Assembly: GCF_033110965.1 (NCBI RefSeq)
Contig: NZ_CP137003.1
Location: 2,852,001-2,916,000 of the forward strand
DNA length: 64,000 nucleotides
Reading direction: 5' to 3'
Source: Raineyella sp. LH-20
GTDB taxonomy: Bacteria > Actinomycetota > Actinomycetes > Propionibacteriales > Propionibacteriaceae
Made by a program: the position numbers and the translations under genes. Below, one piece after another: positions 1 through 64,000 of the stretch. The notes under the pieces are model-generated. The model ran no database searches and was not told the origin of the DNA. It worked only from the letters and a program-made list of their open reading frames with translations. The number at the start of each line of letters is the position of its first letter. Position 1 is the first letter of the stretch.

Positions 1-665
1 CGTCGCCCGCGATCCTGGGCGATGGTCGCCTCACCGACCCGGATGCCGCTCACTCCGCCCTTGTCGCGCGCCGCCCGCAGCGTGTCGTCGGTCAGCAGGG
101 AGGCGTTGCGCGGGCGCTCCGCCGCCGTGTCCAGGGCGGTCGCCGCCTTTGCGTCCCGCAGCGCGCCCAGATAGGTCTCGGTGACCGCACGGGCGGCCGC
201 CTGGTCGGCGGCCAGCTGGGCGTCGTAGCGCCGGCCGGCGAGGTAGTGCCAGAGCAGGAACGAGGCGCCGCCGATCAGCACCAGCGCCACTACCGCACCG
301 GTCAGCACGACGGGCAACCGATGCCGTGATGGGCTGCTCGTCGCCCGTCGGGGCCGGCCGGAGGCCGGCGAACCGGGGCCGGGGCGCCGACCGGACGGTG
401 GTGGGGGTCCGGCGGGGGACGTCCGGCGGGGGCCCGGCGTGGGGGCGCCGACCGGGGGCAGCACAGCCGTCGGTTCAGGAGCGGGGGTGGGGTGTTGCGG
501 TCCGCGGCCGGAGGTGGGGGTCCGCGGTCCTGCGCCGGGCTCGGTCCACCGGTTCGGTGTCCCGCCCGGCGCCGGCGTGTGCGCCGGGTCGGCTCCGAAC
601 GGGGCTGCCGGAGGCAGTCCCCGTCGCCCGGAGGGCGGGGGCGACGGCTGCTGGGGAGCTGTCAT
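1..665 (-). CDS. Membrane-anchored protein with proline-rich N-terminus, C-terminus outside window
   Basis: Reading the minus strand from the ATG at 665 gives 221 residues without a stop up to the window edge. Residues 1-117 are a Pro/Gly/Arg/Ala-rich, low-complexity, probably cytoplasmic segment. Residues 118-141 are one hydrophobic membrane helix (core VVLTGAVVALVLIGGASFLL). The following part is soluble and presumably extracytoplasmic, and it begins with an alanine-rich amphipathic stretch. The start is supported by a GATACT -10-like hexamer at 672-677, six bases before the ATG, so the mRNA is probably leaderless. The architecture (disordered Pro-rich head, one TM, small outer domain) is common among actinobacterial envelope proteins of unknown function. 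I do not recognise a specific family, and the visible portion shows no catalytic motif. Confidence 0.6.
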   Translation of the reverse strand, partial: MTAPQQPSPPPSGRRGLPPAAPFGADPAHTPAPGGTPNRWTEPGAGPRTPTSGRGPQHPTPAPEPTAVLPPVGAPTPGPRRTSPAGPPPPSGRRPGPGSPASGRPRRATSSPSRHRLPVVLTGAVVALVLIGGASFLLWHYLAGRRYDAQLAADQAAARAVTETYLGALRDAKAATALDTAAERPRNASLLTDDTLRAARDKGGVSGIRVGEATIAQDRGR

Positions 666-772
666 GCCGCCAGTATCGCAGGAACCCGTCGGCCGATCGC
701 CACCGCGCCGGATCCCGCCGCGGTGCCGCGGCCGGTCCCGTCGGCGCCCGGTCGGGCCCTACAGTGAGGCGG

Positions 773-1696
773 GTGCAGGGTGTGTTGTCGGGCTTCTTCG
801 TGATCGCCGCGGTGGTCGCCGTCGGCTATCTCCTGGCGCACCTGGGGGTCTTCACCGAGCAGACCCAGAACACCCTCGGCACGCTGTCGTTCTACGTCGC
901 CATGCCGGTGCTGTTCGTGACGATGATGGCGGACGAGGACCTCGGCGCCGTCCTGTCGGTGGACCTGATCGCCTCGTTGGTGTCGATCGCCGCGATGATC
1001 GTGGTCTGGATGGCTGCGGCCCGGTTCGTCTGGCGGCTGCCGATGGCCGAGACGGTCGTCGGTGCCTTCGCCTCGGCGTACGTCAATGCGGGCAACCTCG
1101 GCCTGCCGATCGCGGCCTACGTCCTGGGGTCGCCGACCCGTGTCGTGCCGGTGATCCTCACCCAGTTGCTGTTCCTCCAGCCGCTCGGACTGGCGCTGCT
1201 GGACCTGAGCACCGGCACCGAGACCCGCTTCACCGTACGGGCCTTCGTCGGGCGGTACGTCCGCAACCCGCTGACGATCGCCACCCTGGTCGGCGTGCTG
1301 CTGTCGGTCACCGGCACCGGGATCCCGCCGCTGCTGGCCACCCCGATGACGATGGTCGGGGCGATGGCCGTCCCCGGGGTGCTGATGGCCTTCGGCATCT
1401 CGCTGCGACTGGGGCCGCGGCCGGATCGTACGGCCGGCCGGATGCTCGCCTTCCAGACGGTGCTCAAGCTCGTCGCGATGCCGCTGGTGGCCTGGGCCTT
1501 CGGCCGGTTCGTGATGCATCTCGACCGGCCGGACCTGTTGGCGGTGACGATCATGGCGGGCCTGCCGACGGCACAGAACGTGTTCGTGGTCGCGACCCGC
1601 TACGACCGGGGTGTGGTGATGGCCAGGGACGCGATCTTCGTGTCCACGCTGCTCTCGGTGCTGAGCATTTTCGGGCTCGCAGCACTGCTGTCGTGA
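773..1696 (+). CDS. AEC (auxin efflux carrier) family transporter
   Basis: The protein is 307 aa and almost entirely hydrophobic helices, opening with VLSGFFVIAAVVAVGYLLAH. It has the AEC-family layout of two five-helix halves and contains the conserved NAGNLGLPIA segment in the first half and a GLPTAQNVFV segment in the last helices. Bacterial members export or exchange carboxylates such as malate or malonate across the inner membrane; the substrate here cannot be read from sequence. Start: GTG 773, seven bases after a TACAGT hexamer (760-765), so probably leaderless; an in-frame GTG at 782 is an alternative. The open frame extends far upstream, but that part lies opposite the divergent membrane-protein gene and does not look coding. 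Confidence 0.85.
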   Translation: MQGVLSGFFVIAAVVAVGYLLAHLGVFTEQTQNTLGTLSFYVAMPVLFVTMMADEDLGAVLSVDLIASLVSIAAMIVVWMAAARFVWRLPMAETVVGAFASAYVNAGNLGLPIAAYVLGSPTRVVPVILTQLLFLQPLGLALLDLSTGTETRFTVRAFVGRYVRNPLTIATLVGVLLSVTGTGIPPLLATPMTMVGAMAVPGVLMAFGISLRLGPRPDRTAGRMLAFQTVLKLVAMPLVAWAFGRFVMHLDRPDLLAVTIMAGLPTAQNVFVVATRYDRGVVMARDAIFVSTLLSVLSIFGLAALLS

Positions 1697-1727
1697 CGTG
1701 CCCCCGTTGGTGCGCTAGTTTCAGGCC

Positions 1728-2642
1728 GTGCCCCAGTACGGAGACTTCGACCTCGATCGCAGCATCGCCCAGGCCTGGGACGAGTTCGAGCTGCGTCTCG
1801 CCGAGGTGATCTCGGTGATCGACGACTCGGCGGACTTCACCATCGGGTGCGTGGCCGTCGACGAGAGCCAGGTCCCGTACGTCACGTTCACGGCGCTGGA
1901 CCGTACGACGATCCGTGCCGAGGCCTCCAGCAACGCGGTGCTCGGCGAGGACTACCAGCTCGGCTCGGAGCAGCTGGCGTTGATGGAACGACTCGGCTGG
2001 TCCGCCCCGACCATCGAGGGGCCTCGGCCGACTGCGAACTTCTGGATCGAGCTGGACCAGGAGGCCTCCGACCGGCTGGCCGCCGCCGCGGTCGGGGCGC
2101 TGCGCGACGTGTTCGGGGTGCAGCATCCGGTGTTCCTGGCGCCCGACCACCTGGCCGAGGTGCTCACCCCGCGAGCGGAGCCGCTGTCGGGCAGCGAGTT
2201 CGACGCCGAGGACGTGATCGCGACGATCCCGGTCAACACCCGCCATCTCAACGAGATGATCGAGGCCGAGCTCACCGACATGTTCGGTCACGCCCCGCTC
2301 CGTGACCACGAGGGCGACATCGCCCTGCGGGTCGGTTCGGCGATGCTCTTCCTGCGGCTCTCCCGCGACGGGCGGGAGCTGATCCTGTTCTCGGTGATCG
2401 TGCACGACGTGGCCGGACGGTCCCGGGCCGCGGAGGTGCTCAACGACCTCAACGCCGATGCCCGGATGGTGAAGTTCCATCTGGTGCGGGACAAGGTCTT
2501 CGCCAGCCTGTCGGTGCTGACCCACCCGTTCGTCCCGGCTCATCTCCACCAGGCGGTACGGATCATGAGCGACATCGCGGACGGGATCGACGATGAACTC
2601 GCCCACAAGCTGGGGGGCCATACGACGTTCGAGGTCGAGTGA
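1728..2642 (+). CDS. YbjN / TY-Chap-like peptide-binding chaperone domain protein
   Basis: The protein is 304 aa, acidic and soluble, with no signal peptide. It appears to hold two copies of an alpha/beta fold resembling YbjN and type III secretion chaperones. The first half is about residues 1-150. The second, about 165-300, contains a strand-helix run ending FVPAHLHQAVRIMSDIADGID, typical of the C-terminal helix of this fold. Actinobacterial TY-Chap proteins are predicted peptide-binding chaperones of unknown clients. Start: GTG 1728, six bases after TAGTTT (1716-1721), so predicted leaderless. It begins 31 bp after the transporter and has its own promoter-like hexamer. Family assignment is from overall pattern and is moderate. 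Confidence 0.6.
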   Translation: MPQYGDFDLDRSIAQAWDEFELRLAEVISVIDDSADFTIGCVAVDESQVPYVTFTALDRTTIRAEASSNAVLGEDYQLGSEQLALMERLGWSAPTIEGPRPTANFWIELDQEASDRLAAAAVGALRDVFGVQHPVFLAPDHLAEVLTPRAEPLSGSEFDAEDVIATIPVNTRHLNEMIEAELTDMFGHAPLRDHEGDIALRVGSAMLFLRLSRDGRELILFSVIVHDVAGRSRAAEVLNDLNADARMVKFHLVRDKVFASLSVLTHPFVPAHLHQAVRIMSDIADGIDDELAHKLGGHTTFEVE

Positions 2643-2688
2643 GGCCGGTCGGCTCCAGTACCATCGGACGAGGAAACGGAGGAGGACT

Positions 2689-3102
2689 ATGCACGAAGGC
2701 ATGTTCGCGGCCCTCGATCCCGAGGACTGCCGCGTCCTGTTGCGGACCCAGGAGGTCGGCCGGGTGGCCTGGACCTCCCCGGTGGCGGGACTGCTGGTCC
2801 TGCCGGTGAACTACGTCGTACGGGACGATCTCGTGGTCTTCCGGACCTCCCGTTCGTCGGTGCTCGCCGAACTCGCCGAAGGCCGCGAGGTGTCGTTCCA
2901 GGTGGACGACATCGACGTGTCGACCGGCAACGGGTGGAGCGTGATGGCCCAGGGCGTGTCGTCCTCGCCGACCGAGGCGGACCGGCTGGAGGCGCTGCGG
3001 GTGGACGGCCCGACGCCGTGGGCCAAGGGTGATCGTGATCTCTTCGTCACACTGGAGTTGAGGACCATCAGCGGACGCGTGGTGGACCGCGAAGAGAAGT
3101 GA
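2689..3102 (+). CDS. Pyridoxamine 5'-phosphate oxidase (PPOX) fold flavoprotein
   Basis: The protein is 137 aa, the usual size of single-domain split-barrel flavin-binding proteins. It starts MHEGMFAALDPEDCRVLLRTQEVGRVAW, the classic opening of the family, where an LLxxxxVGRVA strand forms the flavin pocket. The internal strand VLPVNYVVRDDLVVFRT and the tail matching a cofactor-contacting strand (LFVTLELRTISGRVV) fit as well. Members bind FMN, FAD or F420 and usually act as oxidoreductases or flavin carriers; the cofactor cannot be told here. Start: ATG 2689 behind a strong GGAGGA at 2681-2686. The next gene, a universal stress protein, follows 35 bp later, so a stress-linked two-gene unit is likely. 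Confidence 0.85.
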   Translation: MHEGMFAALDPEDCRVLLRTQEVGRVAWTSPVAGLLVLPVNYVVRDDLVVFRTSRSSVLAELAEGREVSFQVDDIDVSTGNGWSVMAQGVSSSPTEADRLEALRVDGPTPWAKGDRDLFVTLELRTISGRVVDREEK

Positions 3103-3137
3103 CAAACTCGACAGCAGAGCGACAACAGGAGGCAGTG

Positions 3138-4064
3138 ATGACTGAATCAGTTTCGCGTCGGCGTGGAGTGCTGGTCGGTGTCGACGGATCCCCGGATGCC
3201 AACCGAGCCCTTTCGTACGCCCGGGGGGCGGCGGAGTTGCGCGGGGACGATCTGGTGATCGCCCATGTCGTCGATGATGCGATCCTGGCCGGTGCCTGGG
3301 GTGTCGTCTACGACCCGTCCGTGCTGCACGAGGCGGGCATGCAGGTCGTCACCGAGGCGTCCGAGGCGGTGCAGGCCGAAGGCTTCCCCGCCGACCGGAT
3401 CCACACCGAGGTGATCATGGGCAACGCCGCAGCGGCCCTGACCCGGCTCTCCCGCGATGCCGACCTGCTGGTCGTCGGCCGGCGGTCCCTGTCCGGCCTG
3501 GAGCGGATCTTCGTCGGCTCCACCAGCGTCGGCGTCGCCGCGACCGCCCACTGCCCGGTGGTGATGATCTCGGCGGCCTCCTCGCCGACCGCGACCGGCC
3601 GGCTGCACCGGATCGGTGTGGGGGTCGACGCCACCGCGAACGGTGCCGCAGCGCTCGCCGCGGCCTTCGCCGAGGCGGACCGGCGCAAGGTCGACCTCGA
3701 GGTCATCCACGTCTGGGACGTGCCGGGAGCGGTCCGCCGCACCGGTGACAAGGCTGTCGACGTGGCCGGGGCGGCCGCCGAGGGCGGCGTCCAGGCGCTG
3801 CTGGCGCCGCTGCAGAAGCGCTACCCGGGCGTCAAGGTGACCGCGCACGTGGTCCAGGGCCACCCGGTCAAGGAAATGGTCGCCCGGTCCAAGGAGCTCG
3901 ACCTGCTGTGGCTCGGCGTGCACACCACCGCCGGCTTCGGGGTCGGCGGTGTGGTCCGCGGCGTGATGGCTCACGCCGAGTGCCCGCTGGCGCTGATCCG
4001 TGACCGCGCCGAGGACACCGGGCCGCTCGACGAGGAAGAGATCCGGGGAGGCCAGCCCTCCTGA
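3138..4064 (+). CDS. Universal stress protein, tandem UspA domains
   Basis: The protein is 308 aa with two UspA domains, about residues 10-145 and 155-300. Both begin with the ATP-binding strand (GVLVGVDGSPDANRAL; IGVGVDATANGAAAL). Domain 1 carries a clear nucleotide-binding loop of the G-2x-G-9x-G-S/T type (VGRRSLSGLERIFVGSTS). In domain 2 the corresponding loop (LGVHTTAGFGVGGVVRG) is less canonical. These cytoplasmic proteins bind ATP and act in stress or dormancy signalling. Start: ATG 3138 with AGGAGG at 3127-3132; the GTG directly before it is less likely. The stop codon overlaps the probable start of hrpA. Confidence 0.9.
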   Translation: MTESVSRRRGVLVGVDGSPDANRALSYARGAAELRGDDLVIAHVVDDAILAGAWGVVYDPSVLHEAGMQVVTEASEAVQAEGFPADRIHTEVIMGNAAAALTRLSRDADLLVVGRRSLSGLERIFVGSTSVGVAATAHCPVVMISAASSPTATGRLHRIGVGVDATANGAAALAAAFAEADRRKVDLEVIHVWDVPGAVRRTGDKAVDVAGAAAEGGVQALLAPLQKRYPGVKVTAHVVQGHPVKEMVARSKELDLLWLGVHTTAGFGVGGVVRGVMAHAECPLALIRDRAEDTGPLDEEEIRGGQPS

Positions 4065-7000
4065 CCCCCACCATCACCTTCCCCGCAGAGCTGCCGATCA
4101 GCTCGCGGGTGGACGACATCGCCGCTGCCCTGTCGCGGTCCCAAGTGGTCATCGTGGCCGGGGAGACGGGTTCCGGCAAGACCACACAGCTGCCGAAGCT
4201 GTGCCTGCGGCTGGGGCGTACGCGGATCGCGCACACCCAGCCGCGGCGTCTTGCCGCCCGGACGGTCGCCGAACGGATCGCCGACGAGATGGGCGTCGAG
4301 CTCGGCGACGAGGTCGGCTACCAGGTCCGCTTCACCCGCAAGGCACAGCGGGAGACCGCGCTGACCGTGATGACCGACGGCATCCTGCTGGCCGGGATCT
4401 CCCACGACCGCGACCTGCGCTCGTGGGACACCGTCATCATCGACGAGGCACACGAGCGGTCCCTCAACATCGACTTCCTGCTCGGCTATCTCAAGCAATT
4501 GCTGCCCCGCCGACCCGACCTCAAGGTCATCGTCACGTCGGCGACCATCGACACCGAGCGGTTCAGCAAGCACTTCGACGACGCCCCGATCATCGAGGTG
4601 TCGGGACGTACGTATCCCGTCGAGCTGCGCTACCGCCCGTTGGTCGACAACGGTGCGGTCGACAGTGTCGAGGGGGACGGGCATGCCGCCGACGACGCGG
4701 CCCGGGCGGCGGTCGAGAAGGACCAGAACGAGGGCATCTGCGACGCGATCCGAGAGCTCGCGGGCGAGGGGACCGGCGACATCCTGGTCTTCCTGTCCGG
4801 CGAACGGGAGATCCGCGACGCGGCCGAGGCGATCGAGGACCTGAAGCTGCCGCGCACCGAGGTGCTCCCGCTGTACGCCCGGCTGTCCGCGGCCGAACAA
4901 CACCGCGTGTTCACCCCGCACACCGGACGTCGGGTGGTGCTGGCCACGAACGTCGCCGAGACCTCGCTGACCGTGCCGGGGATCCGCTACGTGGTGGACC
5001 CGGGCACCGCCCGCATCTCGCGGTACTCGGTCCGTACGAAGGTGCAACGGCTGCCGATCGAGCCGGTCTCGCGGGCCTCCGCCGACCAGCGCGCCGGCCG
5101 CTGCGGCCGCGTCGCGCCCGGCATCTGCATCCGGCTCTACTCCGAGGACGACTACCTGGCGCGGCCCGAGTTCACCGAGCCGGAGATCCTGCGCACCAAT
5201 CTCGCCTCGGTGATCCTGCAGATGGCCGAGGCGAGGCTGGGTGACATCGAGGGCTTCCCGTTCGTGGAGGCACCGGAGTCGGCCCAGATCACCGACGGCA
5301 TGCGGCTGCTCGACGAGCTGGGGGCGCTCACCGAGCAGACCACCCGGTCGCGGCCGCGGCTGACCCGGCTGGGCCATCGCCTCGCCAGGGTCCCGCTCGA
5401 CCCGCGGATGGGCCGGATGTTGCTGGCCGGGGAACACTACGGCTGCCTGCGCGAGATGATCGTCCTGGTCGCCGGGCTGACCATCCAGGACCCCCGGGAA
5501 CGACCCCGCGAGCAGCGGGAGAAGGCCGACCAACTGCACCGGCGGTTCTGGGCGCCGATGGCCACCGCCGGGGAGACCGGACCGAGCGCCGCCACCCCTC
5601 GGGGTGAGCGTGACGGTGCGGACGGCCGACGCGACGCCGAGGACCGACGCGGAGGACACGGGACCGACGACCGACACGGGGCCGACGACCGACACGGGGC
5701 CGACGACCGACAAGGGGCCGACGGACAGCCCACCCCGGATCCGGACGGCTCCGACTTCGTCGCTCTGCTGCGGCTGTGGGACTACCTGACGGCCCGCCGC
5801 CGGGAGATGTCGGGCAACGCCTTCCGGCGGATGTGCCGCGACGAATACCTCAACTACCTGCGGATCCGCGAGTGGCAGGACCTGCAGAACCAGCTCCGTG
5901 ACATCTGCCGCGACCTCGGGATGCGTCGCGGTGACCAGCCGGCGGACGCCGACCGCGTCCACATCGCGGTGCTCACCGGCCTGCTCTCCCACGTCGGTCT
6001 GGCCGACCTCAAGGACGAGAAGAAGAACCGCCCCCGGGACGGCAGGGGTCGGGTCCGCCGCGGGCCGCGGGAGTACCTGGGTGCCCGCGGCACCCGGTTC
6101 GCGATCAACCCGGGCTCGGCACTGGCCAAACATCCGCCCGAGTTGGTGATGGCCAACGAGCTGGTCGAGACCAGCAGACTGTGGGCCCACACTGTGGCCG
6201 GGATCCGCCCCGAGTGGGTCGAGGAGGTCGGCGGCCACCTGCTCAAGCGTCACTACGCCGAGCCGCACTGGTCGATGCGCGCCGGCCAGGCGGTGGCGTA
6301 CGAGACGGCGAGTCTCTACGGCGTGCCGGTGATCGGGCGGCGCCAGGTGTCGTACGCCCGCGTCGACCCGGTCGCTGCCCGGGAGATCTTCCTCCGCTCC
6401 GCCCTGGTCGAGGGGGAGTGGCACACCCGGCACCATTTCTGGTCGCGCAACGAGGAGACCCGCCGGCGGGCCGAGGAGCTCGAGGAGCGCACCCGCCGCC
6501 GTGACATCGTCGTCGACGACCAGGCGATCTACGACTTCTACGACGCCCGGATCCCGGCCGACGTCTGCACGGTGGCGGGCTTCGACGCGTGGTGGCGGAC
6601 CAAGCGGCGCGAGGAGGACGGCTTCCTCGACCTGACGCTGGAGGATCTGGTCCAGGACACCGCCGACCTCGGCCGGGCCGGTGACTTCCCCGACACCTGG
6701 CAGGTCGGCGACCACGCGCTCGACGTCGAGTACGTGTTCGATCCCGGTGCCGGCGCCGACGGCGTGAGCGTACGGATCCCGCTGCCGATCCTCAGCCAGC
6801 TGCCGACCGCACCGTTCACCTGGCAGGTCCCTGGGCTCCGCCTCGACCTCGTCACCCAACTGATCCGCTCGCTGCCCAAGGCGCAGCGCACCCGGGTCGT
6901 CCCGGCCCCCGACTGGGCCCGGCGCCTGCTCGCCGAGCTGGCCGACGATCTCGCGACCGGCGACCTGGACCCGGCGGTGACGTCGCTGACCACCGCGCTC

Positions 7001-8125
7001 GGCCGCCGGCTCGCCGCCGACGTCGGACTGCGGGTGGCCCCCGGCGACTGGGATGTCGCCAAACTCCCGGACCACCTGCGGGTCACCTTCGTAGTGGTCC
7101 GCTCCGACGGCGGTGCCGGCGCGTCCGGTCGCTCGACCTCCGGCGAGGAGGTCGAGCTGGCCCGCGGCAAGGATCTCGCCGCGCTGCAGCAGGAGCACAC
7201 CCGCACGGTCGCCGCGACCCTGTCGAAGGCGTCCCGCGCGGCCGGGCACACCGGATCGGTCAGCTGGCGGTTCGGCACCCTGCCGCGTGAGGTGACCGTC
7301 GAACGGCTCGGCACCCGGGCCATCGGCTATCCGGCACTCGCCGACGAGGGCAGCACGGTCGGCAGCGTCGTCCAGGACACCGCCGACCACGCCGCGAGCA
7401 GTCACCGGATCGGCCTGCGCCGGCTGGTGCTGGTCAACACCCCCGATCCGACCCGCTGGGTGGTGTCACACCTGTCGAACCCGGACAAGTTCGCCCTCGG
7501 CTCCAGCCCGTACGAGGCCGTGCCGGCGCTGCTCGCCGACGCCCGGCTCAAATCGGTCGGTGACCTGATCACCCGGGCGGTCGACCCGGCAGAGGTCCGC
7601 GACGAACCGGCCTTCGCCGCACTGTGCGACACGGTCCGCCAGGACAACGCCGACCACATGCGCCACGTGGTGGCGATCGCGGCCGAGGTGCTGCGGGCCG
7701 ACCAGCAGATCAGCATCGCCCTGGCCTCGGTCGGCGACGCCGACGTCCGGGCCGATGTCACCGAACAACGCGCCAACCTGGTGTTCCCCGGCTTCATCGC
7801 CGCTACCGACGACCCGTACTACGAACGACTGCCGGTCTATCTCAAGGCGATCGCCGCCCGGCTGGCGTCCCTGCCCGGCGCGCCGGTCCGCGACCGTCAG
7901 GCGATGGAGACGGTGAACGTCCTGGAAGACGCGTACGCCGACCTCTGTGCCCGCCAGGCCCCTGGACGGCTTCCCCCCACCGTGGAGGAGATCGGCTGGA
8001 TGCTGGAGGAGTTGCGGGTCAGCCTCTTCGCCCAGACCCTGGGCACCCGGATGACGATCTCCGCCAAGCGGGTCCGCAAGGCGATCGAGCGCGCCTCCGC
8101 CGGCACGGCCGTGCTCGCGTTGTGA
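4061..8125 (+). CDS. hrpA: ATP-dependent RNA helicase HrpA (DEAH box)
   Basis: Large DExH helicase of about 1,350 aa. It has Walker A GETGSGKTT near the N-terminus, a DEAH box (IIDEAHERS), the SAT motif (VTSATID), helicase motif VI (SADQRAGRCGR), an HA2 region, and the long C-terminal region with DUF3418 typical of HrpA. Counting from GTG 4109, about residues 490-545 are a family-atypical low-complexity insert rich in D, R, G and H. The first recognisable in-frame GTG is at 4109, but the codons before it encode TPTITFPAELPISSR, matching the conserved start of the family. Translation therefore probably begins upstream; the only candidate is CTG 4061, overlapping the preceding stop as CTGA and following GGGGAG at 4045-4050. 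Role: RNA remodelling or ribosome rescue. Confidence 0.9.
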   Translation: MTPTITFPAELPISSRVDDIAAALSRSQVVIVAGETGSGKTTQLPKLCLRLGRTRIAHTQPRRLAARTVAERIADEMGVELGDEVGYQVRFTRKAQRETALTVMTDGILLAGISHDRDLRSWDTVIIDEAHERSLNIDFLLGYLKQLLPRRPDLKVIVTSATIDTERFSKHFDDAPIIEVSGRTYPVELRYRPLVDNGAVDSVEGDGHAADDAARAAVEKDQNEGICDAIRELAGEGTGDILVFLSGEREIRDAAEAIEDLKLPRTEVLPLYARLSAAEQHRVFTPHTGRRVVLATNVAETSLTVPGIRYVVDPGTARISRYSVRTKVQRLPIEPVSRASADQRAGRCGRVAPGICIRLYSEDDYLARPEFTEPEILRTNLASVILQMAEARLGDIEGFPFVEAPESAQITDGMRLLDELGALTEQTTRSRPRLTRLGHRLARVPLDPRMGRMLLAGEHYGCLREMIVLVAGLTIQDPRERPREQREKADQLHRRFWAPMATAGETGPSAATPRGERDGADGRRDAEDRRGGHGTDDRHGADDRHGADDRQGADGQPTPDPDGSDFVALLRLWDYLTARRREMSGNAFRRMCRDEYLNYLRIREWQDLQNQLRDICRDLGMRRGDQPADADRVHIAVLTGLLSHVGLADLKDEKKNRPRDGRGRVRRGPREYLGARGTRFAINPGSALAKHPPELVMANELVETSRLWAHTVAGIRPEWVEEVGGHLLKRHYAEPHWSMRAGQAVAYETASLYGVPVIGRRQVSYARVDPVAAREIFLRSALVEGEWHTRHHFWSRNEETRRRAEELEERTRRRDIVVDDQAIYDFYDARIPADVCTVAGFDAWWRTKRREEDGFLDLTLEDLVQDTADLGRAGDFPDTWQVGDHALDVEYVFDPGAGADGVSVRIPLPILSQLPTAPFTWQVPGLRLDLVTQLIRSLPKAQRTRVVPAPDWARRLLAELADDLATGDLDPAVTSLTTALGRRLAADVGLRVAPGDWDVAKLPDHLRVTFVVVRSDGGAGASGRSTSGEEVELARGKDLAALQQEHTRTVAATLSKASRAAGHTGSVSWRFGTLPREVTVERLGTRAIGYPALADEGSTVGSVVQDTADHAASSHRIGLRRLVLVNTPDPTRWVVSHLSNPDKFALGSSPYEAVPALLADARLKSVGDLITRAVDPAEVRDEPAFAALCDTVRQDNADHMRHVVAIAAEVLRADQQISIALASVGDADVRADVTEQRANLVFPGFIAATDDPYYERLPVYLKAIAARLASLPGAPVRDRQAMETVNVLEDAYADLCARQAPGRLPPTVEEIGWMLEELRVSLFAQTLGTRMTISAKRVRKAIERASAGTAVLAL
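5666..5719 (+). repeat. Three 18-bp tandem repeats inside hrpA
   Basis: The unit GACGACCGACACGGGGCC occurs at 5666-5683 and 5684-5701, and with one change at 5702-5719. It encodes repeats of DDRHGA. The 18-bp period keeps the frame, and the block sits in the low-complexity insert of the helicase. Confidence 0.9.
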
Positions 8126-8271
8126 ACGACCCCGACCCGGGCGACGCGCCGGGTGGGGGCTGACCGGTGCGGCGGGGGACCGGGTGGCTGGGGGGAGGAT
8201 GCATGACGTCGTACGGTGCCGCGTCCGCTTGAGCCGCCCCCGCCCGTGGCACGCCGGGTAGTGTGGGGAGC

Positions 8272-9189
8272 ATGTCCGCCTCCCCTCCGCTCTACCGGCT
8301 GAACCCCGACGGGTGGGCCGACCTGGACGGGAAGCACCCGGTCCTGGTGCTGCTGCTCGACGGGGCGGGCAGTGCCGGTCAGCTCCAGGAGCTCGTCGGC
8401 GAGCATCTCCTGGAGCACTGTGCCCACCGTCCGCTGGTCCGCTTCGACCTCGACCTGCTCACCCAGTACGCCGATCGGCGCCCGACGCTCGACTTCGAGG
8501 ACGGGCGCTTCACCCGGGCCCCCTCGCCGGAGCTGGTGCTCTACGCGATGACCGACGCGGCGGGGGAGACCTTCCTCGCCCTGATCGGGCCTGAGCCGAT
8601 GTTGCTGTGGGAGCGGGCCGTTGCCGCCCTCGTGGAGCTGATCGCCGGCCTCGGCGTACGGCTCACGGTCGACGTCTCCGGCCTGCCGATGCGCGTCCCG
8701 CACACCCGGCCCCCGCAGGTGTTCACGCATTCCCCGGACCCGGAGCTGGTGCTGCGGCCGTGGGACGCGTTCCGGGGTGCGCTCTCGGTGACCGCCACCT
8801 TCGGTGCCTATCTGGAGGCGGTGCTCGCCGAGAAGGGGCAGCGGACGATGGGCATCGACGTGTGCGTGCCCTACTACCTCGGCAAGTCGGAGCACGTGGC
8901 GTCGGCCCTGGCAGCCCTCGAGATGATCCAGGCGTCCTGTGGCCTCAACCTGCTGCCCGGGTTGTTGGAGGACCAGGCGGTGGCGAACCGTGCCGACATC
9001 GACGCGCAGGTCGCGGCCACCGAGAACGGTCCGGCGGTAGTGTCCATCCTTGAGTCGAACTACGACGAGTTCCGCACCCTGGTGGGTGATCTGCCGAGCG
9101 CGGACGAGCTGGCCGCCGAGTTCGAACGTTTTCTGGCCGAACACGACCGTCGCCGCGACACCGGGGACGGTGACACCCCGGAAGGATGA
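8272..9189 (+). CDS. PAC2 family protein (proteasome assembly chaperone-like)
   Basis: The protein is 305 aa and soluble. It has the PAC2 organisation: an early strand HPVLVLLLDGAGSAGQ, a central FLALIGPEPMLLWERAVAALVELIAGLGV segment, and a late GIDVCVPYYLGKSEHVASALAALEMI segment followed by a C-terminal helix. Actinobacterial PAC2 proteins are ATP-grasp-neighbour or proteasome-assembly-like proteins without a settled role. Start: ATG 8272, seven bases after TAGTGT (8259-8264), so leaderless; a GTG at 8263 would lie inside that hexamer. It forms an operon with the thioesterase gene four bases downstream. Confidence 0.8.
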   Translation: MSASPPLYRLNPDGWADLDGKHPVLVLLLDGAGSAGQLQELVGEHLLEHCAHRPLVRFDLDLLTQYADRRPTLDFEDGRFTRAPSPELVLYAMTDAAGETFLALIGPEPMLLWERAVAALVELIAGLGVRLTVDVSGLPMRVPHTRPPQVFTHSPDPELVLRPWDAFRGALSVTATFGAYLEAVLAEKGQRTMGIDVCVPYYLGKSEHVASALAALEMIQASCGLNLLPGLLEDQAVANRADIDAQVAATENGPAVVSILESNYDEFRTLVGDLPSADELAAEFERFLAEHDRRRDTGDGDTPEG

Positions 9190-9192
9190 TCG

Positions 9193-10068
9193 GTGCCCAA
9201 GAGCATCCATGAACTCGTCGACCTGATGCGCTTGGAGGAGATCGAGTTCGGTCTCTACCGCGGTCGGAATCCGCAGTCGGGACTGCAGCGCGTGTTCGGC
9301 GGCCAGGTGCTCGCTCAGGCCCTGGCTGCGGCCTACCGCACAGTGCCGCTGGAGCGTCGGGTGCATTCGCTGCACGCTTACTTCCTGCGGCCGGGCCAGT
9401 ACGACGCCCCGTTGATCTACTACGTGTCCCAGGAGCGCGACGGCCGTACGTTCACCACCCGCTCGGTGACCGCCCGCCAGCACGGCAAGCAGGTCTTCCG
9501 GCTGTCGGCCTCCTTCAAGATCCCCGAACAGGGCCTGGAACATCAGGACTCGTTGCCGCCGGACATCCCCGGCCCCGATGAGTGCCCCCGTCTCGACGGC
9601 GGCCCCGAGACCGAGCGGGTCTATCGCCGGCTGGGCTTGCCGTTCCTGGACGTCGATGCCGAGTGGGGCGTCCTCGACATCCGCTGGGTGGGCGAGGCAC
9701 AGGAGCACGCCGCGCACCCCTCCGCCCAGCGCTTCTGGTACCGGACGAACGGCCGGATCCCCGACGTCGGCACCGACCCGGTGGTCAACCAGCGGCTGCA
9801 CGACTGCATCCTGGCGTACCTCTCCGACGTGTCGCTGCTGACCACGACGCTGGTCACCCACGGGCTGAGCTTCAGCCCGGAGCTCCTGGCGGTGTCGCTC
9901 GATCACTCCACCTGGTTCCACCGACCGTTCCGGGTGGACGACTGGATGCTCTTCGAGCAGGTCTCGCCCTCGGCGTCGATGGCGGTCGGGCTCGCTCTCG
10001 GCCGGGTCTTCCAGAACGGCGAGCTGGTCTCCACCCAGGCCCAGGAAGGCCTGCTGCGCAAGGCCTGA
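9193..10068 (+). CDS. tesB: Acyl-CoA thioesterase II
   Basis: The protein is 291 aa, the normal TesB length, with two hot-dog domains. The N-terminal domain shows the family signature LYRGRNPQSGLQRVFGGQVLAQALAAA and HSLHAYFLRPG. The C-terminal domain shows LLTTTLVTHG and SLDHSTWFHRPFRVDDWMLFEQ, which includes the conserved catalytic Asp of the D-T/S-Q type active site. It hydrolyses acyl-CoA to free fatty acid and CoA in the cytoplasm. Start: GTG 9193 behind GAAGGA (9181-9186); the gap to the PAC2 gene is three bases. A strong hairpin at 10183-10225 ends the transcript. Confidence 0.95.
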   Translation: MPKSIHELVDLMRLEEIEFGLYRGRNPQSGLQRVFGGQVLAQALAAAYRTVPLERRVHSLHAYFLRPGQYDAPLIYYVSQERDGRTFTTRSVTARQHGKQVFRLSASFKIPEQGLEHQDSLPPDIPGPDECPRLDGGPETERVYRRLGLPFLDVDAEWGVLDIRWVGEAQEHAAHPSAQRFWYRTNGRIPDVGTDPVVNQRLHDCILAYLSDVSLLTTTLVTHGLSFSPELLAVSLDHSTWFHRPFRVDDWMLFEQVSPSASMAVGLALGRVFQNGELVSTQAQEGLLRKA

Positions 10069-10182
10069 CGGGACGGGCCCAGCGCCACGCGTCGGCGCCC
10101 AACCCCGGACTGCGGCGGTCAGGCGGTGCCGATCGGGCAGGGAGGCGCCGGGCCGGGACGTGGATCGGCGGGGGACGTGGAT

Positions 10183-10225
10183 CGGCCGGGGTGGGCGGTG
10201 CGATGTGCACCGGCCACCCCGGCCG
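10183..10225. terminator. Bidirectional terminator between tesB and sigB
   Basis: The perfect 12-bp arms CGGCCGGGGTGG (10183-10194) and CCACCCCGGCCG (10214-10225) enclose a second 5-bp stem GGTGC/GCACC with loop GATGT. A pyrimidine run (TTCTCCCTCTC) follows on the plus strand. It lies in the spacer between two convergent genes, so it can serve both. Confidence 0.8.
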
Positions 10226-10261
10226 TTCTCCCTCTCGTAGCGACCGACCAGACGTCGGTTG

Positions 10262-11236
10262 TCAGGCAGCCATCTCCTCGCTGCGGACCCGCAGCTGGGT
10301 GATCGCGTGCCGTTCGATCTGGCGGACCCGCTCGGCGGTGATGCCCCAGACCGCGCCGATGTCGGCGAGCTTGGCCTGGCGGCCGTCGAGCAGTCCGTAG
10401 CGGCGGCGGACGACATCGGCGGAGCGGTCGTCCAGGGTGGAGAGCAGTTCCTCCAGGTACGCGTGGTCCTCGGCGTCCAGGACGACCTCGTCGGGGCCGG
10501 GCATCGGCTCACGGGCGATCAGGTCACCCAGCGCGGTGTCACCGTCCTGCTCCACGGGCGCGTCGAGGCTGACATGGTCGTGACCGAAGCGGATCAGGTC
10601 GACGACCTTCTCCTCCTCCAGCCCCATCTCCGCGGCGATCTCCGCCAGCTCCGGCTCGCGCCCGAGGGCACGCTCCAGGGTGCGGCGGACGGCGCCGACC
10701 TGGTTGACCTGCTCGGCGACATGGACGGGCAGTCGGACGATGCGGCCTTGCTGGGCGATCCCCCGGGAGATCGACTGGCGTACCCACCAGGTGGCGTACG
10801 TGGAGAACTTGAATCCCTTGGTGTAGTCGAACTTCTCGACCGCCCGGATCAGGCCGGTGTTGCCTTCCTGGACGAGGTCGAGCAGCGGCATCTGGCCGCG
10901 GCCGTATTTGCGGGCGACCGAGACGACCAGGCGAAGGTTGGCCTGGACGAACCGCTGCATGGCGTCGTGCCCCTCGGCCACCAGGAACTCCAACTCCTCG
11001 GTGGTCGGGCGGCGCAGGGTCATGCCCTCACGCTCGGCGACGGCGGCACGACGATCGGCCGTGGTGACGTCGCCGGACAGGATGTGCTCGGCGTACAGCC
11101 CGAGCTCGATCTTCTTCGCGAGGGCGACCTCCTCGTCGGCGCTCAGCAGCGGGGTCTTGGCGATGCCGTCGAGGTAGAGTCCGACCGCGTCCTTGCCGTC
11201 GATGCCATCACTGGTGCGTGTGCGCGTCGTAGCCAC
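10262..11236 (-). CDS. sigB: Sigma-70 family RNA polymerase sigma factor, group 2 (SigB-like)
   Basis: The protein is 324 aa with regions 1.2, 2, 3 and 4 of a primary-like sigma factor. Region 2.3/2.4 is [17 protein letters not shown]. The region 4.2 helix-turn-helix is ADIGAVWGITAERVRQIERHAI. It lacks the long Lys/Ala-rich N-terminal extension seen in the SigA of this window. In mycobacteria and corynebacteria the equivalent non-essential SigB handles stationary-phase and stress transcription. Start: GTG 11236 with GGAAAGGGG upstream; the open frame runs further but that part looks like leader. An ECF-type promoter candidate lies at 11270-11296. Confidence 0.92.
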   Translation of the reverse strand: MATTRTRTSDGIDGKDAVGLYLDGIAKTPLLSADEEVALAKKIELGLYAEHILSGDVTTADRRAAVAEREGMTLRRPTTEELEFLVAEGHDAMQRFVQANLRLVVSVARKYGRGQMPLLDLVQEGNTGLIRAVEKFDYTKGFKFSTYATWWVRQSISRGIAQQGRIVRLPVHVAEQVNQVGAVRRTLERALGREPELAEIAAEMGLEEEKVVDLIRFGHDHVSLDAPVEQDGDTALGDLIAREPMPGPDEVVLDAEDHAYLEELLSTLDDRSADVVRRRYGLLDGRQAKLADIGAVWGITAERVRQIERHAITQLRVRSEEMAA

Positions 11237-11269
11237 AGGGGGCCCCTTTCCGTTGCCTACGGAACATTG

Positions 11270-11296
11270 AACGTCCCTCAGCGTGGAATTCATTCC
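11270..11296 (-). promoter_or_regulatory. Candidate SigE/SigH-type promoter of sigB
   Basis: On the minus strand GGAAT (11296-11292) and GTT (11272-11270) are separated by 19 bases, matching the GGAA(T/C)-N16-20-GTT pattern of actinobacterial SigE/SigH promoters. The start of transcription would be 25-30 bases before the GTG. In mycobacteria sigB is driven by such promoters. This is a pattern match only. Confidence 0.4.
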
Positions 11297-11398
11297 CGAG
11301 GTCACCCTGAGCCGACCCTGATCTGGTGCTGTGACCGGTCAGGGTTGACCCGTCAATGATATGCCGGGCGACCAACGAGCGTCCGGCGGAACGGGGGA

Positions 11399-13624
11399 TC
11401 AGGCGTCGACGACGGTGATCACCCAGGCCAGTTCCCGGGCACGTTCCGCCCACCCTTCGTAGCGGCCGGAGACCCCGCCGTGGCCGGCCTCCATCTCCAC
11501 CCGCAGCAGGATGTCGGCGTCGTCGTTGCGGGCGGTGTGCCGCAGCGCCGCCACCCACTTCGCCGGCTCGACGTACGCCACCCGGGTGTCGTGCAGCCCA
11601 CTGGTGGCGAGGATCTTCGGGTAGTGCTGGGCGGCGACGTTCTCGTAGGGGGAGTAGCCGGCCAGGTAGTCGTAGACCGTCGGGTCGGTGAGCGGGTCAC
11701 CCCACTCCTCCCACTCGGTGACGGTGAGCGGCAGCTCGGGCTTGAGGATGGTGGTGAGCGGGTCGACGAACGGCACCTCGGCCAGGATGCCGGCGAAGGC
11801 GTCGGGTGCCAGGTTGGCGACCGCGCCCATCAGCAGGCCGCCGGCGCTGCCGCCCTCGGCGACCATCCGCTCCGGGCAGGTGTAGTGCGCCGCGACCAGT
11901 TCCCGGGCGCAGGCGACGAAGTCGGTGAAGGTGTTGGCCTTGTGGAGCAGCCGGCCGTCGTCGTACCAGGTGCGCCCCAGCTCGCCGCCGCCGCGGACGT
12001 GGGCGAGTGCCACCACGAAGCCGCGGTCGAGCAGGGACAGCCGGGAGATGCTGAACTCCGGGTCGATGCTGATCTCGTACGCCCCGTAGCCGTAGAGCAG
12101 GGCGGGGGCGGTGCCGTCGAGGGGGACGTCGCGGCGGTGCACGACCGAGATCGGCACCTGGGTGCCGTCGTCGGCGGTCGCCCACAGCCGGGACTGCTGA
12201 TAGTCCTCCGGGCGGTAGGGGCCGTGCTCGGGGTGGTCGAGGACGGGCGTACGGCGCAGCACGTGCACCTGGGCATCGGTCAGTGCGCCGGCGGGGGACA
12301 GGTCGCACTCCACGACGGTCTGTGGGTCGACCAGCGAGGTGAAGACGGCCCGGACCCGGTGCGGGCGCAGCTCGGGCAGCGGCAGCGCCTGCACGGTGGC
12401 GGGTCCCTCGGCGCCGACGCCGGCCAGCGTGGCGGCGATCGAGCGGCCGGGCAGCAGGTCGGCGCGGGCGGGCTCGGCAGCCTGCACCTGCCAGGCACCG
12501 GTCGGCACGACGTACGCGTCGAGGGCGCCGTCGTGACGCACGTGGATGACCTGATGGGTGGCGTACGCGTCGACGCCGAGGATCCGGACGCCGGGGCACG
12601 GCCGGACCACCGGGGTCCAGTCCGCCAGCGTACGGGCGGTGAACGGGGCGGCGGCGACGGCGAAGTCGATCGCGCGTTCCTCGCCCAACGTCGCGTTGTG
12701 GGTGATCCACAGCCGATCCTGGCCGACCTCCACCTCGTACTCGACACCGGGGGTGCGGGGCAGCACCACCTGCGGCGTGGCGTACGGGTCGTCGGCCGAC
12801 AGCAGTGCGCACTCGGTGCTGTCCTTGCTCGCCGAGGTGACGACCACCCAGCGGCGATCGCGGGAGGCATCCGCCGACAGCCAGTACTTCTCGTCGCTCT
12901 CGGTCAGCACCACCCGATCGTCCTCGGCCGGGGTGCCCAGCTCGTGGACGACCACCTGGAACGGCCGCCAGGCCTCGTCGCAGCGGGTGTAGACCAGCGC
13001 GTCGTCGCCGGCCCAGACGCCGCCCCAGGCCGCCTCGGGCAGCGTGTCGGACAGGTCGTCGCCGGTGGTCAGATCGCGGAACCGTACGGTGAACCGCTCG
13101 TCCCCGGTGGTGTCCTCCGACCAGGCGAGCAGGGTGCCGTCGGGAGAGGTGTCGAGCAGGCCGACTTGGTAGAAGTCGTGTCCCTCGGCCCGTTCGTTGA
13201 GGTCGAGCAGCACCTCCTCCGCGTCCGGGGCGTCGGCCGGCCGTGGCGGCAGCTCGTCGGGGCCGGCGTCGGTCCGCAGGCGTACGTGGACCGGGTAGCT
13301 GTCACCCTCCACGAACCGGCGGTAGTACCAGTAGACGACCGGGCCGCGGTCGGTCTCGTGCACCACCCGCACCGGCACGCTGAGGTCGGTCTGCTGGGTC
13401 CGGGCGGCGATGTCGGCGACGATCGACCGGCGCAGCTCCTCCTGGTCCGCGGTGCACGCGTCGAACCAGTCGTTCTCCGCCCGCAGGTAGGCCGTCACCG
13501 CCGGGTCGTCGTCACGCAGCCACTCGTACGGGTCGAGAACGGTGCGGCCGTGGTGGGTGCGCTCCCGGGGGAGACGCGCGGCGCGGGGTGCGCCGCTCGG
13601 ACGGGTGTCAGCGGAGTCGAACAC
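11399..13624 (-). CDS. ptrB: Oligopeptidase B (S9 prolyl oligopeptidase family)
   Basis: The protein is 741 aa: an N-terminal seven-bladed propeller (about residues 70-420) and a C-terminal alpha/beta-hydrolase domain. The nucleophile elbow is GGSAGGLLMG, and the catalytic His is in EAGHGGVSGR. The family start RTHHGRTVLDPYEWLRDDDP is intact. It is a cytosolic serine peptidase that cleaves short peptides, typically after basic residues. Start: GTG 13624, seven bases after TAGGGT on the minus strand (13637-13632), so leaderless. The frame remains open far upstream, but that part overlaps the divergent ligase gene. Confidence 0.92.
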   Translation of the reverse strand: MFDSADTRPSGAPRAARLPRERTHHGRTVLDPYEWLRDDDPAVTAYLRAENDWFDACTADQEELRRSIVADIAARTQQTDLSVPVRVVHETDRGPVVYWYYRRFVEGDSYPVHVRLRTDAGPDELPPRPADAPDAEEVLLDLNERAEGHDFYQVGLLDTSPDGTLLAWSEDTTGDERFTVRFRDLTTGDDLSDTLPEAAWGGVWAGDDALVYTRCDEAWRPFQVVVHELGTPAEDDRVVLTESDEKYWLSADASRDRRWVVVTSASKDSTECALLSADDPYATPQVVLPRTPGVEYEVEVGQDRLWITHNATLGEERAIDFAVAAAPFTARTLADWTPVVRPCPGVRILGVDAYATHQVIHVRHDGALDAYVVPTGAWQVQAAEPARADLLPGRSIAATLAGVGAEGPATVQALPLPELRPHRVRAVFTSLVDPQTVVECDLSPAGALTDAQVHVLRRTPVLDHPEHGPYRPEDYQQSRLWATADDGTQVPISVVHRRDVPLDGTAPALLYGYGAYEISIDPEFSISRLSLLDRGFVVALAHVRGGGELGRTWYDDGRLLHKANTFTDFVACARELVAAHYTCPERMVAEGGSAGGLLMGAVANLAPDAFAGILAEVPFVDPLTTILKPELPLTVTEWEEWGDPLTDPTVYDYLAGYSPYENVAAQHYPKILATSGLHDTRVAYVEPAKWVAALRHTARNDDADILLRVEMEAGHGGVSGRYEGWAERARELAWVITVVDA

Positions 13625-13708
13625 GGGCTCCACCCTAGTGCGGGCGTTCGTGCAGCGGATCTGGGATTCCTTTGCGCCGGGACCCCGTGGGCCAGAATCA
13701 TGGGAGTC

Positions 13709-15202
13709 ATGGGAGCCGAAGTCGAGATCCGGACCTTCGACCGTCGTGATCGCAGTCGCTACCGGCGCAAGGTGGGCCGGGACGTGGCCGTGCTGGGCCG
13801 CCTGCTGGAGGAGGTGGACTTCGTCACCGAGCCCAAGCTGGCGGGCCTGGAGGTGGAACTCAACCTGGTCGACCAGCGGATGCGCCCGGCGATGGTCAAC
13901 GCCCAGGCGCTGCACGCCATCGCCGACGAGGACTTCACCACCGAGCTCGGCCGATTCAACATCGAGCTGAACGTCGAGCCCCGAGCGTTGGGACCGCGCG
14001 GGCTGAGCTCGTTCGAGCAGGCGGTCGCCGATACCCTCGCCCGGGCCCAGGCACAGGTGGACGCCGCCGGGCTGGCCGGCGGCCCGTCGATCGTGATGAT
14101 CGGCACGCTGCCGACCCTCGAGCCGCGACATCTCGACATCGTCAACATCTCCGCGGGCGGTCGCTACCTGCTGCTCAACGATCAGATCCTCGAGTCGCGC
14201 CAGGAGAACCTGGTGATCGACATCCGGGGAGCCGAGCACCTCGTCATCGAGTCCGACTCGATCATGCCGGAGGCCGCCTGCACCTCCACCCAGGTGCACC
14301 TGCAGGTGAGTCCGGCGGAGTTCGCGGCGCACTGGAACGCTGCACAGGCGGTCGCCGGGGCCCAGCTCGTCGTCGGCGCGAACTCGCCGTTCCTCTTCGG
14401 GCGCCATCTGGTGGCCGAGACCCGGGTGCCGCTGTTCGAGCAGAGCACCGACACCCGAAGCGCCGAACTCGTCGAGCAGGGCGTACGGCCCCGGGTGTGG
14501 TTCGGTGAGCGGTGGGTGGACTCGATCTTCGACCTGTTCGAGGAGAACCGGCGCTATTTCCCCGCCCTGCTGCCGATCACCGGCCCGGAGGACCCGGAGG
14601 CCGAGCTGGAGGCCGGGCGGGTGCCCCGGCTGCCCGAGCTGAGCCTGCACAACGGGACCATCTACCGCTGGAACCGGCCGATCTTCTCCGCCCCGGACGG
14701 CCGTCCGCACCTTCGGGTGGAGAATCGGGTGCTGCCGGGTGGCCCCACGGTCGTCGACACCATCGCCAACGTCGCGTTCTTCGCCGGGCTGGTGCACGCG
14801 TTGGCCCATCAGGACTCCCCGGTCTGGGCGGCGATGTCGTTCCGGGCCGCCGAGGACAACTTCCGCGCCGCGGTGCGCGACGGCATCCGCGCCCAGCAGT
14901 ACTGGCCGGGCGTCGGGCAGGTGCCGGGCCACGAACTGGTGGTCCGGACGTTGCTGCCGCTGGCCGCCGAGGGTCTGGCCGACCGCGGGGTGGCGGGGGA
15001 GGAGATCGATCGACTGCTCGGGATCGTGGAGCAGCGGTGCATCCTCGGCCGCAACGGGGCCGGCTGGCAGGTCGCCGAGGTCGCCGCCCGGGAGGCGGAC
15101 GGAATGGACCGCCGGGCCGCCCTGAGGGCTATGCTCGCCTCGTACGTCGACCTGATGAGGTCGAACGTCCCCGTCCACGAGTGGCCATTGTCGTCCGGAT
15201 GA
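13709..15202 (+). CDS. GCS2-family carboxylate-amine ligase (glutamate-cysteine ligase-like)
   Basis: The protein is 497 aa, soluble. It matches the glutamate-cysteine ligase family 2 pattern: GLEVELNLVD near residue 40 (the Mg-ATP-binding E-x-E), ELGRFNIELNVEPR, a central ESDSIMPEAACTSTQVHLQV and a late HLRVENRVLPGGPTVVDTIAN. The family joins glutamate to an amine by ATP-dependent ligation. Because actinobacteria usually make mycothiol rather than glutathione, the true substrate is uncertain. Start: ATG 13709 has GGGAG just before it; an in-frame ATG at 13700 is the alternative. It is divergent from ptrB with only 84 bp between them. Confidence 0.8.
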   Translation: MGAEVEIRTFDRRDRSRYRRKVGRDVAVLGRLLEEVDFVTEPKLAGLEVELNLVDQRMRPAMVNAQALHAIADEDFTTELGRFNIELNVEPRALGPRGLSSFEQAVADTLARAQAQVDAAGLAGGPSIVMIGTLPTLEPRHLDIVNISAGGRYLLLNDQILESRQENLVIDIRGAEHLVIESDSIMPEAACTSTQVHLQVSPAEFAAHWNAAQAVAGAQLVVGANSPFLFGRHLVAETRVPLFEQSTDTRSAELVEQGVRPRVWFGERWVDSIFDLFEENRRYFPALLPITGPEDPEAELEAGRVPRLPELSLHNGTIYRWNRPIFSAPDGRPHLRVENRVLPGGPTVVDTIANVAFFAGLVHALAHQDSPVWAAMSFRAAEDNFRAAVRDGIRAQQYWPGVGQVPGHELVVRTLLPLAAEGLADRGVAGEEIDRLLGIVEQRCILGRNGAGWQVAEVAAREADGMDRRAALRAMLASYVDLMRSNVPVHEWPLSSG

Positions 15203-15258
15203 TGTCGAGGCGGCGTTCGGGGAGCGCCGCGCAACGAGCACGGAAAGGCCGTTCCAGC

Positions 15259-15657
15259 GTGTGTACCGTGGTGGCCCATTCTTCGTCGGACGAAGGGCGA
15301 GCAGCGCTCGCCCACGCGGTGGCCAGAGCGCGCCACCACCACACCGTCCTGCACGTGGTCAGTCGTGAGCCGGCCGTCCCGGACGATGTCCGGGATCTGC
15401 TGGAGGGCCTGACCTGGGAGTGGGAGCAGTGCGGGCCCGGCGACGATTTCGCCGACCAGTTGCTGCGCGCCGCCTGCGCCTCCGACGGGAGCGACGACTG
15501 TGGTGCGCCCGCCATCGTCATCGGCCTGCGGCGGCGTACGACCGAGGGACGGTTGTTGCTCGGGCACACCGCCGAGCGCGTGCTGCTGGAGGCCCCCTGC
15601 CCGGTGGTGACGGTGAAGTGTGGTTGGGTGGAGCCGTCGACGGGGGCCGGAGCCTGA
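15259..15657 (+). CDS. Short universal-stress-like protein
   Basis: The protein is 132 aa, a single UspA-like fold beginning [24 protein letters not shown]. It has a loop-helix segment [31 protein letters not shown] at the end, where the family has its G-x2-G-x9-G nucleotide loop; here the loop is only partly conserved. A stress or signalling role is inferred. Start: GTG 15259 after GGAAAGG (15242-15248). ATG 15199 or 15202 would add a basic N-terminus unlike the family and would overlap the ligase gene. Confidence 0.7.
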
Positions 15658-15670
15658 CTGTCCCCGGTCC

Positions 15671-15730
15671 CGGTCTCGTACGTTCCGGTCTCGTACGTTC
15701 CGGTCTCGTACGTTTCGGTCTCGTACGGTC
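15671..15730. repeat. Four 15-bp tandem repeats upstream of sigA
   Basis: The unit CGGTCTCGTACGTTC occurs at 15671 and 15686, with one change at 15701 and a variant ending GGTC at 15716. Each copy carries the palindrome CGTACG. The array lies just after the short stress-protein gene and about 155 bp upstream of sigA. A related array is at 57761-57793. Confidence 0.95.
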
Positions 15731-15884
15731 CGACCACGGACGGTTCCGGCCGACGGCGGCGTGCCTGCCACCGCCATTAGGACGCGTTTGCCCCGTCGTG
15801 TCACAATGGCCTGCAGGTCTGCGCATCGACCGGTCTGGTTCTGCGCGCCCGTGTGTTCCGCGACACCGAGCAGAGAGGTTGTCT

Positions 15885-17231
15885 GTGTCATCAGCTGCTG
15901 AGGAAAACTCCTCCGAACCGACGGTGGGGGGGCCGCAGGGCGCCGCACGCAAGGCGACGGCTCGCAGGACCACCGCGAAGACGACCAGCGGGACCGGCGG
16001 TACCACGAAGGCGGCTGCCGGCCAGGGCACCCCGGTGAAGCGGGCTGCGGCCAAGAAGACCACCGTGAAGAAGACGGCCAAGCGGAGCACCGCGAAGAAG
16101 GCCGCCGGCACCGCGGTCGAGGCGACCCGGGTGGGTGACGAGGTCGAGATCACCATCGGCGGCGGCCAGAAGGGCCGTCACCTCGACGAGGTCGACGACA
16201 AGGACTTCAAGGTCGAAGAGGCCGAGGTCGACGAGAAGCAGATCAACGAGGAAGAGGGCTTCAGCCTGGCGGAGTCCGACGACTCCGACGAGCCGGAGGT
16301 CCAGGTCACCGTCGCCGGCGCCACGGCGGACCCGGTGAAGGACTACCTGAAGCAGATCGGCAAGGTCGCGCTGCTGAACGCGGCCCAGGAGGTCGAGCTC
16401 GCCAAGCGGATCGAAGCGGGCCTGTTCGCCGAGGAGAAGCTCGGTGAGGACGGCGGCAAGCTGGGCCCGAACGACCTCTCCGACTACGAGTGGATCGCCA
16501 ACGACGGCCACAACGCGAAGAATCACCTGCTCGAGGCCAACCTGCGCCTCGTGGTCTCGCTCGCCAAGCGCTATACAGGTCGCGGGATGCTCTTCCTCGA
16601 CCTGATCCAGGAGGGCAACCTCGGCCTGATCCGCGCGGTTGAGAAGTTCGACTACACCAAGGGCTACAAGTTCTCCACGTACGCCACCTGGTGGATCAAG
16701 CAGGCCATCACCCGCGCGATGGCGGACCAGGCCCGGACGATCCGCATCCCGGTGCACATGGTCGAGGTGATCAACAAGCTCGCCCGTGTCCAGCGGCAGA
16801 TGCTGCAGGACCTCGGCCGCGAACCCACGCCGGACGAGCTGGCCAAGGAACTCGACATGACCCCGGAGAAGGTCATCGAGGTGCAGAAGTACGGTCGCGA
16901 GCCGATCTCCCTGCACACCCCGCTGGGCGAGGACGGCGACTCCGAGTTCGGTGATCTGATCGAGGACTCCGAGGCCGTGGTGCCTGCTGACGCGGTGAGC
17001 TTCACCCTGCTGCAGGAGCAGCTCCACGACGTGCTCGACACCCTCTCGGAGCGGGAGGCCGGTGTGGTCTCGATGCGCTTCGGCCTGACCGACGGCCAGC
17101 CCAAGACGCTGGACGAGATCGGCAAGGTCTACGGCGTGACCCGCGAGCGGATCCGCCAGATCGAGTCGAAGACGATGTCGAAGCTGCGCCACCCGTCGCG
17201 CTCCCAGGTGCTGCGGGACTATCTCGACTGA
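15885..17231 (+). CDS. sigA: Primary RNA polymerase sigma factor SigA (RpoD)
   Basis: The protein is 448 aa. Residues 1-75 are Lys/Ala/Thr rich ([16 protein letters not shown]) and are followed by an acidic stretch, as in other actinobacterial principal sigma factors. Regions 1.2 to 4 are complete: region 2 [32 protein letters not shown] and region 4.2 [29 protein letters not shown]. It directs core polymerase to housekeeping promoters. Start: GTG 15885 with AGAGAGG at 15872-15878. A perfect 17-bp stem terminator follows 27 bp after the stop. Confidence 0.97.
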
Positions 17232-17258
17232 CCCGCGGCACACGCTGACCCCAGACGC

Positions 17259-17296
17259 CGGACTCCCCGTCACCCGAGAGGGTGACGGGGAGTCCG
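17259..17296 (+). terminator. Terminator of sigA (17-bp stem, GAGA loop)
   Basis: The arms at 17259-17275 and 17280-17296 pair perfectly over 17 bp and enclose the tetraloop GAGA. Only a weak T stretch follows. The hairpin separates sigA from the convergent DUF7455 gene and can act on both. Confidence 0.85.
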
Positions 17297-17333
17297 TTGA
17301 GTGTCGGTGATGTGACCTTGCGGCGGACCGGGA

Positions 17334-17537
17334 TCAGGACAGCAGGTGCGTCTCGTCCTGGATCCGGGCGGCCACCCTGGCCAGCGCTTCCGCGTGTTCC
17401 TTGGCGTGATGTGCACAGAAGAGGAGTTGTCCGCCGCTCGCGAGAGTCACCCGGAGGTAGGCCTTCGAACCGCAGCGATCACAGCGGTCGGTGGCGGTCA
17501 GTGCGGGATCCTGGACCGTGGTGGTCGTCGTGCTCAT
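17334..17537 (-). CDS. DUF7455 small zinc-ribbon-like protein
   Basis: The protein is 67 aa: MSTTTTTVQDPALTATDRCDRC... It has a CDRC knuckle and a second CAHHAKEH cluster, suggesting one bound zinc ion. Such proteins are conserved next to sigA in actinobacteria; their function is unknown. The leader, just before the start, carries a perfect hairpin CCGGCC-UUUC-GGCCGG (minus strand, 17570-17555), followed by a weak GUGAGG ribosome-binding stretch. Confidence 0.8.
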   Translation of the reverse strand: MSTTTTTVQDPALTATDRCDRCGSKAYLRVTLASGGQLLFCAHHAKEHAEALARVAARIQDETHLLS

Positions 17538-17807
17538 GGTGGGCCTCACTTTCTCCGGCCGAAAGGCCGGTGCGCCGGGGCGGAGAACTCGGTCGTGCCG
17601 CGGACTCGTGGTCGAGCCGTTCTGTCGGGATGCGCTGTCGATGAAACGTCCGGCAACACGTCCTTGTTCCCTCTGAGAGTACCGCCGGGACCAAGGAGAC
17701 GAAGCGGCGGCGATGACGGGTGTGTCTCGATCTGACGACGGTACTGTCTCGGTCCGGTGACGGTCGGTCTGGCGCGCCGGCGACCGGGAGTCAGTGATCG
17801 CCAAAAC

Positions 17808-17830
17808 TTCCATAGGGCAGCACTATGGAA
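17808..17830. promoter_or_regulatory. Inverted repeat TTCCATAG-N7-CTATGGAA
   Basis: Perfect 8-bp arms at 17808-17815 and 17823-17830 with a 7-base spacer. It is AT-rich in a GC-rich neighbourhood and has no T-run, so it looks like a protein-binding site rather than a terminator. Which promoter it serves is unclear. Confidence 0.45.
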
Positions 17831-17854
17831 AAATGGCGGAACACTGCTGACCCC

Positions 17855-17893
17855 CGGCCGTTCCCCCCGGCCGTTCCCCCCGGCCGTTCCCCG
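17855..17893. repeat. Three 13-bp tandem repeats CGGCCGTTCCCCC
   Basis: Copies begin at 17855, 17868 and 17881; the third differs at its end. They lie in the spacer upstream of parE. Confidence 0.9.
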
Positions 17894-18075
17894 CCGACCG
17901 TTCCGCTGCCGTCGTGCCCCGGGGTGAGCGAAGTTGGTGACCCGGCGGGAGTTCCTTGACGGGGGTGTCGCGACGGTGGACGCCGTCTGGTCGTCCGCTG
18001 CCGTTCCGGTGCGTCCGCGGTCCGCCGAGCATGTCGTCCCGGGGTGGCTCGGGAGGCGGACGGTAGGCTCGGTCC

Positions 18076-20166
18076 GTGCCGACCTCCGTCAACGATCCTG
18101 CTTCCCGCGCCGCCGAGACCCGTACGTACGACGCACACAGCCTCACCGTGCTGGAGGGGCTGGAGGCCGTTCGCAAGCGGCCCGCGATGTACATCGGCTC
18201 GACCGACACCAAGGGCCTGATGCACTGCCTGTGGGAGATCATCGACAACGCGGTGGACGAGGCGCTGGCCGGTTTCGGTGACGCGATCGAGGTCACCCTC
18301 GCGGCCGACGGCTCGATCATCGTGGTCGACCACGCCCGTGGCATCCCGGTCGACACCGAGCCGCGGACCGGGCTTAGCGGTGTCGAGGTGGTCCTCACCA
18401 AGCTGCACGCCGGTGGCAAGTTCGGCTCCGGATCGTACGGTGCCTCCGGTGGCCTGCACGGCGTGGGCGCGTCGGTGGTCAATGCCCTGTCCAGCCGGCT
18501 CGACGTCACCGTCACCCGCAGCGGCGTCCGGTGGGCGATGTCGTTCCGCCACGGCACCCCCGGCAGTTTCGACGGCGACGGCCCGGATGCGGCGTTCACC
18601 CCGGGCGGCGGGCTGGTCAAGGCGGGCCGGGCACCCAAGGGCGCCACCGGCACCACGATCCGCTACTGGCCCGACCACAGCATCTTCCTCAAGGAGGCCA
18701 AGCTGTCGGTGCCCGACCTGCACGCCCGGGCCCGGCAGACCAGCTTCCTGGTGCCCGGGCTGCGGATCGAGGTGACCGATGCGCGGGGCGCCGAGCCGCA
18801 GGTCGAGGTCTTCCACCATGAGGGCGGCATCTCGGAGTTCTGCGACTTCCTCGCCCAGGACCCGCCGCTGACCGACGTGATCCGGCTGCAGGGCCACGAC
18901 ACCTTCGAGGAGACGGTGCCGGTGCTCGACGAGCGCGGCCACATGACCCCGACCGACGTCACCCGCGACCTCGGCGTGGACATCGCCCTGCGCTGGGGCA
19001 CCGGCTACGACACCATCACCAAGTCCTTCGTCAACATCATCGCCACCCCCTCCGGTGGCACCCATGTCCAGGGCTACGACCGGGGCCTGGTCCGGGCCAT
19101 CGGCAAGGCGCTGGAGGGCACCCGGCTGCTGAAGAACGGCGACGAGGTGGCCAAGGACGACGTCCTGGAGGGGCTCACCACGGTCGTCACCGTACGGCTC
19201 GCCGAGCCGCAGTTCGAGGGACAGACCAAGGAGGTGCTCGGCACCCCGGCAGTCACCCGGATCGTCGCCCGGGTGGTCGAGTCCGAGCTGGGGACGTTCT
19301 TCTCCTCGACCCGACGCGATGACAAGCAGCAGGCTCGGACCGTGCTGGAGAAGGTGGTCGCGGCCTCCCGTACCCGGGTGCAGGCCCGGATCCACAAGGA
19401 GGCCCAGCGGCGCAAGAACGCACTGGAGTCGTCCACCCTGCCGGCCAAGCTCAAGGACTGCCGCAGCAACGACGTGGATCGCTGCGAGCTGTTCATCGTC
19501 GAGGGCAACTCGGCGCTCGGCACCGCCCAGCGGGCCCGCAACGCCGAGTACCAGGCGCTGCTGCCGATCCGCGGCAAGATCCTCAACGTCCAGAAGGCGT
19601 CGATCACCGACATGCTGAAGAACGCCGAGTGCGCCTCGATCATCCAGGTGGTCGGGGCCGGGTCGGGGCGTACGTTCGACATCGACGCCAGTCGCTACGG
19701 CAAGGTGATCTTCATGGCGGACGCGGATTCCGACGGGGCGCACATCCGGACTCTGCTGGCCACGCTGTTCTTCCGCTACATGCGCCCGATGATCGAGCAC
19801 GGTCACGTCTACAGCGCAGTGCCGCCGCTGCACCGGTTCGAGCTGACCAATCCGAAGAAGGGCCAGGAGAAGTACCTCTACACCTATTCGGACGCCGAGT
19901 ACGAGCGCAAGCGCGCCGAGCTGACCAAGAAGGGCACCCGGTTCAAGGAACCCCAGCGCTACAAGGGCCTGGGGGAGATGGATGCCGATCAGCTGATGGA
20001 GACCACGATGGATCCGCGGCATCGTACGTTGCGCCGGCTGACCCTGGAGGACGCCGCGGGGGCCGAGGAGGTGTTCGAGATGCTGATGGGCAGCGAGGTG
20101 GCGCCGCGCAAGGAGTTCATCATCGATGGCGCCTACCGGCTGGACCACGAGCACATCGACGTCTGA
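18076..20166 (+). CDS. parE: DNA topoisomerase IV subunit B
   Basis: The protein is 696 aa: GHKL ATPase domain (EIIDNAVDEALAG; GLHGVGASVVNAL), transducer, and TOPRIM domain (LFIVEGNSALGT, DADSDGAH) followed by the C-terminal RYKGLGEMDADQLMETTMDP segment. With ParC it forms the type II topoisomerase that decatenates daughter chromosomes. In TOPRIM the usual EGDSA reads E476-G477-N478-S; the catalytic Glu is kept but the Asp is Asn. Start: GTG 18076, six bases after TAGGCT (18064-18069), so leaderless. Length and lack of a GyrB-type insert favour ParE over GyrB, and parC is nearby. Confidence 0.93.
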   Translation: MPTSVNDPASRAAETRTYDAHSLTVLEGLEAVRKRPAMYIGSTDTKGLMHCLWEIIDNAVDEALAGFGDAIEVTLAADGSIIVVDHARGIPVDTEPRTGLSGVEVVLTKLHAGGKFGSGSYGASGGLHGVGASVVNALSSRLDVTVTRSGVRWAMSFRHGTPGSFDGDGPDAAFTPGGGLVKAGRAPKGATGTTIRYWPDHSIFLKEAKLSVPDLHARARQTSFLVPGLRIEVTDARGAEPQVEVFHHEGGISEFCDFLAQDPPLTDVIRLQGHDTFEETVPVLDERGHMTPTDVTRDLGVDIALRWGTGYDTITKSFVNIIATPSGGTHVQGYDRGLVRAIGKALEGTRLLKNGDEVAKDDVLEGLTTVVTVRLAEPQFEGQTKEVLGTPAVTRIVARVVESELGTFFSSTRRDDKQQARTVLEKVVAASRTRVQARIHKEAQRRKNALESSTLPAKLKDCRSNDVDRCELFIVEGNSALGTAQRARNAEYQALLPIRGKILNVQKASITDMLKNAECASIIQVVGAGSGRTFDIDASRYGKVIFMADADSDGAHIRTLLATLFFRYMRPMIEHGHVYSAVPPLHRFELTNPKKGQEKYLYTYSDAEYERKRAELTKKGTRFKEPQRYKGLGEMDADQLMETTMDPRHRTLRRLTLEDAAGAEEVFEMLMGSEVAPRKEFIIDGAYRLDHEHIDV

Positions 20167-20260
20167 GCCGTCCGAGTCAGTGCTGCAATGACGGGGCGCA
20201 CGACGGGTCGTGTCGGATACAGGGCCACAGCTCTACGTTTCACCCGTGCAGATGTGCGTG

Positions 20261-20749
20261 TCATTCGGCAACTTTGCGCGGACGAAGCTCCTGTGCACGG
20301 AGCCAGGCCTCGAGATTCGCCAGGGTCGAGGCGAAGGCCGTCGTGTGGTCGGCGCTGTCGATCCCGTCCGGCACATCGGTGGCGGTGATGGTGACCAGAC
20401 TTCCCGACGGGTGCGGCGCCACTGTCCACGTCATGGTCATCGTCCCGGCGAACCGTGGGTCGTCGGCGACGAAGTCGGCCTCCTCGACCACCCGGCTCGG
20501 GGCCTCGATCGCCACGAACCGGACCTCGGTGACGTCGGTGTTCGCTCCGGACTTGCCGGGCACGGTGGGATCGTCGTAGCGGAGCACCATCCGGTAGCCG
20601 CCGCCGGGCCGGGCGTCGAACCACTCGAACCGGCCGGTCATCCCGGCCGGCGGGAGCCAGACCGCTCGGGCCTCGGCGTCCAGCAGGGCGGCGAAGATCT
20701 CGTCGGGGGTGGCCTCGATGACGGCCCGTCCGGTGTCGGTGTGCGGCAT
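20261..20749 (-). CDS. SRPBCC / AHSA1-domain protein
   Basis: The protein is 162 aa. It begins with the Bet v1-like first strand and helix (GRAVIEATPDEIFAALLDAEARAVWLPP), has a central GGGYRMVLRYDD hairpin, and ends with a long amphipathic helix (TTAFASTLANLEAWLRAQEL). This fold binds hydrophobic ligands or assists folding; the ligand is unknown. Start: ATG 20749, six bases after TAGAGT on the minus strand (20761-20756), so leaderless. It is convergent with parE. Confidence 0.85.
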   Translation of the reverse strand: MPHTDTGRAVIEATPDEIFAALLDAEARAVWLPPAGMTGRFEWFDARPGGGYRMVLRYDDPTVPGKSGANTDVTEVRFVAIEAPSRVVEEADFVADDPRFAGTMTMTWTVAPHPSGSLVTITATDVPDGIDSADHTTAFASTLANLEAWLRAQELRPRKVAE

Positions 20750-20933
20750 CACATCACTCTAGGCCACCTGATGTGGTGGAAGTCACATTCGCTCCGGCCG
20801 TAGCGGCAGACTGATCCGATCCGCCCGCCGTCGCCCTCGATGAGTCTCCGGGGTGAGACATGCACCCGCTACCATCGCAGGCGGGCGCGAGCTTGCTCTC
20901 ACTTCCGAGGCATCGCGCCGGAGGGGAGTCGCG

Positions 20934-21725
20934 ATGTCCGGTCACTCTCGCCGACCCGGGGCCGCCACCCGTCCGGGACGCGTCGTCGAGATCGTCTGCC
21001 TGGTCGTGCTCGCGCTCATCGTCGTCTCGCAGCTGCTGCGGCCGTCACCGCGGGACGCAGCGATCTTCGCGGGCCTCTTTGCGATCACTCTCCTCGGCGC
21101 TCTGGGGGCATTGCCGTTGCCGAGCATCCGGCTGCCGGAATCGCATCGGGGCATCGTGATCGCGGAGTCGCTCCTGGCCGCCGTGCTCATCGCGGCCGGG
21201 CTGGCCCTGGTGATCGCCCCGCGCTCCGGCCCGGTCGACCTCGGTGTGGTCGCCGCCCTGGGTGTCGTTGCGGCGCCGCTGGTGTGGGGACGACGCGATG
21301 ATCTCGCCGCGGCGCTGGACGTGGTCCCCGACGGCGAGCGAGTGCCGCTCAGCCGGGCGGGACTCGCCTGGGCCGCGCTGGCCGCCACCCTCGGGCTCTG
21401 GGAACTCGGTGCCTTCCTGCTCGGCTTCACCCGGACCCCGGACCCACCGCCGGCGGTGAGCGACCTCGTCGACCCGCTGATGAACGGGCCGCTGACCCGC
21501 GCCGCCGTGGTCGTGGTCTGGCTGCTGGTCGGCCGGGAGCTGACCCGGCTGGCGTGGCTGAGCGGCTCACGCGGGCCAGCCCCGGCCGGCCGGCCGGGCC
21601 CGGATGGAGCTGACTCGTCGGGGACCAGGTCCTCGGGTGGCGGGCAGCGGAGGAGTGATCGGCCGGATGGCGGCGCCGGGGAGGGTGGCCGACGGCAGGA
21701 CGACTCCCGAGATGACCGCGGATGA
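20934..21725 (+). CDS. Polytopic membrane protein of unknown function
   Basis: The protein is 263 aa with about six hydrophobic helices (for example IVCLVVLALIVVSQLL, AAIFAGLFAITLLGALGAL and AAVVVVWLLVGREL) and a hydrophilic, Gly/Arg/Asp-rich C-terminal tail of about 55 residues. I do not recognise a family. It is followed by the DUF6186 gene with a 4-bp ATGA overlap, so the two are probably co-translated and may interact in the membrane. Start: ATG 20934 after GAGGGGAG (20921-20928); the frame is open further upstream but lacks a ribosome-binding site there. Confidence 0.7.
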   Translation: MSGHSRRPGAATRPGRVVEIVCLVVLALIVVSQLLRPSPRDAAIFAGLFAITLLGALGALPLPSIRLPESHRGIVIAESLLAAVLIAAGLALVIAPRSGPVDLGVVAALGVVAAPLVWGRRDDLAAALDVVPDGERVPLSRAGLAWAALAATLGLWELGAFLLGFTRTPDPPPAVSDLVDPLMNGPLTRAAVVVVWLLVGRELTRLAWLSGSRGPAPAGRPGPDGADSSGTRSSGGGQRRSDRPDGGAGEGGRRQDDSRDDRG

Positions 21726-21934
21726 GCAGCGTGGTCACGGTCGGGGCCTACGTCGTGATCGTCCTGCTGGGGGTGCTGCTCGCGTCGTACTCCCGGCGGC
21801 ACCCCGAGCACATCGCCCCGCTGCACCGACTGCTCAGCACGGTCTTCGCCTCGCGGGCCACCAGGATCCTGCTCGTCGGCTTCTGGTGGTGGCTCGGCTG
21901 GCACTTCCTCGTCGGCCCCACCCTCGATCCCTGA
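21722..21934 (+). CDS. DUF6186 small membrane protein
   Basis: The protein is 70 aa with one strong N-terminal helix (VTVGAYVVIVLLGVLLASY) and a second C-terminal helix holding the WWWLGWHF signature of this actinobacterial family. Function unknown. ATG 21722 overlaps the stop of the upstream membrane gene (ATGA), indicating translational coupling. Confidence 0.8.
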   Translation: MSSVVTVGAYVVIVLLGVLLASYSRRHPEHIAPLHRLLSTVFASRATRILLVGFWWWLGWHFLVGPTLDP

Positions 21935-21995
21935 CGGAGGCATCCCGGCGAACGGTCGGCATCGCGGAGGGCAGTGGACGAGGGCGTCGTGCAGC

Positions 21996-22205
21996 TCACC
22001 GGTCGGTCCGACAGCCGCCCGTCCCGCCGGGCAGCCGATGGCGGTGCCGTGCCACGAACCGATACACCGCCTGTGCCACCTGGCGGGCTCCCGGCGCTCG
22101 GAGGAGCCGCCCGATCGGCATCGCCGCCGGGCCACCGTGGGAGAGCACCTCGGCGAAGGCCATCGCGCCGCCCGCGGTCCGGCCGTCGTCATGCTGCCGG
22201 GACGT
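21996..22205 (-). pseudogene. 5'-truncated remnant of a DCC (DUF393) thiol-disulfide oxidoreductase-like gene
   Basis: In the minus frame starting directly after the carbonic anhydrase stop, the translation [20 protein letters not shown], then a short linker, [19 protein letters not shown] and [13 protein letters not shown] resembles the C-terminal half of DCC/DUF393 proteins. Those show D-G-R-x-x-x-G-A, then VYRWVARNRxRLPGG. The N-terminal half with the DxxCxxC motif is missing, because the preceding sequence is the intact carbonic anhydrase gene. An ATG at 22163 could still start a 55-aa product. It lies in an otherwise empty convergent spacer. Assignment is from remembered family pattern. 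Confidence 0.5.
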
Positions 22206-22709
22206 TCAGTAGCGCTGCGTCAGCCGGCCGGAGTCCACGTCGTAGTGGAAACCGCCGACCAGGACGTCGCGGCCGACCAGCAGCGGATGCGTACGCAGCA
22301 GCGCCACGTCGAAGCGCAGGCCGGCCTCCTGGTCCGGTGTGCTGCCCAGCACCATCCCGGAGATGTCCGCGCCGGTGGCGTGGTGCACCTTGTCGGCCAG
22401 GAACTTGTCGTCCCCGGAGCCGACCGCGCAGCGGCTGTGCGGCACCACCATGATCCGGTCGACGTTGAGCAGGTGGACACCGAGGATGCAGCCGATCAGG
22501 GCGTCGTGGGTGACCCGACCACCCGGCGTACGGAGGATCTTGGCGTCGCCGAGCCGCAGCCCGATCATCTGCAGCGGGGTGATCCGGGAGTCCATGCAGG
22601 TGACCATCAGGACACCCGCCTTGGCGATGCCGTCGAACCCGCCGTCGGTGAAGGCCTCTGCGTAGTGGGCGTTGTTCTCGAGCAGGTCGGCGAAGTCCGC
22701 GGGGTGCAT
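22206..22709 (-). CDS. Beta-class carbonic anhydrase
   Basis: The protein is 167 aa. The zinc-site motifs are CMDSR (Cys and the Asp-Arg dyad) and, about 60 residues on, HSRC (His-x2-Cys). It has the conserved GGRVTHDALIGCILGVHLL helix. It interconverts CO2 and bicarbonate in the cytoplasm. Start: ATG 22709, seven bases after TAGGGT (minus strand, 22722-22717). The TAG of that hexamer is also the stop codon of parC, so the gene has its own leaderless promoter embedded in the parC end. Confidence 0.92.
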   Translation of the reverse strand: MHPADFADLLENNAHYAEAFTDGGFDGIAKAGVLMVTCMDSRITPLQMIGLRLGDAKILRTPGGRVTHDALIGCILGVHLLNVDRIMVVPHSRCAVGSGDDKFLADKVHHATGADISGMVLGSTPDQEAGLRFDVALLRTHPLLVGRDVLVGGFHYDVDSGRLTQRY

Positions 22710-22719
22710 GGCGCCGACC

Positions 22720-25224
<2,505 letters not shown>

Positions 25225-25298
25225 CGCGGTCCTTCCCTTCTGCCCCGGCGGGTCGACGTGGGTGGCGGACGTCCCGTCCGGGCTCCCGGGACCCGCGT

Positions 25299-25316
25299 CG
25301 ACAAGCGGAATTGTCG
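25299..25316. promoter_or_regulatory. Inverted repeat CGACAA-N6-TTGTCG upstream of parC
   Basis: Perfect 6-6-6 palindromic element in the 123-bp spacer between the phosphatase gene and parC. The stem is short and not followed by T residues, so operator or promoter element is more likely than terminator. Confidence 0.35.
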
Positions 25317-25347
25317 CTGTTGCGGGGCCGTCCTCCGCCGACCGGAG

Positions 25348-26406
25348 CTACGGCGTGTCGGTGCGGGGCGTCTCCGGGTCCTGCTCGGACAACGCCGCGT
25401 CCAGCTTCACGTGGATCTCCCAGCCGTCCTGGCCGGTCACCCACGGGACGGAGTGCGTACGGTCCATCTGCTCGCTCTCCAGGGAGTCGAGGGTACCGTG
25501 TGCCAGCACCTGCTCCGCCGGGGTGAGCTGGCGGATGGCCACGGCCCGGACATGGTCGGGGAAGTCGTGGCTGAACCTGCCATAGATCGCCGGGTCGTGC
25601 TGGCCGTCGTCACCGATCATCACCCAGCGGATGCCGGGGAAGTCACGGGCGAGCTGTCGCACTTCCCGCTCCTTGTGCGCACGCCCGGAGCGGAACCAGC
25701 CGGTGGAGGTGGGGCCCCAGTCGGTGAGCAGCATGGCGCCGAGCGGGAAGCGGCGCGAGTGCAGGAACCGGGTCAGCGTCGGGTGGGTGTTCCACGAGCC
25801 GGTGGACACGAAGACCAGCGGGGCACCCGGGTGCTCGGCCAGCAGGTCCCGGTAGAGCCGGGCCATCCCGGGCACCGCCTGGCGCGCCGACTCGTGCACC
25901 ACGAAGGAGTTCCACGCGGCGAGCATCAGCCGCGGCAGCATGGTGGAGATGATCGTGTCGTCGATGTCGGAGATGATGCCGAAGTCGACCGAGGGGTCGA
26001 TGATCTGGACCTCGCCCGTCGTCCGCCGGCCGTCGAGGGTGGAGTACTCGATCCGCTGCCACCCGGGGGGCAGAGTGCCGTTCTCGAGGCGTACGTCGAT
26101 GTAGCCCGACCGGTCGGTCGGCACCTCGACGGGGCCACGGGAGGTGTGCACCACGATGGTCCCGCGGACCACCGGTTGGGCGAAGAAGTTGCGCCAGCCC
26201 CGGCGCCTCAGCAGCTCCCGGCCGATCACGCCGGCAGCGGACCGACCCGGCGCCAGGGTGAGGCGGGCCATCACCCGGACGAACGTCGGATCCCCGTAGC
26301 CGGTGTAGGCGACGACGCGTTCCTTCCAGCCGAGCCGGCGCAGCATGCGGCCCATCGCCCGGTTCAACGCCTCCTCGACGCGGGCAGCGAAGAACGATCG
26401 CGACAT
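25348..26406 (-). CDS. APP1-type (DUF2183) HAD-fold phosphatase
   Basis: The protein is 352 aa. An N-terminal beta-sandwich-like region (about 40-160) is followed by the catalytic HAD-like region beginning SDIDDTIISTM (D-x-D-x-T). Then come VFVSTGSWNTHPTL and the acidic motif MIGDDGQHDP, all characteristic of the phosphatidate phosphatase APP1 catalytic domain. The bacterial substrate is unknown; lipid phosphatase is the family-based guess. Start: ATG 26406, seven bases after TAGTGT (minus strand, 26419-26414), so leaderless. It is divergent from the DUF5998 gene, with a 12-bp inverted repeat between them. Confidence 0.88.
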   Translation of the reverse strand: MSRSFFAARVEEALNRAMGRMLRRLGWKERVVAYTGYGDPTFVRVMARLTLAPGRSAAGVIGRELLRRRGWRNFFAQPVVRGTIVVHTSRGPVEVPTDRSGYIDVRLENGTLPPGWQRIEYSTLDGRRTTGEVQIIDPSVDFGIISDIDDTIISTMLPRLMLAAWNSFVVHESARQAVPGMARLYRDLLAEHPGAPLVFVSTGSWNTHPTLTRFLHSRRFPLGAMLLTDWGPTSTGWFRSGRAHKEREVRQLARDFPGIRWVMIGDDGQHDPAIYGRFSHDFPDHVRAVAIRQLTPAEQVLAHGTLDSLESEQMDRTHSVPWVTGQDGWEIHVKLDAALSEQDPETPRTDTP

Positions 26407-26484
26407 GGCCCCGACACTACACACCCCCGACCGGAACGGGGACCCGGCGGTCGGTCCCGCGGACCTGGGGTGATCGACCGGATC

Positions 26485-26522
26485 CTTCGCACACCCCGGT
26501 GGATCGGGCCGGGTGTGCGAAG
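26485..26522. promoter_or_regulatory. 12-bp inverted repeat in the app1/DUF5998 divergent promoter region
   Basis: Arms CTTCGCACACCC (26485-26496) and GGGTGTGCGAAG (26511-26522) are perfect, with a 14-base spacer. The right arm overlaps the GAAGAT -10 candidate of the DUF5998 gene, as expected for a repressor site. Confidence 0.55.
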
Positions 26523-26530
26523 ATGACGGG

Positions 26531-27118
26531 GTGAGTGGACCGGAACAATTGACGGGCACGGACGAGCTGCGCCTCGCGATCGAGGCCTGCGGGTACTTCC
26601 CGGCCCTGATCTTCGACAGCGTGATGCTCTCGCTGGGCGAGGAGGCGATGGTCTCCTACGTCGTGCAGCATGAACCGACCATCACCCCCGACGGCATCCA
26701 CCGGCACGTGACGGTCGCCGTGCTCACCCCGACCCGGTTGATCATCAACCACACCGACGACGCCGATGCCACCGTCGGCTTCGGGGCCCAGGCGGCCTCG
26801 ACCAGCGAGGTGGTCGGACTGCGGCGGGTCGCCTCGGTGAGCCTCAGCCGGATCGTCAACGAGCCGAGCCGCTACCGGCCCGACGGTGCGTCGGTGCAGG
26901 AAGCCCTGCTCACGGTGGCCTGGGGCTTCGCCTCCCGGATCGACCTGGAGCCGGCCACCTGCGACAACCCCGACTGCGATGCCGATCACGGCCTGACCGG
27001 TCAGCTGGTCGGCGACGACCTGGTGCTGCGGATGAGCAGCGACGCCGACGGAGCCCAGGGGGTCGACCAACTGGTCCGCTTCGGCCTCGCCCTGCAGCAC
27101 TCCACGAACATCGCATGA
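26531..27118 (+). CDS. DUF5998 family protein
   Basis: The protein is 195 aa and soluble, with a cluster CDNPDCDADHG near the end that could hold a metal. It belongs to an actinobacterial family of unknown function regularly found before a phosphodiesterase gene. Start: GTG 26531, six bases after GAAGAT (26519-26524). It overlaps the next gene by ATGA, so the two are coupled. Confidence 0.8.
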   Translation: MSGPEQLTGTDELRLAIEACGYFPALIFDSVMLSLGEEAMVSYVVQHEPTITPDGIHRHVTVAVLTPTRLIINHTDDADATVGFGAQAASTSEVVGLRRVASVSLSRIVNEPSRYRPDGASVQEALLTVAWGFASRIDLEPATCDNPDCDADHGLTGQLVGDDLVLRMSSDADGAQGVDQLVRFGLALQHSTNIA

Positions 27119-28284
27119 CGCGGCTCGCGGGCCCGGTGCACCCTGCGGCCGACCAGTTGACCCTGCCGCAGTACGGCCGAGGAGCGCTGTGTGACCTGCT
27201 GCCGGCGATCGGCGCCCGGCTGGGCCTCGGCGGGCACGACCCGCTCGGGCTGCCGGAGGGCGACCGGTGGGTGGTGGTGCTGGTCGACGGTCTCGGCGCC
27301 CTGCAGCTGGCCGACCATGCCGACCACGCTCCCTACCTCGCCTCGCTGCTGCGCGGTGAAGGGGAGCATGCCCCGGTCGACGGTTTCACCACCGGACTGC
27401 CGTCGACCACGGTGACGAGCCTGACCAGCCTGGGCACCGGGCTGGTCCCCGGCCGGCACGGCATCGTCGGCTACTCGGCCCGGCATCCGCGCACCGGTGC
27501 TTTCCTCAACATGCTCACCTGGGAGGGCGAGGACGATCCGCTGTCCCTGCAGCCGCACCCGACCCTGCTGCGGGCCTTCGCCGACGCAGGTGTCGCGGTC
27601 GGCGCGGTGGCCCCGGCCAGGTTCGAGGACTCCGGCCTCACCCAGGTGGCCCTCGCCGGCCCGCAGTTCCATCCGATCCACGACGAGCGTGACGAGGAGC
27701 GCCGGGTGGAGACGATCGTGGCAGCAGCCACCGCTGGACCTCGCAGCCTGGTCTACGCGTACGAACGGGAACTCGACCACACCGGGCACAGCCGCGGCGT
27801 CGACTCCGGTGAGTGGCGCCACCAGCTGCGCCGGATCGACGCGATGGTGGAACGTCTCCGCGACGAGCTGCCGGACGACGTACGGCTCGTGATCACCGGC
27901 GACCACGGGATGCTCGACGTCCCCGAGGAGCACCGCCTGGTCGTCGAGGATGTCGCTGCCCTGCAGGGTGACGTCGAGCTGGTCGCCGGCGAGGGCCGGT
28001 TCCGTCAGCTCTATACCGCGCCGGGGCGTGCCGGCGCGGTCGCCGAACGGTGGCGCCGGGAGCTCGGACCGCACGCGCTGGTCCGCACCCGCGAGGAGGC
28101 CGTGGCCGACGGATGGTACGGCGACGTCGACCCGGCGGTGCTGCCCCGCTACGGCGACGTCGTGGTGGCGATGCTCGAGGACTGGGCGGTGATGACCCGT
28201 ACGCTGCCCGGCGAACTCGCGCTGGTCGGCATGCACGGCTCGCTGACCGCCGCCGAGATGTACGTCCCGCTGGTGGTCGACTGA
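27115..28284 (+). CDS. Alkaline phosphatase superfamily protein (nucleotide pyrophosphatase/phosphodiesterase-like)
   Basis: The protein is 389 aa. The first metal Asp is in VVLVDGLGALQL. The nucleophilic Thr region is TTGLPSTTVTSLTSLGTGLVPGRHGIVGY. Later metal ligands are in ELDHTGHSRG and ITGDHGMLD. It has no signal peptide, so it is predicted cytoplasmic. The substrate is probably a phosphodiester or pyrophosphate but unproven. The ATG overlaps the DUF5998 stop, and its own stop overlaps the tdk start (TGATG): a tight three-gene operon. Confidence 0.85.
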   Translation: MTRLAGPVHPAADQLTLPQYGRGALCDLLPAIGARLGLGGHDPLGLPEGDRWVVVLVDGLGALQLADHADHAPYLASLLRGEGEHAPVDGFTTGLPSTTVTSLTSLGTGLVPGRHGIVGYSARHPRTGAFLNMLTWEGEDDPLSLQPHPTLLRAFADAGVAVGAVAPARFEDSGLTQVALAGPQFHPIHDERDEERRVETIVAAATAGPRSLVYAYERELDHTGHSRGVDSGEWRHQLRRIDAMVERLRDELPDDVRLVITGDHGMLDVPEEHRLVVEDVAALQGDVELVAGEGRFRQLYTAPGRAGAVAERWRRELGPHALVRTREEAVADGWYGDVDPAVLPRYGDVVVAMLEDWAVMTRTLPGELALVGMHGSLTAAEMYVPLVVD

Positions 28285-29027
28285 TGGCCGAACTGGTCTT
28301 CTTCTCCGGCGTGATGGAGTCCGGCAAGTCGACCCTGGCCCTGCAGATGGACCACACGATGACCACCGGCGGGCGCCGCGGTCAGGTGTTCACCTGCGAT
28401 GACCGGGCCGGCCGCCGGGTCGTCACGTCCCGGCTCGGACTGAGCCGGACGGCCGTGGAGGTGACCGACGGGTTCGACTTCTGGGGTCACGTCATCGCCG
28501 CGCTCACCCACGGGGAACGGCTGGAGTACCTGATCTGCGACGAGGCCCAGTTCTATCGGCCGACGCACATCGACCAGCTGGCCCGGATCGTCGACGAGCT
28601 CGGCCTGGACGTCTACGCCTTCGGACTGCTGACCGACTTTCGCACCGAGATCTTCCCCGGCTCCCGTCGCCTGGTCGAGCTCGCCGATCGGCTGGAGACG
28701 CTGCAGGTCACCCCGCTGTGCTGGTGCGGTGCCAAGGCCACCACGAACACCCGTACGATCGACGGCTGGATCGTCACCGAGGGGGACCAGAAGGTGGTCG
28801 GTGACATCATCGCCGGGGCTGACGGTGCTGACGGTGCTGCCGGGGCTGACGGTGCTGCCGGTGAGGTCGGTGCCGGGGTGATCGGGTACGAGGTGCTGTG
28901 CCGCAAGCACCACCGGTCGGGCACCACCCGCAAGGTGGTCGCGCTCGGCTCGGCGGCCGAACCGCTCCCGTTGGCGTCACCCGATCAGGAGACGTTGGCG
29001 ATGTCCGACCTGCCGGGGGAGGACTGA
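28284..29027 (+). CDS. tdk: Thymidine kinase
   Basis: The protein is 247 aa, longer than typical type II thymidine kinases (about 190-220). P-loop FFSGVMESGKSTLAL, Walker B CDEAQFY, and the zinc site CWC ... CRKHH are present. It phosphorylates thymidine to dTMP (salvage). Between the lasso segment TEGDQKVVGDI and the second zinc pair is a Gly/Ala/Asp repeat insert (AGADGADGAAGADGAAGEVG). It is the last gene of the DUF5998 operon, translationally coupled by TGATG. A 19-bp tandem duplication spans its stop codon. Confidence 0.93.
   Translation: MAELVFFSGVMESGKSTLALQMDHTMTTGGRRGQVFTCDDRAGRRVVTSRLGLSRTAVEVTDGFDFWGHVIAALTHGERLEYLICDEAQFYRPTHIDQLARIVDELGLDVYAFGLLTDFRTEIFPGSRRLVELADRLETLQVTPLCWCGAKATTNTRTIDGWIVTEGDQKVVGDIIAGADGADGAAGADGAAGEVGAGVIGYEVLCRKHHRSGTTRKVVALGSAAEPLPLASPDQETLAMSDLPGED
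28815..28878 (+). repeat. In-frame GCTGACGGT/GCTGCC repeats in tdk
   Basis: Repeated 9-mers GCTGACGGT (three copies) mixed with GCTGCCGG units encode the ADG/AAG tract inserted into the zinc-binding part of thymidine kinase. Confidence 0.85.
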
Positions 29028-29047
29028 CCTGCCGGGGGAGGACTGAC
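29010..29047. repeat. 19-bp perfect tandem duplication over the tdk stop codon
   Basis: CTGCCGGGGGAGGACTGAC occurs at 29010-29028 and again at 29029-29047; the first copy contains the functional stop TGA. Confidence 0.95.
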
Positions 29048-29059
29048 CGGCCGGTCCGG

Positions 29060-29965
29060 TCAGGAATCCTGGTCGGGACCGCTGCCGAAGACGATCTCGT
29101 CCCAGCTCGGCACGTGTGCCCGCTTGCGTGACGTCCGGCGACGTGGTGCCGGCGGGGTCTCGTGGTCCATCAACGGTGGTTGCTCGCTGTCGGGTCGGGA
29201 CCGGCGCTGCGCACCGGAGCGTGACGCGCCCCGGTTCGAGGGACGCGGCAGATCCTCGTCCTCCGGAACGTCCTCGTCGCCGTCGTCCTCGGGGAGATCG
29301 GGCACCAGGCGCGGACCGGAGTACTCCTCGCGTTCCCCGTCGATGCCCCGGAGCATGCTGAGCGTGTCCTCGTAGCCGGACAGGGTGTCCTCGTAGGTGC
29401 TCATCATCTCGTAGAGCGTGTCCATCTCGTTCGGGCCGTCGTCGTCCCAGTCCTCGTCGAAGTCGTCCTCCGGCGCCATCCGGGCACGACGCTGCTCCTC
29501 GGTCAGTTCGAGGGTCGGCTCGGTGTCCAGATCGAGCGGCGGCAGCGGCTGCTCGCCGAGCATCCAGCGGGCGTCCTCGTTGGCGGCGACCGAGTAGCGC
29601 GCGTCGACGTCGAAGTTGAAGACCGCCCGGCGGCCCCCGTCGTCGGCGGGCAGCTCGGCGATCACCTGCCAGCGGCGGCGCTCCACCCGGGCGGCGGACC
29701 ATGCCACCTGCCGCGGGTCGAGGTCCAGTGCGCGGAGCCGTTCGGTGACGACGGCCTCCAGCCCGCGATGGGCCGGCGAATCGCCGGCGCGACGTACGTT
29801 GGTCTCCCGGGCCAGGTCGGCGATGTGAGCACGCTCGGCCAGGATCGGGACGGCGTAGCCGGCGAGGTCGGCGGGCTCCACCCCGGCCTCCCGGGCGACC
29901 TCCTCGACACTCGACCCGGACCGCAGGCGGTCCTGGATCTCGCGCAGTGTCAAAGAGCTGTCCAT
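29060..29965 (-). CDS. sepH: Cell-division regulator SepH (DUF3071)
   Basis: The protein is 301 aa. The N-terminal DUF3071 domain (about 1-150) includes a helix-turn-helix-like stretch SVEEVAREAGVEPADLAGYAVPILAERAHIADLAR. It is followed by an acidic, disordered linker (EDDFDEDWDDDGPNEMD) and a basic C-terminus ending with the conserved VPSWDEIVFG segment. In Streptomyces and Mycobacterium, SepH binds FtsZ and promotes filament assembly. Start: ATG 29965, seven bases after TATCTT (minus strand, 29978-29973), so leaderless. It is divergent from hemH. Confidence 0.93.
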   Translation of the reverse strand: MDSSLTLREIQDRLRSGSSVEEVAREAGVEPADLAGYAVPILAERAHIADLARETNVRRAGDSPAHRGLEAVVTERLRALDLDPRQVAWSAARVERRRWQVIAELPADDGGRRAVFNFDVDARYSVAANEDARWMLGEQPLPPLDLDTEPTLELTEEQRRARMAPEDDFDEDWDDDGPNEMDTLYEMMSTYEDTLSGYEDTLSMLRGIDGEREEYSGPRLVPDLPEDDGDEDVPEDEDLPRPSNRGASRSGAQRRSRPDSEQPPLMDHETPPAPRRRTSRKRAHVPSWDEIVFGSGPDQDS

Positions 29966-30027
29966 GCGGGCCAAGATACCCCGTGGACGGTGGCGACCCG
30001 GCTCAACCCTCAACCTAAACTCACGGG

Positions 30028-31077
30028 GTGAGCTCTCCGCTGTCCCGCTACGACGCCGTTCTGCTGCTCTCCTTCGGGGGACCGGAGCGTCCCGAGGACG
30101 TCGTGCCGTTCCTGCGCAACGTCACCCGCGGCAAGGACATCCCGGACGAGCGGTTGGAGGTCGTCGGCGGTCACTACCGCCGGTTCGGCGGCCGCAGCCC
30201 GATCAATGACCAGAACCGTGCTCTGCTGGCCGCCCTGCGTGCCGAGCTGGACGGCCGCGGGATCGACGTGCCGCTGGCGTGGGGCAACCGGAATTGGGCG
30301 CCGTACGTGGCGGACGTCCTTGCCGATCTCGCGGCAGGAGGCGCCCGCCGGGTGCTGGTCCTGACGACCAGCGCCTACCCGTCCTACTCCGGCTGCCGTC
30401 AGTATCTGGAGGACGTCGAGCGGCACTGCCCGCCGGGGCTGAAGGTCGACACCGTGGCGCCGTACGCCCTCGAGGAGGGGTTCGGCACCGCCAACCTCGA
30501 CGCGGTGCGGGCCGCGCGGGCCGCGTTGGTGGCACAGGGACACCCCGACCCGTACGTGCTGTTCGTCACCCACTCCATCCCGGTGGCGATGGCCCGCACG
30601 TCCGGTCCGGCCGGCTCACCGGAGCGCGAGGGACACACCGGCGGGGCGTACGTCGCGACGCTGGAGACGGTCGCCGAGCGGATCCTGGCGGGTCTGGAGG
30701 CCGAGCTCGGCAGCCGACCGGCGTACGGCATCGGGTACTGCTCGCGGTCGGGGCCGGCCTCGGTGCCGTGGCTGGAGCCGGACGTCAACGACGCCCTGCG
30801 GGCGCTGGCGGCCCAGGGCGTGGAGGCGGTCGTGGTCGCGCCGATCGGCTTCGTCAGCGACCACATGGAGGTCGTCTACGACCTGGACGTGGAGGCGGCG
30901 GCCACGGCGGGGGAGCTGGGACTGGCGGTGCGCCGGGCGGCCACCGCCGGCACGCATCCGGCGTTCGTCGCCGGCCTGGTGGACCGGCTGGTCGCCACCG
31001 CAGTGGCCCCGGGGCCCGGTTGCCCGGTCGACTGCTGCCCCCGGCCGGTCCGCCCGTCCCGTTCCGTGGCCCGCTGA
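30028..31077 (+). CDS. hemH: Ferrochelatase, coproporphyrin type (HemH/CpfC)
   Basis: The protein is 349 aa. It opens DAVLLLSFGGPERPEDVVPFLRNV, and contains YPSYSGCRQY, FVTHSIPVAM (catalytic His) and VAPIGFVSDHMEVVYDLD (conserved Glu). A C-terminal cysteine cluster CPVDCC (C332, C336, C337) suggests the [2Fe-2S] cluster found in actinobacterial enzymes. With HemE and HemQ in the same window, it most likely inserts iron into coproporphyrin III rather than protoporphyrin IX. Start: GTG 30028, six bases after TAAACT (30016-30021), so leaderless. Confidence 0.93.
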   Translation: MSSPLSRYDAVLLLSFGGPERPEDVVPFLRNVTRGKDIPDERLEVVGGHYRRFGGRSPINDQNRALLAALRAELDGRGIDVPLAWGNRNWAPYVADVLADLAAGGARRVLVLTTSAYPSYSGCRQYLEDVERHCPPGLKVDTVAPYALEEGFGTANLDAVRAARAALVAQGHPDPYVLFVTHSIPVAMARTSGPAGSPEREGHTGGAYVATLETVAERILAGLEAELGSRPAYGIGYCSRSGPASVPWLEPDVNDALRALAAQGVEAVVVAPIGFVSDHMEVVYDLDVEAAATAGELGLAVRRAATAGTHPAFVAGLVDRLVATAVAPGPGCPVDCCPRPVRPSRSVAR

Positions 31078-31163
31078 CGTACGACGACCTGCTCGTCCGC
31101 CAGGATGTCCTACCGGATGTCGTGGCGGCCGGGCGATGAGACGAATCCGACCGGTCCCAGCAC

Positions 31164-31169
31164 TTGACA
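31164..31169 (+). promoter_or_regulatory. Consensus -35 TTGACA upstream of DUF4193 gene
   Basis: A perfect TTGACA lies 85 bp before the start. Possible -10 elements are TGTATT or CTGTAT 18-19 bases downstream, so the promoter assignment is partial. It is one of the few consensus -35 elements in the window. Confidence 0.45.
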
Positions 31170-31248
31170 GGCATGGTATGAATGCCCCTGTATTGGTCCA
31201 CGAGGTGGCCCCGCAACGACTGCAGGGGCCGTGATGGGGAAGGCAGGA

Positions 31249-31551
31249 ATGGCCACTGATTACGACGCTCCTCGCAAGAACGAGGAGGATGTGAGCGAGG
31301 ACTCGCTCGAAGCCCTCAAGAACCGTCGCAACGACCAGCAGTCGGGCAACGTGGACGAGGACGAGGTGGCGGCCGCGGAGTCGTTCGAACTCCCCGGCGC
31401 AGACCTCTCCCATGAGGAACTGACCGTCAAGGTGCTGCCCAAGCAGCAGGACGAGTTCACCTGTGCGAGCTGTTTCCTGGTCCGCAAGCGCACCCAGATC
31501 GCCAAGATCGACGGCGATCTGATCTACTGCACCGACTGCGTCCGCGGCTGA
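31249..31551 (+). CDS. DUF4193 zinc-ribbon protein
   Basis: The protein is 100 aa, acidic, with a four-cysteine ribbon CASC ... CTDC in the last 30 residues. It is a conserved actinobacterial protein of unknown function, usually beside dut and DUF3093 as here. Start: ATG 31249 after GGGAAGG; ATG 31234 is in frame but would include the ribosome-binding site. It has a leader of its own and a strong terminator. Confidence 0.85.
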   Translation: MATDYDAPRKNEEDVSEDSLEALKNRRNDQQSGNVDEDEVAAAESFELPGADLSHEELTVKVLPKQQDEFTCASCFLVRKRTQIAKIDGDLIYCTDCVRG

Positions 31552-31624
31552 CGTCGCGGGCCGTGGCCGGTGCACGTCGGGTCGGCAGACACATCGGGTC
31601 GGCGGGCACGGCGGCAGCCTCCGA

Positions 31625-31654
31625 AAGGGCTCAGGTGATCACACCTGAGCCCTT
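31625..31654. terminator. Bidirectional terminator between DUF4193 and DUF4235 genes
   Basis: Perfect 13-bp stem AAGGGCTCAGGTG (31625-31637) with CACCTGAGCCCTT (31642-31654), loop ATCA, in a convergent spacer. Confidence 0.85.
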
Positions 31655-31664
31655 CGTGCTGCGC

Positions 31665-31952
31665 TCAGATCTTGACGGCGATCCGGTGCGGCTTGGTCCG
31701 GGCACCCCGGGACAGCAGGTAGCGGGTGCCGATCCGCTGCGCCGCCACCTGGGCGACGGCCAGTCCGGCAGCGCTGGCCAGCGCCCACAGGATCGCCGCG
31801 GTGGCGTCGGCCTCCGGGTCGGTCGGCTCCGGCGGCTCCTCGCCGGTGACATAGCGCCATCCGGCGGTGAGCAGCTTGTGCGTCACCACCGTCGCCGCGG
31901 CGCCTGCGGCCGCGGTGTAGACCTTGTACACGAGAGCGTCGGCGATGGCCAT
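31665..31952 (-). CDS. DUF4235 membrane protein
   Basis: The protein is 95 aa with two short hydrophobic segments (VYTAAAGAAATVVTHKLLTAGW; AAILWALASAAGLAVAQVAAQRI) flanking a Pro/Glu-rich loop with the conserved TGEEPPEP, as in DUF4235. Function unknown. Start: ATG 31952 with GAAGGGAA upstream. It is convergent with DUF4193. Confidence 0.85.
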   Translation of the reverse strand: MAIADALVYKVYTAAAGAAATVVTHKLLTAGWRYVTGEEPPEPTDPEADATAAILWALASAAGLAVAQVAAQRIGTRYLLSRGARTKPHRIAVKI

Positions 31953-32036
31953 CGGGTTCCCTTCACACGAGCGGGCGTTGGGTCCATCCTAGGGCGGCGG
32001 TGCCGTGCCGGGGCAACGAGATGATTAGGTAGGTCC

Positions 32037-32480
32037 GTGGCATATCGCGAACGACTCCTGCTGTCGTGGTGGTGGATCGTGGTGATCGCCGGGGTGATCC
32101 TGTCGGTGGCGGTGGTCTACTTCGTCTACCAGCCGCCGGGGATCGCCGGGGCCATCACGCTCGCGCTGGTGGCCCTCGCCGTCGGCGCCGCGGCCGCGGG
32201 CAGTGCCCGGGTGGCGGTCGAGCCGGACGGACTGCGGGCGGGCCGCAATCTGCTGGAGTGGCCGTACGTCGCGGAGGCGCGCGCCCTGAGCGCCGACGAG
32301 TCGCGGGACCGGATGGGGGCCGGTGCGGATCATCGCGCCTTCCTGGTGGTCCGGCCCTACATCCGTCGGGTGGTCGAGGTGACGCTGGCCGATCCGGCCG
32401 ACCCGCACCCGTACTGGCTGGTGAGTTCGCGCCACCCCGAGGAACTCGCCGATGCGATCCGGCGGGCGGCGCACCGATGA
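32037..32480 (+). CDS. DUF3093 membrane protein
   Basis: The protein is 147 aa. It starts [19 protein letters not shown], with two N-terminal helices and a soluble C-terminal part ending [17 protein letters not shown], the DUF3093 pattern. Function unknown. Start: GTG 32037, six bases after TTAGGT (32025-32030), so probably leaderless. It overlaps dut by ATGA and opens the DUF3093-dut-DUF3710 operon. Confidence 0.88.
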
Positions 32481-32974
32481 GCCCGGCGGAGGGGCAGACC
32501 GCGGAGGAGCGTACGGTCGCGGTCCGGATCGTCCGGCTGGACCCCGACCTCCCGTTGCCGACGTACGCCCGGGCACTCGATGCGGGCGCCGACCTGCACG
32601 CCGCCGAGGACGTGGAACTGGCCCCGGGGGAGCGCAGCCTGGTCGGCACCGGCATCGCCCTGGCGATCCCGCCGGGCACCGCCGCCTTCGTCCACCCGCG
32701 GTCCGGGCTGGCGGCCAGGGAGGGGCTCAGCATCGTCAACAGCCCGGGTACGGTGGATGCCGGATATCGTGGTGAGGTCAAGGTGTGCCTGATCAACACC
32801 GACCGGCATCGTACGATCCGGATCCGTCGCGGTGACCGCATCGCGCAGCTGGTGATCCAGCCGGTGCTGCGCGCCGCGTTCACCGAGGTCGACGAACTGC
32901 CGACCTCGGAACGGGGCACCGATGGACACGGTTCGACCGGCACCCGGTCGTCCGCACGACAGGAGAACGCATGA
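32477..32974 (+). CDS. dut: dUTP diphosphatase (dUTPase)
   Basis: The protein is 165 aa, homotrimeric type, with all five motifs: [57 protein letters not shown] and the C-terminal [10 protein letters not shown] lid. Motif 5 has TDGHG where GGFG is usual, so the Phe that stacks on uracil is His here. It converts dUTP to dUMP. It is coupled by ATGA overlaps to both neighbours. Confidence 0.95.
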
Positions 32975-33864
32975 TCTTCGGACGCAAGCGCAAGGCCCGC
33001 GACCACGGTGCGGACCCGGAGGAGGAGCGCCCGGACCCCACCGCCGACACCGACGGATCGAGCACCGCTGACCTCGCCGGGCCGGGCGCCGCGGGCACTG
33101 ACGGATCCGGCACCGCCGCCACCGACGAGGCCGCCACCGATTGGCGTGGCGCCGCGCCGGATGATCCGTGGGTGGCGGTGGACGCCCGCGACTGGCGCCA
33201 GGACGGCCCCTTCGACATCGACGAGGTCGACCTGGAGGGCGATCCGGTGGGCCGGATGGACCTCGGGGCGATGGTCATCACGCCGATCGACGGCATGGAG
33301 GTGCGGTTCCAGGTCGAGCAGAGTTCGGCCCGTGCGACCGCGGTGCTGCTGTTGCACGGCGAGTCGGCGATGGAGCTGAGCGTCTACGCGGCACCACGCA
33401 GCGGGGGACTGTGGGCCGACGTCCGCCAGGAGGTCGCCCAGCTGGCCCGCCAGCAGGGCGGCACCGCCGAACTGGCCGAGGGGCCGTTCGGGGTCGAGGT
33501 CCGCCGGATGATGCCGGTGGCCACCCCGGACGGCCAGCAGGGCCTGCAGCCGACCCGGATGCTGATGATCGAGGGACCGCGCTGGGCGCTCCGGGCGGTC
33601 GTCTACGGCCGGGCCGCCATCGACTACGCCGACGAGGCGGTCACCGCCGAACTGCGCGAGGTGCTGCGCGACACCGTTGTCCGCCGCGGCGACCTGCCGA
33701 TGCCCCCCGGCAGCATCATGGCGCTGACCCTGCCGCCGGAACTCGACGAACAGATCCGTTCGGCCACCCAGGCCGAGACCCCGGCCCAGCCGGAGGCGCC
33801 GACCGAGGACGATCGACGTACGCTGCCCGATCCGAGCGGCCAGTCGACCGCGATCCAGGGCTGA
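32971..33864 (+). CDS. DUF3710 family protein
   Basis: The protein is 297 aa. A basic start [11 protein letters not shown] is followed by an Asp/Thr/Ala-rich disordered stretch to about residue 60. Then comes the DUF3710 core (GPFDIDEVD through [21 protein letters not shown]) and a Pro/Glu-rich tail. It is an actinobacterial protein of unknown function that typically follows dut. The ATG overlaps the dut stop. Confidence 0.87.
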
Positions 33865-33865
33865 C

Positions 33866-35071
33866 ATGGCGGAGGACACCGTCAGCACGCTCGGGGTCGG
33901 CAACGCCCCGGAGGTCGGCAGCATCGTCGGACCGGTCGACGTCGGCCCGGTCGCCCACGGCGGCCACTGTGTCGCCCGGCTCGACGGTCGGGTCATCTTC
34001 GTCCGCCACACCCTGCCCGGCGAATCGGTCCGGGTGATGCTGACCGACACCACGCACGACCGGTTCTGGCGCGGCGACGCCGTCGAGATCCTCCGGGCCG
34101 CCCCGGGGCGGGTGACGCCCCGCTGCCCGGTCGCCGGACCCGGACAGTGCGGCGGCTGCGACCTCCAGCATGCCGACCCGGCGACCCAGCGGCAGCTGAA
34201 GGCCGCGGTGATCCGCGAACAACTGGCCCACCTCGCCGGGATCGAGACCGACGTCGAGGTCGAGCCGCTGCCCGGCGGTGCTTTCGGCTGGCGCACCCGG
34301 ATGGCGTACGTCGCTCGCGACGGCCGCGCGATGATGCGGATCCACCGCAGCAACGACCTGGTCGAGGTGCCCGCGGGAGGCTGTCCGCTGGCCGTCTCCG
34401 CCCAGCCTGATCCGCAGCTGCTGGCCGCTGGCCTTGACGGCGACGACGACCACGCGTTGCGGGTGGTCACCGCGGCCACCGGAGCCAGCACGGTGCTCGT
34501 CGACGGCATCGTCACCGACGGCCCCCGCGATCTCGTGGAGCGGGCCGCCGGGCGCGACTGGCGGGTGGACGCCGACGGCTTCTGGCAGGTCCATCCGTAC
34601 GCCGCGGACACCCTGGTGGATGCGGTGATGGAGGCGCTGGCGCCGGTCGCCGGCGAGCGGGGCTTCGACCTTTACTGTGGTGTGGGACTCTTCGCCGGGG
34701 CGCTCTCCGACGCAGGGGTGCAGATGTGGGGCGTCGAGGTCGACCGGCGGGCGATCGAGCTGGCCCAGACCAACGTCCCGACGGCACGGTTCACCGCCGG
34801 CCGGGTCGACCGGCTGCTGCGCCGGATGCCCCGGGCCACCGACCTGGTGGTCCTGGATCCGCCGCGGACCGGCGCCGGCAAGGACGTCATCGATGCGGTC
34901 GCCGACCGCAATCCGCGGGCCATCGCCTACGTCGCCTGCGATCCGGCGGCGCTGGGCCGCGACCTGGGCCGGCTCCGCCGACAGGGCTACGAGCTGGCGT
35001 CGCTGCGGGCGTTCGACCTGTTCCCCAACACCCATCACGTGGAGTGTGTGGCCACCTGCGTGCCGGCCTGA
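33866..35071 (+). CDS. TRAM-domain RNA (uracil-5-)-methyltransferase, TrmA/RumA family
   Basis: The protein is 401 aa. The N-terminal TRAM domain (about 15-75) is followed by an iron-sulfur-type cysteine cluster (CPVAGPGQCGGCDLQH). The SAM-binding methyltransferase has DLYCGVGLFAGAL, VLDPPRTGAG and YVACDPAALGRD, where the Cys is the expected catalytic nucleophile. It methylates U to m5U in tRNA or 23S rRNA; the exact target cannot be assigned. It starts two bases after the DUF3710 stop without a clear Shine-Dalgarno, so coupled translation is likely. Confidence 0.88.
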   Translation: MAEDTVSTLGVGNAPEVGSIVGPVDVGPVAHGGHCVARLDGRVIFVRHTLPGESVRVMLTDTTHDRFWRGDAVEILRAAPGRVTPRCPVAGPGQCGGCDLQHADPATQRQLKAAVIREQLAHLAGIETDVEVEPLPGGAFGWRTRMAYVARDGRAMMRIHRSNDLVEVPAGGCPLAVSAQPDPQLLAAGLDGDDDHALRVVTAATGASTVLVDGIVTDGPRDLVERAAGRDWRVDADGFWQVHPYAADTLVDAVMEALAPVAGERGFDLYCGVGLFAGALSDAGVQMWGVEVDRRAIELAQTNVPTARFTAGRVDRLLRRMPRATDLVVLDPPRTGAGKDVIDAVADRNPRAIAYVACDPAALGRDLGRLRRQGYELASLRAFDLFPNTHHVECVATCVPA

Positions 35072-35116
35072 ACCGGTGACGTGCTGGCCTGCACCGGCCC
35101 AGCCGCTGCGGTTCGG

Positions 35117-35136
35117 CTGAGCCGGCCAGGGCTCAG
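35117..35136. terminator. Weak hairpin between the RNA methyltransferase and metI
   Basis: CTGAGCC and GGCTCAG (7 bp) flank a 6-base loop at the convergent gene ends and overlap the metI stop codon. The stem is short, so the call is tentative. Confidence 0.35.
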
Positions 35137-35792
35137 TGGTGCATCACCCGGTGCGCCAGTCGGTTGCCGATCACCTGGGCGAGCTGGACGATCACGATGA
35201 TCACCACGACCGCGAGCAGGGTGACGGCGTAGTTGAACTGCTGGTAGCCGTAGGTGATCGCCAGGTCCCCGAGGCCGCCGCCACCGATGTAGCCGGCGAC
35301 CGCGGACATGTCGACCACACCGATGAAGACGAAGGTGTAGCCGAGGACCAGGGGCCCAGTGGACTCCCTGACCACCACGTCGAGCAGCACCCTGGTCCGG
35401 GAGGCGCCCATCGCCCGGGCGGCCTCGACCAGCCCGGCGTCGATCCCGACGAGGTTCTGTTCGACGATGCGGCCGACCACGACCGAGGCCATCAGGGTCA
35501 TCGGGAGGATCGCCGCTTGCGTTCCCACCGAGCGACCCGTCAGCGCGAGTGACAACGGTTGCACCAGGGAGATGAAGATGACGAACGGGATCGGCCGCAC
35601 GACGTTGACCAGCAGGTTGACAGCGGCGAACAGCACCCGGTGCTCCAGCAGGTTGCCCGGTCTGGTGGCGTAGAGCAGGATCCCGATGAGGGTCCCGACC
35701 ACCGCCCCGATCAGCATCGTCAGGGACACCATCTGCAGGGTCTGCGCCACGGACTGCCCCAGGAGCGGTCCCATGACGGTCCAGTCGATCAT
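35133..35792 (-). CDS. metI: MetI-type ABC transporter permease
   Basis: The protein is 219 aa with five to six helices. The permease signature EAARAMGASRTRVLLDVVVREST (EAA motif) docks the ATPase. The start TLQMVSLTMLIGAVVGTLIGILLYATRPG and the segment VVDMSAVAGYIGGGGLGDLAITYGYQQF match MetI closely. The ATG overlaps the metN stop by four bases. It is the last gene of the organosulfur operon, so the imported compound may be an organosulfur nutrient rather than methionine itself. Confidence 0.9.
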   Translation of the reverse strand: MIDWTVMGPLLGQSVAQTLQMVSLTMLIGAVVGTLIGILLYATRPGNLLEHRVLFAAVNLLVNVVRPIPFVIFISLVQPLSLALTGRSVGTQAAILPMTLMASVVVGRIVEQNLVGIDAGLVEAARAMGASRTRVLLDVVVRESTGPLVLGYTFVFIGVVDMSAVAGYIGGGGLGDLAITYGYQQFNYAVTLLAVVVIIVIVQLAQVIGNRLAHRVMHH

Positions 35793-36943
35793 CGTCGTCC
35801 GCCCTTCACCTCGAGGCGGTCAGGCGTGGCGACGAGAGCGGTGCCGCCCGGTCGTGGTGGCGCCGCATCAGCGTCGGGCGTCACGGCCGGCCAGACCGTC
35901 ACGCTGGTGCTCGCCGCTAGGTCGTCGACCAGTGCACGGACCGCGTCGGGTGGCCCGTCGAGTGCATAGGTCAGTGACCCGTACGGGCGCTCGGTGATCT
36001 CGACCACCGAGCCGAAGACGACGCCGCTGCTCACGCTCCGGTGGCGCGCCAGCGTCTCGAGCACCTGCTGCTGCGCGGACGGGCCGGCGGACGCGGCAGC
36101 GGAGTCGACGATGGACACCGTCACGAACGTGCCGGGATGGTGGGCCCGGAGCCGGTCGATCGTGGCCGGGGTCGGTGCGTCCTGGATCGTGGACTCGATG
36201 AAGCGTCGGGTCTCCGGGAACCGGGGGTGGGCGAAGACGTCGTAGACCGGGCCGTGGTCGAGCAGGCGGCCGTGTTCCATCACGGCGACGGTGTCGCAGA
36301 TCGAGCGTACGACGTGCATCTCGTGGGTGATCACGACGATCGTGGTGCCCGTGTCGCGGTTCACCCGCTGCAGCAGCTCGAGGACCTCCGTGGTGGTGTT
36401 CGGGTCCAGGGCACTGGTGGCCTCGTCGGCCAGCAGGAGGGACGGCCGGGTGGCGAGTGCCCGGGCGATCCCGACCCGTTGCTTCTGGCCGCCCGACAGC
36501 TGCCCGGGGAACCGGTGTGCTGCCCCGGACATGCCGACGTAGGCGAGCAGTTCGGCGACCCGGCGGGATCGCTCGGCCCTGTCCCAGCCGGCGATCCGCA
36601 GCGGGTACTCCACGTTCTGCTCGACCGTTCGCGATCCCAACAGGTTGAACTGCTGGAAGACCATGCCGATGGACGAGCGCAGGCGCCGCAGCTCCCGCTC
36701 GGTCAGCGACGTCACCTCGCGCCCGCCGACCTCCACCACACCGCTGTCGGGCAGTTCGAGGGCGTTGATCAGCCGGACGAGCGTCGACTTCCCGGCCCCG
36801 GAATACCCGATGATCCCGGTCACGCTACCGGCCTCGATGTCGAGACTGACGTCGTCGACAGCAGTGACCGCAGCGGCGGTCGAGGAGCGCCGTTGGGGCG
36901 TGAACGTCCTGGAGACGTGACGAAGGCTGACGATGGCCGTCAC
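35789..36943 (-). CDS. metN: MetN-type ABC transporter ATP-binding protein
   Basis: The protein is 384 aa. Walker A GYSGAGKST, Q-loop FQQFNLL, signature LSGGQKQRV, Walker B LLLADEATSALDP and switch His THEMHVV are present. A C-terminal NIL domain (about 270-350), the allosteric methionine-sensing domain of MetN, is present, followed by a Pro/Asp-rich tail. It energises import through MetI. The start is ATG 36943, 46 bases after metQ. Confidence 0.92.
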   Translation of the reverse strand: MTAIVSLRHVSRTFTPQRRSSTAAAVTAVDDVSLDIEAGSVTGIIGYSGAGKSTLVRLINALELPDSGVVEVGGREVTSLTERELRRLRSSIGMVFQQFNLLGSRTVEQNVEYPLRIAGWDRAERSRRVAELLAYVGMSGAAHRFPGQLSGGQKQRVGIARALATRPSLLLADEATSALDPNTTTEVLELLQRVNRDTGTTIVVITHEMHVVRSICDTVAVMEHGRLLDHGPVYDVFAHPRFPETRRFIESTIQDAPTPATIDRLRAHHPGTFVTVSIVDSAAASAGPSAQQQVLETLARHRSVSSGVVFGSVVEITERPYGSLTYALDGPPDAVRALVDDLAASTSVTVWPAVTPDADAAPPRPGGTALVATPDRLEVKGGRR

Positions 36944-36989
36944 AGGGGTCCTTCCGGGGCAGAGGAGTCGGAGATCGCGGGAGTGCGCG

Positions 36990-37895
36990 TCACTGCTTGG
37001 ATGCGATGCGCTGCTGGATCGTCGCCAGGCTGGCCTGGAGGGCGGCCGGGTCCTCCTTGAGGAAGGTTCCGGACCCCAAATCCTTGCGGACGGCTTCCTG
37101 GACCGTCGGATCGTGGTAGATCGCCGCGATCTTCAGCAGGGTCGGGTTGTCCTTGTCCTCCGGTCGCGCCACGAAAGCGTTGAGGTACGCCGCGGAGGCC
37201 TCGGCGGTCGGGTCGTCCTTCGCGAGGATGAGGTCCTGGGAGAGGCTGGCCGCCGTGGCGTAGTTGTTGTTCACGATGGCGCCGTCCAGCGAGTCGAGGT
37301 TCTGGGCGGTGACCTTGGCGTCGACCGGGACGACCTTCACCCGGGAGGCCGACGGGTCGATCTCGGCCGGCGTGGAGGTCGAATTGGCGCCGCCCCTGAC
37401 CGTGATCAGGCCCGCCTGCTCCAGGACGACGAGGGAGCGCGACAGGTTGGTCGGGTCGTTGGGCACGGCGATCTGCCCCCCGCTGGGGATCTCGGCGAGA
37501 CTGTGGTGCTTCTTCGAGTACAGCGGCAGCGGGTAGATGGCGGTCGAGCCGATCGGCTGGAGGGACTTGCCGTTCTTCACGTTGTACGTGGCCAGGTACT
37601 GCAGGTGCTGGAACTCGTTGAGGTCGAGCTGCTTCTGGTCCAGCGCCGGATTGGGCTGGTTGTAGTCGGAGAAGTTCTGGAACTCGACGGTGACGCCGGT
37701 CTGCTCTTTCACGGCGCGGGCGTAGACCTGCCAGTAGGGCTCCGCTCCGTCGGAGACGCCGATCCTGACGGTCTTCAGGTCGGTGGGCAGGCCCGCGGCC
37801 TTGGGCTCGGTGGCGTTCCCGGCGCTGCAGGCGGTGAGCAGCGCCAGGGACACGGCGACGACGGCGGCCTTCAGCAGGGCGATGGGCTTGGGCAT
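36990..37895 (-). CDS. metQ: MetQ/NlpA-type substrate-binding lipoprotein
   Basis: The protein is 301 aa. The signal peptide ends in a lipobox LLTAC (Cys22), so the protein is membrane-anchored outside the cell. The NlpA core is clear: VRIGVSDGAEPYW, DLNEFQHLQYLATYN, GGQIAVPNDPTNLSRSLVVLEQAGLI and GAIVNNNYA. It delivers substrate to MetNI. Start: ATG 37895 with AGGAAGAG. Placement downstream of three monooxygenase modules suggests an organosulfur or methionine-like ligand. Confidence 0.93.
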   Translation of the reverse strand: MPKPIALLKAAVVAVSLALLTACSAGNATEPKAAGLPTDLKTVRIGVSDGAEPYWQVYARAVKEQTGVTVEFQNFSDYNQPNPALDQKQLDLNEFQHLQYLATYNVKNGKSLQPIGSTAIYPLPLYSKKHHSLAEIPSGGQIAVPNDPTNLSRSLVVLEQAGLITVRGGANSTSTPAEIDPSASRVKVVPVDAKVTAQNLDSLDGAIVNNNYATAASLSQDLILAKDDPTAEASAAYLNAFVARPEDKDNPTLLKIAAIYHDPTVQEAVRKDLGSGTFLKEDPAALQASLATIQQRIASKQ

Positions 37896-37945
37896 GGTTT
37901 CTCTTCCTGTTCTTCTCGGGTGTTTCCCGGTGGGAGTGGGGGCGG

Positions 37946-39310
37946 TCAGTTGCCGGCGTACGCGCCGCGGTAGCGGGCGGCCGGGTGGCGATCGGGGAGC
38001 CGGTCGGTCCCGAAGATCCTGTGGCGCAGGGTGCCCGGCGCGTACGCCAGCTTGGCCAGGCCACGACGCTGGAGCGTGGGCAGCAGCAGGCGGTTGAACT
38101 CCTCGTACGTGCCGGGCAGGCGCCAGTTGATGACGTTGATGCCGTCCACGCCGGCGTCGCGGTAGTCGGCGAGGACGTCGGCGATCTGCTCGGGGGTGCC
38201 GCTGACCAGTCCGCGGCGCACCCGGCTGTTCACCAGGTCGCCCAGGGTGGGTTCGCGGCCGTCGACGGTCGCGCTCACCCAGTCGACGTGCCCGCGCCCG
38301 CCGTTGTTGGCGATCGCCCGCAGCGGGGTGTCGTCGGGCAGGTGCGAGCCGTCCGGCAGTGTCCCGAGGGCGGTGTGCAGCTGGTAGCCGAGGACCGACG
38401 CGTACGCCTCGTAGTCGGCCAACTTGGCCTCGACCTCGGCCTGATCCTCGCCGACGACGAAGGTCAGGCCCTGGAAGAAGCGCAGGTCGTCGGGCCGTCG
38501 GCCCAGCTCGGTGGCCAGGCGTCGCGTGGTGGCGATGTGCTCCCGGGCGACGTCAGGATCCGGAGTGGTGATGAAGACGGCCTCGGCATGACGAGCCGCG
38601 AAGGCGATGCCCCGAGCTGATCCGCCCGCCTGGAAGAGCAGCGGAGTGCGCTGCGGCGACGGTGCGACCAGATGCGGCCCCTCGACGCTGTACCGCGCAC
38701 TGCGGTGGTGGATCTTGTGCACCTTCGCCGGGTCGGCGTAACGATTGCCCACCCGATCCAGCACGACCGCGTCCTCGTCCCAGGATCCCTCCCAGAGCTT
38801 GTAGAGCACGTCGAGGTACTCATCGGCCCAGTCATAGCGAGCGTCGTGGTCCACCAGGCCGGGCAGGTCGAAGTTGCGCGCCGCGTTCTCCTGGGTGGAG
38901 GTGACGATGTTCCAGGCCACCCGTCCACCGGTGAGGTGGTCGAGGGTGGAGATCTGCCGGGCGAAGTTGAACGGCGGGTTCTGCATGATGTTCGACGTGT
39001 AGGCCAGGCCGATGTGCTCGGTGGCCAGCGCCAGCGCGCTGAGCAGCACCGCGGGGTCGTTGGACGGGATCTGCAGACCCTCGGTCACGTTGTCGGCGAA
39101 TCGGCCGTCCGCAGGCCCGTAGAGGCCGGTGACGTCGGCGAAGAACATCGCGTCGAAGAGACCCTGCTCGAGCGTACGGGCCAGATCGACCCAGAACCGC
39201 AGGTCGTTGAACTCGACCTGGTGCGCGTCGGGGTGACGCCACTGTCCGTGGTGGATGTGGCTGGGAGTGTTCATCAGGAAGGCGTTGAAGGCGAGAGGGT
39301 GGTCGGCCAT
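37946..39310 (-). CDS. LLM-class flavin-dependent monooxygenase, NtaA/SnaA/DszA family
   Basis: The protein is 454 aa, TIM-barrel FMNH2-dependent type. Family hallmarks are NAFLMNTPSHIHHGQWRHPD at the start, LARTLEQGLFDAMFFADVTG, STLDHLTGGRVAWNIVTS, PSPQRTPLLFQAGGSARG and the ending YAPGTLRHRIFGTDRLPDRHPA. Such enzymes oxidise sulfones, chelators or similar small molecules using reduced flavin from a partner reductase, here presumably SsuE. Start: ATG 39310 with AGGA nearby. It is a paralogue of the 42203-43663 gene in the same operon. Confidence 0.9.
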   Translation of the reverse strand: MADHPLAFNAFLMNTPSHIHHGQWRHPDAHQVEFNDLRFWVDLARTLEQGLFDAMFFADVTGLYGPADGRFADNVTEGLQIPSNDPAVLLSALALATEHIGLAYTSNIMQNPPFNFARQISTLDHLTGGRVAWNIVTSTQENAARNFDLPGLVDHDARYDWADEYLDVLYKLWEGSWDEDAVVLDRVGNRYADPAKVHKIHHRSARYSVEGPHLVAPSPQRTPLLFQAGGSARGIAFAARHAEAVFITTPDPDVAREHIATTRRLATELGRRPDDLRFFQGLTFVVGEDQAEVEAKLADYEAYASVLGYQLHTALGTLPDGSHLPDDTPLRAIANNGGRGHVDWVSATVDGREPTLGDLVNSRVRRGLVSGTPEQIADVLADYRDAGVDGINVINWRLPGTYEEFNRLLLPTLQRRGLAKLAYAPGTLRHRIFGTDRLPDRHPAARYRGAYAGN

Positions 39311-39430
39311 CGGGAGGTCCTGTCGGCGGGATCGGAGTGGGGCCGTACGGTGCGGGCGTCGTCCGTACGACGGTGGGTGGCTGGCCGCACCGCTCAGGTG
39401 CGGCCACCGCACGGTCAGGCGGGTGGGCGG

Positions 39431-40678
39431 TCAGGCGGTGGGCGCCGGGGCCGTCAGGACCGGTGGGATCGGGGCCAGCGCATTGTGGATGAAGGCGCTC
39501 ACCGGGACGCCGTTCAGCGCGTGGTCGCCCACGGCCAGGGTCTGGTGGAAGCCGGGGTTGTTCGAGCCGATCGTGCGGGCGTTGCGCCACAGCCGGTCCA
39601 GCTGCCGTCCGCTGGCCGTCGCCGAGGCGCCGCCGACCTCGAAGATCTCGGAGGTGATCCGCAGGACGTCCTCGATGACGACCGGCCACAACTGCGCGAC
39701 GTACGCATCGACGTCATCGAAGACGGCCTCGTCCAGGTGCCCGGCCTGGTGCTGGTCGAGGGCGCTGCCGATCCGACGGGCCGCCTCGACGACGGCGGCG
39801 CGCACCAGGCCGGTGCGGCCCCGGACGGAGCCCACAGCGTGCAGGGCGGCCGGGTCCTGGGTGGGGGCGACGGTCGGGTTCCAGGCGTTGCGGCCCTTCT
39901 GCCGGAGGAAAGCGATGATCTCGGCCGTCGCCGCCTCGGCGATGCCGACCAGGCCCGCCAGCAGGTCGATCTGGTAGATCGGCCAGATGAGGGTCTGTTG
40001 GCTGCCGAGCGGCACGAAGAACCGGGGGTCGACCGGCACGTCGACGAAGGTCGTGGTGCCCGAGGCAGTGAGCCGCTGCCCGAAACCGTCCCAGTCGTCC
40101 ACGGTGGTGACACCCGGGTCGTCCGTCCTGGCCGCGAGATGGATCAGGGTGGTGTCGCCGTCCGCGCCGACCAACTCCGCGGTGACCCGTGTCCAGTCGG
40201 AGTAGAGGGTCCCGGTGGTGTAGTACTTTGTGCCGCTCAGCAGGAATCGGCCGTCGGTCTCGACCACCCGGGTGGAGGGATTGCCGTAGTTGCCGGTCTT
40301 CTCCGTCTCCGCGTTGCCGACCAGGGCTCCGGCCGCGATCTCCTGGATCCAGAACGCCCGGAAGTCCGCGTCCGGCGACACCAGCACGTCCTCGACGAAT
40401 CCGATGTGGCCGCGCAGTGCCTGGGCGATGTTGCTGTCGGCGGTCGCGACGTCGATCAGCACCTCGACGAGCTGCTCGAAGGAGGCGCCGAAGCCACCCC
40501 GGTCGGCCGGGATCCTCAGCCGGCCGAAGCCGACGGCGGCCAGCTCACGGATCTCGTCGAACGGCAGGGTCCGGTCCCGTTCCCGGTCGACCGCACCGGC
40601 GTGGATGCGCGCCAGCACCGGCGCGAAGTGCGCCCGCAGCTGGTCGGTGGTGAGCGGGGTCTGCAGGATCTCGGTCAT
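39431..40678 (-). CDS. Acyl-CoA dehydrogenase-fold flavin oxidoreductase (DszC/SfnB-like)
   Basis: The protein is 415 aa. The N-terminal helical domain has GFGRLRIPADRGGFGASFEQLVEVL, and the beta domain has TGTKYYTTGTLYSDW and DDWDGFGQRLTASGTT. The C-terminal helices have EVGGASAT and LWRNARTIGSNNP. These features place it with flavin-dependent sulfur monooxygenases of the DszC group rather than true acyl-CoA dehydrogenases. It probably uses FMNH2 or FAD for N- or S-oxygenation. Start: ATG 40678, with a weak AGUGAG. Confidence 0.85.
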   Translation of the reverse strand: MTEILQTPLTTDQLRAHFAPVLARIHAGAVDRERDRTLPFDEIRELAAVGFGRLRIPADRGGFGASFEQLVEVLIDVATADSNIAQALRGHIGFVEDVLVSPDADFRAFWIQEIAAGALVGNAETEKTGNYGNPSTRVVETDGRFLLSGTKYYTTGTLYSDWTRVTAELVGADGDTTLIHLAARTDDPGVTTVDDWDGFGQRLTASGTTTFVDVPVDPRFFVPLGSQQTLIWPIYQIDLLAGLVGIAEAATAEIIAFLRQKGRNAWNPTVAPTQDPAALHAVGSVRGRTGLVRAAVVEAARRIGSALDQHQAGHLDEAVFDDVDAYVAQLWPVVIEDVLRITSEIFEVGGASATASGRQLDRLWRNARTIGSNNPGFHQTLAVGDHALNGVPVSAFIHNALAPIPPVLTAPAPTA

Positions 40679-40727
40679 CGGGGTCTCACTTTCGGGCGGA
40701 GCAGGGGCTTCGGATGGCGGGGTTTCC

Positions 40728-40768
40728 GGTGGAGTGGGCTTGTGGTGGAGCGGGCTTGTGGTGGAAGC
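40728..40768. repeat. 16-bp tandem repeat between two oxidoreductase genes
   Basis: GGTGGAGTGGGCTTGT (40728) is followed by a one-mismatch copy (40744) and a partial third copy (40760), in the 133-bp gap inside the operon. Confidence 0.85.
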
Positions 40769-40811
40769 AGCGGCGGGACGGGGCGTGGCCCGCACCCGAC
40801 CGGCAGGGTGG

Positions 40812-42122
40812 TCAGCTGCCGACCGGGAACCCGCTGTCCGGGGCGGCGGCCGCAGCGCTGCTGCTGGTCGTAGCCGTAGCCGCAGCCGCGCCCGCACCGG
40901 GGGCGGTCCCGACCGTGTACTGGACGGCGCGATGGCCGCCGTTGAGCAGGTGCGATCCGGCGAGCCGGGCACGGTAGATGAGCGGGTTGTGTTGGGCCAG
41001 GACCCGCGCGTTGCGCCAGTGCCGGTCCAGTCCGCGCGCCCTGCTGGTCTGCGAGGCGCCGCCGACCTCGAACAGCTGGGTCGCGGCGCGCAGCACACTC
41101 GGCGCGATGGCGAGCTGGGCCTGGTAGGCGCTGATGTCGATCGCCGTGTAGTCGTCGTCGGTCGCGATGCCCGCCGCCACGCGGTGCTGGACCTCGGCCA
41201 ACTCGTCGACGAACGCCAGGAAGACCGCGCGCGCCGCGTACGCGGCGGCCGACAGCTCGCCGATGACCTGTTGCACCTGGGGGTCGTGTCGCGGCAATGG
41301 GGTGTTCGCGTGGCTGTAGGAACGGGTCCGGCCGGCCACGTACGCCGTGGCGTCGCGGACGATCGACTGTGCGATCCCGGCGAGGTTGGCCAGGTGGACG
41401 GACTGGGCCAGCGCCTGGGCGTGGCTCGCCGCCGTGCTGTAGGGGCTCGGCACGACCTCGTCGGCGGCGACCGGGACGCCGGTGAAGACTGTCGTGCCGG
41501 ACGCCGTCAGTCGCTGGCCGAAGCCGTCCCAGTCGTCCGTCATCGTGACGCCGGGCGCGTCCGACGGGACGAAGGCCCACACGCTGCGCCCCTCCTCGTC
41601 CTCGGCATGGACCTGGATCCAGTCGGCGTACAGACTTCCGGTGCTGTAGTACTTCGTTCCGTCCAGCCGGTAGGCGTCGCCGTCGTGGGACACCCGGGTG
41701 GTGACCTGACCGGCCCGGTTGTCGACCTCGGTGACGGCGTTGCCGACCACCGCTCCGGCCCCGATCCGGTGCAACCACCGGGCGCGTCGTTCGTCCTGCG
41801 GAGCGACCAGAAGCTGTTCGACGCACAGCAGATGGGCCCGCAGGGCCTGCACCAGGTTGGGATCGGCGGTGCCGAGCTCGATGACGAAGGGGTAGAACTC
41901 CGCCAGTCCGAGGCCGGCCCCGCCGAACTCCGTCGGGATCCGCAGGGTGGTGTAGCCGGCGGCGCGGAGCCGGTCGATCGCGTCGTGGTCGATCACGTGG
42001 TCGGCTTCCCGGGCGACGGCGCCGGCGGCGAGCTCGTTGAACACCGGGATCAGGCGCTGTGCCGCGGCCAGCAGCGCGGGGCGAGGGGCGGGGCCGGTGA
42101 GGCGGCGGAGCTGTGCGGTCAT
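40812..42122 (-). CDS. Acyl-CoA dehydrogenase-fold flavin oxidoreductase (DszC/SfnB-like), second copy
   Basis: The protein is 436 aa. It has the same plan as the previous gene: LRAAGYTTLRIPTEFGGAGLGLAEFYPF, GTKYYSTGSLYADWIQVHAEDEEG, DDWDGFGQRLTASGTTVF and a C-terminal EVGGASQTSRARGLDRHWRNARVLAQHNP. It ends in an Ala/Thr/Ser-rich tail of about 35 residues not seen in its paralogue. It is predicted to oxygenate an organosulfur substrate with reduced flavin. Start: ATG 42122 with GGAGAA upstream. Confidence 0.85.
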   Translation of the reverse strand: MTAQLRRLTGPAPRPALLAAAQRLIPVFNELAAGAVAREADHVIDHDAIDRLRAAGYTTLRIPTEFGGAGLGLAEFYPFVIELGTADPNLVQALRAHLLCVEQLLVAPQDERRARWLHRIGAGAVVGNAVTEVDNRAGQVTTRVSHDGDAYRLDGTKYYSTGSLYADWIQVHAEDEEGRSVWAFVPSDAPGVTMTDDWDGFGQRLTASGTTVFTGVPVAADEVVPSPYSTAASHAQALAQSVHLANLAGIAQSIVRDATAYVAGRTRSYSHANTPLPRHDPQVQQVIGELSAAAYAARAVFLAFVDELAEVQHRVAAGIATDDDYTAIDISAYQAQLAIAPSVLRAATQLFEVGGASQTSRARGLDRHWRNARVLAQHNPLIYRARLAGSHLLNGGHRAVQYTVGTAPGAGAAAATATTSSSAAAAAPDSGFPVGS

Positions 42123-42202
42123 GGGGTTCTCCAGGGGTGGGAAGAGGGTGGGAGCCTCAGCGGGGCGGACCCGCTGGTCGGGAGCGGTCGGGACCGGGTG
42201 GG

Positions 42203-43663
42203 TCAGGGTCGGGCGATCCCGGCGAGCTGGGAGGTGATCGACTCCAGGCGGTCCGAGGCGGTGGACAGGTCGCCGCCGATCCGGAACCGGCTGCCGCGAT
42301 GCTCCGTCGGCAGCCGGTCGCCGCGTCCGAACAGCTTGTGACGCAGCGTTCCGGGGGTGTAGGCGGTCTTGTAGCGCCCGAGCTTCTGCAGCTCCGGCAC
42401 CACGAACTCGACGATGTCCTCGAACGTGCCGGGCGTGATGGCGTACGCCAGGTTGAAGCCGTCGACGTCGGTCTCGTCCTGCAGCGCAGCCAGCCTGCGG
42501 GCCACGGTGGCTCCCGAGCCGACGAGGATCGGTCCGAATCCGCCCACACCGATGTACTCGCTGAAGTCCCGGACCGTCCACGGACGGCCGTCCTCCCGCC
42601 GGGCGCCGAGGATGGTCTCCACCGCCGACCGGATGGCGTTGGACTCCACGTTGCCGACCGGCTCGTCCAGGTCGAACCGTGACAGGTCGACCCCGGTCCA
42701 TCCGGACAGCAGCACCAGCGCACCCTCCGGATCGGCGTAGCGGCGGTACTCCTCGAACTTCGCCCACGCCTCCTCATCGGTCGCGGCCGTGATGATCGTG
42801 TTCATGGCGAAGACCCGGATGGCCTGCGGGTCCCGTCCGGCCGCCAGGGCGGCGGCCCGGACCTTCCGGACGCTGTCGCGCATGATGCCGACGGTCGGTG
42901 AGCTGATGAAGACGGCCTCCGCGTTCTCGCCGGCGAATGTCACGCCCCGTGGCGAGGTGCCTGCCTGGTAGACGACCGGCATCCGCTGTGGGCTCGGCTC
43001 GGTGATCGCGATGCCGGGCACGTCGAACCAGCGGCCGTGGTGGTTGATCGCGTGGACCTTCGCCGGGTCGACGAACCCCTTCTCGCCGTCGTCGAGCACC
43101 GCGTCGTCCTCCCAGGAGCCCTCGAGCAGCTTGTAGATCACCTCGAGGTACTCGTCGGCATGGTCGTAGCGCTCGTCGTGGGACATCTGGTCGCGGTGAC
43201 CCAGGTTCTGTGCCGCGGAGGGGAGATAGCCGGTGACGACGTTCCACCCGACCCGGCCCTCGGTGAGATGGTCGAGGGTCGCCAGGCGCCGGGCGAACGG
43301 GTAGGGGTGCTCGTACGCCGTGCCCGCCGTCACCCCGAAGCCGAGGTGCTCGGTGACCGCTGCCATGGCCGAGACCAGCAGGATCGGATCGTTGACCGGG
43401 ACCTGGGCGCCGGTCCGCAGCGGACCCTCGTTGGTCGCCCCGTACACGTCGTACGTGCCGAGGACATCGGCGAGGAAGAGGCCGTCGAACAGGCCCCGCT
43501 CGAGGGTGCGGGCCAGGTCGGTCCAGTAGCCGAGGGTGGTGTACGTACGGGCCCGGTCGTCGGGATGACGCCACAGGCCGGGGGACTGATGGGCGACGCA
43601 GTTCATGTCGAACGCGTTGAAGAGGATCTCGCGCCCGGGGGTCCGGGCGGGTCGGTCGGTCAT
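42203..43663 (-). CDS. LLM-class flavin-dependent monooxygenase, NtaA/SnaA/DszA family, second copy
   Basis: The protein is 486 aa. Hallmarks are NAFDMNCVAHQSPGLWRHPDD, LARTLERGLFDGLFLADVLGTYDVYG, ATLDHLTEGRVGWNVVTGYLPSAAQNLG, PSPQRMPVVYQAGTSPRG and a C-terminal YTPGTLRHKLFGRGDRLPTEHRG. It is about 30 residues longer than its operon paralogue, mostly at the C-terminus. Predicted sulfone- or nitrilotriacetate-type monooxygenase using FMNH2. It starts 149 bases after sfnB. Confidence 0.9.
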   Translation of the reverse strand: MTDRPARTPGREILFNAFDMNCVAHQSPGLWRHPDDRARTYTTLGYWTDLARTLERGLFDGLFLADVLGTYDVYGATNEGPLRTGAQVPVNDPILLVSAMAAVTEHLGFGVTAGTAYEHPYPFARRLATLDHLTEGRVGWNVVTGYLPSAAQNLGHRDQMSHDERYDHADEYLEVIYKLLEGSWEDDAVLDDGEKGFVDPAKVHAINHHGRWFDVPGIAITEPSPQRMPVVYQAGTSPRGVTFAGENAEAVFISSPTVGIMRDSVRKVRAAALAAGRDPQAIRVFAMNTIITAATDEEAWAKFEEYRRYADPEGALVLLSGWTGVDLSRFDLDEPVGNVESNAIRSAVETILGARREDGRPWTVRDFSEYIGVGGFGPILVGSGATVARRLAALQDETDVDGFNLAYAITPGTFEDIVEFVVPELQKLGRYKTAYTPGTLRHKLFGRGDRLPTEHRGSRFRIGGDLSTASDRLESITSQLAGIARP

Positions 43664-43812
43664 CGGGGCCTCTGTCGTGGTGGATCAGGTGTCGGCGGGC
43701 CGGCAGGTGCTGATGGGGACGGGTGCTGCTGGGGCAGGTGGTTCTGGGCAGGGCGGTGCTGGGCGGAGGACCGCTGGACGGCTGCGGCGGGCGAACGCGA
43801 GGCCGAGCGCGA

Positions 43813-45039
43813 TCACAGCGTCCCGGTGCGTGGCGGTCGTTCGCCGGTGAGCCGGTGTCTGCCGAGGTGCTGGTACTTCCAGCGCACCGGGTCGTGCAGC
43901 GTGTGGGTGCGGGCGTTGCGCCAGTGCCGGTCATAGTCGTACGTACGTCCCGCGGCGCGGGTGCCGGAGATCTCCAAGCCGCCCTCGGCCGCCGCCAGGG
44001 CCGCCTCGGTGGCGAGGATCTTGAGTGCCGCGACCGCCAGGGTCGCCTCGGTGGCCAGGTCTTCGTCCGGGGTCGCCTGCACGGCGTCGACCGCCTCGGC
44101 GGCCACTCGCAGTTGGGCCGTGGCGGCGCGGAGTCGCACCTCGAGCTCGCCCACCCGCTGGATGGTGAGGGGGTCGTCGACGGCGCGTGCCACCGCGGCC
44201 TCGTGATGCGGGCGCGCCGTCGTCCGGACGAACGCCGCCGCCTCGGCCAGTGCCCCCTCCGCGATCCCGGCGTCAATGGCGCCGTGCAACAACTGGGCGT
44301 ACGCCCCGTAGCCGTACGGTCCGGACACTGCACGAGCGCGGCTGATCACCCGGTGGGCGGGCACGGCGACGTCCTCGAGGTGCACCTGGCCGCTGGCCGT
44401 GGTGCGCTGGCCGATGCCGTCCCAGTCGTCGATCACGGTCACGCCCGGGGCGTCGCGAGGCACGAAGGCGACCACCTGTTCATCGGTGTCGGCCAGGCCG
44501 GCGAGTACCGGGATCCAGGTCGCGAACAAGGCGCCGGTGGCGTAGCCCTTGCGGCCGGTCAGCCGGTAGCCGCCGGCGGCGTCCGGGCTGAGCCGGGTGG
44601 TGACCGAGAGAGCGGTCGGACCACCGAGTTCGGACTGGGCGTTGCCGAGCCGGGCTCCCTGCAACACGGCGGAGAAGATCTCCTCCTGCAGGTCTCGTGG
44701 CGCGGCAAGTCGCACCAGGTTGAGGTACACGAAGTGGGAGTGAGGGATCTGGGCGATGTTCGGATCGGCGGTGGCCAGGATCCGGAGCACCTCGGCCACG
44801 GTCGCGGCGCTGGCGCCGGGGCCGCCGAAGGCTGTCGGGACTCCCAGCGCCAGGAGGCCGCTGGCGCTCAGGGACTCGATCTCCGTTGCCGGGAGCTCCC
44901 GGTGGAGGTCACGGTGCGCCGCCCCGTCCGTGTACGTCGCCGCGAGGCCCCGGGCGATCGTCCGTGCGCTGTCCGCATCGAGGACGGGAACGGTCGGCGC
45001 GTCCTGTCCGGTCCTCGGCGGGATGTCGGTCGTCGTCAT
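43813..45039 (-). CDS. sfnB: SfnB-family sulfur acquisition oxidoreductase
   Basis: The protein is 408 aa, acyl-CoA dehydrogenase fold. Distinctive SfnB features are LGVPTAFGGPGASAATVAEVLRILATADPNIAQIPHSHFVYLN, TGRKGYATGALFATWIPVLA, DDWDGIGQRTTASGQVHLEDV and the C-terminal HWRNARTHTLHDPVRWKYQHLG. SfnB proteins appear in sulfate-starvation regulons for sulfone use. It starts nine bases after ssuD. The ending sequence separates it from the two DszC-like paralogues downstream. Confidence 0.87.
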   Translation of the reverse strand: MTTTDIPPRTGQDAPTVPVLDADSARTIARGLAATYTDGAAHRDLHRELPATEIESLSASGLLALGVPTAFGGPGASAATVAEVLRILATADPNIAQIPHSHFVYLNLVRLAAPRDLQEEIFSAVLQGARLGNAQSELGGPTALSVTTRLSPDAAGGYRLTGRKGYATGALFATWIPVLAGLADTDEQVVAFVPRDAPGVTVIDDWDGIGQRTTASGQVHLEDVAVPAHRVISRARAVSGPYGYGAYAQLLHGAIDAGIAEGALAEAAAFVRTTARPHHEAAVARAVDDPLTIQRVGELEVRLRAATAQLRVAAEAVDAVQATPDEDLATEATLAVAALKILATEAALAAAEGGLEISGTRAAGRTYDYDRHWRNARTHTLHDPVRWKYQHLGRHRLTGERPPRTGTL

Positions 45040-45047
45040 GTCCGGGC

Positions 45048-46196
45048 TCAGAGCGCCGCAGCGAACGGTACATGGCTGACCGGTGCGGCGCCGGCCCGGC
45101 CGGGGTGCTTCCACAGGCCGCGCTCCTCGAGGATCGGCAGGACACCCTCACCGAACCAGTAGGCCTCCTCGAGATGCGGGTAGCCGCTCAGCACGAACTT
45201 CGTCAGGCCCAGCTCGGCGTACTCCTCGAGTCGGTCCGCGACCTCGGTGTGCGACCCGACGAGCGCCGTGCCGGCGCCGCCGCGGACGAGTCCGACGCCC
45301 GCCCACAGGTTGGGGGAGACCTCGAGTCCGTCCTTGGTGCCCTGGTTGAGGTCCAGCATCCGTCGCTGTCCCTCGGACTCGGAGCGTCGGAGCCCTGCCT
45401 GCACCCGGGCGATCTGCTCGGGGGAGACACCGTCGAGCAGCCGCTGGGCCTCGGCCCACGCCGCCGCCGAGGTGTCCCGGGTGATCACGTGCAGCCGGAT
45501 GCCGAACTCCACGGTGCGGCCCCGTTCCTCCGCGAGACCACGGATCCACTCGACCTTGCGCCGCACCGCCGCGGGCGGTTCGCCCCAGGTCAGGTAGACG
45601 TCGCAGTTGTCGGCGAAGACAGGCCCCGCCGGCCCGGAGGATCCGCCGAAATAGAGCGGTGGCCGCGGGTCGGGCCGGCGCTGCAGGGTGGCGTCCTCGA
45701 TGTCGAAGTACGCGCCCCGGAAGCTGACCGGCTGGTCGGACTCCCAGAGCTGGTGCACGATCCGCAGGAACTCGTCGCAGCGGGCGTACCGGCTCGCCTT
45801 GTCCTCGTGGTCGCCGTAGGCCCGCTGTTCGTGCGACTCGCCGCCGGTGACCACGTTGAGCAGCAGCCGCCCCCCGGACTGCCACTGGAAGGTGGCGGCC
45901 ATCTGGGCGGCGAGGGTAGGGCTGATCGCCCCGGGCCGTAGGGCGATCAGGAACTTGATCCGCTCGGTGATGCCCGCGAGCATGGCGGCCGTCACCCAGG
46001 CGTCCTCGCACCAGGCGCCGGTCGGCACGAGCAGGCCCTCGAAGCCCAGGTCGTCGGCGGCGGTGGCGATCCGGGACAAGTAGCTGAGGGTGGCCGGGCG
46101 ATCCTTCGAGGCGGTCCGGGCCGGCTGCCCGTGGCCGCCGCCGACGATCCCGCGGGAGTCTCCGTAGGTCGGCAGGAACCAGTTGATGTCGAGCAT
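45048..46196 (-). CDS. ssuD: FMNH2-dependent alkanesulfonate monooxygenase
   Basis: The protein is 382 aa. It aligns by eye with SsuD throughout: INWFLPTYGDSR, GFEGLLVPTGAWCEDAWVTAAML, FLIALRPGAISPTLAAQMAAT, LYFGGSSGPAG, DVYLTWGEPPAAV, LHVITRDT, SPNLWAGVGLVRGGAGTALVG and LSGYPHLEEAYWFGE. The conserved active-site Cys and the Arg-rich lid region are present. It releases sulfite from alkanesulfonates using FMNH2 and O2. Start: ATG 46196 with GAGAGGA. SsuE, 18 bases upstream, supplies reduced flavin. Confidence 0.96.
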   Translation of the reverse strand: MLDINWFLPTYGDSRGIVGGGHGQPARTASKDRPATLSYLSRIATAADDLGFEGLLVPTGAWCEDAWVTAAMLAGITERIKFLIALRPGAISPTLAAQMAATFQWQSGGRLLLNVVTGGESHEQRAYGDHEDKASRYARCDEFLRIVHQLWESDQPVSFRGAYFDIEDATLQRRPDPRPPLYFGGSSGPAGPVFADNCDVYLTWGEPPAAVRRKVEWIRGLAEERGRTVEFGIRLHVITRDTSAAAWAEAQRLLDGVSPEQIARVQAGLRRSESEGQRRMLDLNQGTKDGLEVSPNLWAGVGLVRGGAGTALVGSHTEVADRLEEYAELGLTKFVLSGYPHLEEAYWFGEGVLPILEERGLWKHPGRAGAAPVSHVPFAAAL

Positions 46197-46214
46197 GGTG
46201 GGGTCCTCTCGGTG

Positions 46215-46760
46215 TCAGGCGGCGGCGGAGACGTACGGCAGGGCGGCGGAGAACGCCTCGACGGCGGCGTCGAGCCGTTCGACGGCCGATTCGTGCAGGC
46301 GTACGGTGCCGTCCGGCTGGACCGTGATCTGGGTGTCGGTGACGAGGTGGCTCTGCACGACGTGGCGGGCGCCGAGGGCCTGGAGTACCGGCCGCAGGGC
46401 GTAGTCGAGGGCCAGAGCGTGGGCGAGTGAGCCGCTGGTCGCCAGTGGCAGCACGGTCTTGCCGTCGAGCGCCGCCTGCGGCAGCAGGTCCAGCCAGGCC
46501 TTGAGGGCTCCGGAGAAGGAGGCCTTGTAGACCGGTGTGACGATGACCAGGCCGTCGGCCCCGGCGACTGCGTCTTGGCTCGCCCGGATGGCCGGATCTC
46601 CGAAGTCGGCGTGCAGCAGCGCGTCGGCCGGCAGGTCCCGGACGGAGAGGTGGTCCACGTGGTGGCCTTCGCCGGTCAGCTGGGTGCCGACGAGCCGGGC
46701 GAGGGCGTTTCCGCGGGAGGTGGCCGACGGACTGCCGGAGACGGTGAGCAGCTGGGTCAT
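46215..46760 (-). CDS. ssuE: NAD(P)H-dependent FMN reductase SsuE
   Basis: The protein is 181 aa. Flavodoxin-like FMN site VSGSPSATSRGNALA at the start, GLVIVTPVYKASFSGALKAWLDLLP in the middle and LPLATSGSLAHALALDYALRPVLQALGA later are standard for SsuE/MsuE. It generates FMNH2 for SsuD and, as the only reductase in the operon, probably for the five other flavin-dependent oxygenases. It is the first gene of the ten-gene operon. Start: ATG 46760 with GAAAGGG. Confidence 0.95.
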   Translation of the reverse strand: MTQLLTVSGSPSATSRGNALARLVGTQLTGEGHHVDHLSVRDLPADALLHADFGDPAIRASQDAVAGADGLVIVTPVYKASFSGALKAWLDLLPQAALDGKTVLPLATSGSLAHALALDYALRPVLQALGARHVVQSHLVTDTQITVQPDGTVRLHESAVERLDAAVEAFSAALPYVSAAA

Positions 46761-46801
46761 GGGGCGCCCTTTCGAGGGAGGCGGTGGGCTTCGTGACCTC
46801 G

Positions 46802-46848
46802 ACGCTAGCGGGAACAATAAGGTGAGTCAATACATCAGTAAAGATGTA
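46802..46848 (-). promoter_or_regulatory. Promoter and operator candidate of the ssu operon
   Basis: On the minus strand TTGACT (46830-46825), 17 bases, then TAGCGT (46807-46802) form a near-consensus promoter about 40 bases before ssuE. Abutting the -35 on its upstream side is the perfect palindrome TACATC-N6-GATGTA (46831-46848). The position suits an activator or a repressor that blocks polymerase. Confidence 0.7.
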
Positions 46849-46900
46849 GGAATAAGAGGTGAAATCGGTGTGTGGATGCGGTCGGCTGTGCCGGGTCGCG

Positions 46901-46957
46901 GCACGCAGGGGTAGAGGTGGCACGCAGGGGTAGAGGTGGCACGCAGGGTAGAGCTGA
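46901..46957. repeat. Three 19-bp tandem repeats upstream of the ssu promoter
   Basis: GCACGCAGGGGTAGAGGTG at 46901 and 46920, and a slightly shortened third copy from 46939. Non-coding. Confidence 0.9.
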
Positions 46958-46958
46958 G

Positions 46959-47055
46959 GCTCGGTGGTTCGCCCAGGTGTCAGGTGGGGGCGAGGCTCAG
47001 TGGTTCCGCCCAGGCATCAGGGTGGAGGTGGTCCTCAGTGGTTCGCCCAGGCGTC
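46959..47055. repeat. About 37-bp imperfect repeats derived from the rrf2 3' end
   Basis: The core GTGGTTCGCCCAGG(C/T)RTC is found at 46964, 47000 and 47038. The last copy is the genuine C-terminus and stop of the Rrf2 gene on the minus strand; the other two are degenerate copies downstream of the stop. Confidence 0.8.
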
Positions 47056-47493
47056 CCCGTCAGTGGTCAGGTCGGTGACCAGTTGGTTGAAGTCGCCGCT
47101 GGTCAGTTGCGCGAGCGTGGTCGAGTCGAGGACCGCCCGCAGCGACGCCCGGACGGCGACCCACAGTGTGGGTAGGTGCTCGGTGGCGCCGCGGTACTCG
47201 GTGTCCTGCGGGCGCAGGCCCCGGACCTCCCAGAGGGGGCCGTCCACGGCGCGCATGATGTCGCCGATCGTGATCGTGTCGGCGCCGCGCCCGAGGAAGT
47301 AGCCGCCGCGGGAGCCGCGCAAGCTGGTGATCAGACCGGCTCGGCGCAGGTCGGCGAAGATCGCCTCCATGAACTTGCGGGGCAGGTCCTCCTGCTGGGC
47401 GACGGAGTCCAGGGTGATCGGCTCGGCCGGATCGGCGGTCGACAGGTGCACCATCGCGCGGACGGCGTACTCGGTGCGCGCAGAGAGGTTCAC
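47035..47493 (-). CDS. Rrf2-family transcriptional regulator (cysteine-free, CymR-like)
   Basis: The protein is 152 aa. The winged helix begins MNLSARTEYAVRAMVHLSTAD, with recognition region DSVAQQEDLPRKFMEAIFADLRRAGLITSLRGSRGGYFLG. The sensor half contains no cysteine, so it cannot bind an Fe-S cluster as IscR or NsrR do. It is closer in this respect to CymR-type sulfur regulators. It lies immediately upstream of, and in the same direction as, the ssuE operon and probably controls it. Start: GTG 47493, six bases after TACTAT (minus strand, 47505-47500), so leaderless. Confidence 0.85.
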   Translation of the reverse strand: MNLSARTEYAVRAMVHLSTADPAEPITLDSVAQQEDLPRKFMEAIFADLRRAGLITSLRGSRGGYFLGRGADTITIGDIMRAVDGPLWEVRGLRPQDTEYRGATEHLPTLWVAVRASLRAVLDSTTLAQLTSGDFNQLVTDLTTDGDAWANH

Positions 47494-47620
47494 AGCCGCA
47501 TAGTAGTTGACCGGCTCATCGTCCGGGGGATGCGCTGTCCGGCGGGAGCCTCGATCCTGGCGGGCGGAGAGGCGGCTCGGACATTCTCCTGTCGGACCGA
47601 CGCGGCGATGCCGGCCGGAG

Positions 47621-47664
47621 GCGTACGTGGGCCGCGTTCCGTCGTCGGGCCGGCCCACGTACGC
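47621..47664 (-). terminator. Terminator of thiC
   Basis: A perfect 14-bp stem (47621-47634 with 47651-47664; arm GCGTACGTGGGCCG) with a 16-base loop lies 11 bases past the thiC stop. No T-run follows. It contains a CGTACG palindrome in each arm. Confidence 0.75.
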
Positions 47665-47674
47665 TCCGCACGGG

Positions 47675-49470
<1,796 letters not shown>

Positions 49471-49480
49471 TTGTGCCCTT

Positions 49481-49486
49481 CAGCCT
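49481..49486 (-). promoter_or_regulatory. -10 hexamer TAGGCT of the thiC riboswitch transcript
   Basis: It lies about ten bases upstream of the riboswitch aptamer on the minus strand; no clear -35 is seen. Confidence 0.45.
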
Positions 49487-49587
49487 ACGAGAGGTCGAGG
49501 TGTCGACCGGACCGCGGGACGGGATTGCCGGGACGCCTGCGCGCGCCCTGGTCTCGTGGTTGGATCGGACTTGCACGGGAACCGTGA

Positions 49588-49602
49588 TATCTTGACGTCA
49601 AG
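49588..49602 (+). promoter_or_regulatory. acnA extended -10 and start-site palindrome
   Basis: TATCTT (49588-49593) is preceded by TGA, giving an extended -10. The perfect 12-bp palindrome CTTGACGTCAAG (49591-49602) overlaps its end and covers the expected transcription start, a classic repressor position. Confidence 0.55.
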
Positions 49603-49625
49603 AGAAACCTGTCGAGGGAGCGTAC

Positions 49626-52304
<2,679 letters not shown>

Positions 52305-52362
52305 TCCGGCAGTGCTGATCGGGCGCCTGGTCAGGCGACCGGATCCGCAGTGATCGTGGCGA

Positions 52363-52402
52363 CCGGGGCCGGTCGGGTGGGAGACCACCCGGCCGGCCCC
52401 GG
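52363..52402 (+). terminator. Terminator of acnA (18-bp stem, GAGA loop)
   Basis: The arms 52363-52380 and 52385-52402 pair with one G-T wobble around the tetraloop GAGA, about 60 bases after the stop. It has the same loop as the sigA terminator. Confidence 0.8.
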
Positions 52403-52489
52403 CCGTCTGTCGGGGCTCAGCCAGTCGTCCTCCGGGGGCGCCGGCGGTCCGTCGTACGGCGCCGACACCGTCGTCGTGGACCCCCCGGG

Positions 52490-52558
52490 CGTTCCCGCGG
52501 GAACGTTTCCGGTGAGCAGCGTGCCGGATCGGGCGGCGTGACGTTCCCGCGGGAACGT
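52490..52558. promoter_or_regulatory. Two identical palindromes GTTCCCGCGGGAAC, 52 bp apart
   Basis: CGTTCCCGCGGGAACG (52490-52505) and ACGTTCCCGCGGGAACGT (52541-52558) are perfect palindromes. Their centres are 52 bp apart, close to five helical turns, and 55-110 bp upstream of the -10 of the AtzH-amidase gene. Presumed operator pair for an unidentified regulator. Confidence 0.65.
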
Positions 52559-52612
52559 CGACCCGGTGCCCTTCCCGCCGAACAGGTGCCGGACAGCGAC
52601 CGACCGCGGCGC

Positions 52613-52618
52613 TAGCGT
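52613..52618 (+). promoter_or_regulatory. -10 hexamer TAGCGT of the AtzH-amidase gene
   Basis: Six bases before GTG 52625; predicts a leaderless mRNA. Confidence 0.55.
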
Positions 52619-52624
52619 GGAGCC

Positions 52625-54172
52625 GTGACGCCGCGCATTCCGAGCCACGACGCCGGTCTGGCCCCCACCTTCCGTGACTTCGTCGACGCCCTGCGGGTGG
52701 GTGACCCGCGCGTGGTCGAGCGCTTCTTCGTGCCCGGTGAACAGACCCTGCTCGGCCGCGCCGGCGGCATGGTGGTGGGGTTCGCCGCCGTGGTGGAGGC
52801 GGTCCGAGCCGATCCGCTGCCGGTGATCGAGGACCTGGTGCAGACCCACCAGCGCGAGATCGGGCCGGCGGGCACCCTGATCACCCTCACCCACCGCGCC
52901 CCCAGCGGCGGGCGCGGCGTGATGACCCTGCTGTGGGAGCGCACCGCCGAGGGCTGGCGGATCGCCTCCGCTCAGGTTGACGCGCCGTTGCCGGCCCTCG
53001 ATCCGCGGATCTGGCGCGAGGCCGGCTCCCCACTGGTCGACCCGCTTGGATCCGGCCCGCTCGACGGACGGGGGGTGGCCGTCGCCGACGTGATCCGGGT
53101 GGCGGGACACCGGACCGGGCTGGGCAACGCTGCGGTGCTCGCGGCCTCGACACCGGCCGCCGGATCCGCCGCTGTCGTCACCGCCACCCTGCGGGCCGGC
53201 GCTCACCTGGTCGGACTGGCCCAGCTCGAGGATCTCGCCCTCGGCGGCACCGGCGCCGGCGGGGCGGGCATGCCGATCAACGCCCGGGCGGTCGACCGGA
53301 TCCCGGGTGGGGCGATGTCCGGGGCGACCGCCGCCGTCGCCCACGGCCAGGCTGACATCGCCCTCGGCACCGACAGCGGCGGATCCCTGCTGGTGCCGGC
53401 CGCCTATCAGGGCCTCTTCGGTCTGCGGTCCACCCACGGTGCGGTCTCGACCGACGGTGTGACCACCCTCGCCCCGTCACTGGATGCCGTCGCCTGGGCC
53501 ACCCGTGACCTGGCCACGCTCGCCGCCGTCACCACGACGCTGCTGGCGGAGTCCGGCCGACGCGAACCCGACGAGGTGCTGCTCTGCCCCGACCTGCTCC
53601 GGATCGCCGACCCCGACGTCCTTCGCGCCATCGACGCGATCACCGGCCGCTGGGACAACGAGGTGGCGCCGCTGCGGATGATCGACCTGCCCCGCAGCAC
53701 CGTGGCAGGCTGGGGCGACACGTTCCGCGACGTCCGTGATCTCGAGGCGGCCGGACAGTACGGCGACTGGGCGCTCGCCCATCCCGACGACCTGGGCCAG
53801 GAACAGGAGGCGGCGCTGCGCTCCGGGCGGGCACTGGCGACCGACGGCGCCGAGCGGGTGCGCCGCGCCCAGGCCGCCGCCCGGGCCTCGGTCGCCGAAG
53901 CGGTCGGCAACGGCGTGCTGCTCGTCCCGGCCACCGCGACGGTCGCGCCTACCCGCGACCTGGGCGGTGCGGCCGGGCGCCGCGGCCGGCATCGTACGGC
54001 CCTGTTGTCGGCGATCGGCCCGCTGGGCGGCCTCCCCGCGGTGACCATCCCGCTGGCCACCCGCCGCCGTCTGCCGGTCGGACTGAGCCTGGTCGGCCCG
54101 CTGGGCAGCGACCATGCCCTGGTCGCGCTCACCCGGCGGCTGCTGGCCGGGGAACGGACGGTGTTCGCCTAG
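52625..54172 (+). CDS. AtzH-like (DUF3225) domain fused to a degenerate amidase-signature domain
   Basis: The protein is 515 aa. Residues 1-125 form a SnoaL-like AtzH domain ([25 protein letters not shown]-type core; [16 protein letters not shown]). Residues 145-510 form an amidase-signature domain. The nucleophile strand [25 protein letters not shown] is intact (S254). The catalytic Lys position is Ala154 (VAVADVI for VAVKD), and the cis-Ser motif GGSSGG reads GGAMSG (228-233). Two of three triad residues are therefore missing, and it may not hydrolyse amides. Start: GTG 52625, leaderless. Its TAG stop forms the azlC -10. Confidence 0.8.
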
Positions 54173-54175
54173 GCT
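54170..54175 (+). promoter_or_regulatory. -10 hexamer TAGGCT overlapping the amidase stop codon
   Basis: The stop TAG (54170-54172) of the upstream gene is the first half of TAGGCT, seven bases before GTG 54183 of azlC. Confidence 0.55.
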
Positions 54176-54182
54176 TGCGGGG

Positions 54183-54875
54183 GTGCCCGCCCTCCTCACC
54201 TCACCCGCCGTCCGGCTGGGACTGTCGGTGTCCGTGGCGACCGGCCTGTACGGCATCTCCTTCGGCGCCCTCGCGGTCGCGTCCGGCCTGTCGGTCTGGC
54301 AGACCTGCGCGCTGTCGCTGCTGATGTTCACCGGTGGGTCGCAGTTCGCCTTCATCGGGACTCTCGCCGGCGGCGGAGCAGGCGCCACGGCGACGCTGGC
54401 CGCCACCCTGCTGGGCGTACGCAACGCCGTCTACGGCGTGTCGATGAACGCCCTGCTCCGTCCCCGCAGGTGGCGCCGGTTCGCCGCCGCGCAGGTGACG
54501 ATCGACGAGTCGACCGCTGTGGGATCCAGCCAGGTCGAGCCGATCGAGGTGCGGCGGGGCTTCTGGACCGCCGGTCTGGGGGTCTTCGTCCTGTGGAACG
54601 TCTTCACCCTGGTCGGGGCGCTGATCGGCGCCGGGCTGGGCGACCCGCGGACCTGGGGCTTGGACGGAGCGGCGGTGGCCGCCTTCCTCGGGTTGTTGTG
54701 GCCGCGGCTGCGTCGCCGCGAGGCCGGCTCGATCGCGGTGGTGTGTGGCCTGGTCACCGCCCTGGCCACGCCCTTCGTGCCGGCCGGGATCCCGGTCCTG
54801 GCCGCGGCGCTGGTGGCGGTGCTGTGGGCGCTGTGGGGGCCCGGCCATCCGCGTCTGACGGGGGAGCAGCGATGA
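54183..54875 (+). CDS. azlC: AzlC-type branched-chain amino acid exporter, large subunit
   Basis: The protein is 230 aa with seven to eight helices. Family motifs are GLYGISFGALAVASGLSVWQTCALSLLMFTGGSQFAF, LLGVRNAVYGVSMN and TIDESTAVG. It pairs with AzlD to export branched-chain or related amino acids. Start: GTG 54183, seven bases after TAGGCT, so it has its own leaderless promoter. A 20-bp duplication spans its stop and separates it from azlD. Confidence 0.9.
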   Translation: MPALLTSPAVRLGLSVSVATGLYGISFGALAVASGLSVWQTCALSLLMFTGGSQFAFIGTLAGGGAGATATLAATLLGVRNAVYGVSMNALLRPRRWRRFAAAQVTIDESTAVGSSQVEPIEVRRGFWTAGLGVFVLWNVFTLVGALIGAGLGDPRTWGLDGAAVAAFLGLLWPRLRRREAGSIAVVCGLVTALATPFVPAGIPVLAAALVAVLWALWGPGHPRLTGEQR

Positions 54876-54896
54876 GGACGGGGGAGCAGCGATGAG
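54857..54896 (+). repeat. 20-bp tandem duplication at the azlC/azlD junction
   Basis: GACGGGGGAGCAGCGATGAG at 54857-54876 and 54877-54896. Each copy holds a ribosome-binding site and an ATGA stop/start overlap. The first copy's ATG (54872) opens a seven-codon frame ending at the second ATGA. Confidence 0.95.
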
Positions 54897-55203
54897 TCTG
54901 TGGGGATGGGTGCTGCTGGCCTGCCTGGCGGCGTACGGCCTGAAGCTGTCGGGCTACCTGATGCCGGACCGGGTGCTGGAGCATCCGTCGATGACCCGGC
55001 TGACGACGGTGCTCACCATCGGGTTGCTGTCCGCCCTGGTGGTGATGAACACCTTCGCCCGCGGCACGGCACTGGTGCTGGATGCCCGGGTGGTCGCCCT
55101 CGGGGTCGCCGCGGTGGCGCTGGCACTGCGCGCCCCCTTCCTGGTGGTGGTGATCCTCGGCGCGGTCGCCGCCGCGCTGACCCGCCTGCTCGGCTGGGGC
55201 TGA
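54892..55203 (+). CDS. azlD: AzlD-type branched-chain amino acid exporter, small subunit
   Basis: The protein is 103 aa with three to four helices. It opens WGWVLLACLAAYGLKLSGYLMP, with LEHPSMTRLTTVLTIGLLSALVVMNTF as in the AzlD family. It is the small partner of AzlC. ATG 54892 lies in the second copy of a duplicated ATGA coupling site. A 23-bp tandem duplication spans its stop codon. Confidence 0.9.
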   Translation: MSLWGWVLLACLAAYGLKLSGYLMPDRVLEHPSMTRLTTVLTIGLLSALVVMNTFARGTALVLDARVVALGVAAVALALRAPFLVVVILGAVAAALTRLLGWG

Positions 55204-55222
55204 CCCGCCTGCTCGGCTGGGG
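55177..55222. repeat. 23-bp perfect tandem duplication over the azlD stop codon
   Basis: Copies at 55177-55199 and 55200-55222 (unit begins CTGACCCGCCTGCTCGG). The azlD stop TGA (55201-55203) is formed at the junction of the two copies. Confidence 0.95.
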
Positions 55223-55297
55223 ATCACCCGCAGCGGTTGGGCTACGGAGTGACCGGGGCGGACCGAACGACCAGGGCCGCCCCGGCGCTTCGCGGCG

Positions 55298-56899
55298 TCA
55301 CTCCAGCCGGAGGAAGGCCCGCACCCCCCAGCCGCGGAGCACCATGAACAGCAACAGGTCCAGGGTTGCGGCAGCCACCGCCATCGCGGCCAGGCCGCTG
55401 GTGGCGCCGAGAGCTCGGCCGGTCAACAGGCCGACCGCCGTCAGCACCACACCGGCGACGCACCCGATCACCATCGCCACCAGCACGCTCACGCTCTGCT
55501 TGACCACCACGGCGTCGCTGGGGGCGTCCAGGACCGGCCAGCGCAGATTGGTGACCAGACCCGCCTCTGCCACCAGCACCGTGGCCAGTGCGCCGACCAG
55601 CAGGAGCAGCGCCCCGTCCAGTAGGCCCGCGCCGGTCACCACGGCCAGCACGACGCCCGCCAGGAGCAGGGCCGGCAGCACGACCAGCACGTTGAGTGCG
55701 CCCTTCGCCGCGAGCACCAGCTGGGGCGCGATCGGCGCTCCGCGCAGGATCCACAGCCGATCGCCCTCCAGCGAGATGCTCGGCGCCGTCGTACAGGTGA
55801 GGACGACCGGCACGACGAGGACGGCCGCGCCGAGCACCGCCAACGGCACGCCCATCACCTGCGCCATCGACCCGACCTCGGCCGGGAACCCACCGGTGAC
55901 GACCAGCCAGCCGGCGCCGACAAGGAGCAGGACGACTCCGAAACCGCTGTTCACCAGGTAGACGGTGCTGGTGAAGAAACGGTGGGTCTCCCGCCGCAGC
56001 AGCGCCGCGAAAGGCGAACGGACCACCAGCCCGGCCAGATCGGCCCGGCCGCGGCCATGGGCCGTCGGTGCAGTGTCGCGTCGCCCGGCCAGCAGCGGAA
56101 CGTACGCCACCGAGACCAGCCAGGCGACCGCTGCCGGTGGCACGACGCCCACCACCAGCAGGACGCCGGCGGCCCGGGGCGACCCGTCGAGGGCCAGGTC
56201 ACGCAGCGCCATGAACACCGCCGCCCAGGTGCCCAACACCGTGCGGACCGCGGTGGGATCGGCGAGGAGCAGGTCCTCGACGTGGCGGATGCCGGGGGCG
56301 AGGGCCAGTGTCGCCGCGACGATGACCAGCAGGATCGCGATGTTGGCCACGACCCGACCGCGGCGCCGCGGGGCGGCGACCGTGAACACCAGGGCGATGG
56401 CCACCGACACCGCCGTGGTGGCCAGCGCCAGCAGGATCGTGCCGGCGAGGAGCGCCGGCCAGTACCAGGCCGGCACCGCGACATGGCGGGCGCACACCAG
56501 GCCGGTCGGCAGCACCGAGACCACCATCAGCAGGACGTTCTGCGTCGCGACCGCCGCCAGCTTCGCCAGCGCGATCGTGCTCGGGCGGATCGGCTGGGCG
56601 AGCAGCAGGGTGTCGTCGCGGCCGCCCAGCACCGACCGGCTGACCCCGAAAGCACTCGCCGAGACGGCGCCGAGCGCGGTCACCGCCGGCATGATCACCA
56701 GCACGAGGTCGGCGGAGCGGGACTCGACGAGCAGCTGGGCGACGCCGGCGGAGTAGAGCCCGCTGAAGGCGGCGGTGATGAGCACCACGATCGACACCAG
56801 GACGGCCACCGACCAACGACGCCGGGTCTTCGTCCGACCGCCCATCCCGACCAGCAGGGCCCACAGCTGGACCCGGGTGAGCGCCAGAGCCGGGGTCAT
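55298..56899 (-). CDS. ABC exporter permease (ABC-2-like)
   Basis: The protein is 533 aa with about twelve helices in two halves (for example VAVLVSIVVLITAAFSGLY near the start and LAAMAVAAATLDLLLFMVLRGWG near the end). A conserved cytoplasmic segment GGRDDTLLLAQPIRPSTIALAKL is seen, and a matching LEGDRLWILRGAPIAPQLVLAAKGA in the second half. This indicates a duplicated permease. The substrate is unknown. The ATG overlaps the ATPase stop by four bases. Confidence 0.8.
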   Translation of the reverse strand: MTPALALTRVQLWALLVGMGGRTKTRRRWSVAVLVSIVVLITAAFSGLYSAGVAQLLVESRSADLVLVIMPAVTALGAVSASAFGVSRSVLGGRDDTLLLAQPIRPSTIALAKLAAVATQNVLLMVVSVLPTGLVCARHVAVPAWYWPALLAGTILLALATTAVSVAIALVFTVAAPRRRGRVVANIAILLVIVAATLALAPGIRHVEDLLLADPTAVRTVLGTWAAVFMALRDLALDGSPRAAGVLLVVGVVPPAAVAWLVSVAYVPLLAGRRDTAPTAHGRGRADLAGLVVRSPFAALLRRETHRFFTSTVYLVNSGFGVVLLLVGAGWLVVTGGFPAEVGSMAQVMGVPLAVLGAAVLVVPVVLTCTTAPSISLEGDRLWILRGAPIAPQLVLAAKGALNVLVVLPALLLAGVVLAVVTGAGLLDGALLLLVGALATVLVAEAGLVTNLRWPVLDAPSDAVVVKQSVSVLVAMVIGCVAGVVLTAVGLLTGRALGATSGLAAMAVAAATLDLLLFMVLRGWGVRAFLRLE

Positions 56900-57609
56900 C
56901 GCCGATCCCCCTGCAGCTCGAGGAAGACGTCCTCCAACGAGGCGTCCCCGACCACGGCGGCGGTCGGGCCGGAGACGACCAGCCGCCCGCGGCGGATGAT
57001 CGCGATGTCGTCGCACAGGGTCTGGGCAACTTCGAGGATGTGGGTCGAGAAGAGGACCGCCCCGCCGTCGGCGCACAGTGCCCGCAGGTGGGTCTTGAGA
57101 GTGTGCGACGCCACCGGGTCGAGGCCGAGGAAGGGCTCGTCGAGCAGCAGCAGGCGCGGGCGCCGCAGGAAGGCGCTGATCAGGGCCAGCTTCTGCTTCA
57201 TGCCGTGGCTGTAGCCGCCGATCACGCCTCCGAGGTCGTCGGTGAGTTCGTACGCCGTGGCGTACGTGGCGATGCGCTCCCGGCGCTCGGCGCGCGGGAT
57301 CCGGTGCAGGTCGGCGATGAACCCGAGGAAGTCCAGTCCGGTCATGAAGTCGTACAGATCGGGGTTGTCCGGAAGGAAGGCGGTGGCGCGCTTGGCCGCG
57401 ATCGGATCGTCGTGCAGGTCGTGGCCGTCGATGGTGATGGTGCCCACGGTGAAGGACAGGATGCCCGCCGCAGCGCGCAGGGTGGTCGACTTGCCGGCGC
57501 CGTTGTGGCCGATGAAACCGGTGATCCGACCGTCGGGGACGGTCAGGGTCAGATCGTCCACCGCCAGCGTGCTGCCGAAGCGATGGGTGAGGTGCGAGAT
57601 CTCCAGCAT
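56896..57609 (-). CDS. ABC exporter ATP-binding protein
   Basis: The protein is 237 aa. Walker A GHNGAGKST, signature YSHGMKQKL (in place of LSGGQ), Walker B LLLLDEPFLGLDP and switch STHIL are present. The YSHGMKQ signature is typical of ABC-2 exporters. It forms a two-gene operon with the permease. Start: ATG 57609 with AAGGAAGG. Confidence 0.92.
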   Translation of the reverse strand: MLEISHLTHRFGSTLAVDDLTLTVPDGRITGFIGHNGAGKSTTLRAAAGILSFTVGTITIDGHDLHDDPIAAKRATAFLPDNPDLYDFMTGLDFLGFIADLHRIPRAERRERIATYATAYELTDDLGGVIGGYSHGMKQKLALISAFLRRPRLLLLDEPFLGLDPVASHTLKTHLRALCADGGAVLFSTHILEVAQTLCDDIAIIRRGRLVVSGPTAAVVGDASLEDVFLELQGDRR

Positions 57610-57995
57610 CAGGGCCTTCCTTGGTCTGCAGCGGGCCGTCGCAGCGGACCGTCCGTGGGGTGCTTCGTCGTGTTGTACGTGGTGGGGCGTACGGGGTGAT
57701 CGTGCATCGGTGGCCGTACCGGGTCACTTGTCGTGCCGGATCGCTCGTCGTGGGTGGGCGTCCCGGGGTCGTACGTCCCGGGGTCGTACGTGGTGCTGCT
57801 GGGCGACGCACGATCCAAAGAATATCGGACGACCAGTTAGCTTGCGATACATAATAGCTGGAGATTTGATGTTCGATCGACGGGTGCCTCACTGTGGGCG
57901 GCTTCGTCGACCGTCGCCCGGCGACCGGCGACCGGCGGTGTCTGCCCACCGCTCTACTGTAACGAACAGATGTACGATTAGGTTGAGGGGGTGCC
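57610..57995. other. 386-bp divergent spacer with an AT-rich island and CGTACG repeats
   Basis: No gene is seen. 57761-57793 holds two 15-bp repeats. 57815-57880 is unusually AT-rich and includes minus-strand TATGTA/TATTAT -10 candidates for the ABC operon. TAGGTT at 57979-57984 is the likely -10 of the rightward gene. Confidence 0.6.
57761..57793. repeat. Two 15-bp tandem repeats with CGTACG upstream of the ABC exporter
   Basis: TCCCGGGGTCGTACG occurs at 57761 and 57776. In another phase, CGGGGTCGTACGTCC matches 12 of 15 bases of the sigA-upstream unit at 15671. Confidence 0.9.
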
Positions 57996-58484
57996 ATGGC
58001 GGCGATACGACAAGGGGAGTGGCGACCGGGGCAGGGTCGTCGGCCGGCGGACGGCCGGATGTCTGATCACTCCGGAGCGGATGGTCGAGCCTCCGGCAGG
58101 CAGCGAGGACCGTCGGAGCCGCCGTTCCTGCCCACGGCCTGGCCCCGGGCGGTGCGGCCGCCGGGGGAGGAGGACTGGGAGCGCAGCGCGGTGGCCTTCC
58201 TGCTGGACTGCTGTCCGGCGGACTTCCGCGGCTATGCGCTGCTGCGGCGCCATCCGGTCGTGCTCGCGCAGTTCGCCGCCCAGGTGGTGGAGGCGCAGGT
58301 GGCAGCCTCCGAGGAGGGTCTGGCGAGGGCCCGGGTGAGCCTGCGCGACGAGGTCGAGCCGCCCGTCGTCGAGGAGGCGGTGCGGATCTGGCGCGAGGAA
58401 CTTGTCCGGCTGCGGGCGGTGCGGATCGGCATCGGTCTGGTCGACGACGCGCTGCGCGGCACCACCTTCGTGCCGAAGATGTGA
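57996..58484 (+). CDS. Conserved hypothetical protein
   Basis: The protein is 162 aa and soluble. Residues 1-45 are polar and low complexity; the conserved part starts [56 protein letters not shown], followed by a helical C-terminus. Function unknown; I recognise no motif with catalytic meaning. Start: ATG 57996 with GAGGGGG just upstream. TAGGTT (57979-57984) is the likely -10. An internal ATG at 58059 is possible. It lies 61 bp before dxs in the same direction. Confidence 0.65.
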
Positions 58485-58545
58485 GTGTGCCGGTGGCCCC
58501 ATCGAAAGTCGAGTATCCACGGGGTGGCCCCTTAGACTGATCTGC

Positions 58546-60477
58546 ATGCCACTGTTGGAGAGGATCCAGGGTCCGGCGGACCTGCGAGACCTGACCCGCA
58601 CCCAGATGGACGAGTTGGCCACGGAGATCCGTGACTTCCTCATCACCCATGTGAGCCGCACCGGCGGTCATCTGGGGCCCAATCTCGGCGTGGTCGAGCT
58701 GACCCTGGCAGTGCACCGCACCTTCACTTCGCCGCACGACCCGATCGTGTTCGACACGGGTCACCAGAGTTACGTGCACAAGATCCTCACCGGCCGCCAG
58801 GACGGCTTCGACCAGCTCCGTCAGTTCGGCGGCCTCTCGGGATACCCGAGCCGGGCGGAGTCCGGACATGACTGGGTCGAGAACTCCCACGCCTCGGCCG
58901 CGCTGTCCTGGGCCGAAGGCATGGCCAAGGCGCTCAAACTCAAGGGCGAGACGGATCGTACGGTCGTCGCCTTCGTCGGTGATGGGGCGCTGACCGGTGG
59001 CATGGCCTGGGAGGCCCTCAACAACATCGCCGTCCAGGACGACCTGCGCCTGGTCATCGTGGTGAACGACAACGGGCGTTCCTACACCCCGACCGTCGGC
59101 GGACTGGCCCAGCACCTCGCCGTGATGCGCACCGATCGCCGCTACGAGGACCTGCTCGACATGATCAAGCGCAACGTCAGCCGGACCCCACTGGTGGGTC
59201 GGCCGGCGTACGAGCTGTTGCACGGCCTCAAGATCGGGCTCAAGGACGTCCTGGCGCCGCAGGGCCTCTTCGCCGACCTCGGTCTGAAGTACGTCGGGCC
59301 GATCGACGGCCACGACGAGCCCGCCCTGGAGCGCGCTCTGGCGCAGGCGAAGGACTTCGGCGGGCCGGTGATCGTGCACTGCATCACCCAGAAGGGGCAC
59401 GGCTTCCGGGCCGCGGAGCAGAACGAGGAGGACCGGTTCCACGCGATCGGCCAGATCGATGCGCACACCGGTGAACCGCTGTCCAGCATCGTCACGGCCA
59501 CCTGGACCGACATCTTCGCCGAGGAACTGGTCCGGATCGGCGGCCGGCGCGAGGATGTGGTGGCGATCACCGCGGCGATGCTGCACCCGACCGGTCTCAA
59601 CCGGTTCGCGGCGACCTTCCCGGATCGTACGTTCGACGTCGGGATCGCCGAACAGCATGCGGTGACCTCCGCAGCGGGGATGGCGGCGATGGGCCTGCAT
59701 CCGGTGATCGCGGTCTACTCGACCTTCCTCAACCGGGCCTTCGACCAGGTGCTGATGGACGTCGGCCTGCACCGTGCCGGTGTCACCTTCGTCCTCGACC
59801 GGGCCGGGATCACCGGCAGTGACGGCGCGAGCCACAACGGCATGTGGGACATGTCGGTGTTCCAGGTCGTGCCGGGCCTGCACATGGCCGCGCCGCGAGA
59901 CGCCCAGCGGCTCCGCGAAGCCCTCAACACGGCGGTCGACATCGACGACGCCCCGTCGCTGGTCCGCTTCTCCAAGGACAAGCTGCCGGACGACATCGAC
60001 GCGATCAGCCACCACGGCGCGGTCGACGTGCTCTTCGCCTCCGAGGGGCGGCCGCGGGTGCTCGTCGTGGCGTACGGCCAGTTCGTCGGCACCGGTCTCG
60101 ACGTCGGTCGGCGCCTCACCCAGCAGGGCATCCCGGCGACCGTCGTCGACCCGGTCTGGGCGCTGCCGGTCGGCGATGACCTGCTCGACCTGGCCGCCGA
60201 CCACGACCTGGTGGTCACCATCGAGGACAACTGTGTCGTCGGCGGCGTGGGTGCCCGGCTCGAACAGGCGATGACCGATCGGGAGATCACCACGCCGATG
60301 CAGGCGTTCGGGATCCCTGATCGCTTCCTGGCCCAGGGGTCACGAGGTCAGCTCCTGGCCGATCTCGGACTGACCGGCCAGGAGATCGCCCGCTCGGTGG
60401 TCGAGCACATGCTGCGGCTGGACCTGCCGCCGGTGGAGCCGGCGATCGATCGGAGCCGGCTGAAGGACACGCAGTAA
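58546..60477 (+). CDS. dxs: 1-deoxy-D-xylulose-5-phosphate synthase
   Basis: The protein is 643 aa, transketolase-like, TPP-dependent. Motifs are [45 protein letters not shown] (TPP-Mg), [18 protein letters not shown] (catalytic Glu) and [19 protein letters not shown]. It condenses pyruvate and glyceraldehyde-3-phosphate, the first step of the MEP isoprenoid pathway. Start: ATG 58546, seven bases after TAGACT (58533-58538), so leaderless. A small hairpin CCGCC-TCA-GGCGG (60485-60497) follows the stop in the convergent spacer. Confidence 0.96.
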
Positions 60478-60507
60478 CAGCCGACCGCCTCAGGCGGCAG
60501 CGGACGC

Positions 60508-61752
60508 TCAGCCGGCCAGCGCCGCGGCCAGTGGCTCCCGGGTGAGTTCGCGCTGCCACCGTCGGGCGCCGGCGGCAGCGAGCAGTTCGTCCACGGCGAC
60601 CGGGCTGATCGAGCGCGGCGGCTGCCAGCACAGCTGGTGCCAGGTGTCGGGGGCGAGCAGGTTCTCCGGCGGCAGGGTGTGCTGCTCGGCCACCCGGTGC
60701 AGCGCCTCCCGGGCGGTCGTGAAGCGTGCGTACGCCTCCGGGTTGTGGCCCTGCCAGGTCCGCGGGGCGCCGTGGCCGCGGCGCGGAGGGCGGACCGCCG
60801 GGTACTCCTCCGGAGCCATCGTCTCCACCCGGCGCACCGCGTCGGACCACACGGTGAGGTAGCGCTTGGCCACCCCCTTGCGGAAGCCGGAGAGGTCGGC
60901 CAGATTGCCGGCGGTGAGTCCGGGCCGGGTGGCCGCGGCGATGATGACCCGATCGTTGAGGATCCGTCCCGGTGCCTTGTCCCGACGGGCGGCGATGCCT
61001 TCGCGGGCCGTCCACAGCTCGCGGACGAGCGCGAGCTGGCGGCGTCCGTGCACGTCGTGGAGGCCGGAGACCCGTCGCCAGGGCTCCTCGCGGGCGGGAC
61101 GGCGCCGCTCCGCGTCCTCGACGAGGTAGGCGAACTCCTGGCGGGCCCACTCGTCCTTGCCCGCGGCGACGAGCTCGGTGGCCATTGCGTCGCGCAGTTC
61201 ACCGAGCAGCTCGACGTCGAGGGCGGCGTACGCCAGCCAGTCCTCCGGCAGCGGCCGGGTGGACCAGTCCGCCGCCGAATGCTCCTTGAGCAGGTGCACT
61301 CCGCAGAACTGCTCGGTCATCGCCCCCAGCGACACCTTCGGGTAGCCGAGCAGCCGTCCGGCGAGCTCGGTGTCGAACAGCCGATCCGGTTTCAGCCCGA
61401 CCTCGACCAGACAGGGCAGGTCCTGGGTGGCGGCGTGGATCACCCACTCCGCGTCGGCGACCGCGTCGCGCAGCCCGGACAGGTCGGCCAGCTCGTCGTC
61501 GGGGGCCAGTGCGACCGGGTCGAGCAGATAGGTGCCGGCCCCCTCGCGGCGCAGCTGGATCAGCCAGGCCTTGGGGGAGTAGCGGAAGCCGTGCGCCCGT
61601 TCGGTGTCGATGCCGAGGGGGCCCCGGCCGTCGGCGAGGGCGGCGATCATCGCCTCGTAGCCGGCATCGGTGTCGGTGACCGAGGGGGTGCCGTCACGCG
61701 GGGTGAGCAGGGTGGGCAGTTCGTTGTCGGGATCGTCCATGTCACCGTCCAT
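60508..61752 (-). CDS. rnd: RNase D-like 3'-5' exonuclease with HRDC domain
   Basis: The protein is 414 aa. DEDD exonuclease: LGIDTERAHGFRYSPKAWLIQL (Exo I), HAATQDLPCL (Exo II) and WLAYAALDVELL (Exo III, Y-x3-D). The HRDC region is about 225-300, with a C-terminal helical part. It is likely to trim stable RNA 3' ends. It starts one base after the DUF3000 stop, with a second in-frame ATG at 61740. The DUF3000-rnd pair beside dxs and hemE is a common actinobacterial arrangement. Confidence 0.9.
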   Translation of the reverse strand: MDGDMDDPDNELPTLLTPRDGTPSVTDTDAGYEAMIAALADGRGPLGIDTERAHGFRYSPKAWLIQLRREGAGTYLLDPVALAPDDELADLSGLRDAVADAEWVIHAATQDLPCLVEVGLKPDRLFDTELAGRLLGYPKVSLGAMTEQFCGVHLLKEHSAADWSTRPLPEDWLAYAALDVELLGELRDAMATELVAAGKDEWARQEFAYLVEDAERRRPAREEPWRRVSGLHDVHGRRQLALVRELWTAREGIAARRDKAPGRILNDRVIIAAATRPGLTAGNLADLSGFRKGVAKRYLTVWSDAVRRVETMAPEEYPAVRPPRRGHGAPRTWQGHNPEAYARFTTAREALHRVAEQHTLPPENLLAPDTWHQLCWQPPRSISPVAVDELLAAAGARRWQRELTREPLAAALAG

Positions 61753-61753
61753 G

Positions 61754-62356
61754 TCAGCGTTCCTGCCGACGCTGTCGCAGCGGTGTCATCATCACGACCC
61801 CCTCGGGCAGGGGAGGGATGCCGCAGAGGTCGCAGAGCAGCTCGGCGAACGCGTCCAGGTGGGCGGCGATGCCGCCGCCGTCCGCGTCGAGCCGCGGGGT
61901 CCAGGACGCCCGGATCTCCATCTCGGCCTGCAGCGGCGTTTCCTCGAGTGCCCCGAAGGAGCGGCCCCACATGCAGGCGACGTTGCCGCTCGGTGCGACG
62001 TACGTCGCCTCGTGGGAGGCGAGAGCGTCCAACAGCCAGGACCAGCCGACCTCGGCGAGCAACGGGTCGGTCAGCATCTCCGGGTCCACCTCCCCCTTGG
62101 CGTACGCGACGACCCGGAAGCTACCCTGCCAGGAGTCGACGCCGTCGGGGTCGTGCAGGATCACCACGCGCCCGGTGCCGAGGTCCTGGTCACGGTGCGT
62201 GAGGTCCACCGTGATCGCGACGGCGTACGGTGCGACCCGCTGCGGCGAGGGGATCTCCTCGATCGTCACACCGGCACGCCACTGGTGTGTCCGCAGATCG
62301 GCAACCACCCGTTGGAACGGGGTCGGTGCTGCCGTGGGATCAGGATGAGCTGCCAC
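61754..62356 (-). CDS. DUF3000 family protein
   Basis: The protein is 200 aa and soluble. It has the conserved FQRVVADLRTHQWRAGVTIEEIPSPQRVAPYAVAI start and the later GVDSWQGSFRVVAYAKGEVDPEM and WSWLLDAL segments. Unknown function. Start: GTG 62356, six bases after TACCCT (minus strand, 62368-62363), so leaderless. It precedes rnd in a two-gene operon and is divergent from hemE. Confidence 0.88.
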   Translation of the reverse strand: MAAHPDPTAAPTPFQRVVADLRTHQWRAGVTIEEIPSPQRVAPYAVAITVDLTHRDQDLGTGRVVILHDPDGVDSWQGSFRVVAYAKGEVDPEMLTDPLLAEVGWSWLLDALASHEATYVAPSGNVACMWGRSFGALEETPLQAEMEIRASWTPRLDADGGGIAAHLDAFAELLCDLCGIPPLPEGVVMMTPLRQRRQER

Positions 62357-62531
62357 CCCTGTAGGGTAGGCTGCCCGGGCGCCGGACTCTTGAGCGACTC
62401 GCCGGGTCCCGAGGGGTGGCACGGCAGGGCGCCGTGCTCGGGGTGACGTACGCGGGGGGTGCCGTACGCGAGGGCCGCGGTGCGGGACGGACGACCGGCA
62501 GGTGGTCGGTGCGGCATGCGAGGATGACCCG

Positions 62532-63581
62532 GTGACTGAAACCCCCAGCCTGCTGTCCGCTGCCGCCCGACAGCAGGGCAACGCTCTCCCCGTGTGGTTC
62601 ATGCGCCAGGCCGGGCGGTCCCTGCCGGAGTACCGGGCCGTGCGTGAGGGCGTGCCGATGCTGGAGTCGTGTCGCCGCCCGGAGCTGGTGACCGAGATCA
62701 CCCTGCAGCCCGTACGGCGTCACGACGTGGACGCCGCGATCTTCTTCTCCGACATCATGGTGCCGCTGGCGGCCGCCGGGGTGGACCTCGAGATCAAGGC
62801 CGGGGTGGGGCCGGTGATCGCCGAGCCGATCCGTACGGCGCAGCAGATCCGCGACCTCCCGGACCTGGACCCGGAGTCGATCCCCGACATCGCCGAAGCG
62901 ATCCGTACGATCCGCGCCGAGCTCGCCCCGCACAAGGCACTGATCGGCTTCGCGGGGGCGCCGTTCACCCTCGCTTCCTACCTCGTCGAGGGCGGGCCCA
63001 GCAAGGACTATGCGCGGACCAAGGCACTGATGGCCGGTGAGCCGCTGCTGTGGGACGAACTGTGTGAGAAGCTGGCCCGGATCTCGGCCACCTTCCTGCG
63101 GGTGCAGATCGACGCCGGCGCCCAGGCCGTGCAGCTCTTCGACTCCTGGGTCGGCAGCCTCGCCCCGTACGACTACGCGACGCGGGTCCAGCCGCACTCG
63201 GCCCAAGTGCTGTCCCGGGTGGCCGACGTGCCGCGGATCCACTTCGGCGTCGGCACCGGGGAGTTGCTGCGGCTGATGGGTGGCGCCGGGGCCGATGTCG
63301 TCGGCGTCGACTGGCGGGTGCCGCTCGACGAGGCGACCCGCCGGATCGGTCCGGGTCGCGCGGTCCAGGGCAACCTCGACCCAGCGCTGCTGTCGGCGCC
63401 GTGGGAGGTCATCGCGGAGCGGACCCGCGACGTCATCCGGGCCGGCGCTGCCGCTCCCGGTCACATCTTCAACCTCGGCCACGGGGTGCCGGCCACCGCC
63501 GATCCCGACGTGCTGACCCGACTGGTGGCCTTCATCCATCAGGAGGGCCCGGCCCTGCGGGCCGAAGCACTGGCCCGCTGA
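62532..63581 (+). CDS. hemE: Uroporphyrinogen decarboxylase
   Basis: The protein is 349 aa. Signature 1 PVWFMRQAGRSLPEYR and signature 2 GFAGAPFTLASYLVEGG are intact; the substrate-anchoring Asp is in FFSDIMVP. It decarboxylates uroporphyrinogen III to coproporphyrinogen III. Start: GTG 62532, six bases after GAGGAT (62520-62525), resembling the GAAGAT-N6-GTG start of the DUF5998 gene. hemQ follows 30 bp later. Confidence 0.96.
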   Translation: MTETPSLLSAAARQQGNALPVWFMRQAGRSLPEYRAVREGVPMLESCRRPELVTEITLQPVRRHDVDAAIFFSDIMVPLAAAGVDLEIKAGVGPVIAEPIRTAQQIRDLPDLDPESIPDIAEAIRTIRAELAPHKALIGFAGAPFTLASYLVEGGPSKDYARTKALMAGEPLLWDELCEKLARISATFLRVQIDAGAQAVQLFDSWVGSLAPYDYATRVQPHSAQVLSRVADVPRIHFGVGTGELLRLMGGAGADVVGVDWRVPLDEATRRIGPGRAVQGNLDPALLSAPWEVIAERTRDVIRAGAAAPGHIFNLGHGVPATADPDVLTRLVAFIHQEGPALRAEALAR

Positions 63582-63611
63582 CCCCCGTCCACTCTCCAGA
63601 AAGGCATCGCC

Positions 63612-64000
63612 GTGAAGAAGGCACGCGAGATCAACGACACTATCCGCTACACCATGTGGTCCGTGTTCCGGCGGACCGACCCGACCATCGGGGTCGAGGC
63701 GGCCCAGGAGGCGCTGGCCGCACTGGCCGGCTACCAGGAGGAGGACGCCGATCTGGTGGTCCGTGGCTGGTACGACGTGTCGGGCCTCCGCGCCGACGCC
63801 GACCTGATGGTGTGGTGGCACGCCCCCCAGGTGGAGACCCTGCAGGCCGCGTACAACACGCTGCGCGCCTCGCGGCTGGGCCGTACGCTCGAGCCGGTCT
63901 GGTCGCAGGTCGCGCTGCACCGTCCCGCCGAGTTCAACAAGGGCCACGTCCCGGCCTTCATGGCCGAGGAGGAGGCGCATCCGTACCTGGTGGTCTACCC
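63612..64000 (+). CDS. hemQ: Coproheme decarboxylase HemQ/ChdC, C-terminus outside window
   Basis: The first 129 residues are visible. The start MKKAREINDTIRYTMWSVFR is the canonical actinobacterial HemQ opening, followed by VRGWYDVSGLRADADLMVWWHAPQVETLQAAYNTLRAS. It is a chlorite dismutase-fold enzyme that converts coproheme to heme b with H2O2, the last step of the coproporphyrin pathway. Start: GTG 63612 with AGAAAGG. It is directly downstream of hemE; no coproporphyrinogen oxidase gene lies between them. Confidence 0.93.
   Translation, partial: MKKAREINDTIRYTMWSVFRRTDPTIGVEAAQEALAALAGYQEEDADLVVRGWYDVSGLRADADLMVWWHAPQVETLQAAYNTLRASRLGRTLEPVWSQVALHRPAEFNKGHVPAFMAEEEAHPYLVVY

Follow-up and report, generated by a model that had tools for sequence, protein, structure and literature searches.

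A putative sulfur-scavenging operon of flavin-dependent oxygenases with a MetNIQ-type importer in Raineyella sp. LH-20

In Corynebacterium glutamicum, a single run of genes, ssuI-seuABC-ssuD2, serves the use of sulfonates and sulfonate esters and combines a flavin reductase, the seu monooxygenases and SsuD (PMC1779776). In the dimethyl sulfide pathway of Acinetobacter baylyi (Dms1-3, MsuD/SfnG, MsuC, SsuD, MsuE), one flavin reductase feeds both group D S-oxygenases of the ACAD fold and group C LLM enzymes that cleave C-S bonds, and the pathway ends in SsuD (PMC13352529). Further points of reference are the dimethyl sulfide monooxygenase DmoA (6ak1), the dszABC genes of the 4S pathway, and a plasmid cassette of Pantoea sp. 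At-9b with the order ssuD, oxidoreductase, LLM, MetNIQ, MFS and ACAD.

A locus with enzymes of these kinds is present in the 64,000-nucleotide stretch of the Raineyella sp. LH-20 genome that was analysed here (the window). It consists of ten co-oriented genes on the minus strand, running from ssuE to metI and listed here together with the promoter region and an upstream regulator gene:

47035..47493, minus strand: Rrf2-family regulator, cysteine-free, upstream of the operon, candidate regulator (CymR NF047409, 96 bits)
46802..46850, minus strand: promoter and regulatory element, CCTAC...TTT...ATTGACTCACCTTAT (46850-46817), with -35 TTGACT, -10 TAGCGT and a 17-bp spacer (conservation, recurrence at two operons)
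46215..46760, minus strand: ssuE, FMN reductase, 181 aa (TIGR03567, 213 bits, cut-off 164)
45048..46196, minus strand: ssuD, LLM of the alkanesulfonate monooxygenase type (best families NF001939, 447 bits, and TIGR03565, 437 bits, both under cut-off)
43813..45039, minus strand: ACAD1, flavin oxygenase of the SfnB family, group D (TIGR04022, 479.4 bits, cut-off 430.9)
42203..43663, minus strand: LLM2, LLM monooxygenase of the DmoA/LadA clade (53% identity to DmoA; tree)
40812..42122, minus strand: ACAD2, DszC-fold oxygenase below the SfnB cut-off (TIGR04022, 267 bits)
39431..40678, minus strand: ACAD3, DszC-fold protein with Asn at the His391 equivalent (TIGR04022, 223 bits)
37946..39310, minus strand: LLM3, LLM of the NtaA/DszA superfamily (TIGR03860, 469 bits; 46% identity to 6lr1, HcbA1)
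36990..37895, minus strand: metQ-type lipoprotein (PF03180, 210 bits)
35789..36943, minus strand: metN-type ATPase with NIL domain (TIGR02314, 284.5 bits, equivalog cut-off 499.7; PF09383, 29.1 bits, cut-off 24)
35133..35792, minus strand: metI-type permease (NF008049, 149 bits; PF00528)

Set against the C. glutamicum run by gene content, the operon adds ACAD1, LLM3 and MetNIQ. It shares with the A. baylyi pathway the single reductase, the group D and group C enzymes and SsuD, but is one operon with an importer and has two DmoA/NtaA-type LLMs instead of an SfnG equivalog; no operon member passes the SfnG model (TIGR04021, cut-off 382.95), the best being SsuD with 140.5 bits. LLM2, whose activity is putative, forms a supported sister clade to DmoA in the tree and lies in a multi-enzyme sulfur operon rather than in a DmoA-DmoB pair. 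With dszABC, the ACADs share the DszC fold and the LLMs the DszA superfamily. However, the ten genes include no DszB, and the best operon score against the DszC equivalog is 218 bits (cut-off 850). Of the DszA residues His20 and His316 (PMC11134501), LLM3 retains, in alignment with BdsA, the equivalent of the former but not of the latter. The Pantoea At-9b cassette contains the same kinds of enzymes with an optional MetNIQ, but differs in gene order, in an adjoining sigma-54-type regulator and in a MetQ from another clade.

The first-pass annotation had described ten same-strand genes with gaps under 150 bp, and the intergenic distances from ssuE to metI bear this out (18, 8, 149, 80, 133, 120, 50, 46 and -4 bp). 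Judged by these gaps, the ten genes would be co-transcribed from the promoter before ssuE; a scan found no terminator on the coding strand within the operon. The family assignments made earlier also hold at the family level: only ACAD1 passes the SfnB cut-off, SsuD stays below those of its equivalogs (518 or 510 bits), and MetQ and MetN are divergent. As SsuD2 from the canonical ssuCBA operon of the same genome likewise misses the SsuD cut-offs (418 and 431 bits), these may be strict for this lineage. A search for conserved gene order, proposed earlier as a check, revealed the seven enzymes in identical order in two congeners (G001 and G002), in one of them together with metQNI. Since this order is kept across the three genomes and all seven enzymes have dN/dS values of 0.15-0.33, the arrangement is more than chance. 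One congener has an empty site at the operon locus; the operon is thus a presence/absence unit.

The enzymes themselves are strikingly poor in sulfur. Together, the seven contain 18 cysteine and methionine residues where 61 were expected, and none of 100,000 random seven-gene sets was as low, measured against a background of 84 genes rather than the whole proteome. SsuE, ACAD1 and ACAD3 have no cysteine or methionine at all after the start. The test is validated by the same genome's ssuA and ssuB, which are among the background genes lowest in sulfur. The oxygenases of Gordonia NB4-1Y under sulfur starvation are similarly sulfur-poor (PMC7661421). In MetQ, the only cysteine lies in an LLTAC lipobox-like motif, and there is no internal methionine.

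A second, independent line of evidence comes from the region upstream of ssuE. The first-pass annotation had placed a single strong promoter here. A sigma-70 consensus scan gave no site reaching threshold, so strength in that sense did not stand, but a TTGACT-17-TAGCGT promoter before ssuE (46830-46802) is kept in three species. It overlaps a 34-bp element with exactly two sites in the Raineyella sp. LH-20 genome, one before ssuE and one before ssuCBA-ssuD2; in G001 and G002, the element precedes the same two operons. The reversed pattern, used as control, had no matches, and neither did the element itself in a pattern search of a further congener, G003. The two operons, sharing this promoter element, are probably co-regulated, and the element may either activate or repress them. 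They may thus form a small putative sulfur-scavenging regulon marked by a specific element and defined from sequence alone, of which no description was found in the literature searched. The window contains no riboswitch or other Rfam element. The Rrf2-family gene is conserved beside the operon site in the congeners; its best equivalog is CymR (95.9 bits, cut-off 195), ahead of IscR (83 bits). Dedicated Rrf2 control of the operon is not established: in G003 the Rrf2 gene is present, whereas the operon and the 34-bp element are both missing.

Taken together, the low cysteine and methionine content, the element shared with ssuCBA-ssuD2 and the biochemical precedent from A. baylyi lend good support to the sulfur-scavenging role suggested earlier. 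We put the probability at roughly 0.75 that this is a sulfur-limitation operon, co-regulated with ssuCBA-ssuD2, whose enzymes free sulfur oxidatively from organosulfur compounds when sulfate is scarce. In the best model this happens in steps: sulfur would first be oxygenated, C-S bonds would then be cut, and sulfite would be set free at the end. The substrates, the order of the steps, each catalytic step and any coupling of MetNIQ to the enzymes are inferred. Transcription would start at the promoter ahead of ssuE, jointly regulated with ssuCBA-ssuD2, and SsuE would supply FMNH2 to all oxygenases. ACAD1 and ACAD2 may oxygenate the sulfur, from thioether to sulfoxide to sulfone or from sulfinate to sulfonate; LLM2 and LLM3 would cut C-S bonds, and SsuD would convert the resulting sulfonate to sulfite. 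MetNIQ would be an accessory importer that probably takes up a methionine-like amino acid.

The role of MetNIQ is where variants of this model diverge. All subunits and the NIL domain are present (PF03180, PF00005 with PF09383, and PF00528 over cut-off), and the MetQ segments FQH, PND..N..R and VNNNYA align well with solved, methionine-binding MetQ proteins, although MetQ scores 142.5 bits against a MetQ/NlpA subfamily cut-off of 228.85. A MetQ-type protein had been thought to stand in for SsuABC; for this organism that is wrong and such a replacement is ruled out, as ssuCBA-ssuD2 lies at C1:800.7-804.6 kb of the same genome. Nor is the combination unusual or unique, as MetNIQ adjoins such enzymes in other actinobacteria, Pantoea and Rhizobium. 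It is a serious possibility, if at somewhat less than even odds, that MetNIQ only provides co-regulated uptake of methionine or oxidised methionine and supplies no substrate, the enzymes using SsuABC-imported sulfonates and volatile or diffusing dimethyl sulfide or sulfone. The genomic SsuABC and the kinship of LLM2 with DmoA agree with this, as does the separability of importer and enzymes: G002 has all seven enzymes in an operon lacking metQNI, which lies alone at another locus, and P. agglomerans has a counterpart of the At-9b cassette without MetNIQ. On the other hand, metQ genes neighbour such enzymes more often than expected by chance (7 of 41 within 10 kb, 0.35 expected), and in the tree MetQs of different clades have come to adjoin them. 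A common MetQ origin in all such clusters is unsupported, the window MetQ grouping with a stand-alone Tsukamurella MetQ (some forks are weak). The importer thus appears to be an exchangeable part of these cassettes, so that tests for substrates should treat importer and enzymes independently of each other. We consider it improbable that the cargo of MetNIQ is a sulfur amino acid in oxidised or methylated form (e.g. methionine sulfone or S-methylcysteine) from which the DmoA-clade LLM and the ACAD2-ACAD3 pair, with ACAD3 as structural or regulatory partner, free the methyl-sulfur part; if true, this would be a lyase-free route of sulfur amino-acid desulfurisation.

A further variant of the scavenging model, rather less likely than not, takes the operon as a seu-type sulfonate-ester system, with LLM2-ACAD2-ACAD3 as putative counterparts of SeuA-SeuB-SeuC converting esters to sulfonates for SsuD. 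Corynebacterium lubricantis has the order LLM2-ACAD2-ACAD3-x-ssuD at 73, 56, 48 and 54% identity, and C. glutamicum seuB and seuC, within the run cg1147 (ssuI)-cg1156 (ssuD2), are named sulfonate-ester monooxygenases (PMC1779776). Nevertheless, the present operon has two extra oxygenases. An incidental sulfur link, with enzymes that mainly oxidise alkanes, halogenated compounds or amines as do LadA, HcbA1 and NtaA, is very unlikely. Sequence within the LLM family does not fix the substrate, HcbA1 being a dehalogenating and LadA an alkane-oxidising enzyme; HcbA1 is the nearest solved relative of LLM3, and LadA shares 48% identity with LLM2. Against this reading stand the sulfur-depleted proteins, the promoter element common to ssuCBA-ssuD2 and the presence of ssuE-ssuD within the operon. 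Besides the latitude of LLM substrates, the points counted against the stepwise scavenging model include that no SfnG-type enzyme in the operon reaches its cut-off and that the G002 operon lacks MetNIQ.

The three ACADs differ at the residue corresponding to the oxygen-activating His391 of DszC. ACAD1 (RTHTLHDP) and ACAD2 (RVLAQHNP) retain the histidine; ACAD3 carries RTIGSNNP, with asparagine at this position in five of five orthologues, unlike the other intact homologues, which have histidine. With a dN/dS of 0.33, ACAD3 is best modelled as a conserved non-canonical partner, and it suggests that there is a conserved subclass of ACADs from which the oxygen-activating histidine of DszC is absent. 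A search for loci related to ACAD2 found three, one of them a weak match.

On the minus strand, ten genes span 46760-35133 in the order ssuE-ssuD-ACAD1-LLM2-ACAD2-ACAD3-LLM3-metQ-metN-metI, with successive gaps of 18, 8, 149, 80, 133, 120, 50, 46 and -4 bp; the window itself is C1:2,852,001-2,916,000 of the G000 genome, a single contig of 3.63 Mb. The gene coordinates and family calls of the first-pass annotation were right: the products matched SsuE, SsuD, SfnB (ACAD1), NtaA/DmoA-type luciferase-like monooxygenases (LLM2 and LLM3), further DszC-fold proteins (ACAD2 and ACAD3) and the importer proteins MetQ, MetN and MetI. Its three DszC/SfnB-like enzymes hold as families, but only ACAD1 passed the SfnB cut-off, and, where it proposed a single strong promoter, a scan found no strong sigma-70 consensus. 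Another two-component flavin system lies at C1:1,190,000-1,200,000 (L078) and consists of an LLM gene of the CE1758 family and its FMN reductase of the CE1759 family.

Based on family membership, the enzymes may form a chain in which SsuE would act first as the flavin reductase, ACAD1 and ACAD2 would oxygenate sulfur, LLM2 and LLM3 would cleave the C-S bond and SsuD would release sulfite. The closest known systems are the ssuI-seuABC-ssuD2 genes of Corynebacterium glutamicum (PMC1779776) and the Acinetobacter baylyi pathway, which has the same division of labour between reductase, ACADs and LLMs: a single flavin reductase supplies ACAD-fold enzymes making sulfoxide and sulfone, and LLM enzymes cleave sulfone and sulfonate, ending at sulfite (PMC13352529). 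The gene order in Corynebacterium lubricantis points to the seu system, and LLM2-ACAD2-ACAD3 may correspond to SeuA-SeuB-SeuC, judging by that order and by the seu families. A seu-type sulfonate-ester operon, or a MetNIQ that serves co-regulated uptake and delivers no enzyme substrate, are variants of the scavenging operon proposed here and can hold together with it.

In phylogenetic trees, LLM2 fell into a supported sister clade of DmoA (53% identity), to which the MetNIQ-adjacent LLMs of L081, L083 and Pantoea also belong, and LLM3 grouped with HcbA1 (46% identity). His391 of DszC aids O2 protonation en route to the C4a-hydroperoxide (PMC11134501), and its equivalent is retained in ACAD1 and ACAD2. 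ACAD3 carries Asn at this position in 5/5 orthologues (G000, the congeners G001 and G002, a Propionibacteriaceae MAG and C. lubricantis); all other homologues checked have His, except a frame-broken ACAD1 copy in G001. Given a dN/dS of 0.33 against G002 (0.28 for ACAD2), ACAD3 is not decaying. No further ACAD3 orthologues of comparable similarity occurred in a 396-genome phylum sample. In the G001 locus (L024), acad1 (near 8580), llm2 (near 10195) and acn (near 2478) are each split across two reading frames, probably by assembly indels and not real frameshifts.

Avoidance of Cys and Met is a tendency of enzymes made under sulfur starvation. Oxygenases of Gordonia NB4-1Y raised on organosulfur avoid both residues (PMC7661421). 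The seven enzymes, SsuE to LLM3, contain 18 Cys+Met residues against 61 expected from 84 predicted background genes (≥120 aa) in parts of the G000 genome, and 0 of 100,000 random seven-gene sets reached so low a count. Past the start codon, SsuE, ACAD1 and ACAD3 contain neither residue. The depletion is only mild in SsuD and LLM2, and MetN and MetI showed none in the same 84-gene comparison. MetQ has a single such residue, a Cys within a lipobox-like LLTAC motif (0.3%, versus 1.8% in the other MetQ of G000). As ssuA and ssuB of a separate ssu operon rank among the lowest background genes, the test detects known sulfur genes.

Upstream of ssuE, the element CCTAY(N3)TTT(N)ST(N2)T(N2)ATTGAC(N4)CTTAT is kept in G000, G001 and G002, with the -35 TTGAC inside it (in G000 TTGACT, 17 bp, then TAGCGT). 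The same element lies in the promoter of that separate operon, a canonical ssuCBA-ssuD2 in G000 (C1:800.7-804.6 kb) whose SsuA matches TIGR01728 with 184 bits (cut-off 163.5). Searching the four congeneric genomes G000-G003 with up to three mismatches gave 2, 2, 3 and 0 sites, respectively, and the reversed pattern used as control gave none in any of them. In G000, G001 and G002, one site precedes the ssuE operon and one ssuCBA-ssuD2. Because the pattern was built from both G000 operons and the ssuE operons of G001 and G002, these four sites are not independent matches; the ssuCBA-ssuD2 sites of G001 and G002 are. The third G002 site, with three mismatches, precedes a sulfur-poor operon that combines three LLM genes with an ABC transporter of the Dpp type. 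This operon (L025/L126, C1:1,637,900-1,646,900) adjoins rrf2 and includes an SBP_bac_5 protein, permeases and a fused ATPase. In the window, the interval from rrf2 to the ssuE promoter contains a tandem repeat of ~19 bp (CTGCGTGCCACCTCTACCC; ~3 copies, ~46895-46943), most of which is missing from G001.

The Rrf2 protein encoded upstream of the operon, the sole match of its search in G000, has 0 cysteines, and its best equivalog match, CymR, is under the cut-off. Its homologues from several further genomes of the family (L112-L114, L116) are encoded next to genes of the TauE/SafE (sulfite exporter) family, a hint of a sulfur-related role. As a reader of the promoter element Rrf2 would be a purely hypothetical candidate, because G003 keeps Rrf2 and lacks the element. 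The last rrf2 codons (CCTGGGCGAACCACTGAG) are repeated imperfectly twice just 3' of the stop codon (~46960-47060).

In G003, acn-thiC-rrf2-trmA are contiguous, with ~88 bp between rrf2 and trmA, and this locus is the empty operon site. The same site holds all ten genes in G001 and only the seven enzymes in G002, where metQNI stands alone at C1:1.10 Mb (58, 60 and 56% identity); MetNIQ is thus separable from the enzymes. Gene calls in relatives came from a simple codon-score script. Further afield, a Pantoea At-9b cassette comprises ssuD, an oxidoreductase, an LLM, MetNIQ, an MFS gene and an ACAD, P. agglomerans has this cassette without MetNIQ, and in Rhizobium leguminosarum msuE-metQ-metN-metI adjoins an LLM gene. 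Among 41 metQ genes from 30 genomes of a class-wide sample, 7 (in 4 genomes) had an SfnB-model gene no more than 10 kb away, against ~0.35 expected. This estimate is rough, since these are related genomes and the calculation was made once the pattern had been seen.

The MetQ tree placed the window MetQ with a stand-alone Tsukamurella MetQ, apart from those of family f7 (L081, L083, L085) and the Pantoea cluster, which suggests, several forks being weak, that MetQs were recruited separately to such clusters. A methionine-like ligand is plausible, because MetQ aligns with solved methionine-binding proteins over the FQH, PND..N..R and VNNNYA segments, which we take to line the ligand pocket. The importer type varies among such cassettes, as a cluster in another genome (L091, G160), with two genes of the LLM3 type, one of the LLM2 type and one of the ACAD2 type, has an ABC transporter in place of MetNIQ.
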